The position numbers and the translations under genes are program-made. DNA of 64,000 nt, from assembly GCF_014773365.1 (NCBI RefSeq), contig NZ_JACWUN010000004.1, forward strand, positions 1 to 64,000, given 5' to 3'. Below are positions 1-64,000 of this stretch, one piece after another. This stretch comes from Pelovirga terrestris (GTDB lineage: Bacteria > Desulfobacterota > Desulfuromonadia > Desulfuromonadales > Geopsychrobacteraceae). The notes beneath the pieces were generated by a model. The model did no database searches. It had not been told where the DNA came from and saw only the letters and a list, made by a program, of their open reading frames with translations. Each line of letters starts with the position of its first letter. The stretch's first letter is position 1.

Positions 1-1045
1 CTACAATGATATTTTTTAATACATCTTTTGCCATTTCCAGGTTGATCGGAGTAGATGTAAGACTGGAATAAGCTCCGACCCTTATCAAATATCCTTCTAA
101 TTCTCTTACATTACTAGTATGAGAATTAGCTAAAAAAGATATCACTTCTTCCGGTACATTGATATTATTTATCTCCGATTTCATTTTTAAAATAGCTTGT
201 TTGGTTTCTGTATCGGGTTCTTGTATATCTGCAATTAATCCCCATTCAAATCTTGATCTGAGTCTTTCTTCTAAATCAGGAATTTCTTTTGGAAATTTAT
301 CTGATGTTACAACTATTTGTTTGTGAGATTCATATAAAGCATTAAATGTATGAAAAAATTCTTCCTGTGTACTTTTTTTTCCTGCTATAAATTGAATATC
401 ATCAATTAATAAGACATCTATAGATCTAAATTTGTTTCTAAATTCTTCCATCTTTCCATGTCTTAGTGAATTTATCAGTTCATTTGTAAATTTTTCTGAT
501 GAATAATAGGTAATCGTTAGATTATTATTATTTTTAATTATTTCATTTCCTATTGAATGTATAATGTGGGTTTTTCCTAAACCTACTCCTCCGTAAATAA
601 AAAGAGGGTTATAGGTTGTTGCTGGATTTTTTGCTACTGCCATAGCTGCCGCATGAGCAAATTGGTTTGAGGGGCCTGATACAAAAGTATCGAATGTATA
701 TAGATGATTGATATTTGAATGGTTTATTATTTTAATATCTTTATTTTCTTTTAATTCTTTTTTTATTATTTTTTCTTCGTTTATTATTTTTTCTTCGTTA
801 TTTCGTTTTCTATTAATCTCTATTTCAATATTTATTTTTTTTCCTGTTTTTTCTTTCAATTTTTCTGACATATTTTTTTTGTAATTATCATTAAACCAGT
901 CACGTACAAATCTATTAGGCGCTTCTAAATATATGGTATTTTCTGTATTATTTAAAAAAATAAGAGGTTCAATCCAGGTTTTGATGTTTTGATCTCCTAT
1001 TTCATTTTTTAAACTGTGTATAATTTCCTGCCAGAAGTTTTCCAT
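1..1045 (-). CDS. dnaA: Chromosomal replication initiator DnaA (3' end off the window)
   Basis: Translating the minus strand from the ATG at 1045 gives a clear DnaA: an N-terminal domain I (MENFWQEI start), a lysine- and glutamate-rich linker, then the AAA+ domain with Walker A GGVGLGKT followed by HIIHSIGN. The reading frame stays open to the window edge, where it ends in the AAA+ lid region (INLEMAKDVLKN), so the DNA-binding domain IV lies outside. DnaA binds DnaA boxes at oriC and opens the duplex. The gene is strikingly AT-rich and uses mainly AT-ending codons. It is transcribed divergently from rpmH. I see no perfect DnaA box in the 152-bp dnaA-rpmH gap, so the origin is more likely on the far side of dnaA. 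A TATAAT (minus strand, 1089-1094) could be its -10 element, but its -35 is poor. Confidence 0.97.
   Translation of the reverse strand, partial: MENFWQEIIHSLKNEIGDQNIKTWIEPLIFLNNTENTIYLEAPNRFVRDWFNDNYKKNMSEKLKEKTGKKINIEIEINRKRNNEEKIINEEKIIKKELKENKDIKIINHSNINHLYTFDTFVSGPSNQFAHAAAMAVAKNPATTYNPLFIYGGVGLGKTHIIHSIGNEIIKNNNNLTITYYSSEKFTNELINSLRHGKMEEFRNKFRSIDVLLIDDIQFIAGKKSTQEEFFHTFNALYESHKQIVVTSDKFPKEIPDLEERLRSRFEWGLIADIQEPDTETKQAILKMKSEINNINVPEEVISFLANSHTSNVRELEGYLIRVGAYSSLTSTPINLEMAKDVLKNIIV
763..798. repeat. 18-bp tandem duplication inside dnaA
   Basis: The 18-base unit TTATTATTTTTTCTTCGT occurs twice without gap at 763-780 and 781-798. In DnaA it encodes the six-residue unit NEEKII twice, within the variable linker (domain II). 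The copies are identical, so the duplication looks recent or is maintained by slippage. Confidence 0.95.
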
Positions 1046-1139
1046 AATAATCACTCTTTTAATTAAAAAAAACTTAACCCGACTTTTTATTATATCTGTA
1101 TTTTTTGCCGCCTTCCAGTAATTTCTTTTATAAAAATTA

Positions 1140-1167
1140 TTGACTTTTCTAAAAATACGTCTAAAAT
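1140..1167 (+). promoter_or_regulatory. Putative sigma70 promoter of the rpmH operon
   Basis: TTGACT (1140-1145) and TAAAAT (1162-1167) are separated by 16 bp and lie 31 bp before the rpmH start. This would drive rpmH, rnpA, yidD and yidC. It is a pattern match only. Confidence 0.5.
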
Positions 1168-1197
1168 TAGTCTTTTGTCAGTTTTAGGAGATTATAT

Positions 1198-1350
1198 ATG
1201 TCAAAGAGAACATTTCAACCCAGTCGTATTAAAAGAAAGCGTACCCACGGATTTCGTAAGCGGATGCAAACAAAAAGTGGTCGGGCCACGATTAACAGAA
1301 GGCGTGCTCAAGGCCGTAAAACCTTAGCGGCCGGTATTCCCAAAAAGTAA
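1198..1350 (+). CDS. rpmH: Ribosomal protein bL34
   Basis: A 50-residue, Arg/Lys-rich protein starting [15 protein letters not shown] and ending AAGIPKK is textbook bL34, a component of the large ribosomal subunit. The ATG at 1198 has an AGGAG ribosome binding site at 1186-1190. Its codons are much less AT-biased than those of its neighbours, as expected for a highly expressed gene under codon selection. It is first in the conserved rpmH-rnpA-yidD-yidC block, and the rnpA start codon directly follows its stop codon. Confidence 0.98.
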
Positions 1351-1683
1351 GTGAATTTTTTTTTTAAAAAAGAAAATCGCATACTCAAATCACGAGAATT
1401 CAGGTATATAAAAAAAATGGGGTGTACTCGAAAATCACCCCATTTTGTTTTATTGACTGGGACTGATACGAACGATTTTTCTCGCTTTGGTATAACGGTT
1501 AGTAAAAAAAACGGCAATGCTGTAAAGCGTAATTATATAAAGCGTTTTTTAAGAGAATTTTTTCGTTTGAATAAACATAATTTCTCGAAACTCGATTTTG
1601 TCATCATCGTACGAAAAACTTTTAGTAAAAAAAATTCAATTTTAATAAAAAATGAATTAGATGAACTTTTCTCGAATAAGTAA
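1351..1683 (+). CDS. rnpA: Ribonuclease P protein component
   Basis: A 110-residue basic protein containing the RnpA signature [17 protein letters not shown] around residue 60 (the RNR-type RNA-binding helix). It is the protein cofactor of RNase P and helps the catalytic RNA process tRNA 5' ends. It begins with GTG immediately after the rpmH stop (TAAGTG) and has no ribosome binding site of its own that I can see, so it is probably translated by coupling. The gene is extremely AT-rich, with runs of T and A near the start. The RNase P RNA gene is not in this window. Confidence 0.95.
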
Positions 1684-1921
1684 TTACTTAATTTACCCTT
1701 TTGTCTATCTTATAGATTTATATAAATATTTCATTTCACCTCTTAAAGTAAATTGTTGCCGCTTTTACCCTTCTTGTTCTTCTTATGCTCGCGAATCCTT
1801 GATCAACCATGGTTTTTTAAAGGGTTCTTTTTATTCTTTATTCAGGATCATTAAGTGTCATCCTTTCCATCCAGGTGGATTTGATCCGGTCCCTCCTACC
1901 GAAAATCAGGAAAATAAATAA
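1661..1921 (+). CDS. yidD: Membrane protein insertion efficiency factor YidD
   Basis: An 86-residue protein with the YidD features: an N-terminal hydrophobic, amphipathic stretch, then the cysteine motif [12 protein letters not shown] and the terminal [14 protein letters not shown] motif. Family knowledge: YidD assists insertion of membrane proteins near YidC and SecYEG. The start overlaps rnpA by 23 bases, and the stop overlaps the yidC start by one base (TAATG), so translation is probably coupled along the operon. Confidence 0.95.
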
Positions 1922-3513
1922 TGGACAATAGAACTATTATCGCTATCGTTCTAATCATACTGCTATGGTCTGGTTATAGTATTTTTTTGGCACCTTCTTC
2001 ACCAGTTATCCCCCCACAAGATCAGCATGAACAAATTGTTCAAACTGATTCTTCAGTTGATCATCAACCAGATCAAATAATTATTTCTGATCTGGGATAT
2101 GGTGAAAATTTGAACTATGAAGAAAAATTTATTGAAATTAAAAATGACAAGTTTGATGTTGTTTTCTCTACCAGGGGCGCCACGATAAAAAGTATCAACT
2201 TGTTTGATTTTAAAGAAGATAACAAAAGTAATTCTTCTAATTTTTATCTTTTAAAAAATGATGATTTTAAATTTTATTCAATGAAATCTTTTTTTTCTGA
2301 AGGTTTAAATATACCCGAGGATATTGTTTTTAAAATTCAAAATGATTTAGTTCCTGTTTTTGATTCAGGTAATTCACTTACTGTTTCTTTTGTCGCTGAA
2401 TATAATGGTTTTTTGTTGTACAAAAACTACACTGTATTCCGTGATTCTTATCATATTGACGTTGAGGTTATTATTGAAAATAAAAATGATCGACATTTTT
2501 CAGGTGTATATAATCTCTCTCTTATTAATCCTTGGTCGACTGACACCAAAAGTGATCTCTACTCTTTTGTAGGTCCTCTTACTTTTGATGGCAACAAATT
2601 ACACGAAGATAAGCCAAAAAATGTTATAAAAAATTCTATTATTTACGATAATTTTGTTTGGTCAGGATTTACTGATAAGTACTTCCTTCAAGCAATAAAT
2701 ACTGGTGATAGTTTGAATCAGGTATTGATTCGTTATCATTCAGACCTTATTCAAAATAGATTTTCTTCAAATTCTTTTATTCTTTTGCCCGGACAATCTG
2801 AATCTTTTCAAGTTACTTCTTATTTTGGCCCAAAAGAGCTGGAATCACTTTCTGCAAGTGATTCTTTGTTTGAAGAAGCCATTCATTTTGGTTTTTTTCA
2901 TTTTTTGGCTAAACCCCTTTTTGATGTTTTACGCTTTTTTAATAGCTTCATAAATAACTATGGGTTTTCAATTATTTTATTGACCGTGTGTATTAAACTT
3001 ATTTTTTGGCCTTTGACCCAGAAGAGTTATAAATCAATGCAGGGTATGCAAAAATTGCAACCCGAGATGAAAAGGCTGAAGGAAAAGTATGCTGATGACA
3101 AACAGAGATTAAATCAGGAAATGATGTCATTTTATCGTGACAACAAGGTCAATCCTTTGGGGGGATGTTTACCCATTCTGATTCAGATACCTGTTTTCTT
3201 TTCTCTCTATAAAGTGCTCCTGGACTCCATTGAGTTGCGACACGCCCCCTTTATTTTGTGGATAACGGACCTTTCCGCCAAAGATCCGTACTATATTACT
3301 CCTATTGTCATGGGGGCCTCGATGTTTTTACAGCAAAAGTTAACTCCCACCAATCTGGATCCTACCCAAGAAAAAGTTATGTTGATGATGCCGATAATTT
3401 TTACTTTTCTCTTTTTAAACTTTCCAGCAGGATTGGTCATTTATTGGTTGGTCAATAACCTTCTAACAATTCTTCAGCAGTTGTTGATTCGCCGTCAGGC
3501 TCAAAAAGCGTGA
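1921..3513 (+). CDS. yidC: Membrane protein insertase YidC
   Basis: A 530-residue protein with an N-terminal membrane segment (IIAIVLIILLWSGYSIF), a large periplasmic beta-rich region to about residue 330, then the conserved five-helix insertase core. The core contains the cytoplasmic KRLKEKY hairpin, the NPLGGCLPILIQIPVFF segment and the final NLLTILQQLLI helix. It inserts and folds inner-membrane proteins, alone or with SecYEG. Length and the N-terminal periplasmic domain fit the Gram-negative type. Base composition shifts within the gene, with the 5' half very AT-rich and the 3' half less so. In many relatives a jag/R3H gene sits between yidC and mnmE; here only 10 bp separate them. Confidence 0.97.
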   Translation: MDNRTIIAIVLIILLWSGYSIFLAPSSPVIPPQDQHEQIVQTDSSVDHQPDQIIISDLGYGENLNYEEKFIEIKNDKFDVVFSTRGATIKSINLFDFKEDNKSNSSNFYLLKNDDFKFYSMKSFFSEGLNIPEDIVFKIQNDLVPVFDSGNSLTVSFVAEYNGFLLYKNYTVFRDSYHIDVEVIIENKNDRHFSGVYNLSLINPWSTDTKSDLYSFVGPLTFDGNKLHEDKPKNVIKNSIIYDNFVWSGFTDKYFLQAINTGDSLNQVLIRYHSDLIQNRFSSNSFILLPGQSESFQVTSYFGPKELESLSASDSLFEEAIHFGFFHFLAKPLFDVLRFFNSFINNYGFSIILLTVCIKLIFWPLTQKSYKSMQGMQKLQPEMKRLKEKYADDKQRLNQEMMSFYRDNKVNPLGGCLPILIQIPVFFSLYKVLLDSIELRHAPFILWITDLSAKDPYYITPIVMGASMFLQQKLTPTNLDPTQEKVMLMMPIIFTFLFLNFPAGLVIYWLVNNLLTILQQLLIRRQAQKA

Positions 3514-3523
3514 TATTCTTATC

Positions 3524-4888
3524 ATGATTAATGATGATGATACGATTATTGCCCCTGCTACAGCTGTCAACGAATCGGGCCTTGCGGTTATCCGAATATC
3601 CGGCAAGAGTGCTTTGCTTTTTTTAAATAAATTTTTTCGTCCTGCTGTTAGATCGAAAGAAATGAAGTCGCATCAGTTGTACCTTGGCCACATTGTAGAC
3701 CACGATCAGTCTGTTGTGGATGAGGTTATGGCTGTCTATATGGCCTCTCCCCACAGCTATACGACTGAATCTGTAGCAGAGGTTCATTGCCATGGTAGTC
3801 GTCAAGTTGTTCGACGAATTATTGATCTTGCTGGTTTACTGGGTATACGCATTGCGCAACCGGGTGAATTTACTTACCGCGCCTATCTTAATGGACGAAT
3901 TGATCTGGTTCAGGCCGAAGCCGTCTCTCGCCTCATTCAGTCTACCTCAGAACTCTCGCGCAAATCTGCGCTGCAACAACTAGAGGGTCATTTGAGCCGT
4001 GAATTGTATCGATACGCGCATACCATCAAGCAACTTTTAGTACAGATTGAAGCCTGGATAGATTTTCCCGAAGAAGATTTGCCTGAGGAGAGTATTGGTA
4101 AAATATCATTATCTGCTATAGGTATTTATGATGCTATGGTCAATTTGATGGCTTCCTATCGTACAGGACAACATGTGCATGAGGGGGCTATTGTGGCCCT
4201 GGCGGGCCTGCCAAACGCCGGCAAAAGCTCTTTAATGAACGCATTGCTCAAACAGGATCGTTCGATCGTTTCTGATATTCCTGGAACAACACGAGACCTG
4301 ATAGAACAATCAACACAAATTTCAGGTATCAAGGTGCGCCTTGTCGACACTGCTGGTTTGCGCCATTCTGACGATTTTATCGAACAGGAGGGGGTGCGTC
4401 GTGCACGTAATATTCTTACCACTGCAGATATTATCCTGTTGATTATGGATGGATCTGTTCCTGTGTCTGATCTATTTATTGACCTCTTGGCTGAATTTTC
4501 AGGTCTGCAGGTTGTTTTGGTGATAAATAAATCAGATCTTTGCTTGGTTCAGGATGACGTTCATTTTTTCTCCGGCCCGATAGTTCGTTTATCTGCAAAA
4601 TATGGGGAAGGCCTTCAGGATCTTGTGGATATGATCTCCTCTCTTTTGCTACAAGACCATCTGTCGTCGTCGGAATCTCCCTACATTACTGAAAGGCGTC
4701 ACTACGAAACATTATTAACTGCTTCCCAACACCTCAACTCTTTTATTAAAAATGTTGGCTTGGTCGATCTTGATCTTCTGTCCATTGATCTTCGAGCTGC
4801 CCTGGATTCCCTCGGTCAGATTACCGGTGTTATTACTACCGATGATCTGCTGAACGATGTTTTTTCTTCTTTTTGTATTGGTAAGTAG
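3524..4888 (+). CDS. mnmE: tRNA modification GTPase MnmE
   Basis: A 454-residue protein with the N-terminal TrmE domain (DTIIAPATA start), a helical domain, and an inserted G domain: G1 GLPNAGKSS near residue 227, G2/G3 DIPGTTRD and DTAG, and G4 NKSD near residue 335. It ends in the diagnostic FCIGK with the conserved cysteine. With MnmG it installs the carboxymethylaminomethyl group on U34 of certain tRNAs. It follows yidC after 10 bp and precedes mnmG, the expected partner, with a parS site in the gap. Confidence 0.97.
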   Translation: MINDDDTIIAPATAVNESGLAVIRISGKSALLFLNKFFRPAVRSKEMKSHQLYLGHIVDHDQSVVDEVMAVYMASPHSYTTESVAEVHCHGSRQVVRRIIDLAGLLGIRIAQPGEFTYRAYLNGRIDLVQAEAVSRLIQSTSELSRKSALQQLEGHLSRELYRYAHTIKQLLVQIEAWIDFPEEDLPEESIGKISLSAIGIYDAMVNLMASYRTGQHVHEGAIVALAGLPNAGKSSLMNALLKQDRSIVSDIPGTTRDLIEQSTQISGIKVRLVDTAGLRHSDDFIEQEGVRRARNILTTADIILLIMDGSVPVSDLFIDLLAEFSGLQVVLVINKSDLCLVQDDVHFFSGPIVRLSAKYGEGLQDLVDMISSLLLQDHLSSSESPYITERRHYETLLTASQHLNSFIKNVGLVDLDLLSIDLRAALDSLGQITGVITTDDLLNDVFSSFCIGK

Positions 4889-4891
4889 CGT

Positions 4892-4907
4892 TGTTTCACG
4901 TGAAACA
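4892..4907. promoter_or_regulatory. parS centromere site
   Basis: The perfect 16-bp palindrome TGTTTCACGTGAAACA matches the near-universal chromosomal parS consensus bound by ParB. It lies in the 37-bp gap between mnmE and mnmG, about 3.5 kb from parB. ParB would load here and spread, and ParA would then move the origin region apart. I found no second exact copy in the window. Confidence 0.95.
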
Positions 4908-4925
4908 TTTTTGAGTGGATAGCAG

Positions 4926-6815
4926 ATGACGGGATACGGAAAGAAATATGAGGTCATAGTGGTGGGCGCCGGACATGCAGGTTGTGAAGCTGCTCTGGCG
5001 GCGGCGAGAATGGGTTGTTTAACCCTGTTGCTGACCATGGGTCTGGATACTGTTGCCCAGATGTCGTGTAATCCTTCGATTGGTGGATTGGCTAAGGGTC
5101 ATCTGGTGCATGAAATAGATGCGCTGGGTGGGGAGATGGGATTAAATATTGATGATACTGGAATCCAGTTCCGGCGACTGAATATGCGCAAGGGTCCAGC
5201 TGTTCGCGCAGGCAGGGCACAGGCAGATCGGATGGCCTATAGCGCAAGGATGAAGCTGGTTCTTGAATCCGTTGATCTTCTTGATTTAAAGCAGGGTGTC
5301 GTTGACGAGGTAGTGGTAAAAAATTACCGGGTGGTTGGGGTTCGAACCCGGGAGGGAATAGAGTTTTCAGGGCAAACTGTGGTAATAACTGCTGGCACAT
5401 TCATGCGTGGACTTATTCATGTGGGAATGAATAACTATCCTGGAGGGAGGGCCGGCGAACCGGCAGCAGATAAACTTTCTGACTGTTTAAGGTCTTTAGG
5501 TTTTGTGGTTGGCAGGCTCAAGACAGGGACGCCTGCGCGTTTGTCAGCACGCTCTATAGATTTCGGTAAACTCGAAAGGCAGTCCGGCGACAACGAGATT
5601 CGTCCATTTTCTTTTATGAACGACAAAATAGAAAGAAATCAGGTTGACTGTTATATAGCTCACACCAATCAGAAGACCCACGAGATAATCCGTAACAATC
5701 TTGATAAGTCACCTCTGTATGCCGGGGTAATTGAGGGTGTGGGTCCCAGGTACTGTCCATCGATAGAGGATAAAGTTGTCCGCTTCCCTGATAAAATGAG
5801 TCATCAGTCATTTATTGAACCAGAGGGGGTCAGGGGCGCAGAGATGTATCCGAGTGGTCTTTCTACCTCATTGCCGGCGGATGTTCAGCTTCAATATTTT
5901 CGCTCAATGGTTGGGTTTGAGCGGGTAGAAATTATGCGACCGGGCTATGCGATTGAATATGATTTTGTAGAGCCGCTGCAGATTCAGTCAACGATGGAAA
6001 CACGTGAGGTCGCTGGGTTGTATCATGCCGGACAAATAAATGGCACTTCGGGATACGAAGAAGCAGCAGGGCAAGGGCTGCTGGCAGGTATCAATGCAGC
6101 ACTGCAGTGTCAACAGAGCGAACCATTAATCATCAGAAGGGATCAGGGCTATCTGGGGGTTATGGTTGATGATCTGGTAACCCAGGAAACAACCGAGCCT
6201 TACCGGATGTTTACTTCACGGGCGGAATATCGCCTGTTGTTGCGCGAAGATAATGCTGATTTGCGCCTTACTCAGCTGGGACGACACGTCGGGCTGGTGA
6301 GTGACAGTCGCTGGCAGCGGTATCAGGAAAAGCTTGAGTTGATGGAAAGGGCATTTTCTGTGTGTCGCGACATAACAGTCACGAACAAAAATGCGCGCTT
6401 GTGCTCCAGGTTCGGCCTTGGCGAGTTGAAGAGCGGCGTAACCCTTGAGCAGGTTATCAAGAGGCCTGAGGTGACGGTACGCCAGGTTGAAGCTGAGGTT
6501 CCTGAATTAACAGGTTTTCCGGAAAAGGTGCTGGAACAGGTTGAGATAGCGATCAAGTACGAAGGCTACATCGCCCGTCAGATTGAACAGGTTGAGCGCT
6601 TTGTCGAACTTGAGAAGGTCAAAATTCCAGATGATCTTGACTATGCAGAGGTTACAAGCATTTCAGCTGAAGTCAGAGAGAAGCTGATTAAATATCGCCC
6701 TTCCAGTTTGGGACAAGCGGGGCGGATTCAGGGGGTTACGCCGGCAGCGGTAGCAGTGTTAAATGTCTATTTGAGAAAAAAAACGCGTGAAAAAACAAAT
6801 GAAGCAGGGCGCTGA
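4926..6815 (+). CDS. mnmG: tRNA uridine-5-carboxymethylaminomethyl modification enzyme MnmG (GidA)
   Basis: A 629-residue flavoprotein with the FAD dinucleotide-binding motif VVGAGHAGCEAA at residues 9-20, the signature GPRYCPSIEDK, and the C-terminal helical MnmE-binding region. It acts with MnmE on tRNA wobble uridine using methylene-tetrahydrofolate, FAD and NADH. The ATG at 4926 follows a weak GGAT site. The 3' end overlaps rsmG by about 29 bases, so the two are cotranscribed. Length and motifs are normal for the family. Confidence 0.97.
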   Translation: MTGYGKKYEVIVVGAGHAGCEAALAAARMGCLTLLLTMGLDTVAQMSCNPSIGGLAKGHLVHEIDALGGEMGLNIDDTGIQFRRLNMRKGPAVRAGRAQADRMAYSARMKLVLESVDLLDLKQGVVDEVVVKNYRVVGVRTREGIEFSGQTVVITAGTFMRGLIHVGMNNYPGGRAGEPAADKLSDCLRSLGFVVGRLKTGTPARLSARSIDFGKLERQSGDNEIRPFSFMNDKIERNQVDCYIAHTNQKTHEIIRNNLDKSPLYAGVIEGVGPRYCPSIEDKVVRFPDKMSHQSFIEPEGVRGAEMYPSGLSTSLPADVQLQYFRSMVGFERVEIMRPGYAIEYDFVEPLQIQSTMETREVAGLYHAGQINGTSGYEEAAGQGLLAGINAALQCQQSEPLIIRRDQGYLGVMVDDLVTQETTEPYRMFTSRAEYRLLLREDNADLRLTQLGRHVGLVSDSRWQRYQEKLELMERAFSVCRDITVTNKNARLCSRFGLGELKSGVTLEQVIKRPEVTVRQVEAEVPELTGFPEKVLEQVEIAIKYEGYIARQIEQVERFVELEKVKIPDDLDYAEVTSISAEVREKLIKYRPSSLGQAGRIQGVTPAAVAVLNVYLRKKTREKTNEAGR

Positions 6816-7443
6816 GCTCCTTGGTATAGACAGTTTGAGCGAAGAGCTTGTTGAATGTTTACTGCTGTTTGCAGAAGAACTGTTGCGTTGGAATGCCAGA
6901 ATTAACCTGACATCCATCAGAGAGCTGGACGGTGTGATAGAAAAGCACATTCTCGACTCCCTGGTGGTCACTGGACTGCTTGATAAACCCTCAAGAATTC
7001 TGGATATGGGGTCCGGAGGCGGCATCCCGGCCATCCCGCTTGCGCTTGCGCTACCAAACCAATCCTTTTTTTCCGTTGATAGTGTTGGAAAAAAAATAAA
7101 TTTCCAACAACACATAAAGAGACTACTAGGCTTGAAAAATCTGCAAATTCGCTGTGCGCGGATTGAGGAGCTGGATAGCGCAGGTCTGGAGTGGAATGGT
7201 TTTGATGTCGTTCTGGCACGGGCTCTTGCACACACAAATGATTTATTGAAAATGGCTCTGCCGCTAATTGGACCTGCTGGGATAGTGATCGCCATGAAGG
7301 GTCCTGAAGGTGAAGGGGAGTTGGCCTCAATTGAGGATCGGTGGCACCGTTTTTACGAAATCCCGGAAACAGTGGTGACATATCAATTGCCGTTTACCGG
7401 CGCAACAAGATGCCTGATCAGTGTTAGACGAAAAGATGATTAA
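6787..7443 (+). CDS. rsmG: 16S rRNA (guanine-527-N7)-methyltransferase RsmG
   Basis: A 218-residue protein with RsmG features: NLTSIRE and HILDSL near the N terminus and the SAM-binding loop ILDMGSGGGIPAIPLA around residues 72-87. It methylates G527 of 16S rRNA. The GTG at 6787 gives the longest form; an ATG at 6799 is an alternative. It overlaps the end of mnmG. Its position between mnmG and parA is the classic gidA-gidB-parA-parB order. Confidence 0.95.
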   Translation: MKKQMKQGAELLGIDSLSEELVECLLLFAEELLRWNARINLTSIRELDGVIEKHILDSLVVTGLLDKPSRILDMGSGGGIPAIPLALALPNQSFFSVDSVGKKINFQQHIKRLLGLKNLQIRCARIEELDSAGLEWNGFDVVLARALAHTNDLLKMALPLIGPAGIVIAMKGPEGEGELASIEDRWHRFYEIPETVVTYQLPFTGATRCLISVRRKDD

Positions 7444-7483
7444 GCAGTTTTCAGCGATTAATTCGAAAAAAGTCAGGGTTTGA

Positions 7484-7539
7484 GGTACCTCTGTTGGATC
7501 TGCTAAGCACCGGGACGAGGTTAGATCTGAATAGGTACC
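7484..7539. repeat. Dispersed intergenic repeat, short form (divergent copy)
   Basis: A 56-bp element with perfect 7-bp inverted ends (GGTACCT / AGGTACC) in the rsmG-parA gap. Its interior contains AGCACCGGG and GATCTGAATAGGTAC, resembling the elements at 34337 and 41519. The rest of the 199-bp gap shows nothing I can name. Confidence 0.55.
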
Positions 7540-7642
7540 AATTGGCTACATGATGGACAATATTGTGATCTTTGGGCTAATAAAGAACAAGCGTATGTGG
7601 TAGATTGCCAGAGGCTGGTGATATGAACCAAGGAGATCGAGG

Positions 7643-8413
7643 GTGGCACGGATTATAGCTATTGCAAATCAAAAAGGGGGGGTGGGTAAGACCACCACTG
7701 CAGTGAATCTATCAGCCTCCCTGGCCGCAGCCGAAAAGCGCACGCTGCTGATCGATATGGACCCGCAGGCAAACGCCTGCAGCGGTCTGGGAATCGATAA
7801 AACAAGTGTGATCTTGACTGTTTACAGTGTGTTGTTGGGTGAAAGTACTGCTGCGGATGTGATCTGCCGCACGGAATTGGAATTTTTAGATGTGCTCCCA
7901 TCCAATACCGACCTGACCGGAGCTGAGATAGAGCTGATAGATACGGAAAACCGTGAACAGCAATTAAAGGCGGCGCTGGAAGAAATTCGTTCACATTATG
8001 AATATATCATCATTGATTGCCCCCCATCCTTAGGTCTGTTGACAATTAATTCATTAGCTGCTGCTGATTCAGTGCTGGTGCCCCTGCAGTGTGAGTTTTA
8101 TGCTATGGAGGGTCTTGGCCAGTTAACCAGGACCATCAGATTGGTTCAGCAGGAATTGAACAAAAACCTTGTGTTGGAAGGTATTCTCCTGACGATGTTT
8201 GATGGGAGAAACAATCTCTGCCATCAGGTCAGCCAGGAAATTCGGCAACATTTTGGTGACAAGGTTTTTTCCGTTGTGGTGCCACGTAATGTCCGCTTAT
8301 CGGAGGCACCCAGTTACGGTAAACCGGCTCTGCTCTATGATATTGCATCCCGTGGAGCCCAGGCTTATATCGATCTGGCAGGTGAGTTGGTAGCAGGAGG
8401 AAATCATGTCTAA
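7643..8413 (+). CDS. parA: Chromosome partitioning ATPase ParA (Soj)
   Basis: A 256-residue ParA/MinD-type ATPase with the deviant Walker A KGGVGKTT at about residues 11-18, the IDMDPQANA motif and the DCPPSLG Walker B region. It has no N-terminal DNA-binding domain, as in chromosomal Soj proteins. It binds DNA nonspecifically as an ATP dimer and is released by ParB. The GTG start at 7643 has an AGGAG site at 7631-7635. The end overlaps parB by eight bases. Confidence 0.96.
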   Translation: MARIIAIANQKGGVGKTTTAVNLSASLAAAEKRTLLIDMDPQANACSGLGIDKTSVILTVYSVLLGESTAADVICRTELEFLDVLPSNTDLTGAEIELIDTENREQQLKAALEEIRSHYEYIIIDCPPSLGLLTINSLAAADSVLVPLQCEFYAMEGLGQLTRTIRLVQQELNKNLVLEGILLTMFDGRNNLCHQVSQEIRQHFGDKVFSVVVPRNVRLSEAPSYGKPALLYDIASRGAQAYIDLAGELVAGGNHV

Positions 8414-9269
8414 AAGGCCGGCTCTTGGTAAGGGGATTGGTGCCCTGATAAGTTCGGCAGCTCAAGAAGGTGGAAAAAAGTATTTTTCCTGCCCTGTCGA
8501 AGAGTTAAAGCCTCATTCACAACAGCCACGGAAAAATTTTGACGACCAAAAAATGGCGGAATTGATTGCATCAATCAAAGAAAAAGGGGTCATTCAACCC
8601 CTTGTCGTACGCCAACAGGGAGATCATTATCAGATCATTGCCGGGGAAAGGCGCTGGCGAGCAGCACAAAAGGCCGGATTGGACAGAGTCCCGGTTGTCA
8701 TTCAGGATGTCAGCGAGAGTCATGCCCTGGAGATAGCGCTGATTGAAAATATTCAGCGAGAGGATCTTAATCCCCTGGAAGAGGCCGGAGCTTATCGCTA
8801 TCTTGTTGACACCTTTGATTTGTCCCAGGAAGAAGTCGCCCAACGCGTCGGCAAGGATCGCAGTACCGTGGCAAATGCCCTGAGATTGCTGCGTCTACCA
8901 GACAAAATCAAAGAAATGGTGACAGCAGGTCAACTGAGTATGGGACACGCACGAGCGTTATTGGCGCTTGAACGTGAGGACGATGTAATGGAGGCGAGTA
9001 ACGAGGTCCTCAGAAAAAGTCTGTCGGTGCGGGAAACGGAAAAGCTGGTTAAAAAAATTAAAAATTTTGATGGCGTGATCAAGGAAAAAAAGACGCCAAG
9101 ATTAAATCCTGAGACGATGGATTTGATACATGATCTGGAAACGCATCTGGGTACCCAGGTAAAACTGGTTAAAAAAAATCACGGAGGAAAAATAGAGCTG
9201 CACTATCACGATGATTCTGATCTTTTAAGACTGGTGGAGCAACTCTTTGGACGAACGCCGAGTGGCTAG
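8406..9269 (+). CDS. parB: Chromosome partitioning protein ParB (Spo0J), CTPase and parS binder
   Basis: A 287-residue ParB with the N-terminal LGKGIGALI stretch, the CTP-binding region including the arginine motif AGERRWRAA, the helix-turn-helix (LSQEEVAQRVGKDRSTVANALRLL region) and a C-terminal dimerisation domain. It binds the parS site at 4892-4907 and spreads as a DNA clamp. It overlaps parA by eight bases, so translation is coupled. Confidence 0.96.
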   Translation: MSKRPALGKGIGALISSAAQEGGKKYFSCPVEELKPHSQQPRKNFDDQKMAELIASIKEKGVIQPLVVRQQGDHYQIIAGERRWRAAQKAGLDRVPVVIQDVSESHALEIALIENIQREDLNPLEEAGAYRYLVDTFDLSQEEVAQRVGKDRSTVANALRLLRLPDKIKEMVTAGQLSMGHARALLALEREDDVMEASNEVLRKSLSVRETEKLVKKIKNFDGVIKEKKTPRLNPETMDLIHDLETHLGTQVKLVKKNHGGKIELHYHDDSDLLRLVEQLFGRTPSG

Positions 9270-9306
9270 CGATGGCTCACGAAGGTGATATTGACAGAAT
9301 AAATAG

Positions 9307-9447
9307 GTAATGATTCAGCACTGGCCTGGCGCAGGGTCGGGGATCCTGTGGAGGGCGTCTGTCACCATGAACGGCAACAACAAGCGCTCAGGGATAACGA
9401 TAAGCGTCCCTTGGCACTGGATTCCCGATCCGGTGCTGAACAGATAC
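9307..9447. repeat. Dispersed intergenic repeat, long form
   Basis: A 141-bp element between parB and the bactofilin gene. The left end is GTAATGATTCAGC; the right end, read in reverse, is GTATCTGTTCAGCACCGG. Inside, GCGCAGGGTCGGGGATCC and GCGTCCCTTGGCACTGG recur in the copies at 53556 and, inverted, at 17787. No ORF is present. It fills most of the 249-bp gap. Confidence 0.75.
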
Positions 9448-9524
9448 TAAAATACCTTCACCTGGTTATTGGTAGAGTCGGGAAGAAACTAGAGACAGCA
9501 ACGTCAAAATGAAAAGGGATGATC

Positions 9525-9971
9525 ATGTTTGGTGGAAAAAAAGAAGAAAATAAACAGATAAAAAAACCGATAGATATAGAAAAGGCCGATATTAAGGCAT
9601 TTCTGGGTCAGGGAAGTCATTTCGAGGGGAAGCTGAACTTCGACGAGCTGGTACGTCTGGACGGAAATTTTACCGGAGAAATCTGTTCCAGTGACACCCT
9701 GATTGTCGGAGAGACAGCCAGCATCGAAGGACAGATCAGTGTGGGTGCGTTGATTCTTAGTGGCCGTTTTGTTGGTGGGATTAAAGCGACAACCCAGGTA
9801 GAATTACGGGCCCCGGCACAGGTTGAGGGTACGATTGAAACCCCCTGCCTGAAAATTGATGAAAAAGTTATGTTCAATGGCGAAATCAAGATGTCCGCCG
9901 AGCCCCAACAGCAGCCCAGTAAAAAAATAGAAAATGACCAAAAAAAGGACGAAAAGACGTTGTCGCAGTAA
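9525..9971 (+). CDS. Bactofilin (polymer-forming cytoskeletal protein)
   Basis: A protein of about 148 residues with the bactofilin (DUF583) core: repeated beta-helix-like turns with regularly spaced hydrophobic residues (AFLGQGSHFEGKLNFDELVRLDG), flanked by short charged, lysine-rich tails. Bactofilins form nucleotide-independent filaments used in cell shape or in placing ParABS and other complexes. Two ATGs are available (9519 and 9525); the AAAAGGG at 9512-9518 favours 9525. Closeness to parAB is common in delta-proteobacteria, where bactofilins can scaffold the partition machinery. Confidence 0.9.
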   Translation: MFGGKKEENKQIKKPIDIEKADIKAFLGQGSHFEGKLNFDELVRLDGNFTGEICSSDTLIVGETASIEGQISVGALILSGRFVGGIKATTQVELRAPAQVEGTIETPCLKIDEKVMFNGEIKMSAEPQQQPSKKIENDQKKDEKTLSQ

Positions 9972-10084
9972 GCGCTTCAAGGTGTCACCACTAAAGAGTC
10001 AAACAGAGTGTTGACAAGAGTTGCAAAGATATGATAGCAATGCCGTTCTTTCATAGCATATCCATATTCGCCAACCAGCCAAAC

Positions 10085-10099
10085 TGTATACTGTATACA
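10085..10099. promoter_or_regulatory. 15-bp palindromic operator upstream of the atp operon
   Basis: TGTATACTGTATACA is a perfect 15-bp palindrome (central base unpaired) 45 bp before the first atp gene. The identical 15-mer lies in the promoter of the GntR-family gene at 17039-17053. A TTGACA at 10011-10016 lies upstream, but no well-spaced -10 is evident. By identity with the GntR promoter site, this is a likely binding site for that regulator. Confidence 0.7.
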
Positions 10100-10144
10100 T
10101 AAATAGTTGGCTTGGCAATTATCGTAACAAAAGAGGTGAGCTAG

Positions 10145-10573
10145 GTGATTAGCCTTGACTGGACACTCATACTTCAGTTTATAAATTTTATGGTTCTGCT
10201 CTATCTGTTGAATAGAATATTGTTTCAACCTTTACGCGCAGTGATGGATAAAAGGCGCGAAACAATCGACGGATCACATGCCCGTGCCCGCGATCTGCAG
10301 GCTGATATTGATGATAAAATGAGTCGCTATCAGCAGCAACTCGCCGAAGCCAAAAAACAGGCTAATGATGAGCGTGGACAAATCAGGAAGCTGGCTAGTG
10401 AAGAAGAGTCAAAAATGATCGCTGCTGCACAGTCAAATGCGGGCGCCAGAATGGATCAAATTAAAGAGCAAGTAGGTCAGGAATCAGCCCGGGCAAGTCA
10501 GACGCTAAAAAAGGAATCAACCGCGCTTGCCCAGCAGATTGCAACTAAAATCCTTGGCAGATCATTGACATAA
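10145..10573 (+). CDS. atpX: F-type ATP synthase subunit b' (AtpX)
   Basis: A 142-residue protein with one N-terminal membrane helix (ILQFINFMVLLYLLNRILFQPLR) followed by a long charged coiled coil rich in Ala, Gln, Glu and Lys, the architecture of b-type stator subunits. It is followed directly by a second b-like gene, so the complex uses a b/b' heterodimer as the peripheral stalk. The GTG start at 10145 has a GAGGTGAG ribosome binding site. It is the first gene of the operon; subunits a and c are not encoded here. Confidence 0.9.
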   Translation: MISLDWTLILQFINFMVLLYLLNRILFQPLRAVMDKRRETIDGSHARARDLQADIDDKMSRYQQQLAEAKKQANDERGQIRKLASEEESKMIAAAQSNAGARMDQIKEQVGQESARASQTLKKESTALAQQIATKILGRSLT

Positions 10574-10590
10574 GGCAGGAAGGTTTGAAG

Positions 10591-11169
10591 ATGAATGCGA
10601 AAAACAAAACCCTGGCAGGGGCACTTGTGCTGGTTGTATTGTCCTGTGGTACCGCCATGGCTGCCGGTGATGCCCATGTCGACAGCGGCGTCCTGTTAAA
10701 AGATTTTCTCTATCGCTTGCTTAATTTTTCCATTGTCGTTGCCATCCTTGTATATTTTCTTAAAAAGCCGATTGGTAATGCCTTAAGCGGACGCCGTGAT
10801 GATATTGAAAAAGCCCTGGCCGAAGCAAAGAAGGTCAAGGAAGAGGCCGAAGCAAAATTTGCTGAGTACGATAAAAAGCTCAATCAGGCCACCCAGGAGA
10901 TAGCTGCTATTTCTGCGTCGATCCGTAAAGAGGCAGAAATGGAAAAACAGAAAATTATCGAAAACGCCAGGGAGCAGGCCGTAAAAATCGAGCAGGATGC
11001 TGAGAAAGCGGCAGCCCTTGAAGTGGCAAAAGCACGCTTAAGCCTGCAGCAGGAGGCGGTGCAGCTGGCTGTGGGTGTTGCTGAGGATCTGCTCAAGAAG
11101 AACTTTACCAAAGATGATGACAGCCGTCTGATCGACGAATACATGCAGAAGGTAGGAGAGCTACATTGA
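10591..11169 (+). CDS. atpF: F-type ATP synthase subunit b
   Basis: A protein of about 192 residues with a signal-like hydrophobic N terminus (LAGALVLVVLSCGTAMAAG), a second hydrophobic helix (YRLLNFSIVVAILVYFLKKP), then a long coiled coil. The extra N-terminal hydrophobic segment is typical of b subunits in this group. The ATG at 10591 fits the GGAAGG site at 10578-10583 better than the upstream TTG at 10585. The end overlaps atpH by four bases. Confidence 0.92.
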   Translation: MNAKNKTLAGALVLVVLSCGTAMAAGDAHVDSGVLLKDFLYRLLNFSIVVAILVYFLKKPIGNALSGRRDDIEKALAEAKKVKEEAEAKFAEYDKKLNQATQEIAAISASIRKEAEMEKQKIIENAREQAVKIEQDAEKAAALEVAKARLSLQQEAVQLAVGVAEDLLKKNFTKDDDSRLIDEYMQKVGELH

Positions 11170-11708
11170 GTAACAGTGCGATTTCTATCCGGTATGCCAG
11201 AGCGCTGCTGAGGCTTGCAGAAGAAAACAAGCAGGTTGATAAGTTCGGTACGGAACTTTCAACCATAGCAGAACTACTTGAGAGAGAAGATCTTTTAAGG
11301 CTGCTGCTTGACAGCCCGACCTTTTCCCTGCAGAAAAAAACTGCCATTCTCCATGATATTGCCGAGGTGCTCAAGCTCAGCGATTCCATGCGCAGTTTCT
11401 TTGGCCTGTTGCTGGAAAAAGGACGGATTTCCTACGTCAAACAGATTGATCTGAACTACCGGCAATTTGCTGATGAACTCTCGGGAGTGATCCGGGCAAA
11501 TATCCGTTCTGCGAACAAATTGACAAAGGAACGGGTTGATACAATTCGCAAAGGCTTAGAACAGCAGACCGGTAAAACGGTCGTGCTGAATGTGGAAAAA
11601 GAAGCTGCGTTAATTGGGGGACTGCAGGCGGAAATGGGCGGGAAGCTGTTTGACGGAAGCGTAAGAACCCAGCTGAAACGCATGGCTGATACCTTAACAA
11701 AGGGGTAA
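11166..11708 (+). CDS. atpH: F-type ATP synthase subunit delta
   Basis: A 180-residue delta subunit: an N-terminal helical bundle beginning AISIRYARALLRLAEE and the C-terminal motif LIGGLQAEMGGKLFDGSVRTQL. It links the b/b' stalk to the top of the alpha3beta3 head. The TTG start at 11166 lies in the atpF stop region (ATTGA) with AGGAG upstream, so translation is coupled. Confidence 0.95.
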   Translation: MSNSAISIRYARALLRLAEENKQVDKFGTELSTIAELLEREDLLRLLLDSPTFSLQKKTAILHDIAEVLKLSDSMRSFFGLLLEKGRISYVKQIDLNYRQFADELSGVIRANIRSANKLTKERVDTIRKGLEQQTGKTVVLNVEKEAALIGGLQAEMGGKLFDGSVRTQLKRMADTLTKG

Positions 11709-13229
<1,521 letters not shown>

Positions 13230-13250
13230 TCTTGAGAAAAGGTTGAACAG

Positions 13251-14120
13251 ATGCCAAGTCTGAAAGACATAAAAAAACGGATCGGCTCGGTAAAAAACAC
13301 CCAGCAGATCACCAAGGCGATGAAAATGGTCGCTGCGGCCAAGTTGCGGCGGGCCCAGGAAGCTGCAGTTGCTGCCCGCCCATACGCCCAAAAGTTGCAC
13401 AAAGTGGTATCGCACCTGGCGCAACGCGAAGAAGCCGATGGCCATCCCTTCTTAAGTCCGCGCGGTAAAGATCGGGCGCTGGTTTTGCTGCTGACCGCTG
13501 ACCGAGGTCTGTGTGGCGGGTTTAACGCTAATCCTTCCAAAGAGGCGGAGCGCTTTATCCGCAATAACAGCGAAGGTTATGCTCATATCGATTTGATGAT
13601 AATCGGTCGAAAAGGTCGGGATTTCTTGCGAAATCGCGTCGGCGACAAAATTACCAAGGTTTATGAAGATATTACCGGAAATGTTACCTTTAAAACTGCG
13701 CAATTAATTGGCGAAGATATTGTCTTAAAGTACGAAGACGAGACCTACGATGCGGTCTATCTGATCTACAATGCCTTTCAGAGTGCAGTTGTCCAGAATG
13801 TCACGGTAGAGCAGTTATTGCCGATCCAGGCACAAGAAGAGGAAAAACACGAAGCAGACTCAGTTGACTATCTTTACGAGCCAAGTCGAGGCGAGGTGTT
13901 GGCGGATATTTTACCCAAAATGGTAGAAGTCCAGCTGTTTCGTGCCCTGCTTGAGTCCAACGCATCAGAACAGGGAGCCAGGATGTCGGCGATGGATAGC
14001 GCCAGCCGTAATGCTTCTGAAATGATCGGCAAATTGACTCTACAGTACAATCGCGCCCGCCAGGCTGCAATAACTAAAGAATTGATGGAAATCATCTCTG
14101 GTGCAGAATCAATCAAATAA
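13251..14120 (+). CDS. atpG: F-type ATP synthase subunit gamma
   Basis: A 289-residue gamma subunit with the N-terminal helix [21 protein letters not shown], the [12 protein letters not shown] motif and the C-terminal helix ending in [20 protein letters not shown]. It forms the rotating central shaft. Spacing to atpA is 21 bp and to atpD about 60 bp. Confidence 0.97.
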
Positions 14121-14138
14121 TTTTGAGATTTTAAATAG

Positions 14139-15587
<1,449 letters not shown>

Positions 15588-15622
15588 GGGTACACTGAAT
15601 TGTCAGATAAAGGATTAGCGTG

Positions 15623-16033
15623 ATGGCTGAAAAACTCAAGCTTGACATGGTGACACCATACAAGCAGGTTCTTTCTGAGGAAGTTGATGAACTGACCTTG
15701 CCGGGACTGGTTGGCGAACTCGGAATTCTGCCTGGTCACACCCCCTTGCTGACAACCTTGCGTGTCGGTGAGATGAGCTATAAAAAAGGTGGTCAACATT
15801 TTCATGTTGCCGTTAATTGGGGCTACGTGGAAATCGATGAGGATGCGGTAACGGTATTGGTTGATACCGCAGAGAAATCTGATGAGATTGATCTTGCCCG
15901 GGCCAAAGCGGCGATGGGTCGGGCAGAACAGGCACTGAAGACCATGTCACAGGAAGATAAGTCCTATGCTATTATGGAACGGGCACTTCAGCGAGCTCTG
16001 ATCCGTATTCAGGTCGCCGGTAAGATGCGCTGA
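15623..16033 (+). CDS. atpC: F-type ATP synthase subunit epsilon
   Basis: A protein of about 136 residues with the N-terminal beta-sandwich (LDMVTPYKQVLSEEVDELTLPG, then GELGILPGHTPLLTTL) and a C-terminal two-helix domain. It couples rotation to catalysis and inhibits ATP hydrolysis. GTG at 15620 and ATG at 15623 are adjacent; the ATG is preferred. Last gene of the operon, followed by a strong terminator. Confidence 0.95.
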   Translation: MAEKLKLDMVTPYKQVLSEEVDELTLPGLVGELGILPGHTPLLTTLRVGEMSYKKGGQHFHVAVNWGYVEIDEDAVTVLVDTAEKSDEIDLARAKAAMGRAEQALKTMSQEDKSYAIMERALQRALIRIQVAGKMR

Positions 16034-16056
16034 TATCAAGTAATATCATTTTTAAT

Positions 16057-16090
16057 AAAAAAGGGCACCTCTATGAGGGTGCCCTTTTTT
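16057..16090. terminator. Bidirectional rho-independent terminator after atpC
   Basis: A stem GGGCACC / GGTGCCC (16063-16069 with 16078-16084) is flanked by an A run on the left and six Ts on the right. It can terminate atpC on the plus strand and the convergent TIM-barrel gene on the minus strand, whose stop codon lies within the T run. Confidence 0.92.
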
Positions 16091-16871
16091 ATTGGTATTT
16101 GTCATTGGTCAGGGTGCGAGCGAGCATTCCGAGGGATTGATCAAGGGCAAGGCGATTGTGGTTTTCCAGGGTAATGGATGGGGCCGTGTCGCTGTCATCA
16201 AGCCAGGTAAAGAGTTGATCGAAAGGTACTGTCCCCAGACCGATGGCAAGGTGTTCGTCCATATGACCGCGGTTATCGTGTAGATGGAGATGGTGGATAT
16301 AAGGTCCAATAGCGCCCAACCAGGTTGTCAACGGTTCGCCACTGAAAATATTCCAGTGTCCGATATCAAAAACATGGCCAAAGTAGGGAGAGTTAATCGC
16401 TGTAATCAGATCTAATAAAGGCGTTGGAGAGGTCTCGTAGATATTTTCGATACAAAAAATACAATTGTTGATTTTGGCCCAGGACATGTAGTTGGACCAC
16501 AACACATAAGAGCGTGCAAGCCAATCGTCCGTCTCGTGCCCGGAGGCATTGGCGATCAGTCCGGGATGAAAAACAATTTTACCAGCCTTGATCCGTTCGG
16601 CCAAGATCAGCGTCTGTTCGAGCAGGCTGATGGTCATTTGGCGTCCGCGAAAATCTGAAGCACCAGGAAGAAAGTCGACAAAGGGGGCATGCAATACCGT
16701 CTTCAGTCCCGCCGCTGCCAGTGCTGAAGCACTATCGGCCAGTTGATTCATGTCAAGCGTCGCGATATTGGCATCCTGACAGGCCACCTCCGGTTGCAAC
16801 CTTCGCGTAAGAAGAAAGTCAACCCGGTCGGGAAAAAGCGCTGCGGGAACATGGATGAAAAGTTCAGACAT
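16089..16871 (-). CDS. Xylose-isomerase-like TIM-barrel protein (sugar phosphate isomerase/epimerase family)
   Basis: A 260-residue protein with hallmarks of the AP endonuclease 2 / xylose isomerase-like barrel: VLHAPFVDF, IVFHPG, CIENIYE, GHVFDIGHWN, HHLHLHDNRG and ITLEN, each carrying metal-binding His, Glu or Asp at the ends of barrel strands. The exact substrate cannot be read from the sequence; relatives include sugar epimerases and endonuclease IV-like proteins. It is a single gene, convergent with the atp operon. Confidence 0.82.
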   Translation of the reverse strand: MSELFIHVPAALFPDRVDFLLTRRLQPEVACQDANIATLDMNQLADSASALAAAGLKTVLHAPFVDFLPGASDFRGRQMTISLLEQTLILAERIKAGKIVFHPGLIANASGHETDDWLARSYVLWSNYMSWAKINNCIFCIENIYETSPTPLLDLITAINSPYFGHVFDIGHWNIFSGEPLTTWLGAIGPYIHHLHLHDNRGHMDEHLAIGLGTVPFDQLFTWLDDSDTAPSITLENHNRLALDQSLGMLARTLTNDKYQ

Positions 16872-17027
16872 AGGGTCATTCCAGGACAGAGGGTATTTTT
16901 AGAATAGTACCACAAGCTAACCGTGAAAAGCGCCGGGCCATTCTGAATTAACTTTATGTTCAGTCAGTTACCTTTTAAAAAAACCTATAAGATCCATCGA
17001 TAGGGGTGGCTGCAGTGTAAAAAAAGA

Positions 17028-17055
17028 TTGACACTGTATGTATACTGTATACAAT
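17028..17055 (+). promoter_or_regulatory. Promoter of the GntR gene, overlapped by its operator
   Basis: TTGACA (17028-17033) and TACAAT (17050-17055) are separated by 16 bp and lie 26 bp before the preferred start codon. The 15-bp palindrome TGTATACTGTATACA (17039-17053) fills the spacer and covers most of the -10, an arrangement typical of autorepression. Confidence 0.75.
17039..17053. promoter_or_regulatory. 15-bp palindromic operator in the GntR promoter
   Basis: This perfect palindrome is identical to the site at 10085-10099 in front of the ATP synthase operon. Position between -35 and -10 suggests repression by the GntR-family protein encoded immediately downstream. Confidence 0.75.
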
Positions 17056-17080
17056 TTACATACTCAAAGTGGAGATCTTT

Positions 17081-17782
17081 ATGAAGAATAAGCATATGGA
17101 ACGGCATCAGACCTTGCGGGAAAAAATTCTCGAAACTATTCGTGAGGCCATCCTTAAAGGAAACCTTAAGCCGGGTGAGAAAGTTGCCGAACCCGAACTG
17201 GCAGAGCGCTTTGGTATCAGTCGGACCCCCATCCGTGAGGCCTTCAGGCAGTTGGAATCCGAAGGTTATCTGACGGTTATTCCGCGTAAGGGAGCTGTTG
17301 TTGCAGCTTTGTCGGAGCGTGATGTTCAGGAATTTTATGCGATCAAAAGTATCCTTGAAGGGTATGCGGCTTCACTCGCTGCCCGCAACCTGACGGAAAA
17401 AGAACTTGAACGCCTTGAAACAGTGAATCGCAAGTTGCGGAGCCTGGCTGAAGAAGGTGACGTCCGGTCCTTTTATCGTGTGCACAATGAGTTTCACGAA
17501 ATTTTCCTCAAAGCCGCTGATAACAGCAAACTGTACGGGTTAATTCATCAACTGGGGATGAAATTCAACCGTCTGCGCATGGCTTCGTTATCGGTCAACG
17601 GCCGAATGGCGATCTCTGTTGACGAACACGAGAAACTGCTGGATGCGTTTCGCCGCAAGGATCCGGAGACAGCTGAAAATCTGGTAAAGAAAACAGCGTC
17701 AATCGGCAGTAAAGTCCTGCTTGAAAGTATGATGAACAACCATCATGGAGATACAGTAAACCTCAACCAGGATAAACATTAA
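17081..17782 (+). CDS. GntR-family transcriptional regulator, FadR/FCD subgroup
   Basis: A 233-residue regulator with a winged helix-turn-helix at residues 10-75 (LREKILETIREAILKGNLKPG, then LAERFGISRTPIREAFRQLESEG) and an all-helical C-terminal FCD domain (EFYAIKSILEGYAA, with His residues in HNEFHEIF and DEHEKLL that bind metal in this family). FCD regulators usually sense organic acids or related metabolites; this effector is unknown. The ATG at 17081 has GGAG at 17071-17074; the GTG at 17069 is less likely. It lies upstream of pckA, and its promoter site recurs before the atp operon, so a role in central energy metabolism is a reasonable inference. Confidence 0.92.
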   Translation: MKNKHMERHQTLREKILETIREAILKGNLKPGEKVAEPELAERFGISRTPIREAFRQLESEGYLTVIPRKGAVVAALSERDVQEFYAIKSILEGYAASLAARNLTEKELERLETVNRKLRSLAEEGDVRSFYRVHNEFHEIFLKAADNSKLYGLIHQLGMKFNRLRMASLSVNGRMAISVDEHEKLLDAFRRKDPETAENLVKKTASIGSKVLLESMMNNHHGDTVNLNQDKH

Positions 17783-17786
17783 GAAT

Positions 17787-17937
17787 TTACTAACTGTTCA
17801 CTGCCGGGTCGGGAATCTATGTCACGGGACGCGCTAGTTTCCCGTCAGGTCATCCATGACTGCTCTTTGTCGCCGTCCAAAAACCCTTGCCACAGCATCC
17901 AAAGGCCCTGCGCGAAGGACGGCAGTTGAATAATTAC
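17787..17937. repeat. Dispersed intergenic repeat, long form (inverted relative to 9307)
   Basis: A 151-bp element directly after the GntR gene. Read on the minus strand it contains GTAATTATTCA, CTTCGCGCAGGG, GCGTCCCGTGACATAG, ATTCCCGACCCGG and TGAACAG, in the same order as the elements at 9307 and 53556. It is noncoding. Confidence 0.7.
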
Positions 17938-17951
17938 AAATTTTAAGCAGC

Positions 17952-17990
17952 AAGACAGCCCTCTATGGTCATGCCATAGGGGGCTGTCTT
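17952..17990. terminator. Long hairpin between gntR and pckA (terminator-like, no T run)
   Basis: AAGACAGCCCTCTATGG (17952-17968) pairs over 17 positions, with one G-U wobble, with CCATAGGGGGCTGTCTT (17974-17990) around a 5-base loop. The stem is long for a terminator and no U tract follows, so it may instead be a processed hairpin, a bidirectional terminator of atypical form, or part of a small RNA. The remaining 17991-18306 region holds only the pckA promoter candidate and a short palindrome (18222-18234, ATAACAACGTTAT). Confidence 0.65.
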
Positions 17991-18174
17991 GTATCAACGG
18001 TCGTGGCGTATCCCGCTCTTAAAATCGGTCAACAGCAGGTCGGGTATTTTCTGTTATCGGCTGCTGAGACCGGGGCTGATGGCCCTGTGATATGGCGGTC
18101 AAGAGACTTATCTGTCGGTGGTCGCAGGCAAAAGAAAAAAAGCAGCAGAATTCGACTATTGTGTCGCGCAGTTG

Positions 18175-18203
18175 TTGCGATCAATAGGCCTTTGGGCTAT
18201 ATT
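18175..18203 (+). promoter_or_regulatory. Putative promoter of pckA
   Basis: TTGCGA (18175-18180) and TATATT (18198-18203) with a 17-bp spacer, about 100 bp before the start codon. The palindrome ATAACAACGTTAT at 18222-18234 lies just downstream of the expected transcription start and could be an operator. Pattern match only. Confidence 0.4.
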
Positions 18204-18306
18204 AACCCGGTAATAATGCGTATAACAACGTTATTTTAATCAGCCGAGCCTGGATTTGTCTGATCTGATCGGGCATATCAAAACCTGAAAACAGGGAGAG
18301 AATGAA

Positions 18307-19890
18307 ATGAGTGAGTTGACTGCTGCGGAACTGGGACTTAAGAGCGTGGGTAAGGTATTTTATAACTTGAGCTATGATGAGTTGTTTGAGCACGAAGTAA
18401 AAAACCAGGAGGGCAAGCTTGCCGCCAACGGCACCATGATGGTTGATACCGGCAAATTTACCGGCCGTTCACCCAAGGACAAATATTTTGTCAAACAGGA
18501 CCCTTCCAAGCAGAACATTGCCTGGGGCACAATAAACCAGCGGATCTCGGTCGATTTTTTTGATGAACTCTATAACAAGGTCATTAACTATCTGTCCGGT
18601 AAAGATATTTATGTAACCGATGGCTACTCCGGAGCCAACCCTTCGACCCGTCGCCAGGTACGCTTTGTGACTGAAATTGCCTGGCAGTCCCACTTTGTCA
18701 AAAACATGTTTATTCGTCCCGATAGTGCCGGCCTGGAAAATTTTGCGCCCGATTTTACCGTTTACAATGCTGCCGGTTACAGCAACAAGCGTTGGGAAGA
18801 GATGGGACTGAATTCCGATGTTTTTGTCATTTTCAATATTGAGAAACGGGTCGCCATTATCGGTGGCACCTGGTACGGTGGGGAGATGAAAAAGGGGATC
18901 TTCACCATGATGAACTACTGGTTGCCCCTCAACAAGATTCTATCCATGCACTGCAGCGCCAACGTTGGTAAAGAGGGGGACGTCTGTCTCTTTTTCGGTC
19001 TGTCAGGCACCGGCAAGACCACCTTGTCGACCGATGCATCACGCAAGCTCATTGGTGATGACGAGCATGGTTGGGACGACGACGGGATCTTCAACTTCGA
19101 AGGGGGATGTTACGCCAAATGTATTGATCTCTCTCCGGCAAGTGAACCGGAAATTTTCAATGCCATCCGCCGTGATGCTCTGCTGGAAAACGTGGTTTAT
19201 GACGAAGATGGAATTATCGACTACTCCAGCAAGGATAAAACCGAGAACACCCGTGTCTCCTACCCTATTCACCATATCGACAACTTTGAGCCAAGTTTGC
19301 GCGCCGGCCACCCGAAAAACATCATCTTTTTGACCTGCGACGCCTTTGGCGTCTTGCCACCAGTATCGAAACTCAGCAAAGAGCAGGCCATGTATTACTT
19401 CCTCTCCGGCTATACCGCCAAGGTAGCCGGTACTGAACGCGGCGTTACCGAGCCAACCGCAGCTTTTTCTGCCTGTTTTGGTGAAGCCTTCCTCCCCCTG
19501 CATCCTACCGCTTATGCCAAGTTGCTGGGCGAGAAGATGGAGAAGCACAATGTCAATGCCTACCTGGTCAATACCGGCTGGGTCGGTGGCGGCTATGGTG
19601 TTGGTGAGCGTATGAGCATCAAGGCAACCAGAGCCTGTATCAATGCTATCCTCGACGGCAGTATTCTCAATGCTGAATTTGATCAGACCCGCTTTTTTAA
19701 ATTGAACATCCCCAAAGAACTGCCGGGTGTAGATAGCAAGTTGCTTAATCCCCGCAACTCCTGGGCAGATCAGGAGGCCTTTGATCGCACGGCCAATAAA
19801 CTGGCGGGAATGTTCATTCAGAACTTTAAAAAATATATCGATGAAGATAATCATGATTTCGATTTCACCAAGGCCGGTCCTCAGGTTTAA
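18307..19890 (+). CDS. pckA: Phosphoenolpyruvate carboxykinase (ATP)
   Basis: A 527-residue ATP-type PEPCK with TGRSPKDKY near the N terminus, the kinase-1a P-loop [11 protein letters not shown] near residue 240, GDDEHGWDD and [14 protein letters not shown]. It converts oxaloacetate and ATP to PEP and CO2 (gluconeogenesis) and can run in reverse. The ATG is preceded by GGGAGAG. It is monocistronic, bounded by a strong terminator. Proximity to the GntR gene suggests, but does not prove, regulation by it. Confidence 0.97.
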
Positions 19891-19916
19891 TCGCTCATCT
19901 CCTTTCATTAAATCAT

Positions 19917-19954
19917 GAACAACAACGGCCAGCGTCAGCTGGCCGTTGTTGTTT
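19917..19954 (+). terminator. Rho-independent terminator after pckA
   Basis: AACAACGGCCAG (19921-19932) pairs with CTGGCCGTTGTT (19939-19950) around a 6-base loop. Extra pairs extend the stem on the outside, and the GTTGTTGTTT tail is T-rich. Confidence 0.9.
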
Positions 19955-19968
19955 GGCAAAGGGATAAC

Positions 19969-19996
19969 TTGACTTATTATAAAAGAAAAATAATAA
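19969..19996 (+). promoter_or_regulatory. Putative promoter of the thiL-chemosensory operon
   Basis: TTGACT (19969-19974) and TAATAA (19991-19996) with a 16-bp spacer, 30 bp before thiL. Surrounding bases are AT-rich. No TPP riboswitch is recognisable in this very short leader. Confidence 0.5.
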
Positions 19997-20026
19997 TTAA
20001 AAGCTTAGAAAGCTGGATGTCGCCAT

Positions 20027-21013
20027 ATGGGTGAAGTAAACAACAAAGGACGTGGTGAATTCGAACTGATCGGCTGGATCAAGGAACAGGTCGAAAGTTG
20101 TAGCCGGATGCCGTCCGGCATCGGAGATGATTGTGCTATCGATCAGTTGCCGTCTGACCAGCAGTTGCTGACGAGTAACGACCTGTTGATTGAAGATATC
20201 CATTTTAACCGTGCCTGGACCAGTATGTTTGACCTGGGGCGTAAATCGGTAGCGGTGAACTTAAGTGATATCGCCGCCATGGGGGGCAAACCAAGGTCTT
20301 TGTACCTGGGACTTGGACGTTCACAACAGCTCGAAGAAACGGAGCTTAAGGATTTTATTCGGGGCTTTCTTTATGAAGCAAGGCAACATGATGTCGTTCT
20401 GGCCGGCGGCGACACCTGCGGGTCGCCGGGTCCTCTGATGATTTCGGTTACCGTCCAGGGTCTGGTGCCGACAGGTAAAGCGGTGATGCGCCAGGGATCA
20501 GGGTGTGGTGATGCTCTCTACGTTTCCGGAACCCTTGGTGACAGCGCTCTGGCGCTGCACCTGTTGCGCGCCGGCCAGATGCCTCCTGTGCCTCTGGCGC
20601 AGCGTTTTCACACCCCCAGCGCCCGGATTGACCTGGGGCGTCTGGTAGGTGAACAGGAATTGGCAACAGCGATGCTTGATGTCTCAGATGGTCTGCTGGC
20701 AGATTTGAATCATCTGCTGGTTGCTTCCGGCGTTGGTGCTGAGCTGATACTCTCGGCTCTGCCCTTGTCTGAGGCTTTTCGCAGCGCATTAGGCCAGAAT
20801 CCCAGCTTGATCGATCTGGCCCTGGCTGGTGGTGAAGATTACGAACTGCTGTTCAGCTCGGCGCGGCACGATCTCGAGCAGATGGCTTTACCTGCCCCCG
20901 GAGTGGTTAAGGTTGGTCATATCAGGGCCGGCACCGGAATCAACATCAGGCAGGATAATGGCGATATCTATCACTGTCGACAACGGGGGTTTGACCATTT
21001 TGCTGCAAGCTGA
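20027..21013 (+). CDS. thiL: Thiamine-monophosphate kinase
   Basis: A 328-residue ThiL with GDDCAID at the N terminus, the SNDLLIEDIHF metal-binding motif, KSVAVNLSDIAAMGG, DVSDGLLADL and AGGEDYELLFS, in the order seen in the PurM-like ATP-grasp-independent kinase family. It phosphorylates thiamine monophosphate to the active cofactor thiamine diphosphate. It opens a run of chemosensory genes and overlaps the start of cheR, so it may be cotranscribed with them for reasons unrelated to function. Confidence 0.95.
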   Translation: MGEVNNKGRGEFELIGWIKEQVESCSRMPSGIGDDCAIDQLPSDQQLLTSNDLLIEDIHFNRAWTSMFDLGRKSVAVNLSDIAAMGGKPRSLYLGLGRSQQLEETELKDFIRGFLYEARQHDVVLAGGDTCGSPGPLMISVTVQGLVPTGKAVMRQGSGCGDALYVSGTLGDSALALHLLRAGQMPPVPLAQRFHTPSARIDLGRLVGEQELATAMLDVSDGLLADLNHLLVASGVGAELILSALPLSEAFRSALGQNPSLIDLALAGGEDYELLFSSARHDLEQMALPAPGVVKVGHIRAGTGINIRQDNGDIYHCRQRGFDHFAAS

Positions 21014-21908
21014 CCCCACAGTGTCTAATCAGACTGATGCTGCCAACCAGGGAACAAATCTTTCCGCCACCAGGCAACGCAGTCCCCTGGTTGGTGAGGA
21101 TTTCCCTGACGAAGCATATGCTGTGATTGCTACTATTCTCAAGCAGCAGCAGAATTTTGATCTGGCAAGTTATAAGTCGGTTAATATGAAGCGTCGGTTG
21201 GCGGCCTATCTGCGTTCCTGTGGCTGTACTGATCCGCTTCACTACAGTGCTGAACTGGCAGACCGAGCAGAGGAACAAAAACAGCTGATTGCCGCTATGG
21301 GTATCCATGTGTCGCATTTCTTTCGCAATCCCAGCACCTTTTTGGCGCTCAAATCACGAATTTTGCCGGAAGTGTTGCGCATGTCGCGGCGTCAGAACAG
21401 CAAACTGCGAATCTGGAGTGTTGGTTGTGCCCTGGGTGAAGAACCCTACTCCGTCGCGTTGTTACTAAAAGATATGGTGCAAAAAGGCGACCAGTTTGCG
21501 ATTGTCGGCACGGATTTAAGTCCGGACGCCTTAAAAAGGGCAAAAAACGGTTGTTATCCGGTAGATCGTCTCAAAGAGGTGCCGCCGGCAATGCTTGAAA
21601 AATACTTTAGCGCACAGGCTCAGCTCTATCAGATTAACGAAGAGATCCGTCAACTCGTGCAATTTTTTCGCCATGACATTATTTCTGAGGAGATAATCTA
21701 CCGTGCGGATGTGATCTTGTGTCGTAACCTGTTGATTTATTTCTCCAGAGATAAACAACAGCAGGTGCTTAAGTTGCTGGCAGGGGCTCTGTCGCCCGGT
21801 GGGTATCTGGTTCTCGGCCGGGCAGAAACCCTGGCCCCTGATTGTCGTAACCTGTTTTTCTGTGTTGACCCGGCTGAACGGATTTATCGACGCACGGTTG
21901 ATCTGTAA
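20958..21908 (+). CDS. cheR: Chemoreceptor glutamate methyltransferase CheR
   Basis: A protein of about 316 residues with an N-terminal helical domain (VNMKRRLAAYLRSCGC), the FFRNPSTF motif, the SAM site WSVGCALGEEPYSVALLL, FAIVGTDLS and VILCRNLLIYFS. It methylates glutamates of chemoreceptors. The start is uncertain: the ATG at 20958 lies in thiL and gives a 56-base overlap; TTG or GTG codons at 21000 and 21021 would shorten it. The first 60 residues before the CheR domain look unconserved. No CheB esterase gene is in the cluster. Confidence 0.9.
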   Translation: MAISITVDNGGLTILLQADPTVSNQTDAANQGTNLSATRQRSPLVGEDFPDEAYAVIATILKQQQNFDLASYKSVNMKRRLAAYLRSCGCTDPLHYSAELADRAEEQKQLIAAMGIHVSHFFRNPSTFLALKSRILPEVLRMSRRQNSKLRIWSVGCALGEEPYSVALLLKDMVQKGDQFAIVGTDLSPDALKRAKNGCYPVDRLKEVPPAMLEKYFSAQAQLYQINEEIRQLVQFFRHDIISEEIIYRADVILCRNLLIYFSRDKQQQVLKLLAGALSPGGYLVLGRAETLAPDCRNLFFCVDPAERIYRRTVDL

Positions 21909-21967
21909 GACCGGTGGATTAACGGTAAAAAAATGGAAACCCGTCGTTGTCAAGGTGGAGGAAGAAG

Positions 21968-23251
21968 ATGCGTGTAGAGATCAGCTATAAGTTTGTTATC
22001 GGCTTTATTTTTGTGGTGGCGTCGGTTGTGCTGCTGAATCTGCTGGTGCCACGACTCGATGCCCCTGAATGGACGCATCAGTTCATCACTGTGATTGGCG
22101 CCTTGCTGGTTGGGCTGATTTTCGGCTGGCTTTTTTCCAGGGCCTTTACCGCCAATATCAAGATTCTTACCGATGGTGCTGATCGCCTCAGTCATGGTGA
22201 TTTAAGCCGTAAAGTACGCCTCCACAAAGGGTTGTTCAGCGACGAAACAGAAGATCTGTCCAACTCCCTGAATCTGGTTGTCGACAGTCTGCGTAACCTG
22301 GTTGGTCAGATGCGCGGCAGCGCCCTGAATGTCAATGAGTCCTCCATGGCGTTAGCTACCACCTCCGAGGAAATGACGGCCACCGCCCACGAAGTAGCCG
22401 GTTCGATTGAGCAGATCAGCCGCGGTGCCGAAACTCAGGCGGAGATGGTTGAACGGGTGTCACGGGTAGTGCGCGAAATGGCCGAGCAGATTGAGCTGGT
22501 GGCCGGGTCGTCGGGTAAATTGACGGAATCAGCGGAACAGACAACCCTCTCAGCGCGTGAGGGAGAAGGCTTGACCAGCAAGGCACTGGACAACATGAAA
22601 CAGGTGCTCAGTCAGATTGAAGAGAACGGCACCATGATCGTTGATTTCAGCGAGCAGGTACAAAAGATCGGCTCGATTATCGATGTCATCACCGGTATTG
22701 CCCAGAAGACCAACCTGCTGGCCCTGAATGCAACCATTGAAGCGGCTCGCGCGGGGGAATACGGCCATGGTTTTGCGGTAGTGGCGGAAGAGGTCAGCAA
22801 ACTTGCGGACAGCACCAGCAACTCAGCGGCCGAGATTAGCCGGCTGATTGAAAAAACCCGGGAGCAGAGTCAAAAGGTCCAGCTGTCCATGGCACAGAGT
22901 GTCAAGTCTATCGATGCCGGCCGCGAAGCGGTGGATGTTACCGGCAACGCCTTCAAATCGATCATTTCCAAGGCGGAGGCAGCGCAGGAGCGCTCCATCG
23001 ATATCCGTGATCTGACCGAGAAGCAGAGTCGCGGGGCACAGGCTATTGTAGAAGCGATCGAAGAGATTGCCCGGGTCGCTGAAGATAACGCTGCCTCGAC
23101 CGAAGAGGTGTCTGCGGCAACTGAAGAACAGACCGCGTCGATGGAAGAAATGTCTTTTGCCTCACAGCGTCTGTCGCGCCTGGCGGAAGAGCTGTTGACC
23201 TCGGTCCGCCGTTTTAACCTGGGCAGCGACCATGAACGGACGGCACCGTGA
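21968..23251 (+). CDS. Methyl-accepting chemotaxis protein without a periplasmic sensor domain
   Basis: A 427-residue receptor with two membrane helices (about residues 8-27 and 41-58) joined by only a dozen residues, then HAMP ([25 protein letters not shown] region) and a long signalling coiled coil with the hairpin tip [25 protein letters not shown]. The C terminus lacks a CheR-binding pentapeptide. With no ligand-binding domain it must sense through the membrane, the HAMP or a partner. The ATG at 21968 has a good GGAGG at 21957-21961. The gene ends four bases inside cheW. Confidence 0.93.
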
Positions 23252-23670
23252 TGCAGTTGCTCCCTTTTGAGGTTGGCAACGAAATCTATGCGTTGGAACT
23301 GATCGATATCCAGGAGATTGTCGAAACGCCTCACCTGCACCCCTTCCCTGCTGCGCCGGCAACGGTCAGTGGTGCCATTGCGTTCCATGGGCGTATCGTA
23401 CCGGTGGTTGATTTGCCTTGTCTGCTGGGTTTTGACAGCCCTCAGGGGAGCCCACGCATCATTGTTCTGGCCAACCACTATGGCCCTTTCGCTTTGGCCG
23501 TTGATCGATTGCGGCCATTGATCGGGCTGGATAAGGGCTTTGTCAAAGATGCCGATGCGGGGGTCAAAGAGCCCTCGGTTCGCAGCCTGTTCACCTGGAA
23601 GAATGACATGATCAGCCTGCTCGATCTCCATTATGTCGTAGCAGCGATAGAAGCAACCTGTGTCAAATAA
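23248..23670 (+). CDS. cheW: Chemotaxis coupling protein CheW
   Basis: A 140-residue CheW: two beta-barrel SH3-like subdomains with [19 protein letters not shown], then [15 protein letters not shown] (the conserved arginine-valine core) and [11 protein letters not shown]-like segments. It links the receptor to CheA. It overlaps the receptor gene by four bases (GTGA/ATG type) and precedes cheY. Confidence 0.93.
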
Positions 23671-23680
23671 GGAGAAAGTA

Positions 23681-24046
23681 ATGCCCGGACGCGTTCTGGT
23701 TGTCGATGATGCGCTCTTTATGCGCAAGATGCTGACAGATATTTTTTCCCAGGCGGGATGGGAAATTGTGGGAGAAGCTGAAAACGGGGAACAGGCGGTG
23801 GCTATTTATCAGCAGCAGCGCCCTGATCTGGTCACCATGGATATCGTGATGCCGGTTATGGGTGGAATAGAGGCACTAAAAGCCATCCTGCAGCTGGAAG
23901 CACAGGCGCGGGTGGTGGTGTGCAGCGCATTGGGGCAGAAACATCTGATCCTCGATGCGATCACCGCCGGTGCCCGGGATTTTATTGTCAAGCCGTTCCA
24001 GAGTGATCAGGTTCTTGAAGTGGCGGAACGTGTCGTTGCGTCCTGA
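23681..24046 (+). CDS. cheY: CheY-type single-domain response regulator
   Basis: A 121-residue receiver domain with acidic pair VVDDA at residues 9-10, phospho-acceptor Asp54 in TMDIVMP, Ser in VVCSALGQ and Lys in IVKPF. It has no output domain. The ATG at 23681 is set by AAGGAG at 23669-23674. CheA in the same operon is the obvious phosphodonor and the CheC/X-like protein the likely phosphatase. Whether it controls a flagellar motor, pili or another output cannot be told here. Confidence 0.93.
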   Translation: MPGRVLVVDDALFMRKMLTDIFSQAGWEIVGEAENGEQAVAIYQQQRPDLVTMDIVMPVMGGIEALKAILQLEAQARVVVCSALGQKHLILDAITAGARDFIVKPFQSDQVLEVAERVVAS

Positions 24047-24076
24047 TTATGTTGTCTAAACCCACTGGATAAACAG

Positions 24077-25924
24077 ATGGATAAAGAAAAATATCGCAAC
24101 ATGTATCTGGCTGAAACGGCTGAGCATCTGCAGGCCATGTCTGAAATACTGTTGCGCCTTGATAACGAACCGGAAAATCATCACGAGATCGATGCCCTGT
24201 TTCGGGAAGCTCACTCGATCAAGGGGATGGCTGCGACGATGGAATACGCGGAAACTGCCCGCCTGGCCCATCGTCTCGAAGATGACCTGGATAAGTGTCG
24301 TAAACGGGGTTCGGTCAGCAGCGTTGAAATTGATCAGTTGCTGGCAGGGGTCGACCTGCTGGAGGCCCTGCATGATGATATCAGCCAGGGGCGAGAAGAG
24401 CGCAGGGTTGAGACGTATCTGCAGACGCTGAACCCACAGGTGCCATCCGATGTTCCGATGAGCCAGATGGTGCCGGAAAAAGAAGAAGGTGACCAGATTG
24501 CTGCGGAGCCGCTCCTGGTGCAGATTGACCTTGCTGAAACGGTCCCCGTAGCAGCTCCGAGATTGCTGGTTTTGCTGAAAAAATGTAGCGATTTCGGTAC
24601 CGTGCTGAAATCCTGGCCGTCTCTCGAGCAGATTCTGAACGACAAGGTAGATGCACGTTTGCTGGTGCAGTTACGCCCCCGTCTGACGCGGCAAGAGATG
24701 CATGCACAGCTGGCCAGGTATAGCGATGTCGAGGAAATTTCCTTTCCCAAGCCGCCGGCCACCAGTGGTCTGGGAGAGCGCCGCCAAAAAAGTGCCAGTG
24801 TGCGGGTCAGTACCGAGCGTCTTGATCAACTGATTAATCTGACCGGCGAATTGATAACCACCCGTTATCAGTTGCAGGATGCCCTTAAGCAGCAGCACGT
24901 GCAAGGGCTGGACGATGGGGTGGGACAATTGTCGCGCCTGGTCAAGAACCTTCATCATCAGGTGTTACAGGTGCGCATGGTGTCGCTGCGGGCGCTGTTT
25001 TCCCGGTTGTCGCGGATTGTTCACGATCTGGCCCGAAGCAGCGCTAAGAAAATTGAACTACAGATCGACGGTGCCGATATTGAAATAGATCGGGCGATCG
25101 TCGAAGAGCTGGTTGATCCATTGATCCACATGGTGCGTAATGCCGTTGATCATGGCTTCAGGGATAAAGATCAGGGGGTCATCAGCCTTAAAGCCTGGCG
25201 TGATCGGGATCAGGTCCTGGTTCAGGTGGCAGATGATGGTAGCGGCATTGATCCGCAGACCATTCGTCGTATCGCGCGGGAGCGTGGACTCTTGAGCAGC
25301 GCCCAGGTGAAGACCGTCCGTGATTACGATCTGTATCAGTTGATCTGTCAGCCCGGTTTTTCAACCGCTGATACGGTTACCGGTATCTCCGGTCGTGGTG
25401 TTGGTATGGATGTTGTCAAGACTGCAATAGAGGCGATTGGCGGCCTGGTGTTGATCGACTCGACCCCGGGAGAAGGTACCAGTATCACCCTTAAGTTGCC
25501 ACTGTCGCTGGCGATTATCCGCGTGCTGTTGATCGAATCGGCCGGCATGTCGATGGCCATTCCGATTACTCGTGTCATCCAGGCGGTTGAAATCAGCCCG
25601 GCGGAAATCCACAGTAGTGGTAAGCAGCTGATGGTTCATTATCAGGACGCTTTTATTCCGCTGCTTTCTTTGCGAAAAATCCTTAAGCAATCCAAGGGCA
25701 CAAAAAAAGATTCTCTTTCCCTGGTGGTGACAGAAGTCCTGGGGCGTCGCATCGGCCTGGTTGTAGATCGCTTGATCGGCCAGCAGGAAGTCTTTGTCCA
25801 GCGCCTGGCACCCCCCTTTGACCAAAGTCCCGGTTGTGCCGGAGGGACTATTCTGGGTAATGGTCAGGTGGTCTTTTTGCTGGACTTGCAATCCCTGCTA
25901 GAGCGCCGAAAAAAAGAGGTATGA
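24077..25924 (+). CDS. cheA: Chemotaxis histidine kinase CheA
   Basis: A 615-residue CheA with an HPt domain (His46 in EAHSIKGMAAT), a linker that may hold a P2-like region (about 140-230), a dimerisation helix pair (VSTERLDQLINLTGELIT), the ATPase domain (HMVRNAVDHGF; DDGSGID; GRGVGMDVV) and a C-terminal CheW-like domain. It autophosphorylates under receptor control and passes phosphate to CheY. It overlaps the next gene by four bases. Confidence 0.95.
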   Translation: MDKEKYRNMYLAETAEHLQAMSEILLRLDNEPENHHEIDALFREAHSIKGMAATMEYAETARLAHRLEDDLDKCRKRGSVSSVEIDQLLAGVDLLEALHDDISQGREERRVETYLQTLNPQVPSDVPMSQMVPEKEEGDQIAAEPLLVQIDLAETVPVAAPRLLVLLKKCSDFGTVLKSWPSLEQILNDKVDARLLVQLRPRLTRQEMHAQLARYSDVEEISFPKPPATSGLGERRQKSASVRVSTERLDQLINLTGELITTRYQLQDALKQQHVQGLDDGVGQLSRLVKNLHHQVLQVRMVSLRALFSRLSRIVHDLARSSAKKIELQIDGADIEIDRAIVEELVDPLIHMVRNAVDHGFRDKDQGVISLKAWRDRDQVLVQVADDGSGIDPQTIRRIARERGLLSSAQVKTVRDYDLYQLICQPGFSTADTVTGISGRGVGMDVVKTAIEAIGGLVLIDSTPGEGTSITLKLPLSLAIIRVLLIESAGMSMAIPITRVIQAVEISPAEIHSSGKQLMVHYQDAFIPLLSLRKILKQSKGTKKDSLSLVVTEVLGRRIGLVVDRLIGQQEVFVQRLAPPFDQSPGCAGGTILGNGQVVFLLDLQSLLERRKKEV

Positions 25925-26505
25925 TGATTGCCGGCCAGACAAGTGAACTATTTACGGACAGTCGCCTGATCGAAACCGGAATCCGTTCTGCCCTGGTAAG
26001 CTTCGGGCAGATGCTGCCGCAAGGTTCACTGGTGCTGAAAAGTCAGGATTTTATCCGCTCATCTGCTGCTCGCTCCTGTTGGCAGCAGCTGCGCTGTGAC
26101 GGTGTCCAGATTGCCTTGAGTTTGTCCGGCAGAATTTCCGGAACCATTATTCTGGCGCTGGATAATCAGGCAGCGCAGCAATTAGTCACTGCCCTGACCG
26201 GGGATGGCACGATAAGGTCGGGTTTCAATGAAATGGCTCGTTCGGCATTAAGGGAGGCGGGAAATATCGTTGCTTCAGCTTTTCTCGGCGCCCTCGAGTC
26301 ATTGTGTGGCCGTGGTGGTTTACCCGGAGTACCTGATCTGCACCTTGGAGGCCCTTGCCAAATAGATTCCGGGCGGGCCGAAGATATGTACGCGTTGCCG
26401 CTGCTTTTGGTTGCTCCGGCTGGTGGCACGGATGCCGCCAGGGCGGGGGTTTTTATCAACCTGCATAACAATGACGACGGTGTCTCCTCCTTTGGTGATT
26501 TGTGA
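25921..26505 (+). CDS. CheC/CheX-type CheY phosphatase
   Basis: A 194-residue protein with the CheC-family phosphatase motif S-x3-E-x2-N-x22-P: SALREAGN followed, exactly 22 residues after the Asn, by Pro (in GVPDL). One such motif is visible, so it resembles CheX or a one-site CheC. It would remove phosphate from CheY. It is the last gene of the chemosensory operon, overlapping cheA by four bases. No CheD or CheB is present nearby. Confidence 0.78.
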   Translation: MMIAGQTSELFTDSRLIETGIRSALVSFGQMLPQGSLVLKSQDFIRSSAARSCWQQLRCDGVQIALSLSGRISGTIILALDNQAAQQLVTALTGDGTIRSGFNEMARSALREAGNIVASAFLGALESLCGRGGLPGVPDLHLGGPCQIDSGRAEDMYALPLLLVAPAGGTDAARAGVFINLHNNDDGVSSFGDL

Positions 26506-26581
26506 TAACGCTTGCGGTACGCACGCAGGCCAGGAAAAGTGTTATGATGTAGGCGTTGTATTTTAAAGGAGAACACACTTT

Positions 26582-27346
26582 ATGAAGTTGATGGCGCTGC
26601 TACTTTCATGGCTGTTATTGGTTGCTGGTTCTTTGCCGGCCATAGCCGACGAAGAATTAACCAATGTTCTCAGGGCGTTGGAGACACCTTTTAAGGTATC
26701 GACCCCGGCTGAGCAACAGATACGCGATTTTGCTGCCGACTTTGTCCAGTTATCAACGGTCGTTGCCATTGATCGCGTGCAGCGCGGCGAAGGCAAGGTA
26801 TGGTTTAAATTCCCCCCACAATCCCGCACCGGCTCGGTCATGCCCAAGTTTCGCTGGGACTATCGCTTGCCCAATGAGCAACAGGTTCTGTCCGACGGCA
26901 CCACCCTGTGGGTCTATGTACCGGAAAACCGGCAGGTGATTGTCAGCGAAGTCGGTGAGGTTGAGGCTGAATATGGTGATAACCCGGCGGCCTTTTTCAC
27001 TGGCCTAGGGGATCTGGCGCAGAATTTTGCCATCGCCTGGGGCAAGAGTCGCCGTAACGAAGCTGGGGATTACATCCTGTTGCTGACCCCGAAGCGCCCT
27101 TCGCAATTTTTTAAGCGGATCGAGGTGATTGTCAATCAGCAGGCGGTAGCGGAAAGCCACCAGGGCGGCAACCCCCAGGTGTTTCCCCTGGTGGCAACCC
27201 AGGTGACTGATCCGCAGGACAACCTGACCCGGATCACCTTTGTCGATGTGGGCTGGAATCTTGATCCCGCTGACACCGAGTTTGTGTTTGAGGTGCCTGA
27301 AGGAGTGGAGCAGCTCTCACCGGCAGCGCAAATGCCCGGTTTGTGA
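26582..27346 (+). CDS. lolA: Outer-membrane lipoprotein carrier protein LolA
   Basis: A 254-residue protein with a signal peptide (MKLMALLLSWLLLVAGSLPAIA), then a LolA-type fold: an FAADFVQLSTV opening strand, GKVWFKFPPQ, and FRWDYRLPNEQQVLSDGTTLWVYVPE-type segments with the characteristic PE/DG turns. It ferries lipoproteins across the periplasm from LolCDE to the outer membrane. AAAGGAGAA precedes the ATG. It stands alone between the chemosensory operon and the convergent amylosucrase; the 27347-27433 gap holds nothing notable. Confidence 0.88.
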   Translation: MKLMALLLSWLLLVAGSLPAIADEELTNVLRALETPFKVSTPAEQQIRDFAADFVQLSTVVAIDRVQRGEGKVWFKFPPQSRTGSVMPKFRWDYRLPNEQQVLSDGTTLWVYVPENRQVIVSEVGEVEAEYGDNPAAFFTGLGDLAQNFAIAWGKSRRNEAGDYILLLTPKRPSQFFKRIEVIVNQQAVAESHQGGNPQVFPLVATQVTDPQDNLTRITFVDVGWNLDPADTEFVFEVPEGVEQLSPAAQMPGL

Positions 27347-27433
27347 TGTTTTAAGCGCAGCTTAACCATTAGTGTACGCGGTTTTGTTCCGTGAGCCCCT
27401 GCTCAAATAAAACAAGATGCGCAGGCGCAGGAA

Positions 27434-29389
27434 TTACTTTTCCGCAAGCCAGTAAAAACTGAAACCCGGCACAACCAATGTATGATTTACCATGTCGGGT
27501 TGGCCGCCGCTGTACAGATCGGTGAGTCGACTGAAATCGATGGTGCCCCAGGTTGCCATTTCATCAAGGTTCAGAGAGTGGGGCTGACGGTTAAAGTTGG
27601 CCACTATCAGAACCGAATCACGGCGACTGAGCCAGTTATAACGTTCAAAGACAAACAGGTTGGGGTTTTCCACCTCAATCAATTCACGATTGTTAAAATC
27701 GGCGAAGACGCTGATTTCACCACGTACCGCAATCATCCTTTTCAGGGCAGTGAAAATCCGGTATTCAATGGTTCCCGACTGATTGCGACGGGCCGCCTTT
27801 TCCCAGTCGATGGTCGGACGATGGATCCAGCGGGTATCCGTTGCCTTGTGTGGGTCCCTCAGGTAGGCATCATCGTTGACCGTGCCGATTTCATCACCAT
27901 AATACAGCAGGGGAATACCACCGAAGGACATGATCATTGCGTGGAGCAGAAGAATGATACTGATAGCATCCTGGGTGGCTATATCGTCACTGGTTTCAAG
28001 GGCATATTCAAGGCCCACCAGTGAGGCAAGGGAACCGGAAATCCGGCTGTCGCCGGTTCGGTGATTCTGACCGAAGGGCAGACCGCGGGCGTGAGACTCG
28101 GCATAGTGGCCGGTAAAATAGTCGACCAGATACTGACGATGATTGGCCGGGTCATAACCGGCCAGGTCGATATCGCGATCGTCAAAGCCTAAGCCGATAT
28201 CGTCATGACAGCGCACATAGTTGAGCCAGGTAGCGCGCTCCAGTTTGACCGGCAGGTTTTTGATCCCCTGATTGAGCAGTTTCGCGTTTTTGGTTGCCAC
28301 CGCGTCCCACAACAGCGCCATAAAGGTGGCGTTATAGGCGATTTCACACTCCTTGGCGATGACCGCATCTTCACCAAAGTATTTGATCACCTCGACCGGG
28401 GCGACAATCGCTTCGGCAATAAACAGGACGCCGGGCGCCGTGACCTGGGCGCAGTCTTTCATCAATTGCAGAATCAGATGCGCTTCGCGCTCATTCTGGC
28501 AGGTGCTGCCGATCTTCTTCCATAAAAAGGCGACGGCATCAAGGCGCAGGATATCGGCTCCCTGATTGGCCCAATACAGAACAATATCGAGCATTTCAAT
28601 AAAGACCGCCGGGTTGCTGTAATTCAGATCCCACTGATAGTCATTGAACACCGTCATCACCCAGCGTTCCATGGTCTCGTCCCAAGTGAAGTTGCCGGGG
28701 GCCGTTTCAGGGAAGATCTCCGGCATACTCTGTTCAAACATGTCGGGAACATTACGGTTGGGGTAAGTGAAATAATAGTCGCGGTAATGGCTTTCGCCGG
28801 CACGAGCACGACATGCCCATTCATGCTCATTGGAGGTGTGATTCAGCACCACATCAAGGGTCAGCAGAATCCCGCGCCGGCGGGCCTGTTCAGCCAGCTG
28901 CTGGACATCCTCCAGGGTCCCGACGCGGGGATCGATGGCACGAAAATCACTGATGGCATAGCCACCATCACTGCGTCCTTCAGGGCACTTCAGCACCGGC
29001 ATGATATGGATCAGATTGATGCCCAGCTCCTGAAAATAGGACAGCCGCTCTGTTACGCCACTTAAGTTTCCGGCAAAGCCCTCACTGTACAGAGCCATGC
29101 CGATCCATTTCTGGTGCAGAAACCAGCTGAAATCGCGCTCCCGTTCGATATCGATAGCGCGTAATATCTGTGGTCGGCAAATATACTGGCGGGCCATGGT
29201 TTCAACCAGACGCTGGGCCTGATCGGTAAAATCAGGGCGATCGCCATAGAGACGAAAAAAAAGCGAGTGGATGGCGTAAAAGTTGGCGCCCAGACGGGTG
29301 TAGAAATGGCGCAGATCCTCTTCGCAGATTTCCTCATTGAGACGATTGAGAATATCATTCAGCAGAGCATGGGAAACCTGTTCATACAT
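27434..29389 (-). CDS. ams: Amylosucrase (GH13 sucrose glucosyltransferase)
   Basis: A protein of about 651 residues with an N-terminal helical domain and a GH13 barrel. LDVVLNHTSNEHEW is conserved region I; the nucleophile Asp lies in ILRLDAVAFLWKK (near 283), the acid/base Glu in LFIAEAIVAP (near 325), and the third acid in VRCHDDIGLGF (near 396). The LRLDAVAF and HDDIG versions are those of amylosucrases rather than general amylases. It cleaves sucrose and moves glucose onto glucan, releasing fructose. Preferred start is the ATG at 29389; a GTG lies at 29395. It overlaps fructokinase and is the last gene of the sucrose cluster. Confidence 0.9.
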   Translation of the reverse strand: MYEQVSHALLNDILNRLNEEICEEDLRHFYTRLGANFYAIHSLFFRLYGDRPDFTDQAQRLVETMARQYICRPQILRAIDIERERDFSWFLHQKWIGMALYSEGFAGNLSGVTERLSYFQELGINLIHIMPVLKCPEGRSDGGYAISDFRAIDPRVGTLEDVQQLAEQARRRGILLTLDVVLNHTSNEHEWACRARAGESHYRDYYFTYPNRNVPDMFEQSMPEIFPETAPGNFTWDETMERWVMTVFNDYQWDLNYSNPAVFIEMLDIVLYWANQGADILRLDAVAFLWKKIGSTCQNEREAHLILQLMKDCAQVTAPGVLFIAEAIVAPVEVIKYFGEDAVIAKECEIAYNATFMALLWDAVATKNAKLLNQGIKNLPVKLERATWLNYVRCHDDIGLGFDDRDIDLAGYDPANHRQYLVDYFTGHYAESHARGLPFGQNHRTGDSRISGSLASLVGLEYALETSDDIATQDAISIILLLHAMIMSFGGIPLLYYGDEIGTVNDDAYLRDPHKATDTRWIHRPTIDWEKAARRNQSGTIEYRIFTALKRMIAVRGEISVFADFNNRELIEVENPNLFVFERYNWLSRRDSVLIVANFNRQPHSLNLDEMATWGTIDFSRLTDLYSGGQPDMVNHTLVVPGFSFYWLAEK

Positions 29390-30272
29390 GGTCACAGCCT
29401 GTCGTTGTCAGTGGGTGATAGAGGGTTGCATCGGTGGGTATTGCTCCGCGCATACCAATGACGTTGGCAGCAAGTTGTTGGGCCAGGGCAATATTCTTCT
29501 CAATCGCTCGACCGGTCATCAGTCCATGCAGATAAACGGCAGAAAATGCATCCCCGGCACCGACCGTGTCGATATAACGTTTGATGGGAGGAGCCGCCAC
29601 CGGGATAAGTTCTCCGGTACGGGTGCGCACCAGGGCCCCATCAGCGCCCCGGGTTACAATCAGCTGTTCCAGGTTGGTTTGCGCCATCAACTCGGCCATG
29701 GCGACAGTCGTGTCCGGATCATCAAAACCCAGTTCCCTCAGTTCATCGCTGTTCATTTTGGCCCAGCGTGCTTGCTTGATACGATGAATTACCGCACCTT
29801 TCTCCCACCAGGGGGAGCGCAGGTTGATATCAACAAAGAGCCGGCATCCGTGCCGGCCGGCGAGGGCATCAAAAGTCTCTTGCGACTCTTTATGACGCAG
29901 AGCCAGGGTCCCGTGGTAAAGAATAACATCAGCGCCACCGGCAGGCAGCAGGTCCGCACGAATGTGATCATAGGCCACACCTTCGCTGATCTGATAAGCA
30001 GGCTGGCCGTCAGCAATCTGCACCTCGACCCTGCCGGTCGGATACTCCCGGTTGATCTGAACGCCATCTGTGCGCATATTCCAGTTGTTCATGGCGGACA
30101 GAATCTGCCGTCCCAGGTCATCATCACCGATGGCCGACACCAGGCAGGGATCAGCGCCCAGGGCAGCCAGATGCCAGGCGACGTTAAAAGGAGCCCCGCC
30201 GAGAATCTGTTCACCGGTGGGAAAACAGTCGAATAACACTTCACCAAAAACGATAATCTGTTGATCGCTCAT
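29382..30272 (-). CDS. Fructokinase (PfkB/ribokinase family)
   Basis: A 296-residue sugar kinase with GGAPFNVAWHLAALG near residue 25 (PfkB signature 1) and DTVGAGDAFSA near residue 241 (signature 2, anion hole and catalytic Asp). In context it phosphorylates the fructose released by amylosucrase so it can re-enter sucrose synthesis or glycolysis. The start overlaps the end of the phosphatase gene by four bases and its end overlaps amylosucrase, indicating one transcript. Confidence 0.92.
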   Translation of the reverse strand: MSDQQIIVFGEVLFDCFPTGEQILGGAPFNVAWHLAALGADPCLVSAIGDDDLGRQILSAMNNWNMRTDGVQINREYPTGRVEVQIADGQPAYQISEGVAYDHIRADLLPAGGADVILYHGTLALRHKESQETFDALAGRHGCRLFVDINLRSPWWEKGAVIHRIKQARWAKMNSDELRELGFDDPDTTVAMAELMAQTNLEQLIVTRGADGALVRTRTGELIPVAAPPIKRYIDTVGAGDAFSAVYLHGLMTGRAIEKNIALAQQLAANVIGMRGAIPTDATLYHPLTTTGCDHV

Positions 30273-31129
30273 GCTGTCTCTTTCATTAAATACGATCTGA
30301 AGGACGGTTGAAAGTGGCAGACCCCTTCAAGGATACCGGCACTGTAATGGCCGTTCATGGCCAATAGATCGCCCCTGGCGATATACAGAGCGTCAGTCTG
30401 GTCGTTCTGCCGGGCCCAGCTTAAGGCCGCCTCTTTGATCGGTCTGGCCGCATTGGCTACCAGGATCGAGGGGATGTCGCTGTTGACCACCTGCAGATCA
30501 TTGCCGCTGTCACCGGCGAATACCAGCTCCTGGTCACCAAAGCCGAGCTGCTGCTGGAGAAATCGGATGGCCTGACGTTTATCCGCGCAAATCGGGAGGA
30601 TATCGAGCAATCCGATGCCCTTCTCTTCATCAATGCTCCAGATCAGGTTTGCCCCGATCCCTGCTCGCTGTAACTGGTTGTCAATGTCCCCCATAACCTG
30701 GTCGATATCAAGCTGCAGCGGCACATAAAAGCTGACCTTGAAGTTGTTCTGCTTGGTTTCTTCCTGCAGACACGGGCCGGATATCAGATCGACCAGGGAT
30801 CTGACGCGCCGGCTTGTTGCCTCCGGCCAACAGACCGAAAGGTGGTGCTTCCAGGTTTCAAGCTGTTGCCATGTTCCGGCAACAATCCGGTACATGGTTG
30901 AACCGACATCGGTCAGGGCGTAATCGGGCTGCGGCAGTTGGTAGGTTTTGACTGCGTCCAGCACCAGTCGGCGATCTCGTCCGGTGACATAGGCCAGGCT
31001 TACCCCGGGATGACGGCACAGTTTACTGAACAGCTCCCTTGCCCGCGCGTCTTCCGGTGCGGTGCCATTAGGAATCAGGGTGCGATCCAGATCAGTACAC
31101 AACAGCAATCGGGGTTTATGCGTTCCCAT
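30269..31129 (-). CDS. spp: Sucrose-6-phosphate phosphatase (HAD superfamily)
   Basis: A 286-residue HAD phosphatase. Motif I is CTDLDRTLIP (nucleophile Asp and acid/base Asp), motif II VTGRD, then lysine in CADKRQAIRFL and motif IV FAGDSGNDLQVV: all catalytic elements are intact. It hydrolyses sucrose-6-phosphate made by the upstream synthase. The open frame extends upstream to 31423, but that part is antisense-like sequence inside the synthase gene; MGTHKPRLLLCTDLDRT at 31129 is the natural start and overlaps the synthase stop by 14 bases. Confidence 0.9.
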   Translation of the reverse strand: MGTHKPRLLLCTDLDRTLIPNGTAPEDARARELFSKLCRHPGVSLAYVTGRDRRLVLDAVKTYQLPQPDYALTDVGSTMYRIVAGTWQQLETWKHHLSVCWPEATSRRVRSLVDLISGPCLQEETKQNNFKVSFYVPLQLDIDQVMGDIDNQLQRAGIGANLIWSIDEEKGIGLLDILPICADKRQAIRFLQQQLGFGDQELVFAGDSGNDLQVVNSDIPSILVANAARPIKEAALSWARQNDQTDALYIARGDLLAMNGHYSAGILEGVCHFQPSFRSYLMKETA

Positions 31130-33281
31130 TGGTCTGCTCTCGGGGATCGCGGCAGGCGCCGAAAAAGTCGTAATAGTCCATCGCCTCAAGAATACCGGCA
31201 GCCAGCGGCTGGCGGGCGAAATAGATTCTTTCGGTGTCCACCAGACCGGACAGTTCTTCGTGGTGGCGGTTGGCGACAACCACAGCCAGGGTAGTGCCGG
31301 ACAGCATGTCCTCATCGGCACCGGCCCCCCCGGCGGCCAGAACCCTTTCCAGCTCAATTCCTCGACGGTCGGCCACATAACGTAACGCCAGCCCTTTGGA
31401 GGCGCGCGCCGGTAGAATATCAAGAAACTGGCCGAAACTCATAATGGCATTGACCGCCAGTCCTTCCTGATGAAGCAGGCGCTGGATTTTATCAACATCG
31501 GCCATCGTCGGATCAATGTAATAGCTGACTTTGAAACGGCTCTGCTCAATTTTGGCTTGACGCTTCAAGCCGGGGTAGTCGGTAAGGACCTCGCGGACCT
31601 TGTGGGGTGACCATTGGAAATCGATGTATTTGGCCCAGACCTGATCCTGTTCCAGTTCCGGAGCATAGTAGATTTCACTGCCACCACTGGTAATCAGAAT
31701 ATCAGGTTCCGGGATGGCATGTTTATTCATCAGGGCCAGGGCCGAGTCAAGCCGCCGTCCGGTGGCAATAATAAACGCCGTGCTTTTGCGCTGACGCCGT
31801 AACCGCGACATCAGTTCTTTCAGCGCAGATGCGTCGCCGATCAGGTTCTGATCAAGACCACTGACCAGGGCGCGGTCACTGTAAAGAGCGTCCCTGCGAC
31901 TTAAGGGTTCCCTTTCCAGCGGTTCATAGCGCTTGATCACCGGAGTCACCATGTGCAGATAGCGGTCGGCATGGGCCTGCCACGAGTAGTGTTCCCGAAC
32001 CCCTTTGAGACCCTTTTGAGAAAAGGACTGCCAGAGGTCTTCGTCTTCAAGTAATTGCTGTAACTTGCCGGCAATTTCTTGCGGATCGAGGGGGTCGATC
32101 AGAAAGCCGTTATCACAGTTCCCGATAATATCCCGGGGGCCACCGTCCCGGGTGGCGACAATCGGCAGGCCGGACGCCGCTGCTTCAATCAGGGTCAGGC
32201 CAAAGGGTTCGGTCAGGGCCGGATTGACAAAAATCCCTTTTGACGCCGCCACAATACGATAGAAAAACGGCACATCAGCGCGCCGGTGCTGCTTGGGAAT
32301 GGCGACTTTGCCATAGAGATCATAGCGGTCAATCGTTGCCAGTACTTCATAGAAAAGGTCGCGAGCTCCTTCATCCAGGTCGTCAATGTCCTCACGGTTG
32401 CCGGCAATAATCACCAGATTGGCAAGATCCTGCAGCCTTTTACTCTGCCCATAGGCCTCTACCAGTTTGGTGATATTCTTACGCTTGTCCGGCCTGGACA
32501 GGGCAAAAATGATCGGTTGTCGGGGATTTTTCAGGTGCCGGGTCAGCAGGGCAAACTGCGGCAGGTCGAATTCCTTGCCGGTTGGCGCGGTAAAAAGTTC
32601 CAGATTGGTTCCTGGTGGTACTACGCGCATCTGCTTCGGCTGATAATAATCATAGAGCTCGTACTGTTCCTCGATTTCCTGCTGGGTGCTGGTAATCACC
32701 CGTTCCGCTGTCGCCAGGGTCACCTCTTCGGCTTCGATGCGTCTGGCCATGTTATAGCGATGTTCGATGTCTTCTCGACTTAGCCCGGCTGCCAGCAAAC
32801 GTCTGCGTTTGACCCGCCCGAGAGAATGGCCGGTATGAATCAGGGGGATTCCGGTTAATTGGGCCAGGCGTGCTCCCACCCAGCCGGCATCGGCATAATG
32901 GCTGTGGAAGAGATCGGGCCAGCGCTCCTGATCACGAAAATAATCGGAGAGCTGATCAACAAAGATGGGCAGATGGTCCCACAGTTGCTCCTTCGGCAGA
33001 TACGCGTCGGGGCCGGCGGTGATACGGATTATCCGTAATTTGGCGGAAACCTCTTCAAGCGGCTCAGCGTAATCAGCGTCAACCGCCGGATCGACGACCC
33101 GACGGGTGATCAGATCAACCCGGTCGACATCGTCCCGCGCGGCCAGGGCCTGGGCCAGCTCCAGCACATACAGGGTCTGGCCACCGGTATCAGCGTCACG
33201 ACCCAGCTCCAGGTTGTGGCCGCGGATCAAGCCATGGATACTGATCAGTGCCAAATAGAGGGGTTTTTCGGAATCTGTCAT
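31116..33281 (-). CDS. sps: Sucrose-phosphate synthase with degenerate C-terminal HAD domain
   Basis: A 721-residue protein. Residues 1 to about 460 form a GT-B retaining glycosyltransferase of the SPS type: HGLIRGHNLELGRDADTGGQ near the N terminus, HSHYADAGW, and the ExxxxxxxE element in ALTEPFGLTLIEAAASG. It joins UDP-glucose (or ADP-glucose) and fructose-6-phosphate. Residues from about 465 resemble sucrose-phosphate phosphatase, but motif I reads SGLDQNL instead of SDLDxTL and the terminal motif reads AGGAGADEDML, so this half should be catalytically dead. First gene of the sps-spp-fruK-ams operon. Confidence 0.92.
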   Translation of the reverse strand: MTDSEKPLYLALISIHGLIRGHNLELGRDADTGGQTLYVLELAQALAARDDVDRVDLITRRVVDPAVDADYAEPLEEVSAKLRIIRITAGPDAYLPKEQLWDHLPIFVDQLSDYFRDQERWPDLFHSHYADAGWVGARLAQLTGIPLIHTGHSLGRVKRRRLLAAGLSREDIEHRYNMARRIEAEEVTLATAERVITSTQQEIEEQYELYDYYQPKQMRVVPPGTNLELFTAPTGKEFDLPQFALLTRHLKNPRQPIIFALSRPDKRKNITKLVEAYGQSKRLQDLANLVIIAGNREDIDDLDEGARDLFYEVLATIDRYDLYGKVAIPKQHRRADVPFFYRIVAASKGIFVNPALTEPFGLTLIEAAASGLPIVATRDGGPRDIIGNCDNGFLIDPLDPQEIAGKLQQLLEDEDLWQSFSQKGLKGVREHYSWQAHADRYLHMVTPVIKRYEPLEREPLSRRDALYSDRALVSGLDQNLIGDASALKELMSRLRRQRKSTAFIIATGRRLDSALALMNKHAIPEPDILITSGGSEIYYAPELEQDQVWAKYIDFQWSPHKVREVLTDYPGLKRQAKIEQSRFKVSYYIDPTMADVDKIQRLLHQEGLAVNAIMSFGQFLDILPARASKGLALRYVADRRGIELERVLAAGGAGADEDMLSGTTLAVVVANRHHEELSGLVDTERIYFARQPLAAGILEAMDYYDFFGACRDPREQTNGNA

Positions 33282-33367
33282 GGTGGCTACCTTTCAACCG
33301 GGGCACTAAAAACAACAGAGGTACAAGGTTGTTGCCCCGCTCATATCAATGAACTGCTGGTATAGAC

Positions 33368-33381
33368 TGCCAAACTTGGCA
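33368..33381. promoter_or_regulatory. Inverted repeat upstream of the sucrose operon
   Basis: TGCCAAACTTGGCA is a perfect inverted repeat (6-bp arms, 2-bp spacer) about 90 bp before the sps start. A TTGACG (minus strand, just upstream) could be a -35 element but lacks a well-spaced -10. It may be the operator of the sucrose operon. A further imperfect hairpin (33300-33336) lies in the leader. Confidence 0.4.
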
Positions 33382-33423
33382 ACAGGCGTCAAGTTGCCGG
33401 GATTATTGAGGGGAATGAAGCGG

Positions 33424-34299
33424 CTACCCCCCTGATCGTATCAAATCCAGCCACAGCGCCTCAGCCACCGGGCCGACCGGTTCGTCGCGGCGGCGCACGG
33501 CGCGCATTTCGATGACACTGTGACTGGGGTAGCCGTTGACCTCAAGAACGTCCAGCTTTCCGGTTGCACGCTCATCCGTCATCAGATAATCCTGCAGCTT
33601 GCCCCAACCCATGCCCGCCAGGATCAGCTCTTTTTTACTGTAGTGATCGTTTACCACCCAGTGCCGCCCGCCGGGCAGGGTTCCGGGTGACCGGACGGTT
33701 CCGGTATCGCCACTGTCGCGCACGACAATCTGTACCTGTCGTTTCAGGGCATCCAGATCACTGATCTGATGATCCTGAACAAAGCGGGGCGTAGCAACCG
33801 TTACCAGGGTGGTAAAGGTCAAGGGAATCGATTCCAGTTCCGGCATGTCGTCCAGCCAGGGACTGATCGCCAGATCGACCTCTCCTTGTCGCAGTTTATC
33901 AAGGGCACCGCCGATGTTTTCCGTCTGCAGATGCAGTCGGGTTTCCGGGTAGGTCTTTTCGCATCTGCGCAATGCCCCCAGAATCTGGGGCAGTGGGTAG
34001 CCGGCCTCGATCGCCAGGGAGATTGACGGCTCGTACCCGGTTGCCAGATATTTCGCCCGGGCGCGAAAATGTTCTACCTGCTTAAGAATCTCGCGGGCAT
34101 GTTGACACAGCTGTTCCCCCTGGGGCGTCAGTAGTGCCCGGTAGCTGCTGCGATCGAAGAGGGAGAGGTCCAGTTCGTCTTCCAGTTTGCGCATAGAGAC
34201 GCTGATGGTTGGCTGAGTACGGAGCAATACACGCGCTGCAGCAAGGACACTGCCTTGATCAGCGATCGCGATCAGAATCCTGAGTTGGTCAAGGGTCAT
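33424..34299 (-). CDS. LysR-family transcriptional regulator
   Basis: A 291-residue LysR protein with an N-terminal winged helix (MTLDQLRILIAIADQGSVLAAARVL, then QPTISVSMRKLEDELDLSLFDR) and a C-terminal periplasmic-binding-like effector domain from about residue 90. It lies upstream of sps on the same strand and is divergent from the wrbA group; LysR proteins most often control divergent neighbours, so either target is possible. The effector is unknown. Confidence 0.9.
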   Translation of the reverse strand: MTLDQLRILIAIADQGSVLAAARVLLRTQPTISVSMRKLEDELDLSLFDRSSYRALLTPQGEQLCQHAREILKQVEHFRARAKYLATGYEPSISLAIEAGYPLPQILGALRRCEKTYPETRLHLQTENIGGALDKLRQGEVDLAISPWLDDMPELESIPLTFTTLVTVATPRFVQDHQISDLDALKRQVQIVVRDSGDTGTVRSPGTLPGGRHWVVNDHYSKKELILAGMGWGKLQDYLMTDERATGKLDVLEVNGYPSHSVIEMRAVRRRDEPVGPVAEALWLDLIRSGG

Positions 34300-34336
34300 A
34301 AGAGTGTCCCCCTTTAGGTGTTGGTAGGGTTTATTT

Positions 34337-34394
34337 GTTTCTGTTCCGCACCGGATCCCCGATCCTGTGCGAAGAACAGCAGCAGAATAGTTAC
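34337..34394. repeat. Dispersed intergenic repeat, short form
   Basis: A 58-bp element: TTTCTGTTCCGCACCGGAT at the left, GATCCTGTGCGAAGAACAG in the middle and CAGAATAGTTAC at the right end. It aligns along its length with the copy at 41519-41575 and lies in the LysR-wrbA divergent gap. Confidence 0.7.
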
Positions 34395-34411
34395 CCGTTT
34401 ATTTTACTGTA

Positions 34412-34424
34412 ACTGTCGAACAGT
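34412..34424. promoter_or_regulatory. Palindrome in the LysR / wrbA divergent region
   Basis: ACTGTCGAACAGT (5-bp arms, 3-bp spacer) lies 113 bp upstream of LysR and 119 bp upstream of the small ORF before wrbA. A candidate regulator site; the surrounding 34425-34500 is very AT-rich and probably holds promoters. Confidence 0.35.
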
Positions 34425-34542
34425 ATAGGTTTTAACTATGAAGTTGATCCATATAAAATATTTTTATTCTATTCTATATCTGACTATATTGGTAAACAAA
34501 TAGATGTACGGCTCAATCATCGACGCCATAAGGAGCGTCACC

Positions 34543-34674
34543 ATGCTCACCATCAGACCTTCAGCAAAACGCCCAGATTGCAGCAAGGTGATGGTGCGGC
34601 ACGGGAAAATAAAAAAAGAACTGACCCTGATCGAGCAACAGCATGCCGAGGTGCTATTATTTGATCTGAGCTGA
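34543..34674 (+). CDS. Small hypothetical ORF (43 residues) before wrbA
   Basis: The ATG at 34543 is preceded by a consensus AAGGAG (34530-34535) with 7-bp spacing, the best ribosome binding site in this region. The frame (MLTIRPSAKRPDCSKVMVRH start, LLFDLS end) is a basic, soluble 43-residue peptide. I recognise no family. It ends 39 bp before wrbA in the same direction, so they could be cotranscribed. It could be a real microprotein or a leader peptide. Confidence 0.5.
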   Translation: MLTIRPSAKRPDCSKVMVRHGKIKKELTLIEQQHAEVLLFDLS

Positions 34675-34713
34675 TCGAAATTGATGGAGTAAGCAACCAG
34701 GAAGGAGCACACC

Positions 34714-35328
34714 ATGGCAAAAATTCTCATCGTTCATTACAGCATGTATGGTCACATTTATAAAATGGCAGAAGCGGTAGCAGAGGGTGTACGTGAAGTC
34801 GACGGCTGCGAGGCTGTCATCAAACGGGTGCCGGAAACTCTGCCCCATGAGGTACTGGAAAAGATGGGCGCGGTTGAAGCACAGAAGGCGATGGCGGATA
34901 TTCCGCTGGCAACGGTGGATGACCTGGCAGAAGCTGACGGCATTATCTTCGGTACGCCGACCCGTTTCGGTAACATGTGCGGACAGATGCGTCAGTTCCT
35001 CGATGCGACCGGCGGCCTGTGGTTCAACGGGTCATTGATCGGCAAGGTCGGCAGCGTCTTCGTCAGTTCCGCCACCCAGCACGGCGGCCAAGAGTCGACC
35101 ATTCTCAATTTTCACACCAACCTGCTGCACCACGGCATGGTTGTGGTTGGACTCCCCTATTCCTTTGCCGGACAGATGGACAACAGCGAGATTACCGGTG
35201 GCTCACCCTACGGGGCGTCAACCATTACCGGCGGCCAGGGAGAACGGATGCCGAGTGACAATGAGCTGGCTGGAGCCCGTTTCCAGGGGGCTCATGTCGC
35301 GCGGATTGCCAAAAAGCTTAAGGGTTGA
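34714..35328 (+). CDS. wrbA: NAD(P)H:quinone oxidoreductase, WrbA type
   Basis: A 204-residue flavodoxin-like protein with the FMN phosphate loop [18 protein letters not shown] at residues 7-24, then [23 protein letters not shown] and SATQHGGQE, all WrbA signatures. It reduces quinones by two electrons with NAD(P)H, avoiding semiquinones, and is usually linked to oxidative stress. It has a strong AAGGAG site. It may be in a unit with the preceding 43-residue ORF. Confidence 0.94.
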
Positions 35329-35379
35329 TGTCGTTGCTGCCACGACCGCGTTAAAACGATAACCAAAAACACATCAGGC

Positions 35380-35401
35380 TCTAACCCGCTTCTAACCGGC
35401 A
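35380..35401 (+). promoter_or_regulatory. Two 11-bp direct repeats before the membrane microprotein gene
   Basis: TCTAACCCGCT (35380-35390) is followed without gap by TCTAACCGGCA (35391-35401). Tandem 11-bp repeats are the form of binding sites of OmpR/PhoB-type regulators. The core CTAACC-N5-CTAACC resembles TTAACA-N5-TTAACC in front of the ornithine-lipid synthase gene (37452-37473, opposite strand). Confidence 0.5.
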
Positions 35402-35441
35402 ACTTGTACTCCTGAAGCATTATCCTTCAGGAGTACAAGTT
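35401..35441 (+). promoter_or_regulatory. Perfect 17-bp hairpin burying a ribosome binding site
   Basis: AACTTGTACTCCTGAAG (35401-35417) and CTTCAGGAGTACAAGTT (35425-35441) are exact reverse complements around a 7-base loop. The right arm contains AGGAG (35429-35433) and ends at the base before the ATG at 35442. In a transcript containing both arms the ribosome binding site would be fully paired. A transcript starting inside the left arm would leave it free. Confidence 0.85.
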
Positions 35442-35564
35442 ATGGATCTGCTGTTTTTCTTGTCGATCGTCGTTATTTTCTGCGCCTTTGGTGTCCTGAA
35501 CTATCGCAACACCAGCAAAAAGGCGAAAAAACTGGTTGATGTTATCCGCCGCCGCCAGCCGTAG
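35442..35564 (+). CDS. 40-residue single-pass membrane microprotein
   Basis: MDLLFFLSIVVIFCAFGVLN forms a membrane helix and is followed by a strongly basic tail (NYRNTSKKAKKLVDVIRRRQP), so the C terminus is predicted to stay in the cytoplasm. No family recognised. The gene has an AGGAG site locked in the preceding hairpin, and a short terminator follows. It is convergent with the ornithine-lipid-synthase-like gene. Small hydrophobic proteins with basic tails include toxins, stress peptides and regulators of membrane enzymes; the function here is unknown. Confidence 0.6.
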   Translation: MDLLFFLSIVVIFCAFGVLNYRNTSKKAKKLVDVIRRRQP

Positions 35565-35566
35565 GA

Positions 35567-35593
35567 GCGGGAATATCCCGCCCCTGTATTTTT
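35567..35593. terminator. Short terminator between the microprotein and the acyltransferase
   Basis: GCGGGA (35567-35572) and TCCCGC (35576-35581) form a 6-bp stem, followed by CCCTGTATTTTT. It could end the microprotein transcript. The stop codon of the convergent acyltransferase starts in the T run. Confidence 0.55.
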
Positions 35594-37412
35594 AAGCGCA
35601 ATCCTGCCTTGCCTCATCATGATAGGCCATATAGCCGGCATACCCTTCCTTCCCCATATAGCGTTGCAGTTGCTTTTTATCGGCTTTAAGCAGATCGACC
35701 AGCAGCAGCCCATCAATGACATCACTGAAATCGGGATCACGATTGAAGGCGAGGATCTGGCCGCCGAGGTTGAGGTAGTGACGCAGCAGCACCGGGACGC
35801 CTTTGCCGTCGGCTTCCATGTCGCTGACCAGTACTGAAAGATGATCGATATCTTTGAGAAACGCCTGCTGTTTCAGCTCAAGGCCGGCGAGCAGCTTGGG
35901 TTTGAACGTCAGGGGCGTTCTGGGGTTCACCAGCGCTGCCAGTTCATTGAGACGGTATTGATCAGTTAAAACCTGCGTTATCAATTGCTTTGCCGCCGAA
36001 CTGTAGTCGCGCGAAATGCTCACCGGTCCGAACAGGTAGCGGTAGCGTGGAAAGATGGTCAGGTAGTGGCCGATCCCTTTCCACAGCAGCAGCAAGGGGG
36101 CAAAGGAGCGCTGATATTCAAGGCGGACAAAAGAGCGGCCCAGCTCCAGTCCGGCATGCAGTTCTTCGAGTAATGCCGGTTTCATAGAAAACAATGAGCA
36201 GGTGTACAGTCCCTTACGGCCGCTCTGATTCAGAATACGGTCGATATGGCCGAGACGATAGGCCCCCGCCACTTCCTGCCGCTCCTTGTGCCAGAGAAAC
36301 AGGTGGACATAGCTTTCGTCAAACCTGTCCAGGTCGCAGGCTTTCCCCGTTCCCTCTCCCACCTCACGGAATGTCACCTCCCGCAGGCGTCCGATTTCGT
36401 TCAGGATCCAGGGAATCTGCCCGGCAGAAGCATAACAGACCCGGAATTCGTCATTTTCCGTCAGGGTTTGTGTTTCAGCTAACTGCTCAAGTTCCAGGGT
36501 CAGTTGATTCTTGTCGATGGGCGGGATCATCGATTGACATCTCGAACCCCTGGCACCGGCAAGGGGGGTATTGGTGTGCAATCGGGTTGCCAGGGCATAA
36601 GTACGTAACCGCAGATAATTCGTCAGCTCACGGTTGCTCCTGAGTTCACAATAACTACGGGAAGAAATAACCTGGCCGATAACAATCTGCTTGTGCTGGT
36701 GACGCTGTTCCAGAAGCATCCGTGGGAGCAGAGCGGTACGCAACCGGGGATGGATTTTCCCCGCCCATTGGAACAGAGGACCATTGTGGCCGGGAAAATA
36801 GACCGGCACAACCGGTGCCTTACTGCGCCGGACAATTCTGGCGACGGAATCACTCCAGACCGGGTCCACAACTCCGGAGGCTTTTGATTGTCGGGACGAA
36901 ACTTCCCCCGCCGGGAAAATAATCAGCAACTCACCCTGTTCAAGACACTTAAGAGCCTGTCGCAAGGGGGCAATGTTGATTCGCGTCGAACGGTCAGTGC
37001 CAAAAGGATCAACGGCGATCAAGTGTGAGCGTAAGGCCGGCAGGCGGCCCAACAGACGATTACCTATCACCTTGAAATCAGTGCGAATACGGCTGATCAG
37101 ATCAAACAGAATCAGTCCTTCTAGTCCACCGTAGGGGTGATTGGCGACCAGAATACAGGGCCCACTTGCCGGAATGCGCATCATGTCCTGCGGTTCGACA
37201 TGGAAACGAACGTCCAGGGTTTTCAGCGCCTGAGCGACAAAGTTGGCCATCGTGCCATCATGGTTGACCTGTCGATAGAGTTTGTTGCAGGTTTTAAGTC
37301 CGAATATCAGTTCAGCAAGATCAACGGCGGCCTGACTTGCCCGGGTTCTGATAGATGAAGCGGGTTGCTGAAGCAGACTGAATGGTAAGGAACAGGTTTC
37401 TGGTGGATGCAT
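35592..37412 (-). CDS. Bifunctional acyltransferase, ornithine-lipid synthase type (PlsC-like plus GNAT-like)
   Basis: A 606-residue fusion. Residues from about 50 to 290 are a PlsC-type lysophospholipid acyltransferase: ANHPYGGLEGL holds the catalytic His (the usual Asp after it is Glu), and FPAGEVSSRQ is the substrate-binding motif. Residues from about 320 to 600 match the hemolysin/OlsB-type N-acyltransferase: FRVCYASAGQI, LGRSFVRLEYQRSFAPLLLLWKGIGHYL, and YLFGPVSIS. Enzymes of this layout (OlsF type) make ornithine lipids, phosphorus-free membrane lipids, by N- then O-acylation. I infer the product from the family; the amino acid is not proved. Confidence 0.82.
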   Translation of the reverse strand: MHPPETCSLPFSLLQQPASSIRTRASQAAVDLAELIFGLKTCNKLYRQVNHDGTMANFVAQALKTLDVRFHVEPQDMMRIPASGPCILVANHPYGGLEGLILFDLISRIRTDFKVIGNRLLGRLPALRSHLIAVDPFGTDRSTRINIAPLRQALKCLEQGELLIIFPAGEVSSRQSKASGVVDPVWSDSVARIVRRSKAPVVPVYFPGHNGPLFQWAGKIHPRLRTALLPRMLLEQRHQHKQIVIGQVISSRSYCELRSNRELTNYLRLRTYALATRLHTNTPLAGARGSRCQSMIPPIDKNQLTLELEQLAETQTLTENDEFRVCYASAGQIPWILNEIGRLREVTFREVGEGTGKACDLDRFDESYVHLFLWHKERQEVAGAYRLGHIDRILNQSGRKGLYTCSLFSMKPALLEELHAGLELGRSFVRLEYQRSFAPLLLLWKGIGHYLTIFPRYRYLFGPVSISRDYSSAAKQLITQVLTDQYRLNELAALVNPRTPLTFKPKLLAGLELKQQAFLKDIDHLSVLVSDMEADGKGVPVLLRHYLNLGGQILAFNRDPDFSDVIDGLLLVDLLKADKKQLQRYMGKEGYAGYMAYHDEARQDCA

Positions 37413-37417
37413 GGATT

Positions 37418-37443
37418 GTTCTCCTTTTTGACCGCAGGAGAAC
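37418..37443 (-). promoter_or_regulatory. Inverted repeat over the acyltransferase ribosome binding site
   Basis: On the minus strand GTTCTCC (37443-37437) can pair with GGAGAAC (37424-37418), which carries the AAGGAG ribosome binding site just before the ATG at 37412. Arms are 7 bp with a 12-base loop, so it is weaker than the 35401 hairpin but has the same arrangement. Confidence 0.5.
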
Positions 37444-37451
37444 AGTTTCAG

Positions 37452-37473
37452 GTTAAGCGGTTGTTAAGCGGTT
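37452..37473 (-). promoter_or_regulatory. Two perfect 11-bp direct repeats before the acyltransferase gene
   Basis: GTTAAGCGGTT occurs twice in tandem (37452-37462 and 37463-37473). On the coding strand this reads TTAACA-N5-TTAACC about 40 bp before the start codon. Tandem 11-bp repeats are typical of PhoB-like regulators, and ornithine lipids are induced by phosphate limitation in several bacteria, so this may be a Pho box. The rest of 37474-37650 shows only a short AAAAAGCGCTTTTT palindrome (37553-37566). Confidence 0.55.
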
Positions 37474-37650
37474 GTGAGTTTTCTGTATGCGGTGCGGCCC
37501 AACCCTATTGAAAAACCCTCTGTTTTCCTTGCTCCAAGTCCTCCGCCAGACTAAAAAGCGCTTTTTGGCGACACTGACTTTAAGGGGTCTAGGGCGTAAG
37601 GTCTGTGCGGCGGTTTGAATCGATGAGACAAAGAGATCGTTCCATACATC

Positions 37651-37678
37651 TTGACAGCAGCCCTGCTATTGATACGAT
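37651..37678 (+). promoter_or_regulatory. Promoter of the ferritin-like gene
   Basis: TTGACA (37651-37656) and TACGAT (37673-37678) with a 16-bp spacer, 42 bp before the start codon. Confidence 0.55.
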
Positions 37679-37720
37679 TATTAGGCTCAATGGTAAACTC
37701 TACAGCAAAAAGGAAAAGCG

Positions 37721-38236
37721 ATGGATATTTTTGATTTTGCGGTAAAGATGGAAACAGACGCGGAAAGTTATTACCGGAAGCTGGCGGAGCAGACCGACAT
37801 AGAAGGTATCAGGAATATTTTTCTGGATCTGGCTGCTGACGAAAAAAAACACGTTGAAATCTTTCAATCGATGAAGGCACGACCTGATAGCGCTGCCATG
37901 AGGGATAGCGGGGCGTTAAGCAAGGCCAAAAACACCTTTGAAAAACTGATGCAGGAAAAACCGGTAGTAAGCCACCTTCAGGGTAATCTCGATGCCTATC
38001 GTCATGCCATGAAAATAGAGGCAGAGGCTGCGCGGGTTTACCAGGAAGCTTTGACCCATGAATCCAGCCCGGAGGTAAAAAAACTGCTTCAGCGCGTCAT
38101 TGAAGAAGAGCAAAAGCATTACAACATCATTGAAAACCTGTATGATTTCGTCAACGCGCCCAACGAGTATCTTGCCTGGGGAGAATTCAGCAATCTTGAG
38201 GAATTCCGAAATTTTGGGCGCGATACGGATGTCTGA
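37721..38236 (+). CDS. Ferritin-like diiron protein (rubrerythrin-related)
   Basis: A 171-residue four-helix-bundle protein with two halves carrying the metal-binding pattern: E-rich helices containing DEKKHVEIF and EEEQKHYNII (ExxH), with matching glutamates in METDAESYY and IEAEAARVYQEA. There is no rubredoxin CxxC domain, so it is a stand-alone erythrin-type protein. Such proteins handle peroxide or iron in anaerobes. Single gene with its own promoter. Confidence 0.85.
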   Translation: MDIFDFAVKMETDAESYYRKLAEQTDIEGIRNIFLDLAADEKKHVEIFQSMKARPDSAAMRDSGALSKAKNTFEKLMQEKPVVSHLQGNLDAYRHAMKIEAEAARVYQEALTHESSPEVKKLLQRVIEEEQKHYNIIENLYDFVNAPNEYLAWGEFSNLEEFRNFGRDTDV

Positions 38237-38306
38237 ACCATCCCGGTATAAGGGTGATGGTTGTCGTCGCCTTATCACCTGTAGTTTAAATTTTCGACGC
38301 AGCTTC

Positions 38307-38327
38307 GCACCAGGAACAGCCTGGTGC
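38307..38327 (+). terminator. Hairpin after the ferritin-like gene
   Basis: GCACCAGG and CCTGGTGC form a perfect 8-bp stem with a 5-base loop. No T run follows. An imperfect longer stem (38243-38280, GGTATAAGG with CCTTATCACC) precedes it. Confidence 0.45.
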
Positions 38328-38425
38328 AACAACAGCCGTCTTGGTGGTATGTGCATGCCTCTTTGGCGCCATATCTGACCGTTCCACGTATCTGTTAACA
38401 ACCGATCTTAAAGGAGGCCTGGACC

Positions 38426-38905
38426 ATGGGATTCGCACCCTCAGCTATGCAATTAACAAGTAGTGCATTTAAGAACTCTGGTGACATTCCAACCAAGTAC
38501 ACCGGTGAAGGAGTAGATGTTTCACCCCCTTTGGCCTGGACTGATGTGCCTGCCGGCACCAAGGGCTTCGCTGTCATCTGCCATGACCCGGATGCACCGC
38601 TGGTCTCCCCCAATGGCACCTATGGCTTTGTTCACTGGGTGTTGTATAACATCCCGGCCAACGTGCACAGCCTGGAAGAAGGGGCATCGACATACACTCA
38701 GGGGCAGAACAATTTCGGCAACGCAGGTTATGGCGGTCCCATGCCACCGGAAGGCCACGGTACCCATCAGTATTATTTCTGGATCCTTGCGCTGGATAAC
38801 ACGACAGCATTGCCCGAAGGGTTGAATATGTGGCAATTGCTGGAAGAACTTGAGCCACATATTATCGGCATGAACCGACTGATCGGAACCTATCAACGAG
38901 GTTAA
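38426..38905 (+). CDS. YbhB/YbcL-family (PEBP-like) protein
   Basis: A 159-residue protein with the PEBP signatures DVSPPLAWTDVPAGTKGFAVICHDPDAP and VHWVLYNIPAN, and the GYGGPMPPEGHGTHQYYFWILALD segment. Family members bind phosphate- or phosphatidylethanolamine-like ligands; bacterial roles are poorly defined. AAAGGAGG precedes the ATG. No signal peptide, so it is cytoplasmic. The 38906-39072 gap has no clear feature. Confidence 0.88.
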   Translation: MGFAPSAMQLTSSAFKNSGDIPTKYTGEGVDVSPPLAWTDVPAGTKGFAVICHDPDAPLVSPNGTYGFVHWVLYNIPANVHSLEEGASTYTQGQNNFGNAGYGGPMPPEGHGTHQYYFWILALDNTTALPEGLNMWQLLEELEPHIIGMNRLIGTYQRG

Positions 38906-39072
38906 TGGGAAGCGCAGGGGGCTAATTGGTAAGTTTCTGATCCGGAACCGAGCAGTTTTTCGCAAGGTCAAGGATATCAAGAATTTGTACGGAGGCGGAG
39001 TGCTTTGCGCCGCACAAGCAAAACCGAAGATTGACGCGCAGTTTGCGGAAAAGGGGTGTTCCCGGACAGAAA

Positions 39073-39594
39073 CTAGTTGAACTGCCTGACATATTCATAC
39101 ATGGCAATGGTCGCAGCGTTACTGACATTCAAACAATGGATCGAGCCGAACTGGGGAATCGCCAGAGGTTCAATGTCTGCATAAGAGTCCTGACCGAAGC
39201 TGAAACCGAACTCCTCATGGCCGAAAATAAAAGCGCTTCTGGCAGGAAAATCAACCTCGTACAAGGGGGTTTCGGCGTCTGCCCGGAGTTGAAAAAAACG
39301 GTAACCCTGGTCGCTGAGTAGCTGGTAGCAGGCACCAAAGTCCTCGTGAAAGACAGCCGGTACCTTGCGAAAAGAACCCTTGGCCGGAGCCGGATCAAAG
39401 GGGCCGATGTTGATCAGATGAACCGCAGCAGCGCCGAAGGCCTCGGCGCTGCGAAAGATTTTCGGCACGTTGAACCCGGCCTTGAGCTGATCGAGAACCA
39501 GGACAAATTCGTGGGGGCCCGGCCCGGCGAGGATATTTTTCCGGCGTTCCTTGTGATAGCGCGTCAGCCAGGTCCGATCCCGCCCGGTACTCAT
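39073..39594 (-). CDS. SpoU/TrmH-family RNA 2'-O-methyltransferase
   Basis: A protein of about 173 residues with the three SPOUT motifs: NVPKIFRSAEAFG (motif 1), FIFGHEEFGF (motif 2, where GxEGxG is usual) and IPQFGSIHCLNVSNAATIAMYEYVRQ (motif 3, knot). It methylates a ribose in tRNA or rRNA; the target is not evident. The frame continues upstream to 39642, but the ATG at 39594 fits the family better. Motif 2 is somewhat unusual. Confidence 0.85.
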   Translation of the reverse strand: MSTGRDRTWLTRYHKERRKNILAGPGPHEFVLVLDQLKAGFNVPKIFRSAEAFGAAAVHLINIGPFDPAPAKGSFRKVPAVFHEDFGACYQLLSDQGYRFFQLRADAETPLYEVDFPARSAFIFGHEEFGFSFGQDSYADIEPLAIPQFGSIHCLNVSNAATIAMYEYVRQFN

Positions 39595-39732
39595 GTTAGC
39601 TGTTCCAGCCTGATCTTGTTCATAATACCATCCGCGCTCCATCCTCCAGCAGTTCTAACTCGAGCTGCCCGACCCGTTCCCACAACTGCAGACCAGGGTG
39701 AGTCAAGACCAGACGTTTGACTTCCTATCCAA

Positions 39733-41424
39733 CTACTGCCCGCGAGCGCTGCGCACCAGGGCAAGAAACTCGACATAGTTATTGACATTGCCTACTTTTT
39801 CGCGGATCTCGGCGACCTTGAAGGTTGCGGCGATATCAGCCAGAATTTCCAGCTGCACCCCGTCATCATCCTGGGGAGCCAGGATGAGAAAAATCACCTT
39901 GGCGGTGGTTGTATCCGGCGCATCAAAATCGATTCCGGCAGGTGACAGCCCGACCAGCACCAATGGTGCGGCCAGTCCCGGCAAGCGGGCGTGGGGCACA
40001 GCGACCCCCTGGCCGATACCGGTTGCCATCATTTTTTCCCGGGCATAGACCGCCCGGGTGATTTCTTCGGAGGTTTTATCGATCAAGGGACCGGCCAGCT
40101 TGGCCAGTTCATGGATGGCAGACCAGCGATCCCTTGAATCGAGTCGCAGGATAAAGCCCTGGGGTGGAAAAAAGTTGACAAAGCGTCTGGCTTTTTTCAG
40201 CCGCAGTACCCGCTGCATCAGTGGTCCACTGAGGAGGGAGGTTACCAGCGCCATCACTACCAGGCTGACAAATATCTCCTGGGAAATCAGTTCAAACTGC
40301 AGGGCCAGCACCCCAAGAATGATTCCCATGGTGCCTTGGGCACTCATCCCAAAACTGACGCCCAGGGATTCACGTAGGGGCAGTCCGCCCAAACGTGCTC
40401 CGAGGGTGCTCCCCAGAATTTTACCGGACATGGCCAGCAGCAGGATGATCAGGGTCAGCAACAGGTTAAAGTTGTCGACAAAGTTAACCCTGAGCCCGAT
40501 ACTGGCAAAAAACAGCGGGGCAAAAATGAAAGACACAAACTGTTCGATGGTGGTGCGGGTACGTTCGTTCAGATGTTTTGAATCACCCAGGGCGACACCG
40601 GCAAGAAACGATCCGAAAATAGCGTGGATGCCGATCCATTCGGTAAATGCAGCGGCCAGCAAGCAGAATGAAAGCGCGAATCCCAGAATTCCCCCCGGCC
40701 AACTGCTGTGCGCCTGAACCCAGGGGAGAATCTGATTGAGCAGCAACGGCATCACCAGGATCATGAGCAGCACAAAGACCAGGGTCATGCCGATGGTATA
40801 GCCCAGGGGCATCATCTGCCCAACCCCCAGCATCCCCAGCACCATGGCAAAAACCAGCCAACCCAGCAGATCGTTAAATACGGCGGCGGCAATAATCACA
40901 ACACCCAGGTCACTCCGATAAATATTGAGATCCATCAGGATCTTGGCAATGATTGGTAGGGCTGAGATCGAGAGGACGGTTGCCATAAACAGGGCAAAGG
41001 CGAGGGGGTGAGCCCCCTGCTGAAAACCGAGCAATCCCGGGGCCCACCAGCCGGCCATAAAACCAAAAGCGAAGGGAAAGAACATCCCCAGTAGGGCGAC
41101 ATACAGAGCTACCTTACCCTGACGCCATACCGTTGACAGGTCAATCTCCATCCCTGCTACCAGCAAAAACAAGGTAATCGCCAGGGTGATCAGTCCATCA
41201 AATGCGAGGGCCCCGCCGCCGGAGAGGGGAAAAAGAAAGGCGCTCCACTGTGGAAACAGGCTCCCGAATACCGTTGGCCCCCACAATATCCCAGCCGTAA
41301 TTTCACCGAGCACGGCGGGTAAGCCAGTGGCCCGTGCCAGCTCTCCCAATAGTCGGGCTGAAGCAAGGAGCAGCCCCAGAGCAAGAAACAGGGCGGTAAT
41401 TTCACTGTGGGAAAGTTGTGACAT
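39733..41424 (-). CDS. CPA2-type cation:proton antiporter fused to a PTS EIIA-like domain
   Basis: A protein of about 563 residues. Residues 1-390 hold about 12 membrane helices of the Na+/H+ exchanger (KefB/CPA2) type, with LPAVLGEITAGILWGP and LLVAGMEIDL near the start. From about 430 a cytosolic EIIA domain follows (PTS fructose/nitrogen type) with the phospho-acceptor His in GVAVPHARLPG. No HPr or EI lies nearby, so the domain is probably a regulatory input from a nitrogen-type PTS. Start chosen at MSQLSHSEITAL with AAGGG upstream; the longer frame to 41514 runs through the terminator hairpin. Confidence 0.88.
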   Translation of the reverse strand: MSQLSHSEITALFLALGLLLASARLLGELARATGLPAVLGEITAGILWGPTVFGSLFPQWSAFLFPLSGGGALAFDGLITLAITLFLLVAGMEIDLSTVWRQGKVALYVALLGMFFPFAFGFMAGWWAPGLLGFQQGAHPLAFALFMATVLSISALPIIAKILMDLNIYRSDLGVVIIAAAVFNDLLGWLVFAMVLGMLGVGQMMPLGYTIGMTLVFVLLMILVMPLLLNQILPWVQAHSSWPGGILGFALSFCLLAAAFTEWIGIHAIFGSFLAGVALGDSKHLNERTRTTIEQFVSFIFAPLFFASIGLRVNFVDNFNLLLTLIILLLAMSGKILGSTLGARLGGLPLRESLGVSFGMSAQGTMGIILGVLALQFELISQEIFVSLVVMALVTSLLSGPLMQRVLRLKKARRFVNFFPPQGFILRLDSRDRWSAIHELAKLAGPLIDKTSEEITRAVYAREKMMATGIGQGVAVPHARLPGLAAPLVLVGLSPAGIDFDAPDTTTAKVIFLILAPQDDDGVQLEILADIAATFKVAEIREKVGNVNNYVEFLALVRSARGQ

Positions 41425-41450
41425 ACGGCAAGCCCTTAGTGGTCGCAGGG

Positions 41451-41484
41451 CAGAAAGGGGCAGCTTTTTAGCTGCCCCTTTCTG
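41451..41484. terminator. Perfect 15-bp hairpin between cpoB and the antiporter
   Basis: CAGAAAGGGGCAGCT (41451-41465) and AGCTGCCCCTTTCTG (41470-41484) are exact reverse complements with a 4-base loop. Probably terminates the tol-pal-cpoB transcript on the minus strand, although no long T run follows. Confidence 0.7.
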
Positions 41485-41512
41485 ATAGATCGTTATTCCA
41501 GTGATCGGTAAC

Positions 41513-41583
41513 AATATTGTATCTGTTCAGCACCGGGTCGGGAATCCTGTAGCAAGGATAGAGCTGAATAGTTACACAATATT
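41513..41583. repeat. Dispersed intergenic repeat, short form with extended arms
   Basis: The core 41519-41575 reads GTATCTGTTCAGCACCGG at one end and GAGCTGAATAGTTAC at the other, with GGGAATCCTGTAGCAAGG between. Outer arms AATATTGT (41513-41520) and ACAATATT (41576-41583) are also inverted. This is the best-formed short copy. Confidence 0.8.
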
Positions 41584-41584
41584 A

Positions 41585-42376
41585 TCAATTCTGTAAAAAC
41601 CGTTCGGCGGCCCTGGCCTGATCACTGGCCGGGTAGCTGTCAATCAGTTTCCGCATGGTCGCCCGGGCGTTCTGTCCATCCCCAAGGGAATTAAAAGCCA
41701 GAGCCTGCTTGTAGAGGGCGTCCGGTGCTTTGCTGTGGCGCGGATAGCGACTGATAACATCCTGAAACTGTAGGATCGCCAGCTCAAACTTTTTTTCACC
41801 GTACAGGGCTTCGCCGGTCCAGTAGAGGGCATTGACGTGGAGGTCATGATCCGGATAATTTCGGCTAAAAGTTTCCATCTGCTCTCGGCCACGTCCGAAA
41901 TCGATGCTATCCCGAATCAGCTGGAGCGCCTGCTCATACTGTTGTTCCGGACTTGGCAGGGCTACTGCAGGTTGTGGTGCTGGAGTAGGGCTTTGACCAC
42001 CAGCCGTCACGCTGCCGGTTTCCAATTCTTCGATGCGGCTGGTGAGGGAATCGATCTGCAGGTTCAGATCATCCTGGACCAGTCTGAGTTCATCGGCCAG
42101 ATCGCGCTGCCTGCGCCCAAGGTCGTCGATCAGGCCATTAACTGAATGTGACTCTACCCGCAGGTTGTCCAGGCCGGCCTGCAATTCCGCCACCTGGCGC
42201 TGCAAGCCGGTGCCATCCACCACTTCCGTCTGGGCGGTATCGGCCCGCTGCACCTCCAACTGGGCCAGCCGCCGCTTCATCTGTTCCAGATCCATTTCCA
42301 GCCGTAACTGGGACTGGCTGGGGGGGATACAGCCGCCGATCAACACCATCAGCATGATAGCCAGCGCTAAACGCAT
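41585..42376 (-). CDS. cpoB: Cell division coordinator CpoB (YbgF), here a lipoprotein
   Basis: A protein of about 263 residues with a lipobox (MLMVLIGGC, Cys near residue 16), a coiled coil (about 25-115), a proline linker and C-terminal TPR repeats (YEQALQLIRDSIDFGRGREQM, LYWTGEALYGEKKFELAILQ, PDALYKQALAFNSLGD). In E. coli CpoB couples Tol to PBP1B during septation. The ATG at 42376 has AGGAGGAA; the track-length start at 42391 is less likely. The lipobox differs from the E. coli soluble form. Confidence 0.9.
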   Translation of the reverse strand: MRLALAIMLMVLIGGCIPPSQSQLRLEMDLEQMKRRLAQLEVQRADTAQTEVVDGTGLQRQVAELQAGLDNLRVESHSVNGLIDDLGRRQRDLADELRLVQDDLNLQIDSLTSRIEELETGSVTAGGQSPTPAPQPAVALPSPEQQYEQALQLIRDSIDFGRGREQMETFSRNYPDHDLHVNALYWTGEALYGEKKFELAILQFQDVISRYPRHSKAPDALYKQALAFNSLGDGQNARATMRKLIDSYPASDQARAAERFLQN

Positions 42377-42393
42377 TCTTTCCTCCTGCAACT

Positions 42394-42426
42394 AAAAAAG
42401 GCCGCACATCATGACAATGGGCGGCC
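42394..42426 (-). terminator. Partial terminator between pal and cpoB
   Basis: On the minus strand GGCCGC ... GCGGCC (42426-42421 with 42405-42400) encloses a 15-base loop and is followed by TTTTTT. It may reduce cpoB expression relative to pal. Confidence 0.65.
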
Positions 42427-42447
42427 CTGATCCATCAAATGGACCTA

Positions 42448-43008
42448 TTAACGGGAAATCTTGAACTCAGCCCGACGATTTTTGGCCCAGGCTTCCTCGT
42501 TGCGCTCCAAGGCGATGGGCATTTCCTCACCGTAGGAAATGATCCGCAGACGATCTGCGCCAACCCCGAGGGAAACCAGAAAATTGCGGGCAGAAATGGC
42601 ACGACGCTCACCCAGGGCGAGGTTGTATTCATCGGAGCCACGCTCATCGGTGTGTCCTTCGATCAGCACATTCACCTGGGGAGCGGCACGCAGCAGCCCG
42701 GCATTGTTGACCAGAATCTGCTTGGCTTCTTCGGTCAGGTCGGATCGGTCGAAATCAAAGTGAATACGCTGCAGCCCGGCAGCAGCGGCGCGGCGCGCCT
42801 CGGCAGCGGCTTCTTCAGCAGTCATGGCCACACTGGTATCGGTAATGGGAGTTTCCTGCACCGCACGAACCGGTTGTTCAACAACAACCTGGGTCGGCTG
42901 GGCCGGGACAGGGGTTTCTTCCACCACCGGCTGCTTGGCACACCCGACGGTCAGCACCGCAAAAGCAAACCCGATAACCAGAAAACGTACAACAGACAAA
43001 AATTTCAT
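42448..43008 (-). CDS. pal: Peptidoglycan-associated lipoprotein Pal
   Basis: A protein of about 186 residues with a signal peptide and lipobox (LTVGC, Cys23), a short proline-rich linker, and an OmpA-like peptidoglycan-binding domain: HFDFDRSDLT, LIEGHTDERGSDEYNLALGERRA, and ISYGEEMP. It anchors the outer membrane to the cell wall and interacts with TolB. The ATG at 43008 has AGGAG upstream. Confidence 0.95.
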   Translation of the reverse strand: MKFLSVVRFLVIGFAFAVLTVGCAKQPVVEETPVPAQPTQVVVEQPVRAVQETPITDTSVAMTAEEAAAEARRAAAAGLQRIHFDFDRSDLTEEAKQILVNNAGLLRAAPQVNVLIEGHTDERGSDEYNLALGERRAISARNFLVSLGVGADRLRIISYGEEMPIALERNEEAWAKNRRAEFKISR

Positions 43009-43080
43009 ACCCAACCACTCCTTTCGCCTACGCGAGAAAACAATCATTAACTAATATTTAAAGTAAATCGAACAGTCTGC

Positions 43081-43108
43081 ATTATACAATAACCCGCTAG
43101 AAAAACAA
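43081..43108 (-). promoter_or_regulatory. Internal promoter of pal
   Basis: On the minus strand TTGTTT and TATAAT with a 16-bp spacer in the tolB-pal gap. It would allow pal expression independent of tolQRAB, as in E. coli where pal has its own promoter. Confidence 0.5.
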
Positions 43109-43131
43109 CAATCATCGCTCAAGTCGTTAAA

Positions 43132-44433
43132 TTACCAGCGCCCTGACCAGGCCGGATGTGATGCCCGGTCACCGGCGGCGGCAATGCGCCGGGCGCCACT
43201 GCCATCGGCGCGCATCATCCACAGGGATTTTCCGCGGCCATCATCTAAGGAATAGACCAGAAAGCGTCCGTCGGGACTCCAGCGCGGGTGTTCCTTGTTG
43301 CCGCCGCCAAAGGTAATCTGGCGTTCGTCGCTACCGTCCGGGTTGATCGTGAAAAGATTAAAGATGCTGTCCTCCAGGCGTGAAAAAACAATCCGGTCGC
43401 TCTTCGGATTCCAGGCGGGAGTGGCATTGTAGCGCCCATCATAGGTCAAACGCTTGACTTCACGGCTGTGGATATCAACGATGAAGATATGGGGATTACC
43501 GAGGCGATCCGAGACAAAGGCAATACGATTACCATCCGGGCTCCAGGAAGGGTCAACATCAATCGCATAGTGGTTGGTCAGACGCCGTAACAGGGTACCG
43601 TTGGTACCAATCAGGTAGAGCTCGGCATTGCCGTCTTTTGACAGGGTCAGGGCAATCTGGCGCCCATCCGGACTGTAACGACCACTGATATTAAGCCCCT
43701 GCTGAAACGACAGGCGCGATTCCTGACCAGTGTAGACCTCCTTGCGGAACAGGTCGGGGTTTTCCTGTTTATAAGAAGTGAAAATCAACTCTTTGCGGGT
43801 CGGCGAGAAATCAGGATTGAGCACGATGGAGCGATGATCAGTCAGACGCACCGCACCATGGCCGTCGACATCCATCAGATACAGTTCCTTGTTACCGGTC
43901 TGCTCGGAAATATAGGCAATTTTGGTGGCAAAAGGCCCACTTTCTCCGGTTAACTGCTCCAACACCTGATCAGCAAAGGTATGGGCGATCTTGCGCACAT
44001 CGCCGCGCTGGCCGACATAACGTCGACCAGTGAGCAGCCGTTGACTGGTGACATCGTATAATCGCATATCCACGGTCAGTTGCTCACCGTTGAGCTGGTA
44101 GCCCCCTTTGATCAGCAATTCGGAACCAAGAATCCGCCATTGGGGAAAATCAACATCGCTGCGTTGCAGCCCGAGACTGCCGGCATCGCGCATAAAGGAA
44201 GCGGGATCAATAAAACGGAAGAGTCCGGAGAATTCCAGGTCATATTCCAGCACCCGGTCGAATTCGGCGGCAATCTCCGGATGGGCGCTGGTAATCGGCA
44301 GAATGCGGTTCAACGCCAGGGGGATGGCCTGTTGCCCCGGCGAACTGATTTCAATCCGACTGGCAAGGGCGGAGTTGACAAAGACCAGGGTCAGTAAAAC
44401 GACAACCGGCAGGCGCAACAATAACGTCATCAA
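43132..44433 (-). CDS. tolB: Tol-Pal system protein TolB
   Basis: A 433-residue periplasmic protein with signal peptide (LLLRLPVVVLLTLVFVNSALA), an N-terminal alpha/beta domain and a six-bladed propeller whose repeats carry the TolB pattern (SPDGRQIALT, SPDGNRIAFVSDR, NPKSDRIVFSRLE, SPDGRFLVYS). It binds Pal and TolA. The start overlaps tolA by four bases. Confidence 0.96.
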   Translation of the reverse strand: MMTLLLRLPVVVLLTLVFVNSALASRIEISSPGQQAIPLALNRILPITSAHPEIAAEFDRVLEYDLEFSGLFRFIDPASFMRDAGSLGLQRSDVDFPQWRILGSELLIKGGYQLNGEQLTVDMRLYDVTSQRLLTGRRYVGQRGDVRKIAHTFADQVLEQLTGESGPFATKIAYISEQTGNKELYLMDVDGHGAVRLTDHRSIVLNPDFSPTRKELIFTSYKQENPDLFRKEVYTGQESRLSFQQGLNISGRYSPDGRQIALTLSKDGNAELYLIGTNGTLLRRLTNHYAIDVDPSWSPDGNRIAFVSDRLGNPHIFIVDIHSREVKRLTYDGRYNATPAWNPKSDRIVFSRLEDSIFNLFTINPDGSDERQITFGGGNKEHPRWSPDGRFLVYSLDDGRGKSLWMMRADGSGARRIAAAGDRASHPAWSGRW

Positions 44434-45443
44434 TTCAGCATCTCCTTGAGATTGAAGGTAATGGTAAACTCCATGGTCTGGGGCAACGGCTGGGGCAGTT
44501 GCCGGGACAGGGTCAGGGCGCGCACCAGGGATTCATCGAAGGCAGCGTGGCCGGAGCGACTTTCCCAGCTGAAAGCGGTGCGGGTACCGGCGGCATTGTA
44601 GGTGACTCGCACCACCGCTTCCGGATTACCGGTCGCCAGGGCGCGCGGGAAGGTCCAGTTCCGGCGAATGAACTCCTGAACATAAGCACTGGCACTGACG
44701 CCCTCTTCATTGCCTCGACCGTCGGGCATGCCGACCGGCGCATTGGCAATGGGGGACTCGGGGGCCTCAGCCTGGGCTCGTGCTGCCGCCCGCAACGTAT
44801 CAAGGCGCGCCTGGCGCTCGCGATCATCCTCTTCACGTTGGCGTTGCGCCGCCATTTCCGCCAACCGCTGCTCACGCGCGCGGTCTTCCAGCCGGCGCTG
44901 CTGCTCGGCCAGGCGCTGGCGTTCAGCTTCCTCACGCTTGCGTTGTTCCTCGGCAAGTCGACGTTTCTCGGCGTCATCGCGCTTACGTTGTTCTTCAGCC
45001 AGCCGTTTCTTTTCCGCTTCCTCGCGCTGGCGCTGCTCCTCCGCCAGGCGTTCACGCTCGGTGTCTTCCGGGGTTGGCCCGGGGATCAGTTCCGGCTCCG
45101 GTTCCGGTGCGGGGACCGGCGCTGGTGCGGGTGGGGGTGGTGCGGGTGGGGGTGGTGCTGGAACAGGTTCCGGTTCGCTCACTGGAGCGGGTGGGGGTGG
45201 TTCGGGTGCCGGCGGTTGTGGTGCTGCCTCAGGTCGACCGGCCTGCGGATTGAGGACCGGTGCATTGACCAGATTCACCCGATAGACCGGCGGTGGCGTG
45301 AGCGGCGCGCGCTGAAAAAAGGGGGTAAAGTACAGGCCCACCAACAACAGGTGGAGCAGGACCGATAGCATCAGCATTTTGAGAAAGGCGGACTCCAGCC
45401 GGGGCGGGCGGCGCTGTTTCTGGTCGGAAGCCAGGGGTGTCAT
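44430..45443 (-). CDS. tolA: TolA, energy-transducing protein of the Tol-Pal system
   Basis: A protein of about 337 residues: an N-terminal membrane anchor (LKMLMLSVLLHLLLVGLYF, with the Ser-His pair), a Pro-rich segment (about 60-125), a long charged helix of repeated RLAEEQRKR-type units (130-225), and a C-terminal TonB-like domain (VVRVTYNAAGTRTAFSWESRSGHAAFDESLV). It transmits force from TolQR to Pal at the septum. Start at ATG 45443, just after tolR. The opposite strand contains several long but spurious ORFs caused by the repetitive composition. Confidence 0.9.
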   Translation of the reverse strand: MTPLASDQKQRRPPRLESAFLKMLMLSVLLHLLLVGLYFTPFFQRAPLTPPPVYRVNLVNAPVLNPQAGRPEAAPQPPAPEPPPPAPVSEPEPVPAPPPPAPPPPAPAPVPAPEPEPELIPGPTPEDTERERLAEEQRQREEAEKKRLAEEQRKRDDAEKRRLAEEQRKREEAERQRLAEQQRRLEDRAREQRLAEMAAQRQREEDDRERQARLDTLRAAARAQAEAPESPIANAPVGMPDGRGNEEGVSASAYVQEFIRRNWTFPRALATGNPEAVVRVTYNAAGTRTAFSWESRSGHAAFDESLVRALTLSRQLPQPLPQTMEFTITFNLKEMLN

Positions 45444-45450
45444 CACCGCT

Positions 45451-45870
45451 TCAATCTTCCGGCAGACGGGTGACCATTCCCAGCTTGTCAACCCCGGCTT
45501 GCTTGATGGCCGCCATCACCTGGACCACCAGACCGTAGGCAACTGTCTGATCCGCCTCGAGAAAGACCTGCAGATCGGGACGATTCTGCAGCGCCTGCCG
45601 CACCACCCGCTCAAGACTGCCGATCCCTTCAACCTCAACCCGATCGATACTGATCTGGCCATTACGCTGTAATACCACCACCATCGGTTCGATATCCGCC
45701 GGCAGTCCCGGGGTTTGTTGTACCTGGGGCAGATCGATCTCCAGCCCCTGATCAAGCATCGGCGCGGTGACCATAAAGATAATCAACAACACCAGCATGA
45801 CATCGACAAAGGGGGTGACGTTAATGTGCGCCATAGCACTGCGGCGGGGACCGCTACGTCTGACATCCAT
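45451..45870 (-). CDS. tolR: TolR, ExbD/TolR family
   Basis: A 139-residue protein with one N-terminal membrane helix containing the proton-channel Asp (HINVTPFVDVMLVLLIIFMV) and a periplasmic domain. With TolQ it forms the proton-driven motor energising TolA. The ATG at 45870 overlaps the tolQ stop region; the longer open frame to 45897 reads through tolQ. Confidence 0.95.
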   Translation of the reverse strand: MDVRRSGPRRSAMAHINVTPFVDVMLVLLIIFMVTAPMLDQGLEIDLPQVQQTPGLPADIEPMVVVLQRNGQISIDRVEVEGIGSLERVVRQALQNRPDLQVFLEADQTVAYGLVVQVMAAIKQAGVDKLGMVTRLPED

Positions 45871-45871
45871 G

Positions 45872-46549
45872 CTATTTGCCCCGCTCCATACGCTCAATAA
45901 TATTCAGAAATTCCTGGCTGAAGTTATCCATTTCACCAATCAGTTCGTTGACCTTGTTCAAGAAATGATTATAACCGATAACCGCTGGAATCGCCGCAGC
46001 CAGACCGATGGCGGTGGCGACCAGGGCTTCAGAAATCCCCGGGGCAACAACCGCCAGGGAGGCGCTGCCGGTCTGGCCAATGCCGTGAAAGGCATCCATA
46101 ATCCCCCAGACCGTACCGAACAGACCGATAAAGGGGGTGATGGAGCCGGTGGTGGCAAGAAACGTCAGATATTTTTCCAGCCGCTGGGTTTCCTGGGTCG
46201 TGGCACGGCGCAGGGCGCGGGCAACGATGTCGGTATTCGGCATTCGGCTGGTGAATTCTTCTGCTGCGTCTTCACCTGCAGGACGTTTTTTTTGCTGCAA
46301 CAGTTCATGATATCCCTCGCGAAACAGGCTGGCAACGGGGGAATTGCTGAATTCCTTGACCCCCTGACCGATCAGGTCAAAACGCTTCTTGGTCCAGAAA
46401 AAATCAAGGAAGCGATCGGTCTCGGCCATGGCTTTGCGCACAACCGCCAGTTTGTAAAAAATGATCGCCCAGGATACCAGGGAAAAATACACGAGAATAA
46501 CCAGGACACTTTTAACCACTGGTCCGGAACTTAATACGAGTTCGAGCAA
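45872..46549 (-). CDS. tolQ: TolQ, ExbB/MotA family proton channel
   Basis: A 225-residue protein with three membrane helices (VKSVLVILVYFSLVSWAIIFYKL; FLATTGSITPFIGLFGTVWG; ISEALVATAIGLAAAIPAVIGYN) and the conserved Thr/Gly-rich pore motif. First gene of tolQRAB-pal-cpoB. Start codon likely the ATG at 46549 after AAAGGAGAG. Confidence 0.95.
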   Translation of the reverse strand: MLELVLSSGPVVKSVLVILVYFSLVSWAIIFYKLAVVRKAMAETDRFLDFFWTKKRFDLIGQGVKEFSNSPVASLFREGYHELLQQKKRPAGEDAAEEFTSRMPNTDIVARALRRATTQETQRLEKYLTFLATTGSITPFIGLFGTVWGIMDAFHGIGQTGSASLAVVAPGISEALVATAIGLAAAIPAVIGYNHFLNKVNELIGEMDNFSQEFLNIIERMERGK

Positions 46550-46643
46550 GGGGGCCTCTCCTTTATCCGATTTTTTTTCGCAACCGATTGTTCACGCTAC
46601 GGCGGGCGTTTTTTGTGACATGTACCTTGATTTTTGCCGCTGG

Positions 46644-46673
46644 ATTATCCGGCAGCGCAGCTATTCAAGTCAA
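46644..46673 (-). promoter_or_regulatory. Promoter of the tol operon
   Basis: TTGACT and GATAAT with an 18-bp spacer on the minus strand, about 95 bp before tolQ. It overlaps the end of the upstream glycosyltransferase gene. Confidence 0.6.
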
Positions 46674-47381
46674 GCTGTCGATGACGGTATCAGGACTGTG
46701 GTTTAGCACCCGGGTGATATGAATCGCCGTTGACGAGTGGGGCGTGCGGGTCACCAGACGCAACAGGGCGGGCAGATCATCAAGATCATCCCAGGGCTCG
46801 AGGAGCACTGAACGCAACCCCAGCTGCGTTGCCTTGGCCAGGGATTGTGCCAGAACCTCATCGGTACTCCAGCTGATATTCTGAAACAGCTGCGCATGGT
46901 GGGTTGTTTCGCCGACCAGATAATAACCGCCATCGAGCGCCGGGCCATGCACCAGGTCGGCCGTCTCGAGGGCACTGAAGGCCTGTTCGATCCGTTCCAA
47001 CGGCAGATCCGGAGCATCGCTGCCAATCAGCACCGCTGCCCCGTACCCCGCTGTCAGCCAGTCTGACAGGCATTGCGCCAGGCGCGCGCCCAGGTCGCTG
47101 CCACGCTGGGGTACCAGAGTGATGCCGGGAAAGGTGGCAGCAAACCAATCCTTGTCGCCACTGTAGCAGATGGCCAGCTCGCACCCGACGAGTGATTGCA
47201 TGCGCGTCACTGTTTCCTGCAGGCAAACCTGATAGAGATCGGCCGCCTGTTCAGGCGTCAGGGGAGGACAAAGGCGGGTTTTTACCCTGCCGGGGACCGG
47301 TTGTTTGGCAAAAATCCCTAAAATCCGGTTTTTTGTTGGGCCGGGACACCACTTATCCACTTTTTCCACAGACTTTTCCAC
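46665..47381 (-). CDS. TIGR04282-type glycosyltransferase/nucleotidyltransferase-like protein
   Basis: A 238-residue (or slightly shorter) protein with the GT-A-like signature IFAKQPVPGRVKTRL, VLIGSDAPDLP, and HGPALDGGYYLVG. This family (DUF2064, related to CofC/MobA) has no firmly assigned substrate. The start is uncertain: only GTG codons are available before KNRILGIFAKQ, and the first 17 codons coincide with a run of DnaA-box-like sequences, so translation may start later from a nonstandard codon. Last gene of pyk-queC-folE2. Confidence 0.82.
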   Translation of the reverse strand: MEKSVEKVDKWCPGPTKNRILGIFAKQPVPGRVKTRLCPPLTPEQAADLYQVCLQETVTRMQSLVGCELAICYSGDKDWFAATFPGITLVPQRGSDLGARLAQCLSDWLTAGYGAAVLIGSDAPDLPLERIEQAFSALETADLVHGPALDGGYYLVGETTHHAQLFQNISWSTDEVLAQSLAKATQLGLRSVLLEPWDDLDDLPALLRLVTRTPHSSTAIHITRVLNHSPDTVIDSLT

Positions 47382-47382
47382 G
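47353..47382. promoter_or_regulatory. Three DnaA-box-like 9-mers in tandem
   Basis: TTATCCACT (47353-47361), TTTTCCACA (47362-47370, matches TTWTNCACA exactly) and TTTTCCACG (47374-47382) occur in one orientation within 30 bp. They lie at the folE2-glycosyltransferase junction. Confidence 0.4.
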
Positions 47383-47384
47383 GC

Positions 47385-48191
47385 CTAGCGGGCTCCGTGC
47401 TCTATCATGGCATAGGCCGAATGGTTGTGAATCGACTCAAAATTCTCACACTGGATACTGAACCAGCGGATCCGCTTTTGCGCCGCGAGCTTTTCGGTCA
47501 CCGCCCGCACCATGTCCTCAACAAACATCGGGTTGTCGTAAGCACGCTCGGTCACGGCCTTTTCGTCTTCGCGTTTGAGCAAGGCATAGACCTCGCAACT
47601 GGCACACTCTTCGACCCACGCGATCAGGTCTTCAAGCCAGATATGCTCACTGTAGCGTACCCGGACCGTCACCAGGCTGCGCTGGTTGTGGGCCCCACGC
47701 TCACTGATCTCTTTGGAACAGGGACACAGGGAGGTCACCGGCACCCGCGCCTCGAGCATGAAATCAAATTGATCTGCCAGCGTACCGACCATACGGCATT
47801 GATATTCGAGCAAGCCGCGCGCACCCGATACCGGTGCGCGCTTCTCAATAAAATAGGGAAAATCAAGCTCCAGGTGTGCACGATCAGCCCCCAGACGCTT
47901 TTTCATCTCGGTCAGGATGGTCTCGATGTTATCGACACTGATCTCGCCGTGATAGAGATTAAGCACTTCAATAAAGCGGCTCATGTGGGTACCTTTGAAG
48001 TGGGCCGGCAGGTCGACATACATATTGACCCGGGCCACCGTGTACTGGCGCTCACGGTATTTATCCTGTACGACAATCGGGTACCGGATATCCTTGACCC
48101 CGACCTTGTCGATAGGGATCCGGCGCTCATCGGGGCTCTGTTGCAGATCGGGCATCTGCTGACGGATGGAAAGCAAGGGATCAGGCTGCAT
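47385..48191 (-). CDS. folE2: GTP cyclohydrolase FolE2
   Basis: A 268-residue type-IB GTP cyclohydrolase with [19 protein letters not shown], and the catalytic [17 protein letters not shown] segment (metal-binding Cys and Glu). It converts GTP to dihydroneopterin triphosphate for folate or for the queuosine precursor; the neighbouring queC favours the latter. FolE2 works with other metals when zinc is scarce. It overlaps queC by 11 bases. Confidence 0.95.
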
Positions 48192-48855
48192 AGGTCAGAG
48201 GGTCCTCCTGGTTGATTTCGGCGAAGCCTTTCAAGCGCAAGCGGCAGGAATCACAATGGCCACAGGACAAGCCCGCCGGGGTCGGGTCATAGCAGGAATG
48301 GGTCAAACGGTAATCAACCCCCAGGTCGAGACCACGACGAATAATCTCCCCCTTGGTCAGGTCGATCAGCGGGGCCTGAATACGGTAGTCTTGCCCTTCT
48401 ACCCCGGCTTTGGTTGCCAGGTTGGCCAGGGTTTGAAAAGCGCGGATAAACTCGGGTCGGCAATCGGGATAACCGGAATAGTCCAGCGCGTTAACCCCGA
48501 TAAAGATATTGCCGGCACCAAGCACCTCGGCCCAACCCAGGGCAAAGGAGAGAAAAATGGTGTTGCGGGCCGGCACGTAGGTAATCGGAATACCATGATC
48601 CTGCGCAGCATCCTTGGGCACCTCGATATCTGCCGTCAAAGCACTTCCCCCCACCAGGCGCATGTCGATATCGATCACCAGGTGGTTGGCGGCCCCGATC
48701 AATGGTGCATATTCACGGGCCTTTTCCAGTTCCACGGCATGGCGCTGGCCATAGTTGAAACTCAAGGCATAGGGGGTAAACCCCTGCTCTTTGGCAATCG
48801 CCAGGCAGGTGGTTGAATCGAGGCCTCCGCTGTAGAGTACGACGGCTTTTTTCAT
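48181..48855 (-). CDS. queC: 7-cyano-7-deazaguanine synthase QueC
   Basis: A 224-residue ATP-pyrophosphatase with the PP-loop [10 protein letters not shown] at residues 9-18 and the zinc-binding cysteine set C(Y)...SCGHCDSC near the C terminus. It makes preQ0 from carboxydeazaguanine, in the queuosine tRNA pathway. It overlaps pyk by four bases and folE2 by 11, so they share a transcript. Confidence 0.96.
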
Positions 48856-50324
48856 GATGTCACCCGATAAGGTGCGCCATGCACCTCATAAAAGTTGCCG
48901 GTGCCGAGGCGATGGATCTTGAGCAGATTGGTGGTTCCCGGCGCAGAGACCGGGCTGCCCATGGTGATCACCACCACATCGCCGGGTTTTAACAATCCCT
49001 TTTCCAACACAACTTTTTCAACCGAAGCGATCTGCGCCTCCGTATCCCCCTGGATGTCGACGCGCAGGGAACTGACCCCGCGATACAGAGCGAGATGACG
49101 GCGGACCTGCTGGGTTGGGGTGACCGCGTAAACCGGCAGGGAAGGCCGGTACTTGGCCACCAGAGTTGCGGTGCTGCCGGTCTGGGTAAAAGCTAGAATC
49201 GCGGCCGCCCCCACATACTCGGCAGCCTGGCAGGCGCCTTGGCCAATCACATCGGGGATATTCTGATGAAAGCCCGAATGTTCGAGTTTAAAGGAGCGCC
49301 GTGGATGCAGGTTCTGATCGGCTTCGACGTCATGGGCGATACGATCCATCACTTCCACTGCTGCGACCGGGAACAGCCCTGCTGCGGTTTCCCCCGACAG
49401 CATCACCGCATCGGTGCCATCGAGAATGGCGTTGGCTACATCGGAGGTTTCGGCGCGGGTCGGACGCGGATTGCCGATCATGCTTTCGAGCATCTGGGTG
49501 GCGGTAATCACCGGCTTGCCGGCTTCATTACACTGGCGGATAATCCCCTTCTGGATCAACGGCACCTGCTCTGATGGCAGTTCAACCCCGAGATCCCCCC
49601 GCGCCACCATGACTCCGTCAGTGGCCGCGAGAATGTCGCTGAAGTTGGCGACCGCTTCCGGCTTTTCAATTTTGGCAATCACCCGGATCGGGGAATGATG
49701 ATCAAAAATAATCTGTTTGAGCTGACAGATCTCTGCCGCCGTGCGGACAAAGGAGAGGCCCACCCAGTCAAGTTCCTGGGCGATGGCAAACTCAAGATCG
49801 ACGTAATCCTTGGCCGTCAGCGCCGGGGTCGAGACCTTGACGCCGGGCAGGTTGATCCCTTTGCGGTCCTTGAGCTGCCCCCCCTGCTTGACCAGACAAT
49901 GAACCTCGATGCCGCTGCTGCGTATTACCTCGAGTTCCAGTTGTCCGTCATCCAGCAGAATCCGATCCCCGGCCTCGACGTCCCCCGGCAAATCCTGGTA
50001 ATTGGTAGGGATGATGCCGTCACCACCTTCGACCTCAGCCGTGGTGACGATCACCTGCTGGCCACGGGTCAGGGTCTGGACGCCACCACGCATTACGCCG
50101 GTACGAATTTTCGGCCCCTGGAGGTCACCTAGAATTGATACGGCTTTACCGTGCAATATCGAGAGTTCACGAATCTGCTGGATCCAGATTTTCTTTTGTT
50201 CCAGCTCACCGTGGGAAAAGTTCAACCGGAACACATCCACTCCGGCTTTGAGCAGATTTTCGAGTTGCTCACGCTCACCACAGGACGGCCCTACCGTGGC
50301 AACAATTTTGGTATGTCGGTACAT
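48852..50324 (-). CDS. pyk: Pyruvate kinase
   Basis: A 490-residue pyruvate kinase with ATVGPSC near the start, [39 protein letters not shown] and the C-terminal regulatory domain. It converts PEP and ADP to pyruvate and ATP. First gene of the pyk-queC-folE2 unit. Its ATG is preceded by AGGAAATGC. Confidence 0.97.
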
Positions 50325-50541
50325 GCATTTCCTCCGGCGCTGTGCGCCATGTTAAGGTCTTATTGCAAAAAACGGGTTGGTTTTAAACCTTGGGCCTCTT
50401 TTATTAGGCTGATGCCAACCTGACAGATCCAGTTGCTCCCCCCCGGCACCCATGTTATATATCCCCATTGATCTTTTTTGGATCCACACTCTGTGCGGCT
50501 CAACAGAAACAATTTTTTGCCTGCAAGTCTATAAAAATCAT

Positions 50542-52932
50542 ATGAAGCGTCTGCTAACATACCTTTTTTTCGCTGTTCTCGCTACTCCCGTGCTGGCTGT
50601 TGCGGTGCTGCTGGGTGCCTATTTTTATATTTCCGCCACCCTGCCCCAGGTCGAGTCCCTGGCTGATTATCGGCCGCCGCTGATTACCACCATTTATGCC
50701 GACGACGGCACGGTGATTGCCGAATATTCCCATGAGCGGCGTTTTTTGGTGCCCTACGAAAAAATGCCGAAAACCCTGGTCCAGGCCTTTGTGGCTTCTG
50801 AAGATGCCGGCTTCTTCAAGCACCAGGGAATCGATCTTATCTCGATCATGCGTGCCGCCATCAATAATCTTAAGGCGGGAGGAATATCCCAGGGGGGCAG
50901 CACCATTACCCAGCAGGTAGCCAAAACCATGCTGTTGACCCCGGAGCGCACCTTCACCCGTAAATTCAAGGAAGCGATTCTCGCCTGGCGCATGGAACAG
51001 ACCCTGACCAAGGAAGATATCCTCTATATCTATCTGAATCAGATCTACCTCGGCCATCGCTCTTACGGGGTCGAAGCCGCTGCCCGCAGCTATTTCGACA
51101 AAACGGTTGAAGAGTTGACACTGGCCGAATCGGCCATTCTTGCCGGACTCCCCCAGGCCCCCAGCCGCTATTCCCCCTATCGTCATTATCAACGGGCCAT
51201 GGATCGCCAGAAGTATGTCCTCGGGCGAATGCTGGAAGAAGGATTTATCACCCCGGCCGAGAGGGCCGCCGCTGAAGCCGAAGAGGTGGTGATTACCCCG
51301 CGTCTTAACACCCTGCTGGACGTCACCGCCTATTTCAACGAGCAGGTCCGCCGTTACCTTGAACAACGCTTTGGTGAAGATTTGCTCTATACCGGCGGGC
51401 TGCAGGTGGAAACCAGTATTAATCTTAAGCTACAGCAGGCGGCACAGGATGCGGTCAAACAGAACCTGCGGGCTCACGATAAGCGCCGCGGATTCCGCCC
51501 GGTTGAGATAATCCTTAATGAAGCTGAACAGACGGAATTTTTGGCCGCTCAACGTCAGGAATTTGTTGCCGGCGGGTTAGACGTTGGTTCAGAGACCCAG
51601 GCCGTCGTCGTCGGTCGCAGGGGTGATCAGATTCTCTGCCGCATCGGCGATCGCAATGCTACCATCGCCATCAGTGCAAGCGCCTGGGCCGGAACCATTG
51701 AAGTGGTTGCTGCCGGGACCGAGCCCACCGGCAATGCCGATGGTAACAATGCTACCCGTCTGCCTTTGGGTGCCGTTATTGATGTGCGGGTTCTCAATGC
51801 TGTCGGTGATCCACTGGAACTGGCCCTGGAGCAGGAACCGCTGGCTCAGGCCGCCCTGGCTGCGATTGATCCGCGCACCGGCCAGATTCGCGCCATGGTC
51901 GGCGGCTATGATTTCCGCAAAAGCCAGTTCAATCGCGCTATCCAGGCTCAGCGGTTACCCGGCTCAGCATTCAAACCGATTATTTATGCAGCCGCCCTTG
52001 ATCGGGGCTACACCCCTGCCAGTATCATTCTTGATACCCCGCTGATCTATGAAAACAGGCACGTTGAAAACGGCGACGTCGAAGAGTGGAAACCGAAAAA
52101 TTACGAAGAAAAGTTTTACGGTCCGACCCGCTTCCGTGAAGCCCTGACCCACTCACGCAACGTTGTTACCGTCAAGATTCTTGAGGATATCGGGGTCGGC
52201 TATGCCGCCAGCTACGCCCAGAAGCTTGGAATCGAGACCCCGCTTCAGCGCGATCTGTCCATGGCTCTGGGCTCCACTGCCATCACGCCGATGGAACTGC
52301 TTACCGCCTATACGGTTTTTGCCAGTGGCGGCATCCTCTCGCCGCCCACCTATATCACCCGGATCCGCGACCGTAACGGGCGCATCCTCGAATCGATTGA
52401 TCCGACCGACTTTGCCACTGGCATGGCCGCCGACCAACGTCTGATCCGCCAAGCCCCGCGCCGGGTCATCTCGCCGGAAACGGCTTACCTGACCACTAAC
52501 ATTATGGAGAGCGTGGTTCAGCAAGGCACCGGGCGTCAGGCCCGGGTGTTGAATCGTCCGTCGGCGGGGAAAACCGGCACTACCAATGACCTGAAAGATG
52601 CCTGGTACGTCGGCTATATTCCGCAACTGGCGGCAGTTTCCTGGCTCGGCTATGATCAGGAACAGCCCCTCGGCCGGAGGGAAACCGGTGGCCGTGCCGC
52701 CCTGCCGGCCTGGATTGCGTTCATGCAGGAAGCGATCAAACTATATCCACCGGAACATTTTCCGGTTCCCGATACTATTGAGTTTTTTCCCATCGATCGG
52801 CAGAACGGCCTGCTCGTCGCCGAAGACAGCAAGGACGCCTACTACGAAGCCTTTTCCCCCGGCAGTGCGCCAACCCGCATGAGCAGCGAGCCGCAGTTCA
52901 AGGCACGTGATTTCTTCCGTCTGGACCTGTAG
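50542..52932 (+). CDS. mrcA: Penicillin-binding protein 1A (bifunctional glycosyltransferase-transpeptidase)
   Basis: A protein of about 796 residues: a membrane anchor (LTYLFFAVLATPVLAVAVLLGAYF), GT51 glycosyltransferase with EDAGFFKHQGID (catalytic Glu near 86) and QGGSTITQQVAK, and a transpeptidase with SAFKP (catalytic Ser, near residue 475), SRN-type motif and KTGTTND (near 676). It polymerises and cross-links peptidoglycan. The ATG at 50542 gives the natural N terminus; the open frame extends to 50452 without a conserved sequence. Confidence 0.94.
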   Translation: MKRLLTYLFFAVLATPVLAVAVLLGAYFYISATLPQVESLADYRPPLITTIYADDGTVIAEYSHERRFLVPYEKMPKTLVQAFVASEDAGFFKHQGIDLISIMRAAINNLKAGGISQGGSTITQQVAKTMLLTPERTFTRKFKEAILAWRMEQTLTKEDILYIYLNQIYLGHRSYGVEAAARSYFDKTVEELTLAESAILAGLPQAPSRYSPYRHYQRAMDRQKYVLGRMLEEGFITPAERAAAEAEEVVITPRLNTLLDVTAYFNEQVRRYLEQRFGEDLLYTGGLQVETSINLKLQQAAQDAVKQNLRAHDKRRGFRPVEIILNEAEQTEFLAAQRQEFVAGGLDVGSETQAVVVGRRGDQILCRIGDRNATIAISASAWAGTIEVVAAGTEPTGNADGNNATRLPLGAVIDVRVLNAVGDPLELALEQEPLAQAALAAIDPRTGQIRAMVGGYDFRKSQFNRAIQAQRLPGSAFKPIIYAAALDRGYTPASIILDTPLIYENRHVENGDVEEWKPKNYEEKFYGPTRFREALTHSRNVVTVKILEDIGVGYAASYAQKLGIETPLQRDLSMALGSTAITPMELLTAYTVFASGGILSPPTYITRIRDRNGRILESIDPTDFATGMAADQRLIRQAPRRVISPETAYLTTNIMESVVQQGTGRQARVLNRPSAGKTGTTNDLKDAWYVGYIPQLAAVSWLGYDQEQPLGRRETGGRAALPAWIAFMQEAIKLYPPEHFPVPDTIEFFPIDRQNGLLVAEDSKDAYYEAFSPGSAPTRMSSEPQFKARDFFRLDL

Positions 52933-52971
52933 CGACCGCCATTATTTGCGAACATCAACCTGCCTTTTTTC

Positions 52972-53014
52972 ACCGCTCCTGCGCTGTTGCCGGCGAGCGG
53001 TTTTGTGCTATAAA
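52972..53014 (+). promoter_or_regulatory. Terminator of PBP1A and promoter of yajQ
   Basis: ACCGCTC (52972-52978) pairs with GAGCGGT (52995-53001), followed by TTTG, a weak terminator. TTGCCG (52987-52992) and TATAAA (53009-53014) with a 16-bp spacer form a promoter overlapping it, 49 bp before yajQ. Confidence 0.5.
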
Positions 53015-53063
53015 GCCACAGCTTGGATAATCATCAACAGATTTTAGTTCAGGGAGGAAAGAG

Positions 53064-53549
53064 ATGCCAAGTTTCGATATCGTCTCCAAGGTTGATCTGC
53101 AGGAGGTTGACAATGCGGTCAACCAGGCGATCAAGGAGATCACCCAGCGCTATGACTTTAAAGGAACCGTCAATGAACTGGAACTGGAAAAGGATTCTCT
53201 GAAAATCCTTGCTGCGGACGAATACAAGCTCGAAGCGATCAAGGATATTCTGATCGGCAAACTGGTGCGCCGCGGCCTGTCTCCCAAATGTTTTGACTAT
53301 GGCAAGATTGAACTGGCATCAGCTGGTGCCGTGCGGGTGCGGGTCGCTATCATCCAGGGGATCAGCAAGGAAAAAGGGAAAGAAGTTGTCAAACTGATCA
53401 AAGACACCAAGCTGAAAGTTCAGGCTCAGATCATGGAAGATCAGGTGCGGGTTACCGGCAAAAAAATTGATGATCTGCAGGAAGTGATGCAGTTTCTCAA
53501 AGGGCAGGACTTAGGGATTGAACTGCAATTTGAGAATATGCGCTCCTGA
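53064..53549 (+). CDS. yajQ: YajQ-family protein (UPF0234)
   Basis: A 161-residue protein beginning [21 protein letters not shown] with [12 protein letters not shown] and [27 protein letters not shown], full-length signatures of the family. Members bind nucleotides or RNA, and some bind cyclic di-GMP; the role here is not known. GGGAGGAAAG is a strong ribosome binding site. Confidence 0.93.
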
Positions 53550-53555
53550 TTTTTG

Positions 53556-53657
53556 GTAATTTATTCAGCTCTGATTCAGCTCTGTCATTGCGCAGGGTCA
53601 GGGATGACGAACAGCGTCCCTTGACATAGAATTCCCGATCCGGAGCTGTACAGATAC
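53556..53657. repeat. Dispersed intergenic repeat, long form
   Basis: A 102-bp element starting seven bases after yajQ. Ends are GTAATTTATTCAGC and, reversed, GTATCTGTACAGC. Interior GCGCAGGGTCAGGGATGACG and CAGCGTCCCTTGACATAG match the element at 9307. A short tandem duplication (ATTCAGCTCTG) lies near the left end. Confidence 0.78.
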
Positions 53658-53722
53658 GATTTTTTTATCTTTCCGGTAGTCTTTGTTGCCTCTGCTGTTA
53701 ACCTCTACACTTGGAAATCCGT

Positions 53723-55090
53723 ATGCCCGTAAACCCACTCAATGTCAGTCTGGTCAGCCTCGGTTGCCCGAAAAATCTTGTCGACGCCGAGGTCATGCTT
53801 GGCCATTTGCCGGACGACCGCTTCAACATCGTGGTGGAAGAAGAGCAGGCCGATATTATCATCGTCAATACCTGTGCCTTTATCAACGATGCCAAAGAGG
53901 AATCGGTCGATACCATCCTTGAGGTGGCTGAATACAAACATAGCGGGCGCTGCCAATTGCTGATTGTTGCCGGCTGTCTGCCGCAGCGTTATCAGGAGCA
54001 GCTGCAGGAGCAGTTACCGGAGGTCGATCTGTTCATCGGCACCTCGGAAGGGGCACGGATTGTTGAATTGATCGACAAACAACTGCAGCTCTCCACCCCC
54101 AGTCGGGCAATCGGCGTCCCCGATTTCCTCTATGACCACACCACCCCTCGGGTCAACTCCTCGCCGGCGTACAGTACCTATGTGAAGATCGCCGAAGGCT
54201 GTTCCAACCGCTGCTCCTATTGTGTGATTCCGCAGCTGCGCGGTGATTTGCGTTCGCGCAGCATTGACTCGGTGGTCGCCGAGGTCCACTCCATGGTGGC
54301 CAACGGGGTCAGCGAAGTGAACCTGATCGCCCAGGATATCACCGCCTATGGCCGCGACCGCAACGACGGGGCAAGCTTGCCGGGCCTGTTGCGTGAGTTG
54401 GTCAAGATCGAGGGTCTGGTCTGGCTGCGCCTGCTCTATGCCTATCCGGAAGGGATCAGCGACGAACTGCTCGAGCTGATTGCGAGGGAGGAGAAAATCT
54501 GTAATTACCTGGATCTGCCCCTGCAGCATATTGATGACAGGATTTTAAGCGGGATGAACCGTCGCCTCGACGAAGCAGGTACGCGCCTTCTGCTGAAACG
54601 GATGCGTCAACGGGTCCCCGATTTGACCTTGCGAACCACCTTTATTGTCGGTTTCCCCGGTGAGACCCGGGAGCAATTCGACAAACTGCTGCAGTTTGTC
54701 GGCGAAGGGCACTTTGAGCGGGTTGGCGTCTTCCGCTATTCGCGTGAAGAGGGAACCCCGGCGGCGCAACTACCTGAACAGGTGGCGGCAGCCACCAAAA
54801 CCTCACGCTTTAAACGCTTGATGAAGGCCCAGGCGCGGGTCTCCTTCCAGAAAAATCGCGCCCTGATCGGTCAGATTGAAGAGGTGCTGATTGAAGGCTA
54901 CAGCGATGAAACCGATCTGCTGTTAAAGGGGCGCAGTCGCCGCCAGGCCCCGGATATTGATGGCCATTGTCTAATTACCGCCGGGCAGGCAAATGTCGGC
55001 GACTATGTAAGGTTGCGCATCACCGACTCTTCCGATTACGATCTGATTGGTGAGATCTGTGACAAGGCGGAGGCATCAAACGACAGTTAA
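53723..55090 (+). CDS. rimO: Ribosomal protein uS12 methylthiotransferase RimO
   Basis: A 455-residue radical-SAM enzyme: an N-terminal UPF0004 domain ([23 protein letters not shown] and AGCLPQRY with three Fe-S cysteines), the radical-SAM motif [11 protein letters not shown] and a C-terminal TRAM domain. It methylthiolates Asp of ribosomal protein S12. The ATG at 53723 is preferred over the upstream TTG at 53711. Confidence 0.95.
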
Positions 55091-55138
55091 CGCACTCAAG
55101 GAACAAATACCATTAGCGATCCATAAGGAGAAAAACCC

Positions 55139-56134
55139 ATGAAAGCTATCCTCCCCGTTGCCGGTAAAGGCACACGCCTGCGTCCCCACACCCATACCAA
55201 GGCCAAATCCCTGGTCAAGGTCGCCGGCAAAACCGTTCTCGAACACATCATTGAACGCCTCAAGGTTCTGGCTATCGATGAGTATATCTTCATCACCGAT
55301 GAGAATGGCGCCCAGGTTGAAGCCTTCATGGCCGAGCACTTCCCGGAGCTGTGCTGCAGCTATCAGGTCCAACACCAGCGCCTCGGGCCGGCTCATGCCG
55401 TTGCCCTGGCAGCGCCTTCCATCCAGTCGGGCGATGATCTGCTGGTGGTCTTCAACGATACCATCTTTGTTACCGACCTGAACCGGATCGATCACCTCTG
55501 CAGTGATGCTGATGGCCTCATCTATTCCCGCGAAGTCGAAGATTATCAACGCTTCGGGGTCAACGTCATGGATGGCGACTACATCGTTGACATGGTAGAA
55601 AAGCCGGACACCCCGGTTTCACGTTTAGCCCAGGTCGGTCTCTATTATCTTAAGGATGGTGCCGGTTTTATTGCCGCTATCGAGGCTACCATCGCCGCCG
55701 GTGATACGGTCAAGGGGGAATATTATCTGCCGGCTGTCTTCATGCGCATGATGGCTGAAGGAAAAAAATTCAAGGCTCCGCAGATCGATGCCTGGCTCGA
55801 CTGCGGCAAGCCTGAGACCCTGCTCGAAACCAATCGTTATCTGCTTGAAGGACGTCACCATATTCATGGTGAGGTGGATGATTGCGTGCTGATTGAACCG
55901 GTTCATGTGGAGCGGGGCGCGCGTATCCGTCATTCGATTATCGGACCCCACGTCTCTGTGGCTGCCGGTAGCGAGGTCGACTTCAGTACGATCAGCGATT
56001 CGATTATCAATGCCGATTGCAAGGTCAGCCACATGAGCCTTAATCAGTCGCTGTTAGGCGACTCGGTTACCCTGATCGGGGCGCCACGGCGCATGAATAT
56101 CGGCGACCATTCCCTGATCGTGATGGATCAATAA
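55139..56134 (+). CDS. Sugar-nucleotide pyrophosphorylase with left-handed beta-helix
   Basis: A 331-residue protein: an N-terminal nucleotidyltransferase domain (ILPVAGKGTRLRPHTHTKAKSLVKVAGK, with the conserved G-x-G-T-R-L and Lys) and a C-terminal hexapeptide-repeat region (about 245-320). It resembles long-form glucose-1-phosphate nucleotidyltransferases. The sugar and nucleotide cannot be determined. Neighbours rimO and DUF445 give no pathway clue. Confidence 0.85.
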   Translation: MKAILPVAGKGTRLRPHTHTKAKSLVKVAGKTVLEHIIERLKVLAIDEYIFITDENGAQVEAFMAEHFPELCCSYQVQHQRLGPAHAVALAAPSIQSGDDLLVVFNDTIFVTDLNRIDHLCSDADGLIYSREVEDYQRFGVNVMDGDYIVDMVEKPDTPVSRLAQVGLYYLKDGAGFIAAIEATIAAGDTVKGEYYLPAVFMRMMAEGKKFKAPQIDAWLDCGKPETLLETNRYLLEGRHHIHGEVDDCVLIEPVHVERGARIRHSIIGPHVSVAAGSEVDFSTISDSIINADCKVSHMSLNQSLLGDSVTLIGAPRRMNIGDHSLIVMDQ

Positions 56135-56154
56135 CCAGCGGTATCATCTTAACC

Positions 56155-57747
56155 ATGGAACTGACCTCGTACCTGCCTTATCTGATACCGCCACTGCTCG
56201 GGGCGCTGATCGGCTATGTGACCAATTACATCGCCATCCGGATGCTTTTTCGTCCGTTACGAGCATGGCGGCTACTCGGGGTGCGGGTTCCCCTGACCCC
56301 GGGTATTATTCCGGCCAAGCGGGGAGAACTGGCACGTCGCATGGGCGAGATGGTCGGTGATCATCTGTTGACGGCAGATGATGTCGGGCGGGCGTTGGGC
56401 AAGGAATCGATTCAGCTGGAACTGCGCATGACGGTTACGCAGAAGCTCAGTCTCCTGCTGGATCGCCCCAGCGGTTCTCTGGCAAGCCTGGTGCCTGAGC
56501 ACTTTCGACCACGCTTTGATGAAATTGTCCAGCTGTCCCGAAACAAGTTCACCAGCTTATTATTAACGTATTTCGCCAGTGACCAGTTTGCTGAACAGGT
56601 ACACAGGTTTTTGCATGAGCAGGGGGACCAGTGGCTTGAGCGTGACCTTGGCAGCCTGCTGACCCCGGAGCGCAACCGCGCCTGGCAGACCCATCTCGCT
56701 GAGCGCTATACCCGCCTGTTTCAATCGCCTGCAACCTCAGACCTGGTCGGTGGTGCGGTTGATCGCAAGGTCGAGCAGTTGCTGGCCAGCAAGCGCCCAC
56801 TGCGGGATCATCTGCCGGCGGAGCTGGTCGAGGTTCTGCTGGTGCAACTGGAAAAAGAGCTGCCACCGCTGATTGAAAAATTCGGCGAGATGCTCCAGGA
56901 CCCGGTCTTTCGCGCCCAGCTGGTTAAAAAGGGGAAAAAGGCCATTGACGGCTTTCTCGATTCCCTGGGCGGACTGGCCGGGCTGCTCAGCGGTTTCATC
57001 GACCTGAAAAAAATCTATGCCAGAATCCCTGAATTTCTCGATCGTGCCGGTGATGAAATCGCTGTCTGGTTGCATCAACCACGTACCCGCGAACAGATGG
57101 CGACCCTGCTGCGTCAGCGCATCGACCAGCTGCTCGACCGTCCCGTAGCCAGCTTTACCGAAAACCTTGCGCCCCGGAAAATAGCAGGAACTCAGGCGTT
57201 CATCCGGGAACAGGTGGTAAACCGCCTGCAGTCGCACTCCACCATTGATACCGCCCTGGTGTTGACGGAATGTGCCGTGGATCGCATCAAAGATCGACCT
57301 TTTAACCAGCTGTTGTCGTCGATATTGCCGGATGACGGGGTCAAGCGCGGGGTTGACCGGATTGCTGAGAGTCTCCTCGAAACCCTGCGTTCAGAGCAGA
57401 TACAGCGGGTGCTGAAGCGACTGATCAGTGAGCAGACCCAGGTGTGGATTTACCAGAAACCCCTCGGCGTAATTGCTGAGCGCTTTCCCCAGGATCTGCG
57501 TCGTGAAATCGACATCTCGGTATGCCGTCTGGTCGAGGATCTGCTTAAACAGGAGGCCCCGCGGCTGGTCGAAACCCTCAATGTCCGGCGCATGGTCGAA
57601 GACAAGGTCAATCGCCTTGACCTGCTCCAGGTCGAGGATCTGCTCATGGGGGTGATGAAGGAACAGTTCAAGTACATTAACCTGTTCGGGGCTTTTCTGG
57701 GATTTTTGATCGGTTGCATTAATTTGCTCGCTCTGTTGATCTTATAG
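56155..57747 (+). CDS. DUF445 family membrane protein
   Basis: A 530-residue protein with a hydrophobic N terminus (YLPYLIPPLLGALIGYVTNYIAIRMLFRPL), a long mainly helical middle, and a C-terminal membrane helix (FKYINLFGAFLGFLIGCINLLALLIL). The N-terminal GALIGYVTN and the terminal GFLIGCINL are the DUF445 landmarks. No biochemical function is established. It follows the nucleotidyltransferase after 20 bp. Confidence 0.88.
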   Translation: MELTSYLPYLIPPLLGALIGYVTNYIAIRMLFRPLRAWRLLGVRVPLTPGIIPAKRGELARRMGEMVGDHLLTADDVGRALGKESIQLELRMTVTQKLSLLLDRPSGSLASLVPEHFRPRFDEIVQLSRNKFTSLLLTYFASDQFAEQVHRFLHEQGDQWLERDLGSLLTPERNRAWQTHLAERYTRLFQSPATSDLVGGAVDRKVEQLLASKRPLRDHLPAELVEVLLVQLEKELPPLIEKFGEMLQDPVFRAQLVKKGKKAIDGFLDSLGGLAGLLSGFIDLKKIYARIPEFLDRAGDEIAVWLHQPRTREQMATLLRQRIDQLLDRPVASFTENLAPRKIAGTQAFIREQVVNRLQSHSTIDTALVLTECAVDRIKDRPFNQLLSSILPDDGVKRGVDRIAESLLETLRSEQIQRVLKRLISEQTQVWIYQKPLGVIAERFPQDLRREIDISVCRLVEDLLKQEAPRLVETLNVRRMVEDKVNRLDLLQVEDLLMGVMKEQFKYINLFGAFLGFLIGCINLLALLIL

Positions 57748-57789
57748 TGAATCAGTCAAAGCCTAGTTATTTTTGAAAAGGATAAAATC

Positions 57790-58248
57790 ATGAACAGAGC
57801 TACCTTTGCTGCAGGATGTTTTTGGGGAGTTGAAGAAAAGTTCCGCGTTCTGGATGGGGTCATTCAGACCAGCGTCGGTTACATGGGAGGTGAGGTCGAA
57901 CATCCCACCTATCAGTTGGTCTGCAGTGGCGAAACCGGTCACGCCGAGGTGGTGGATCTGGAGTATGATCCGGCCCGCATCAGCTATCAGCAATTGCTCG
58001 AGCGTTTTTTTACCCTTCACAACCCGACCAGCCTCAATCGCCAGGGGTGGGATATCGGCAGCCAGTACCGTTCAACCATTTTCTATTACAATGAAGAACA
58101 ACGCCGGCGCGCAACAAAAATGGTAGCGGTGATTGATGCCTCCGGACGCTATGATGATCCCGTCGTCACCGAGGTTGTCCCGGCGTCGACCTTCTGGCGA
58201 GCGGAGGAATATCATCAGCGCTACATACAAAAAAAATCCCAAAAATAA
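57790..58248 (+). CDS. msrA: Peptide methionine (S)-sulfoxide reductase MsrA
   Basis: A 152-residue MsrA with the catalytic GCFWGVE motif (Cys near residue 10), the FFTLHNPTSLNRQGWDIGSQYRS segment and EEYHQRYIQKK at the C terminus. It repairs oxidised methionine. The usual C-terminal resolving cysteines are absent, so it probably uses an external reductant. No MsrB is near. Confidence 0.95.
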   Translation: MNRATFAAGCFWGVEEKFRVLDGVIQTSVGYMGGEVEHPTYQLVCSGETGHAEVVDLEYDPARISYQQLLERFFTLHNPTSLNRQGWDIGSQYRSTIFYYNEEQRRRATKMVAVIDASGRYDDPVVTEVVPASTFWRAEEYHQRYIQKKSQK

Positions 58249-58270
58249 ACTAATATGAAGGAGGTTAGCC

Positions 58271-59074
58271 ATCGCTTCTTCATCTGTTAGATTAAATAAA
58301 AAGATCACGGATCTGCTGCAGCTCAGTGCCTTTATGATGCTTGTCATGGGGAGCGGTTACCTATTGCTGAGCGGCGCCGAGAAGCTCGGCTACAACTGGC
58401 AATGGCAGCGGGTAAGCCGTTATCTGATTGAAACTACCGCCGACGGCTGGCGTTTTGGACTCTTGTTCCAGGGATTGTGGATTACCCTCGAAATTGTCGC
58501 GATCAGTCTCGGATTATCCCTGGTCCTCGGCCTGCTGGTGGCACTGATGCGCCTTTCCAACAGTCCGATGGCAACCGGCCTTGCCAGGGTCTATCTGGAA
58601 TTGATTCGTAACACCCCGCTGCTGATCCAGATCTTTGTCATTTATTTTGTCTTTGCCCCTATCTTTGACATGGGGCGTTTTGCTGCTGCCGTCCTCGCCC
58701 TGAGCCTGTTTGAGGGGGCCTATGCGTCGGAAATCATCCGTGCCGGGATCCTTGCTATCCCTTCCGGCCAGTGGGAGGCTTCCTCCTCTCTGGGGATGAA
58801 CAGAGCCCAGTGTTATCGCTACGTTGTCCTCCCCCAGGCCCTGCGTCAGATGATCCCCCCCCTGACCAGTCAGGGTATCTCCCTGGTCAAAGATTCCGCT
58901 CTGGTATCAACCATTGCGATTTACGACCTGACCATGCGCGGCCAGCAGATCATCGCCGACACCTTTTTGACCTTTGAAATCTGGTTTGTTGTCGCCGCTA
59001 TCTATCTTAGCGTTACCCTGATACTGACTCTTCTGGTAAGATATCTGGAACATCAGCTTTTTCCTGCTCGCTGA
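58271..59074 (+). CDS. Amino-acid ABC transporter permease (HisM/GlnP family), likely AUC start
   Basis: A permease with about five membrane helices and the family loop EIIRAGILAIPSGQWEASSSLGMNRAQCYRYVVLPQALRQMIPPL (EAA-like motif). The first ATG in frame is at 58334, inside the first membrane helix. A strong AAGGAGG (58258-58264) sits six bases before an in-frame ATC at 58271, and the intervening codons (ASSSVRLNKKITDLL...) give a normal positively charged N terminus. I therefore take the ATC as start. A substrate-binding protein follows. Confidence 0.8.
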   Translation: MASSSVRLNKKITDLLQLSAFMMLVMGSGYLLLSGAEKLGYNWQWQRVSRYLIETTADGWRFGLLFQGLWITLEIVAISLGLSLVLGLLVALMRLSNSPMATGLARVYLELIRNTPLLIQIFVIYFVFAPIFDMGRFAAAVLALSLFEGAYASEIIRAGILAIPSGQWEASSSLGMNRAQCYRYVVLPQALRQMIPPLTSQGISLVKDSALVSTIAIYDLTMRGQQIIADTFLTFEIWFVVAAIYLSVTLILTLLVRYLEHQLFPAR

Positions 59075-59099
59075 CCACTTGCTGTTTAAGGAGAAAAAA

Positions 59100-59921
59100 A
59101 TGAAAACCCAATTGATCCTGCTATTATCATTGGTTCTTTTGTCTGCTGCTCCATTATGGGCCAGTTCGTCCCGGCAGCAATTGATTCAAGAAAGCACCCT
59201 CGAGCAAGTGATTAAAAATAACCGCCTGCGGGTTGGTTTTTCGACCTTTGTCCCCTGGGCGATGAAGGATAAGACCGGCGGTTTTACCGGTTTCGAAATC
59301 GAGGTGGCAAGACAACTGGCACAGGACATGGATGTTGAGCTTGAACTGGTGCCGACCCGCTGGTCGGGGATCATTCCGGCCCTGTTGACCGGCAAGTTTG
59401 ATATTATCATCGGCGGCATGGGGATCACCCCGGCGCGTAACCTCAAGGTCAATTTCAGTGACCCCTACGAATATTCCGGCATGTCGATCCTCGCTAACCG
59501 GCGGTTAGCCGGTGAGCGCAGCACCCTTGCAGAGTTTAATACGCCGGACGTCGAGATCGTCGCCCGCATCGGCACCACCGCCGCAGCAGCAGCCGAGCGC
59601 TATCTGCCCGAGGCGAAGCTGCGGTTGTTTGATGATGAAGGGCAGGCGTTGCAGGAGCTTCTTAACAACCGTGCCGCTGCCCTGGTTGCTTCGCAGCCGT
59701 TTCCTGAGTTTCAGGCTCTGCGTTACCAGGAGCGCCTTTATCTGCCGCTGGCAGGAAAAACCTTTACCCGTGAACCCATTGGTTTTGCGATCCGCAAGGG
59801 AGATCCTGATTTTCTGAATTTTCTGAATAACTGGATCCGCCTGCGTTTTGCCGACGGCTGGCTGGAGCAGCGCTATAACTACTGGTTTACTACCGACGAC
59901 TGGCGTGGTCAGATCGAGTAG
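59100..59921 (+). CDS. Amino-acid ABC transporter substrate-binding protein
   Basis: A protein of about 273 residues with signal peptide (LILLLSLVLLSAAPLWASS) and type-2 periplasmic-binding folds: LRVGFSTFVPWAMKD, GFTGFEIEVARQLA and GKFDIIIGGMGITPAR (the conserved arginine). It captures a polar amino acid. AAGGAG is placed well for the ATG at 59100; the 59079 start is less likely. Confidence 0.9.
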   Translation: MKTQLILLLSLVLLSAAPLWASSSRQQLIQESTLEQVIKNNRLRVGFSTFVPWAMKDKTGGFTGFEIEVARQLAQDMDVELELVPTRWSGIIPALLTGKFDIIIGGMGITPARNLKVNFSDPYEYSGMSILANRRLAGERSTLAEFNTPDVEIVARIGTTAAAAAERYLPEAKLRLFDDEGQALQELLNNRAAALVASQPFPEFQALRYQERLYLPLAGKTFTREPIGFAIRKGDPDFLNFLNNWIRLRFADGWLEQRYNYWFTTDDWRGQIE

Positions 59922-59975
59922 CTTGCTGGTTAACCTGGCTTGAATAATAAGTGGTCTGCGTTATAGGAGGAGTTT

Positions 59976-60857
59976 TTGCGACGTTCCCTGCGCTGGGGGT
60001 GGCTTGATACCCTGTTGCTTCTGGCCCTGCTGACCCTGATTGCCTATCTGGGCTACCGGGTCAGCATAGGTCTTGAGTATCGCTGGAACTGGCAGGTTAT
60101 CCCGCAGTATCTGGTGCGCCGCGATAGTGATGGCGGGTGGGTAGCCAACATGCTCCTGCTCGGGCTGCTGACAACCATTCGCTTGAGTTTCTGGAGCCTG
60201 CTGCTGGCGCTGCCCTTCGGGGTTATTGCCGGCCTGTTGCGCATCAGCCCACACCTGTTCAACCGTTTGTTGGGGGGCACCTATGTTACCCTGTTGCGCA
60301 ATCTGCCACCGTTGGTACTGATATTTATTTTCTTTTTTTTCATCAGTGACCAGATTCTGCCGCAACTTAACATTGGCGCGCGCCTGTATGCCGCTCCCGA
60401 TTGGGTGCAGACCCTGGTACCGGTGCTGATTGCTCCCATTGAACAGATTGAAACCTTTGTCGCGGCGGCTTTTACCCTGGCCCTGTTCGAGGGTGCTTAT
60501 GTAGCAGAGATTGTCCGCGCCGGGATTAACAGTATCGAAGAGGGTCAGTGGGAGGCTGCGCGTGCTCTGGGGATGCGCCACTGGCAGATTCTGCGCCAGG
60601 TGATTCTACCCCAGGCCCTGCAACGGATGATTCCACCATTGACCGGGCAGGCGATTTCGACCATCAAAGACTCGGCCATCGTCGCGGTTATTTCGGTGCA
60701 GGAGTTGACCTTCCAGGGGCTGGAACTGATGGCGGCCACCTATCTGACCTTTGAGGTGTGGCTGACCGTGACGGCCCTCTATTTTCTGTTAACCTACAGC
60801 TGTTCAACCCTGGCCGGGCGCCTGGAGTTGCGCATGCGCCGCGCCTACCAGTATTAG
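59976..60857 (+). CDS. Amino-acid ABC transporter permease (second subunit)
   Basis: A 293-residue permease with the same EAA-like loop as the other subunit (EIVRAGINSIEEGQWEAARALGMRHWQIL) and about five to six membrane helices. The TTG start at 59976 follows GGAGGA. Together with the gene at 58271 it forms a heteromeric channel; no ATP-binding gene is in this window. Confidence 0.9.
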   Translation: MRRSLRWGWLDTLLLLALLTLIAYLGYRVSIGLEYRWNWQVIPQYLVRRDSDGGWVANMLLLGLLTTIRLSFWSLLLALPFGVIAGLLRISPHLFNRLLGGTYVTLLRNLPPLVLIFIFFFFISDQILPQLNIGARLYAAPDWVQTLVPVLIAPIEQIETFVAAAFTLALFEGAYVAEIVRAGINSIEEGQWEAARALGMRHWQILRQVILPQALQRMIPPLTGQAISTIKDSAIVAVISVQELTFQGLELMAATYLTFEVWLTVTALYFLLTYSCSTLAGRLELRMRRAYQY

Positions 60858-60894
60858 GCCGCTGTAGCGGCGCTGTTAACCCAGGGCAAACAGC

Positions 60895-61770
60895 TCAACC
60901 TGTTGGTTTTTGGAGGTTGAGATCCGGAAATTCGCGGGCACACAGGCTACTGATCTGGCCCAGGTCGGTGCACACACTAATCCCCGGCAGGTGCATCCCG
61001 TTACGCAAGGCAAACCCGCCGGCGATCATTTTGATATGGCTCGGCAACCCCTTACGCAGCCACGCCAGATCGCGCTTTGCTTGGCGTGGAGCGATCTGAA
61101 TACTGAAGGACAGGGCAACCGCGTCCGCAGCAAAAAAATCCACTATAGAGAGTACTTCCGCCACCGGTAATTCCTCCATCACCAGATGACAATCGCATCC
61201 CTGCTGGTGAAACAACACGGCTGATAACAGCAGCCCCAGCTTGTGGCGCTCACCGCTCAAGGTCGTAAAGACGATCCTCGGACCATATGCGCGGGGAACA
61301 AGCTGTTCCTTCAAGATGGTTGCCAGACAATCCGAGAGCAGATGTTCGCGGGCAATACTTAGTTTGCCGGTCAGCCAGCCACGATCCATCACTTCCAGTA
61401 AGGGGACCGCAAATTCCAGGATAAAAGCCTCGATTCCCCGCTGCTGCAACTGAGTTCGTAGTTCCTTGTCGAGCTGGGCCGCCGCAACGGTTGTAACCAG
61501 CTGCTGCAGGTCATGATGACGGTCGTCAACGTGCTGCTGATTTAGTAGTGCTCTGCGCTCCGCCGCCGTCAAGGCAAAAAGCTGTTTCGGACGATGACCC
61601 AGATTCTGGAGCTTTTTGATGATCCGCAAGTCATCAATCTGTGCCGGCGGATAAAGGCGGTGTCCGCGGGTGTTGCGTTCGGGGGTGGGAAAGCCGAAGC
61701 GTCGTTCCCACACCCGCAAGGTGTCGACACCAATGCCGAGTTCCTGACTCAGTTGTTGGATGGTAATCAT
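60895..61770 (-). CDS. MerR-family regulator with B12-binding domain (CarH/LitR type)
   Basis: A 291-residue regulator: MerR winged helix at residues 1-68 (ITIQQLSQELGIGVDTLRVWERRFG), a helical linker, and a C-terminal cobalamin-binding domain. Signature residues are all present: Trp132, Glu142-His143 and the axial-ligand His176 in SGERHKLGLLL, at almost the same spacing as in CarH light sensors. It lies convergent with the permease and divergent from the phasin-like gene. Confidence 0.88.
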   Translation of the reverse strand: MITIQQLSQELGIGVDTLRVWERRFGFPTPERNTRGHRLYPPAQIDDLRIIKKLQNLGHRPKQLFALTAAERRALLNQQHVDDRHHDLQQLVTTVAAAQLDKELRTQLQQRGIEAFILEFAVPLLEVMDRGWLTGKLSIAREHLLSDCLATILKEQLVPRAYGPRIVFTTLSGERHKLGLLLSAVLFHQQGCDCHLVMEELPVAEVLSIVDFFAADAVALSFSIQIAPRQAKRDLAWLRKGLPSHIKMIAGGFALRNGMHLPGISVCTDLGQISSLCAREFPDLNLQKPTG

Positions 61771-61783
61771 ATTTTGTCCTAGA

Positions 61784-61800
61784 CAATAAGATAGTTATTG
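61784..61800. promoter_or_regulatory. Palindrome in the MerR / phasin-like divergent region
   Basis: CAATAAGATAGTTATTG is an inverted repeat with 6-bp arms and 5-bp spacer. On the plus strand TAGACA (61780-61785) and TAATAT (61804-61809) with an 18-bp spacer could be a promoter for the phasin-like gene with the palindrome in the spacer, as in MerR-controlled promoters. Confidence 0.5.
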
Positions 61801-61858
61801 GAATAATATACTAAAAAAGAAATTTTTGGAACCCGGTATCAAGCCAAAGGAGCTATTT

Positions 61859-62137
61859 ATGGACAACAAACTGGAACAGCTTTTTTATATTGCCTTAGGG
61901 GGCGCCCTGTCGGTGAAAGAAAAACTGGAGAACAACAGTGAGGAAGTCAAAAAGTGGCAAAGTGAAGCCGAAGCCAATGCGCGGGCATTTCTCGATGAAC
62001 TCAGCCAACGTGGAGCGCAGGAAAAAGATCAGGTTAAAGACCTTTTGCGTGAGCAGATCAAAGAGGTGATCAATGAACTCGGCCTGGTGACCAGGGTAGA
62101 TCTGGAGGAGCTAAAAAAGGATCTTAAAACTAAGTGA
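61859..62137 (+). CDS. Phasin-like small helical protein
   Basis: A 92-residue all-helical protein with heptad-like hydrophobic spacing and many Lys, Glu and Gln residues (MDNKLEQLFYIALGGALSVK start). It resembles the phasin/polyhydroxyalkanoate granule-associated family common near UbiB genes. Function unproven. AAAGGAGC precedes the ATG; the frame open to 61826 adds 11 unlikely residues. It overlaps ubiB by four bases. Confidence 0.78.
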   Translation: MDNKLEQLFYIALGGALSVKEKLENNSEEVKKWQSEAEANARAFLDELSQRGAQEKDQVKDLLREQIKEVINELGLVTRVDLEELKKDLKTK

Positions 62138-63702
62138 ACAGGCTCGGTCTCATTCTACATCTTTGCCGACCGGGGCGCAGTTATGCCGTCTTCAGTTTTC
62201 TGATGACGGTTTTTCTGCTGTTCCGGCGCCGTTCACGCTGGTGGTGGTGGCGACCGCTATCCCCTGATCAGCTGGTTGATACCGTCCGCATGCTGGGCGC
62301 CAGTTTTGTCAAGCTGGCCCAGGTACTGGCAACCCGGGCGGATTTTTTTGATGAGGACTATCTCGTCGCTCTGCGGCAGTTGCATGACCGCATGCCGGCG
62401 ATGACAACAACAGACCGAACCAGGGTCTTCCGGCGCGCCTTCGATGATCCGGACGTGTTTGACTATTTTGATCAGCAGCCCCTGGCCAGTGCTTCTATCG
62501 GCCAGGTCCATCGGGCGCGCCTGCGAGCTAACGGTCAGGAGGTGGCAGTCAAGCTGTTGCGCTGGAACATCCGGGTCCAGGTCCAGGTGGATATTGTTCT
62601 GTTAAATCTGTTTTTACGCCTGTTTCGTCCGCTGTTTACCGACCAGACCCGTCATTCCATCGAATCCGTCCTGGCGGCTTTTACCCGAGTGATCCGACAG
62701 GAAGTCAGCATGACTCAGGAACTGGCCAATCTGGAGCTGTTCAGCCAGACCTACAGTGATGCCGGGGTGCGCTTTCCGGTTCCGGTAAAAGCGCTGTCCA
62801 GCGATGATGCCCTGGTCATGAGTTTTGAAGAAGGGGCACGCATCGATAACATTCGCCAGATCGAGGCTTGGGGGGTGGATTTCTCCGCTCTGATGAAAAC
62901 CCTGGTGCTGTTTTACACGGAACAGATGTTGGTCAAGGGGTTTTTTCATGCTGATCCGCACCCCGGCAATCTGCTGGTCACCGCAGAAGGACAGCTGATT
63001 CTTCTCGATTTCGGTATGGTCAGCCGGATCCCGCAGGATATGCGTCAGGCGATGATCTATGCGGTCAAGGCGGCCTACGAACGTGACTATCAGCTGCTGG
63101 TTGGCGCGACCCGGCGTATGGGGATGTTAACCGAAGAGGCTGACGTTAGTGATTTAAGCCGGATTGCTGAAAATCTGTTCGCTATTTTTGACAGCGACCA
63201 TCTTGATGCCGCGAGCATGCAGGGGCTGGCTTTTGGGGTGTTGGAATTGTTGCATGATCAGCCCTTCAAGTTACCCCAGGATGTCATCTATGTGATGCGG
63301 GTGAGCTCTCTGATTGAGGGGCTGGGCACTCAGTATGTCAATAACTTCAACGGGATAAAGGATATTTTGCCGATCCTGAAAGAAAATTTGCCGCGCGCAT
63401 TAGGTGAAGATCGTGGTGTCGCGGAGCGACTAAAGCGCGAGCTGGTGCAGTTGCCCCTGACCTTGACCCAGGCGCGCACGGTCATCGAACAGGCCCAACA
63501 GGGTGACCTGACGGTGCGCATGGCGCGACCCGACCGGGATTATCTGGTGGAAAAGGTAAGTAAGCAACTACGCCGCCTTGGTTTGATGATTTTTTTTCTG
63601 GCACTGGCGTTTTACTTTCAACAATGGCTCAATCAACCCGGTACGGTCTTGTCGGTTATCAGTCTGGCGCTGGCCGCCTGGCTGCTGCGTAATAAAAATT
63701 GA
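62134..63702 (+). CDS. ubiB: UbiB/ABC1-family atypical kinase
   Basis: A 522-residue protein with the UbiB signatures: FVKLAQVLATRADFF (KxGQ-type motif, with Leu-Ala in place of Gly), PLASASIGQVHRARL (Ala-rich loop), FFHADPHPGNLL and LDFGMVSRIP, plus two membrane helices at the C terminus (LGLMIFFLALAFYFQQWL; VISLALAAWLLRNK). Members support quinone biosynthesis or lipid transport. Start overlaps the previous gene, implying coupling. Confidence 0.92.
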   Translation: MNRLGLILHLCRPGRSYAVFSFLMTVFLLFRRRSRWWWWRPLSPDQLVDTVRMLGASFVKLAQVLATRADFFDEDYLVALRQLHDRMPAMTTTDRTRVFRRAFDDPDVFDYFDQQPLASASIGQVHRARLRANGQEVAVKLLRWNIRVQVQVDIVLLNLFLRLFRPLFTDQTRHSIESVLAAFTRVIRQEVSMTQELANLELFSQTYSDAGVRFPVPVKALSSDDALVMSFEEGARIDNIRQIEAWGVDFSALMKTLVLFYTEQMLVKGFFHADPHPGNLLVTAEGQLILLDFGMVSRIPQDMRQAMIYAVKAAYERDYQLLVGATRRMGMLTEEADVSDLSRIAENLFAIFDSDHLDAASMQGLAFGVLELLHDQPFKLPQDVIYVMRVSSLIEGLGTQYVNNFNGIKDILPILKENLPRALGEDRGVAERLKRELVQLPLTLTQARTVIEQAQQGDLTVRMARPDRDYLVEKVSKQLRRLGLMIFFLALAFYFQQWLNQPGTVLSVISLALAAWLLRNKN

Positions 63703-63717
63703 CGAGGAAAAAAGAAG

Positions 63718-63987
63718 ATGAAGGTGACCTATGTAGATGCCCACAAAGAGATCATTCTGGAAAATTTACCCCATTTTTTTAGCGAGCAACTTATTGATGA
63801 CCCCGAGGCATTGCTTGAACAGCTGGAGCGCGAGTTGCGCAGTTTATACGTGCGTCAGGGCAACGACTGGACCGGGCGCGGTGAGATTGGCGATCCCCGG
63901 CTGGAAGCGACCATTGCCGTACTCGAGGCAGTAAGGGCCGAGTGTCTGCAGACGATCGAATCGTCCGTTCATAACAGGAGTCAATAA
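63718..63987 (+). CDS. Hypothetical small protein downstream of ubiB
   Basis: An 89-residue acidic soluble protein (MKVTYVDAHKEIILENLPHF start). No family recognised. GAGGAAAAAAGAAG precedes the ATG, and it follows ubiB after 15 bp, so it is likely the next operon gene. It ends in TAATG shared with the next start. Confidence 0.6.
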   Translation: MKVTYVDAHKEIILENLPHFFSEQLIDDPEALLEQLERELRSLYVRQGNDWTGRGEIGDPRLEATIAVLEAVRAECLQTIESSVHNRSQ

Positions 63988-64000
63988 TGAGAGCAGCAGT
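63987..64000 (+). CDS. Start of a further gene, cut by the window edge
   Basis: ATG at 63987 overlaps the previous stop by one base (TAATG) and is preceded by AACAGGAG (63973-63980). Only MRAA is visible, so no identity can be given. Confidence 0.45.

Follow-up and report, generated by a model that had tools for sequence, protein, structure and literature searches.

Near one end of the 64,000-nucleotide stretch of Pelovirga terrestris DNA that we analysed (the window), a gene for a MerR-type regulator diverges from genes for a small phasin-like protein and a UbiB kinase (Table 1). Its protein had been predicted, from the DNA, to carry the signature of cobalamin-dependent light sensors. Does this regulator sense light with adenosylcobalamin (AdoCbl), and if so, what does it control? 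(Below, G, C, and L numbers are our labels for genomes, contigs, and loci.)

Table 1. Features around the regulator gene, in window coordinates.
Feature	Position	Strand	Basis
carH-like gene, 291 aa	60895..61770	-	ORF call; profile, phmmer, alignment, and structure matches
Operator, 13-bp palindrome TTGTC-N3-GACAA	61774..61786	.	Predicted; conservation upstream of orthologs and genome scans
Sigma-70-type promoter of the phasin-like/UbiB pair (TAGACA, 16 nt, AATAAT)	61780..61807	+	Predicted; consensus scan only
Small phasin-like/BMFP-like protein, 92 aa, start codon after AAAGGAG	61859..62137	+	Both families sub-cut-off; orthologs found
ABC1/UbiB atypical kinase, 522 aa, overlaps the small gene	62134..63702	+	PF03109, E = 9e-58; UbiB equivalogs sub-cut-off
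89-aa ORF, no Pfam family; also after UbiB in G001, G002, and G011	63718..63987	+	ORF call

The regulator has an N-terminal MerR winged helix, a four-helix bundle (with W132 and E142-H143), and a B12-type Rossmann domain (with the axial histidine, H176). Pfam detects the MerR domain, as well as a B12-binding domain (PF02310) at residues 164-251 with a score below the cut-off (24.9 vs 32.1). The best NCBIfam match is the CarH equivalog NF052513 (122.4 bits, E = 2e-35), whose cut-off of 400 is not reached; the N-terminal half also matches several metal-type MerR families. When we searched the PDB with phmmer, CarH/LitR entries from Thermus ranked first (E about 1e-24). In the alignment to Thermus CarH (5c8d; residues 2-230, E = 9e-25), W132, E142, H143, and H176 are all in register with their counterparts (W131, E141, H142, and H177 in the numbering of PMC11796333). 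Aligned by MAFFT to the carH of T. thermophilus HB8 (a gene from its plasmid), the protein has the same register, at 27% identity. So the residues lie where they were predicted to, and the CarH-like spacing of ten residues from the tryptophan to Glu-His is there too: the protein contains both Wx9EH (W132, E142, H143) and ExHxxG (E174, H176, G179).

The predicted structure points the same way. The AlphaFold model has a mean pLDDT of 93.8, and its first 14 Foldseek matches are chains of full-length CarH entries (best E = 2.4e-14). The whole-chain TM-scores are only 0.45-0.54 (by query length) because the two domains are placed differently. By VIA-align, the C-terminal domain fits most of the CarH chains listed at 2.6-3.1 Å over about 190 residues (Z = 18.7 for 8c36_C); 3whp fits at 4.0 Å. 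Photocobilins (Z = 19.4), AppA (18.3), and methionine synthase (16.1) score comparably on this domain, so the fold alone is no proof of function.

An ortholog over most of the regulator's length was found in 17 of the 60 genomes that we searched: the host's own and those of 16 relatives. (Several of the 60 are incomplete, and our gene calls, which took the longest ORFs greedily, missed some genes, such as an SRPBCC gene in L070 that tblastn recovered.) The family includes Malonomonas rubra DSM 5091 and Desulfuromonas MAGs. Our alignment of these proteins has one row for each of 16 of the 17 genomes, as the carH of G058 is split over two contig pieces and was excluded. Scanning with this alignment yielded 80 carH-like loci (the single protein, used as the query, had picked up no relatives), and 59 of these, picked for variety and mostly from beta- and gamma-proteobacteria, were drawn on for a wider alignment of 60 rows. 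W132, E142, H143, E174, H176, and G179 are invariant in 16/16 rows from the host's taxonomic order and in 60/60 rows of the wider set, and we reject a chance likeness on that ground. A quick 73-row tree places the window-type sequences in a single clade of 18, with an SH-aLRT of 99; the stem of this clade is long, and so is the outgroup, Thermus CarH.

Was the signature the full one, as originally described? The tryptophan, the Glu-His pair, and the axial histidine are present, as is Wx9EH in a four-helix bundle, by which PMC8156234 recognizes CarH homologs. But the regulator departs from stricter definitions. In the B12 motif given in the same paper, ExHx2Gx41SxV/Tx22-27GG, the V/T position is occupied by S223; the remaining positions fit (E174, H176, G179, S221, 27 residues, and G251-G252), and the strict pattern occurs in 0/16 rows and in 6/60 rows of the wider set. 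The SignatureFinder set GxxW/EH/GxxH/GxxxP (PMC11796333) is represented by two of its four elements, EH and GERH. In the other two, D129 and M198 replace the glycines, with W132 and P202 retained. Also, the residue after the tryptophan is L133, not histidine. Given these departures and the NF052513 score, we file the regulator under the broad LitR/CarH family, to which it belongs by full-length similarity and fold, and not as a CarH equivalog.

The histidine matters since the His132 switch is central to the Thermus model, yet it is missing from every aligned relative (0/16 and 0/60 rows). If these proteins do respond to light, they must therefore usually be released by another mechanism. According to PMC10442372, Thermus CarH with the H132A substitution remains mostly a tetramer when illuminated, and reaching the final light state requires O2. 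CtMerR, with an arginine at the His132 position, is described as still dissociating from a tetramer into monomers when illuminated (PMC11796333).

We then examined the palindrome predicted between the divergent genes. The palindrome is there, as a 13-bp putative operator: TTGTCCTAGACAA is the sole match without mismatches to TTGTCYWRGACAA in the window, and TTGTCTAGGACAA is seen just 5' of the start codon in the upstream sequences of orthologs. Allowing two mismatches gives 5 matches in the window, no more than chance (24/100 shuffles reach 5); the palindrome owes its weight to conservation. Among four members of the genus, one operator base differs in one member, and the adjacent ATAATATA is invariant in 4/4. 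The site adjoins the start codon of carH, and its AGGA coincides with the expected position of carH's Shine-Dalgarno sequence; the -35 hexamer of the predicted phasin-like/UbiB promoter falls inside it.

Across genomes, the exact 13-mer goes with the regulator. Of the 17 genomes that encode the regulator, 12 contain this 13-mer, at 19 sites in total, always 5' of carH or of a few recurring operons. Two of these are in the host's own genome, before carH and before genes for an SRPBCC protein and an ADP-ribosylglycohydrolase (ADPRGH). Of the 17 sites in 11 relatives, 11 precede carH and 6 precede other operons of the predicted regulon: DUF3833-led operons (G001, G002, and G011), SRPBCC/ADPRGH (G001), phasin-like/UbiB (G034), and, in G002, the interval between a PNPOx-like gene and uvrC. 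In the other five relatives (G003, G023, G033, G049, and G055), the site before carH has one mismatch. No exact site was found in 36 genomes without carH (36 of 43 were scanned, all except G028, G030, G031, G035, G036, G050, and G056), but one-mismatch sites are common there too (28/36). In the wider set, TTGTC-N3-GACAA lies at most 200 bp upstream of the match at 60/80 loci, as compared to 0/80 for two control patterns and 4/1468 for random windows.

Because looser patterns are frequent by chance, we gave weight to the exact core and to where it lies. In the host's genome, TTGTCYNRGACAA has 5 sites vs 3 for the reversed control, and TTGTC-N3-GACAA has 12 vs 8, so most of the looser matches look like chance. 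Matches with other centres inside ORFs (L054, L056, L059, L192, L193, and L194) look like chance as well. Four 13-mers and two pattern spellings of the operator were sought in an open-licence paper collection, and no paper there contains them.

Many beta- and gamma-proteobacterial loci have two exact palindromes upstream of the carH-like gene (L107, L111, L112, L116, L136, L137, L140, L153, L157, and L169). Of 19 such pairs, 10 are spaced by 63 bp, as if two sites were bound on one face of the DNA; the other spacings are 31, 58, 58, 62, 74, 75, and, for three pairs, more than 160 bp. We sought a second copy near the window's palindrome and did not find one. Elsewhere, TTGTCCAAGACAA lies between genes for a pyridine nucleotide-disulphide oxidoreductase and an amidohydrolase (G000:C1:7860; L180:7860), with no abutting TATA-like box by eye. 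G045, which has DUF1365 and no carH ortholog, carries TTGTCTAGGACAG twice, once on each strand, at a distance of 20 bp (G045:C48:85549-85581).

The divergent pair itself is present as predicted, but "phasin-like" is a weak call for the small gene (21.9 bits vs a cut-off of 28.8; 20.5 vs 37.2 for BMFP). Among genomes with carH, 8 of the 9 that could be tested have an operator upstream of UbiB. The exception is G012; G005 has just 280 bp of upstream sequence, with no site. Neither of the two testable genomes without carH (G026 and G053) has an operator there; G010 and G028 have less than 20 bp upstream. Close UbiB homologs (E <= 1e-60) are found in 10/17 genomes with carH vs 4/43 without (p = 1.5e-4 across the 60 genomes, uncorrected for kinship). 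In G034, the carH-adjacent UbiB is in two overlapping frames (L078, on C46), and a whole copy with its own operator is at G034:C159. Among the matches listed, no open-licence paper named both CarH and UbiB; PMC8269236 mentions UbiB together with cobalamin and a photoreceptor. On the other side of the regulator, at window positions 58334-60857, genes for an ABC transporter of the amino-acid type, with two permeases flanking a family 3 binding protein, converge on the 3' end of carH.

Is the pair the only target? A single target had been proposed, and this target is supported, but the operator or a close form of it also precedes other genes in the host's genome. Besides the window's site, which would serve both carH and the pair, there is the SRPBCC/ADPRGH site (on C5). 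A third site, TTGTCCAGGACAA (on C15), precedes genes for DUF3833, a chalcone-isomerase-like protein, SnoaL, an SDR, an FAD amine oxidase, DUF1365, a CMAS methyltransferase, and DUF2878. A fourth, TTGTCCTGGACAA (on C43), precedes a PNPOx-like gene that diverges from uvrC. By eye, the second, third, and fourth sites each have a TATA-like hexamer directly next to the palindrome or overlapping it. (The Pfam names for the C15 operon and for PNPOx were assigned on proteins of G002, where PNPOx is sub-cut-off, and were transferred at 77-89% identity; DUF1365 was also detected directly in the host's genome.)

From genome to genome, these modules shift between the neighbourhood of carH and separate operons with their own operator. 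The genes like those of C15, which we call furan-type genes, diverge from carH within about 2.1 kb in G007, G012, G049, G052, and G055. They are apart from carH, with their own operator, in the host, G001, G002, and G011, as well as in G003, where that operator has one arm mismatch. No operator was found in the 8.8 kb surrounding the furan-type genes of G005. The PNPOx gene directly follows carH in G007, G023, G033, G052, and G055; the host and G002 have a separate site for it. In the latter two genomes, the operator is between uvrC and the PNPOx-like gene (G000:C43:163288, L181:8289; and G002:C74, L072:7236), so uvrC may be affected too. A 385-aa ORF on the contig of the furan-type operon (G000:C15:14321-15478; L179), near histidine-kinase-like ORFs, matches the B12-domain part of the regulator (26%).

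What might the C15 operon make? An FAD oxidoreductase, DUF1365, and a CMAS methyltransferase are encoded in a row, in the order that the locus numbers RPA2571, RPA2570, and RPA2569 suggest. DUF1365 is a domain of UfaO, which is described as putting O2 into the furan ring of furan fatty acids (PMC7380195), and the FAD protein is probably UfaD. This use of O2 counts somewhat against our reading, given that the lineage is mostly anaerobic. DUF1365 itself is found in 13/17 genomes with carH vs 7/43 without (p = 1.9e-5 across the 60 genomes, uncorrected for kinship).

The lineage of the host is mostly anaerobic, and a light- or B12-responsive switch over membrane genes had been called unexpected. 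This holds in part, but Pseudomonas is known to have ufaM operons that are induced by light and linked to regulators of the LitR family (PMC9758184). In the P. mendocina operon of phrB, an SDR, an FAD oxidoreductase, and ufaM, phrB and ufaM are reported to rise 25-33 fold in light, and the promoter binds the LitR-family protein PmlR2.

Other neighbours also bear on light. In G033, the genes divergent from carH encode an SRPBCC protein and a class II photolyase-like protein (the latter with TIGR00591, E = 1.7e-103; 347 bits vs a cut-off of 550), but the operator is 456 bp away from the SRPBCC start. The host has a photolyase; no operator was found near it, even with one arm mismatch. In genomes without carH (G026, G028, G010, and G004; L214, L218, L219, and L223), relatives of the G033 photolyase-like gene (43-68% identity) are near UbiB or furan-type genes, so the connection to light may outlast the regulator. 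Control of carotenoids can be rejected: phytoene/squalene synthase (PF00494, E up to 0.001) was not found in any of the 60 genomes, and 7/14 control genomes were positive.

Overall, the family, the key residues, the fold, the putative operator, and the predicted regulon are well supported by comparison, and AdoCbl with light is strongly suggested as the best-supported signal. (The host has a cobalamin adenosyltransferase: PF01923, E = 5e-57.) We think that the protein is probably an AdoCbl-bound dark repressor of the LitR/CarH family, released by light, that governs a membrane-protection regulon; the repression, the AdoCbl binding, the release by light, the product lipid, and the purpose are what we infer. 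In the dark, AdoCbl would be bound with W132, E142, and H143 over its adenosyl group, and the repressor would assemble into an oligomer on TTGTC-N3-GACAA. Both the pair and carH would then be shut, because the site covers the predicted -35 of the pair and is immediately upstream of the carH start codon. Green or blue light would break the Co-C bond and loosen the oligomer. This would turn on carH, phasin-like/UbiB, SRPBCC/ADPRGH, the furan-fatty-acid-type operon, and the PNPOx-like gene, and would protect the membrane when light and oxygen meet photosensitisers.

We considered whether the regulator might bind AdoCbl and yet report coenzyme B12 status or the redox state of cobalt (oxygen) instead of light, with the operator freed when AdoCbl is lost or is oxidized after exposure to O2. 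L133 rules out the usual bis-His light state, and the mostly anaerobic lineage of the host would suit an oxygen signal. Furthermore, Thermus CarH already couples light with O2 (PMC10442372), and the UfaO step consumes O2 (PMC7380195). However, Wx9EH, which caps the adenosyl group (PMC8156234), is invariant in 16/16 rows; carH of G033 has its photolyase-like neighbour; the similar operons of Pseudomonas are light-induced (PMC9758184); and CtMerR responds to light without the histidine (PMC11796333). On balance we consider a pure B12 or redox sensor unlikely.

We are more doubtful still that the regulator is independent of B12, like CarA of Myxococcus or the class II LitRs, and receives its signal from an antirepressor or a LOV protein. 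CarA works without B12 despite a canonical B12 motif (PMC8156234), class II LitRs work through LOV proteins (PMC9758184), and the PF02310 match in our protein is sub-cut-off. But CarA lacks Wx9EH, which is invariant here, as is the axial histidine (60/60 rows). Finally, an ordinary metal- or drug-type MerR activator with a coincidental W/EH/His would agree with the metal-type matches of the N-terminal half, but it is contradicted by the full-length alignments with CarH, the fold, and the invariant residues (16/16 and 60/60 rows), and we reject it.

Returning to the light-released repressor, we offer a more speculative extension, which we hold only tentatively. The regulator could be a coincidence detector for light and O2 that works without a bis-His switch. 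One palindrome-marked regulon, common to proteobacterial relatives, would remodel the membrane (with furan or methylated fatty acids) and induce a UbiB-type kinase and its small partner, in an order where phytoene/squalene synthase had no match across the 60 genomes. UbiB would then gain a role in photo-oxidative protection.

What appears to be new is the palindromic operator, the UbiB/phasin-like target, a regulon in which no carotenoid target was found, and the fact that the His132 switch is generally missing. B12-type light sensing outside of carotenoid control would gain an operator and a regulon that can be tested, in a mostly anaerobic lineage, and the ABC1/UbiB kinase, whose role is unclear, would be tied to photo-oxidative protection of the membrane.

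How does this system compare to known ones? Like class I LitR/CarH from Thermus thermophilus, the regulator joins a MerR domain to an AdoCbl-type C-terminal domain, with the tryptophan, Glu-His, and axial histidine in register. In both cases genes for protection against light adjoin (in Thermus, a photolyase is two genes away from carH). The differences are that Thermus CarH has His132 instead of leucine, that its operator is three 11-bp direct repeats rather than a palindrome (PMC8156234; the repeat nAnnTnnACAn has no match on either strand of 61770-61860), and that no phytoene/squalene synthase gene was found in the 60 genomes searched here. CtMerR from Chloracidobacterium thermophilum also has a MerR-type AdoCbl domain, lacks the histidine at the His132 position, and matches in fold. 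It differs in having all of GxxW/EH/GxxH/GxxxP (PMC11796333), which our regulator has in part. Class III LitR of Burkholderia can be compared through beta-proteobacterial relatives of the regulator (for instance L124, from Caballeronia), which have Wx9EH, the axial histidine, and often an identical operator.

Among the lipid systems, the class II LitRs of Pseudomonas (PplR1 and PmlR1/PmlR2) have a similar target operon, with SDR, FAD oxidoreductase, and ufaM plus phrB, that is strongly induced by light. In contrast to what we propose here, those proteins are held not to bind B12, have a LOV partner, and recognize T(G/A)TACA-N12-TGTA(C/T)A (PMC9758184). The ufaM, ufaD, and ufaO genes of Rhodobacter and Rhodopseudomonas are adjacent and encode a CMAS-type methyltransferase, an FAD oxidoreductase, and a DUF1365 protein, as on C15. 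There, they are raised in a chrR mutant, whereas here a carH-type operator is upstream and the product lipid is only predicted. Lastly, judging by its description, the MerR-like protein VCA0056 of Vibrio cholerae may be akin to our regulator: it is LitR-like, its gene adjoins phr, and together with ChrR it is required for the response to blue light, in which a CFA-synthase-type gene is light-induced (PMC5241685).
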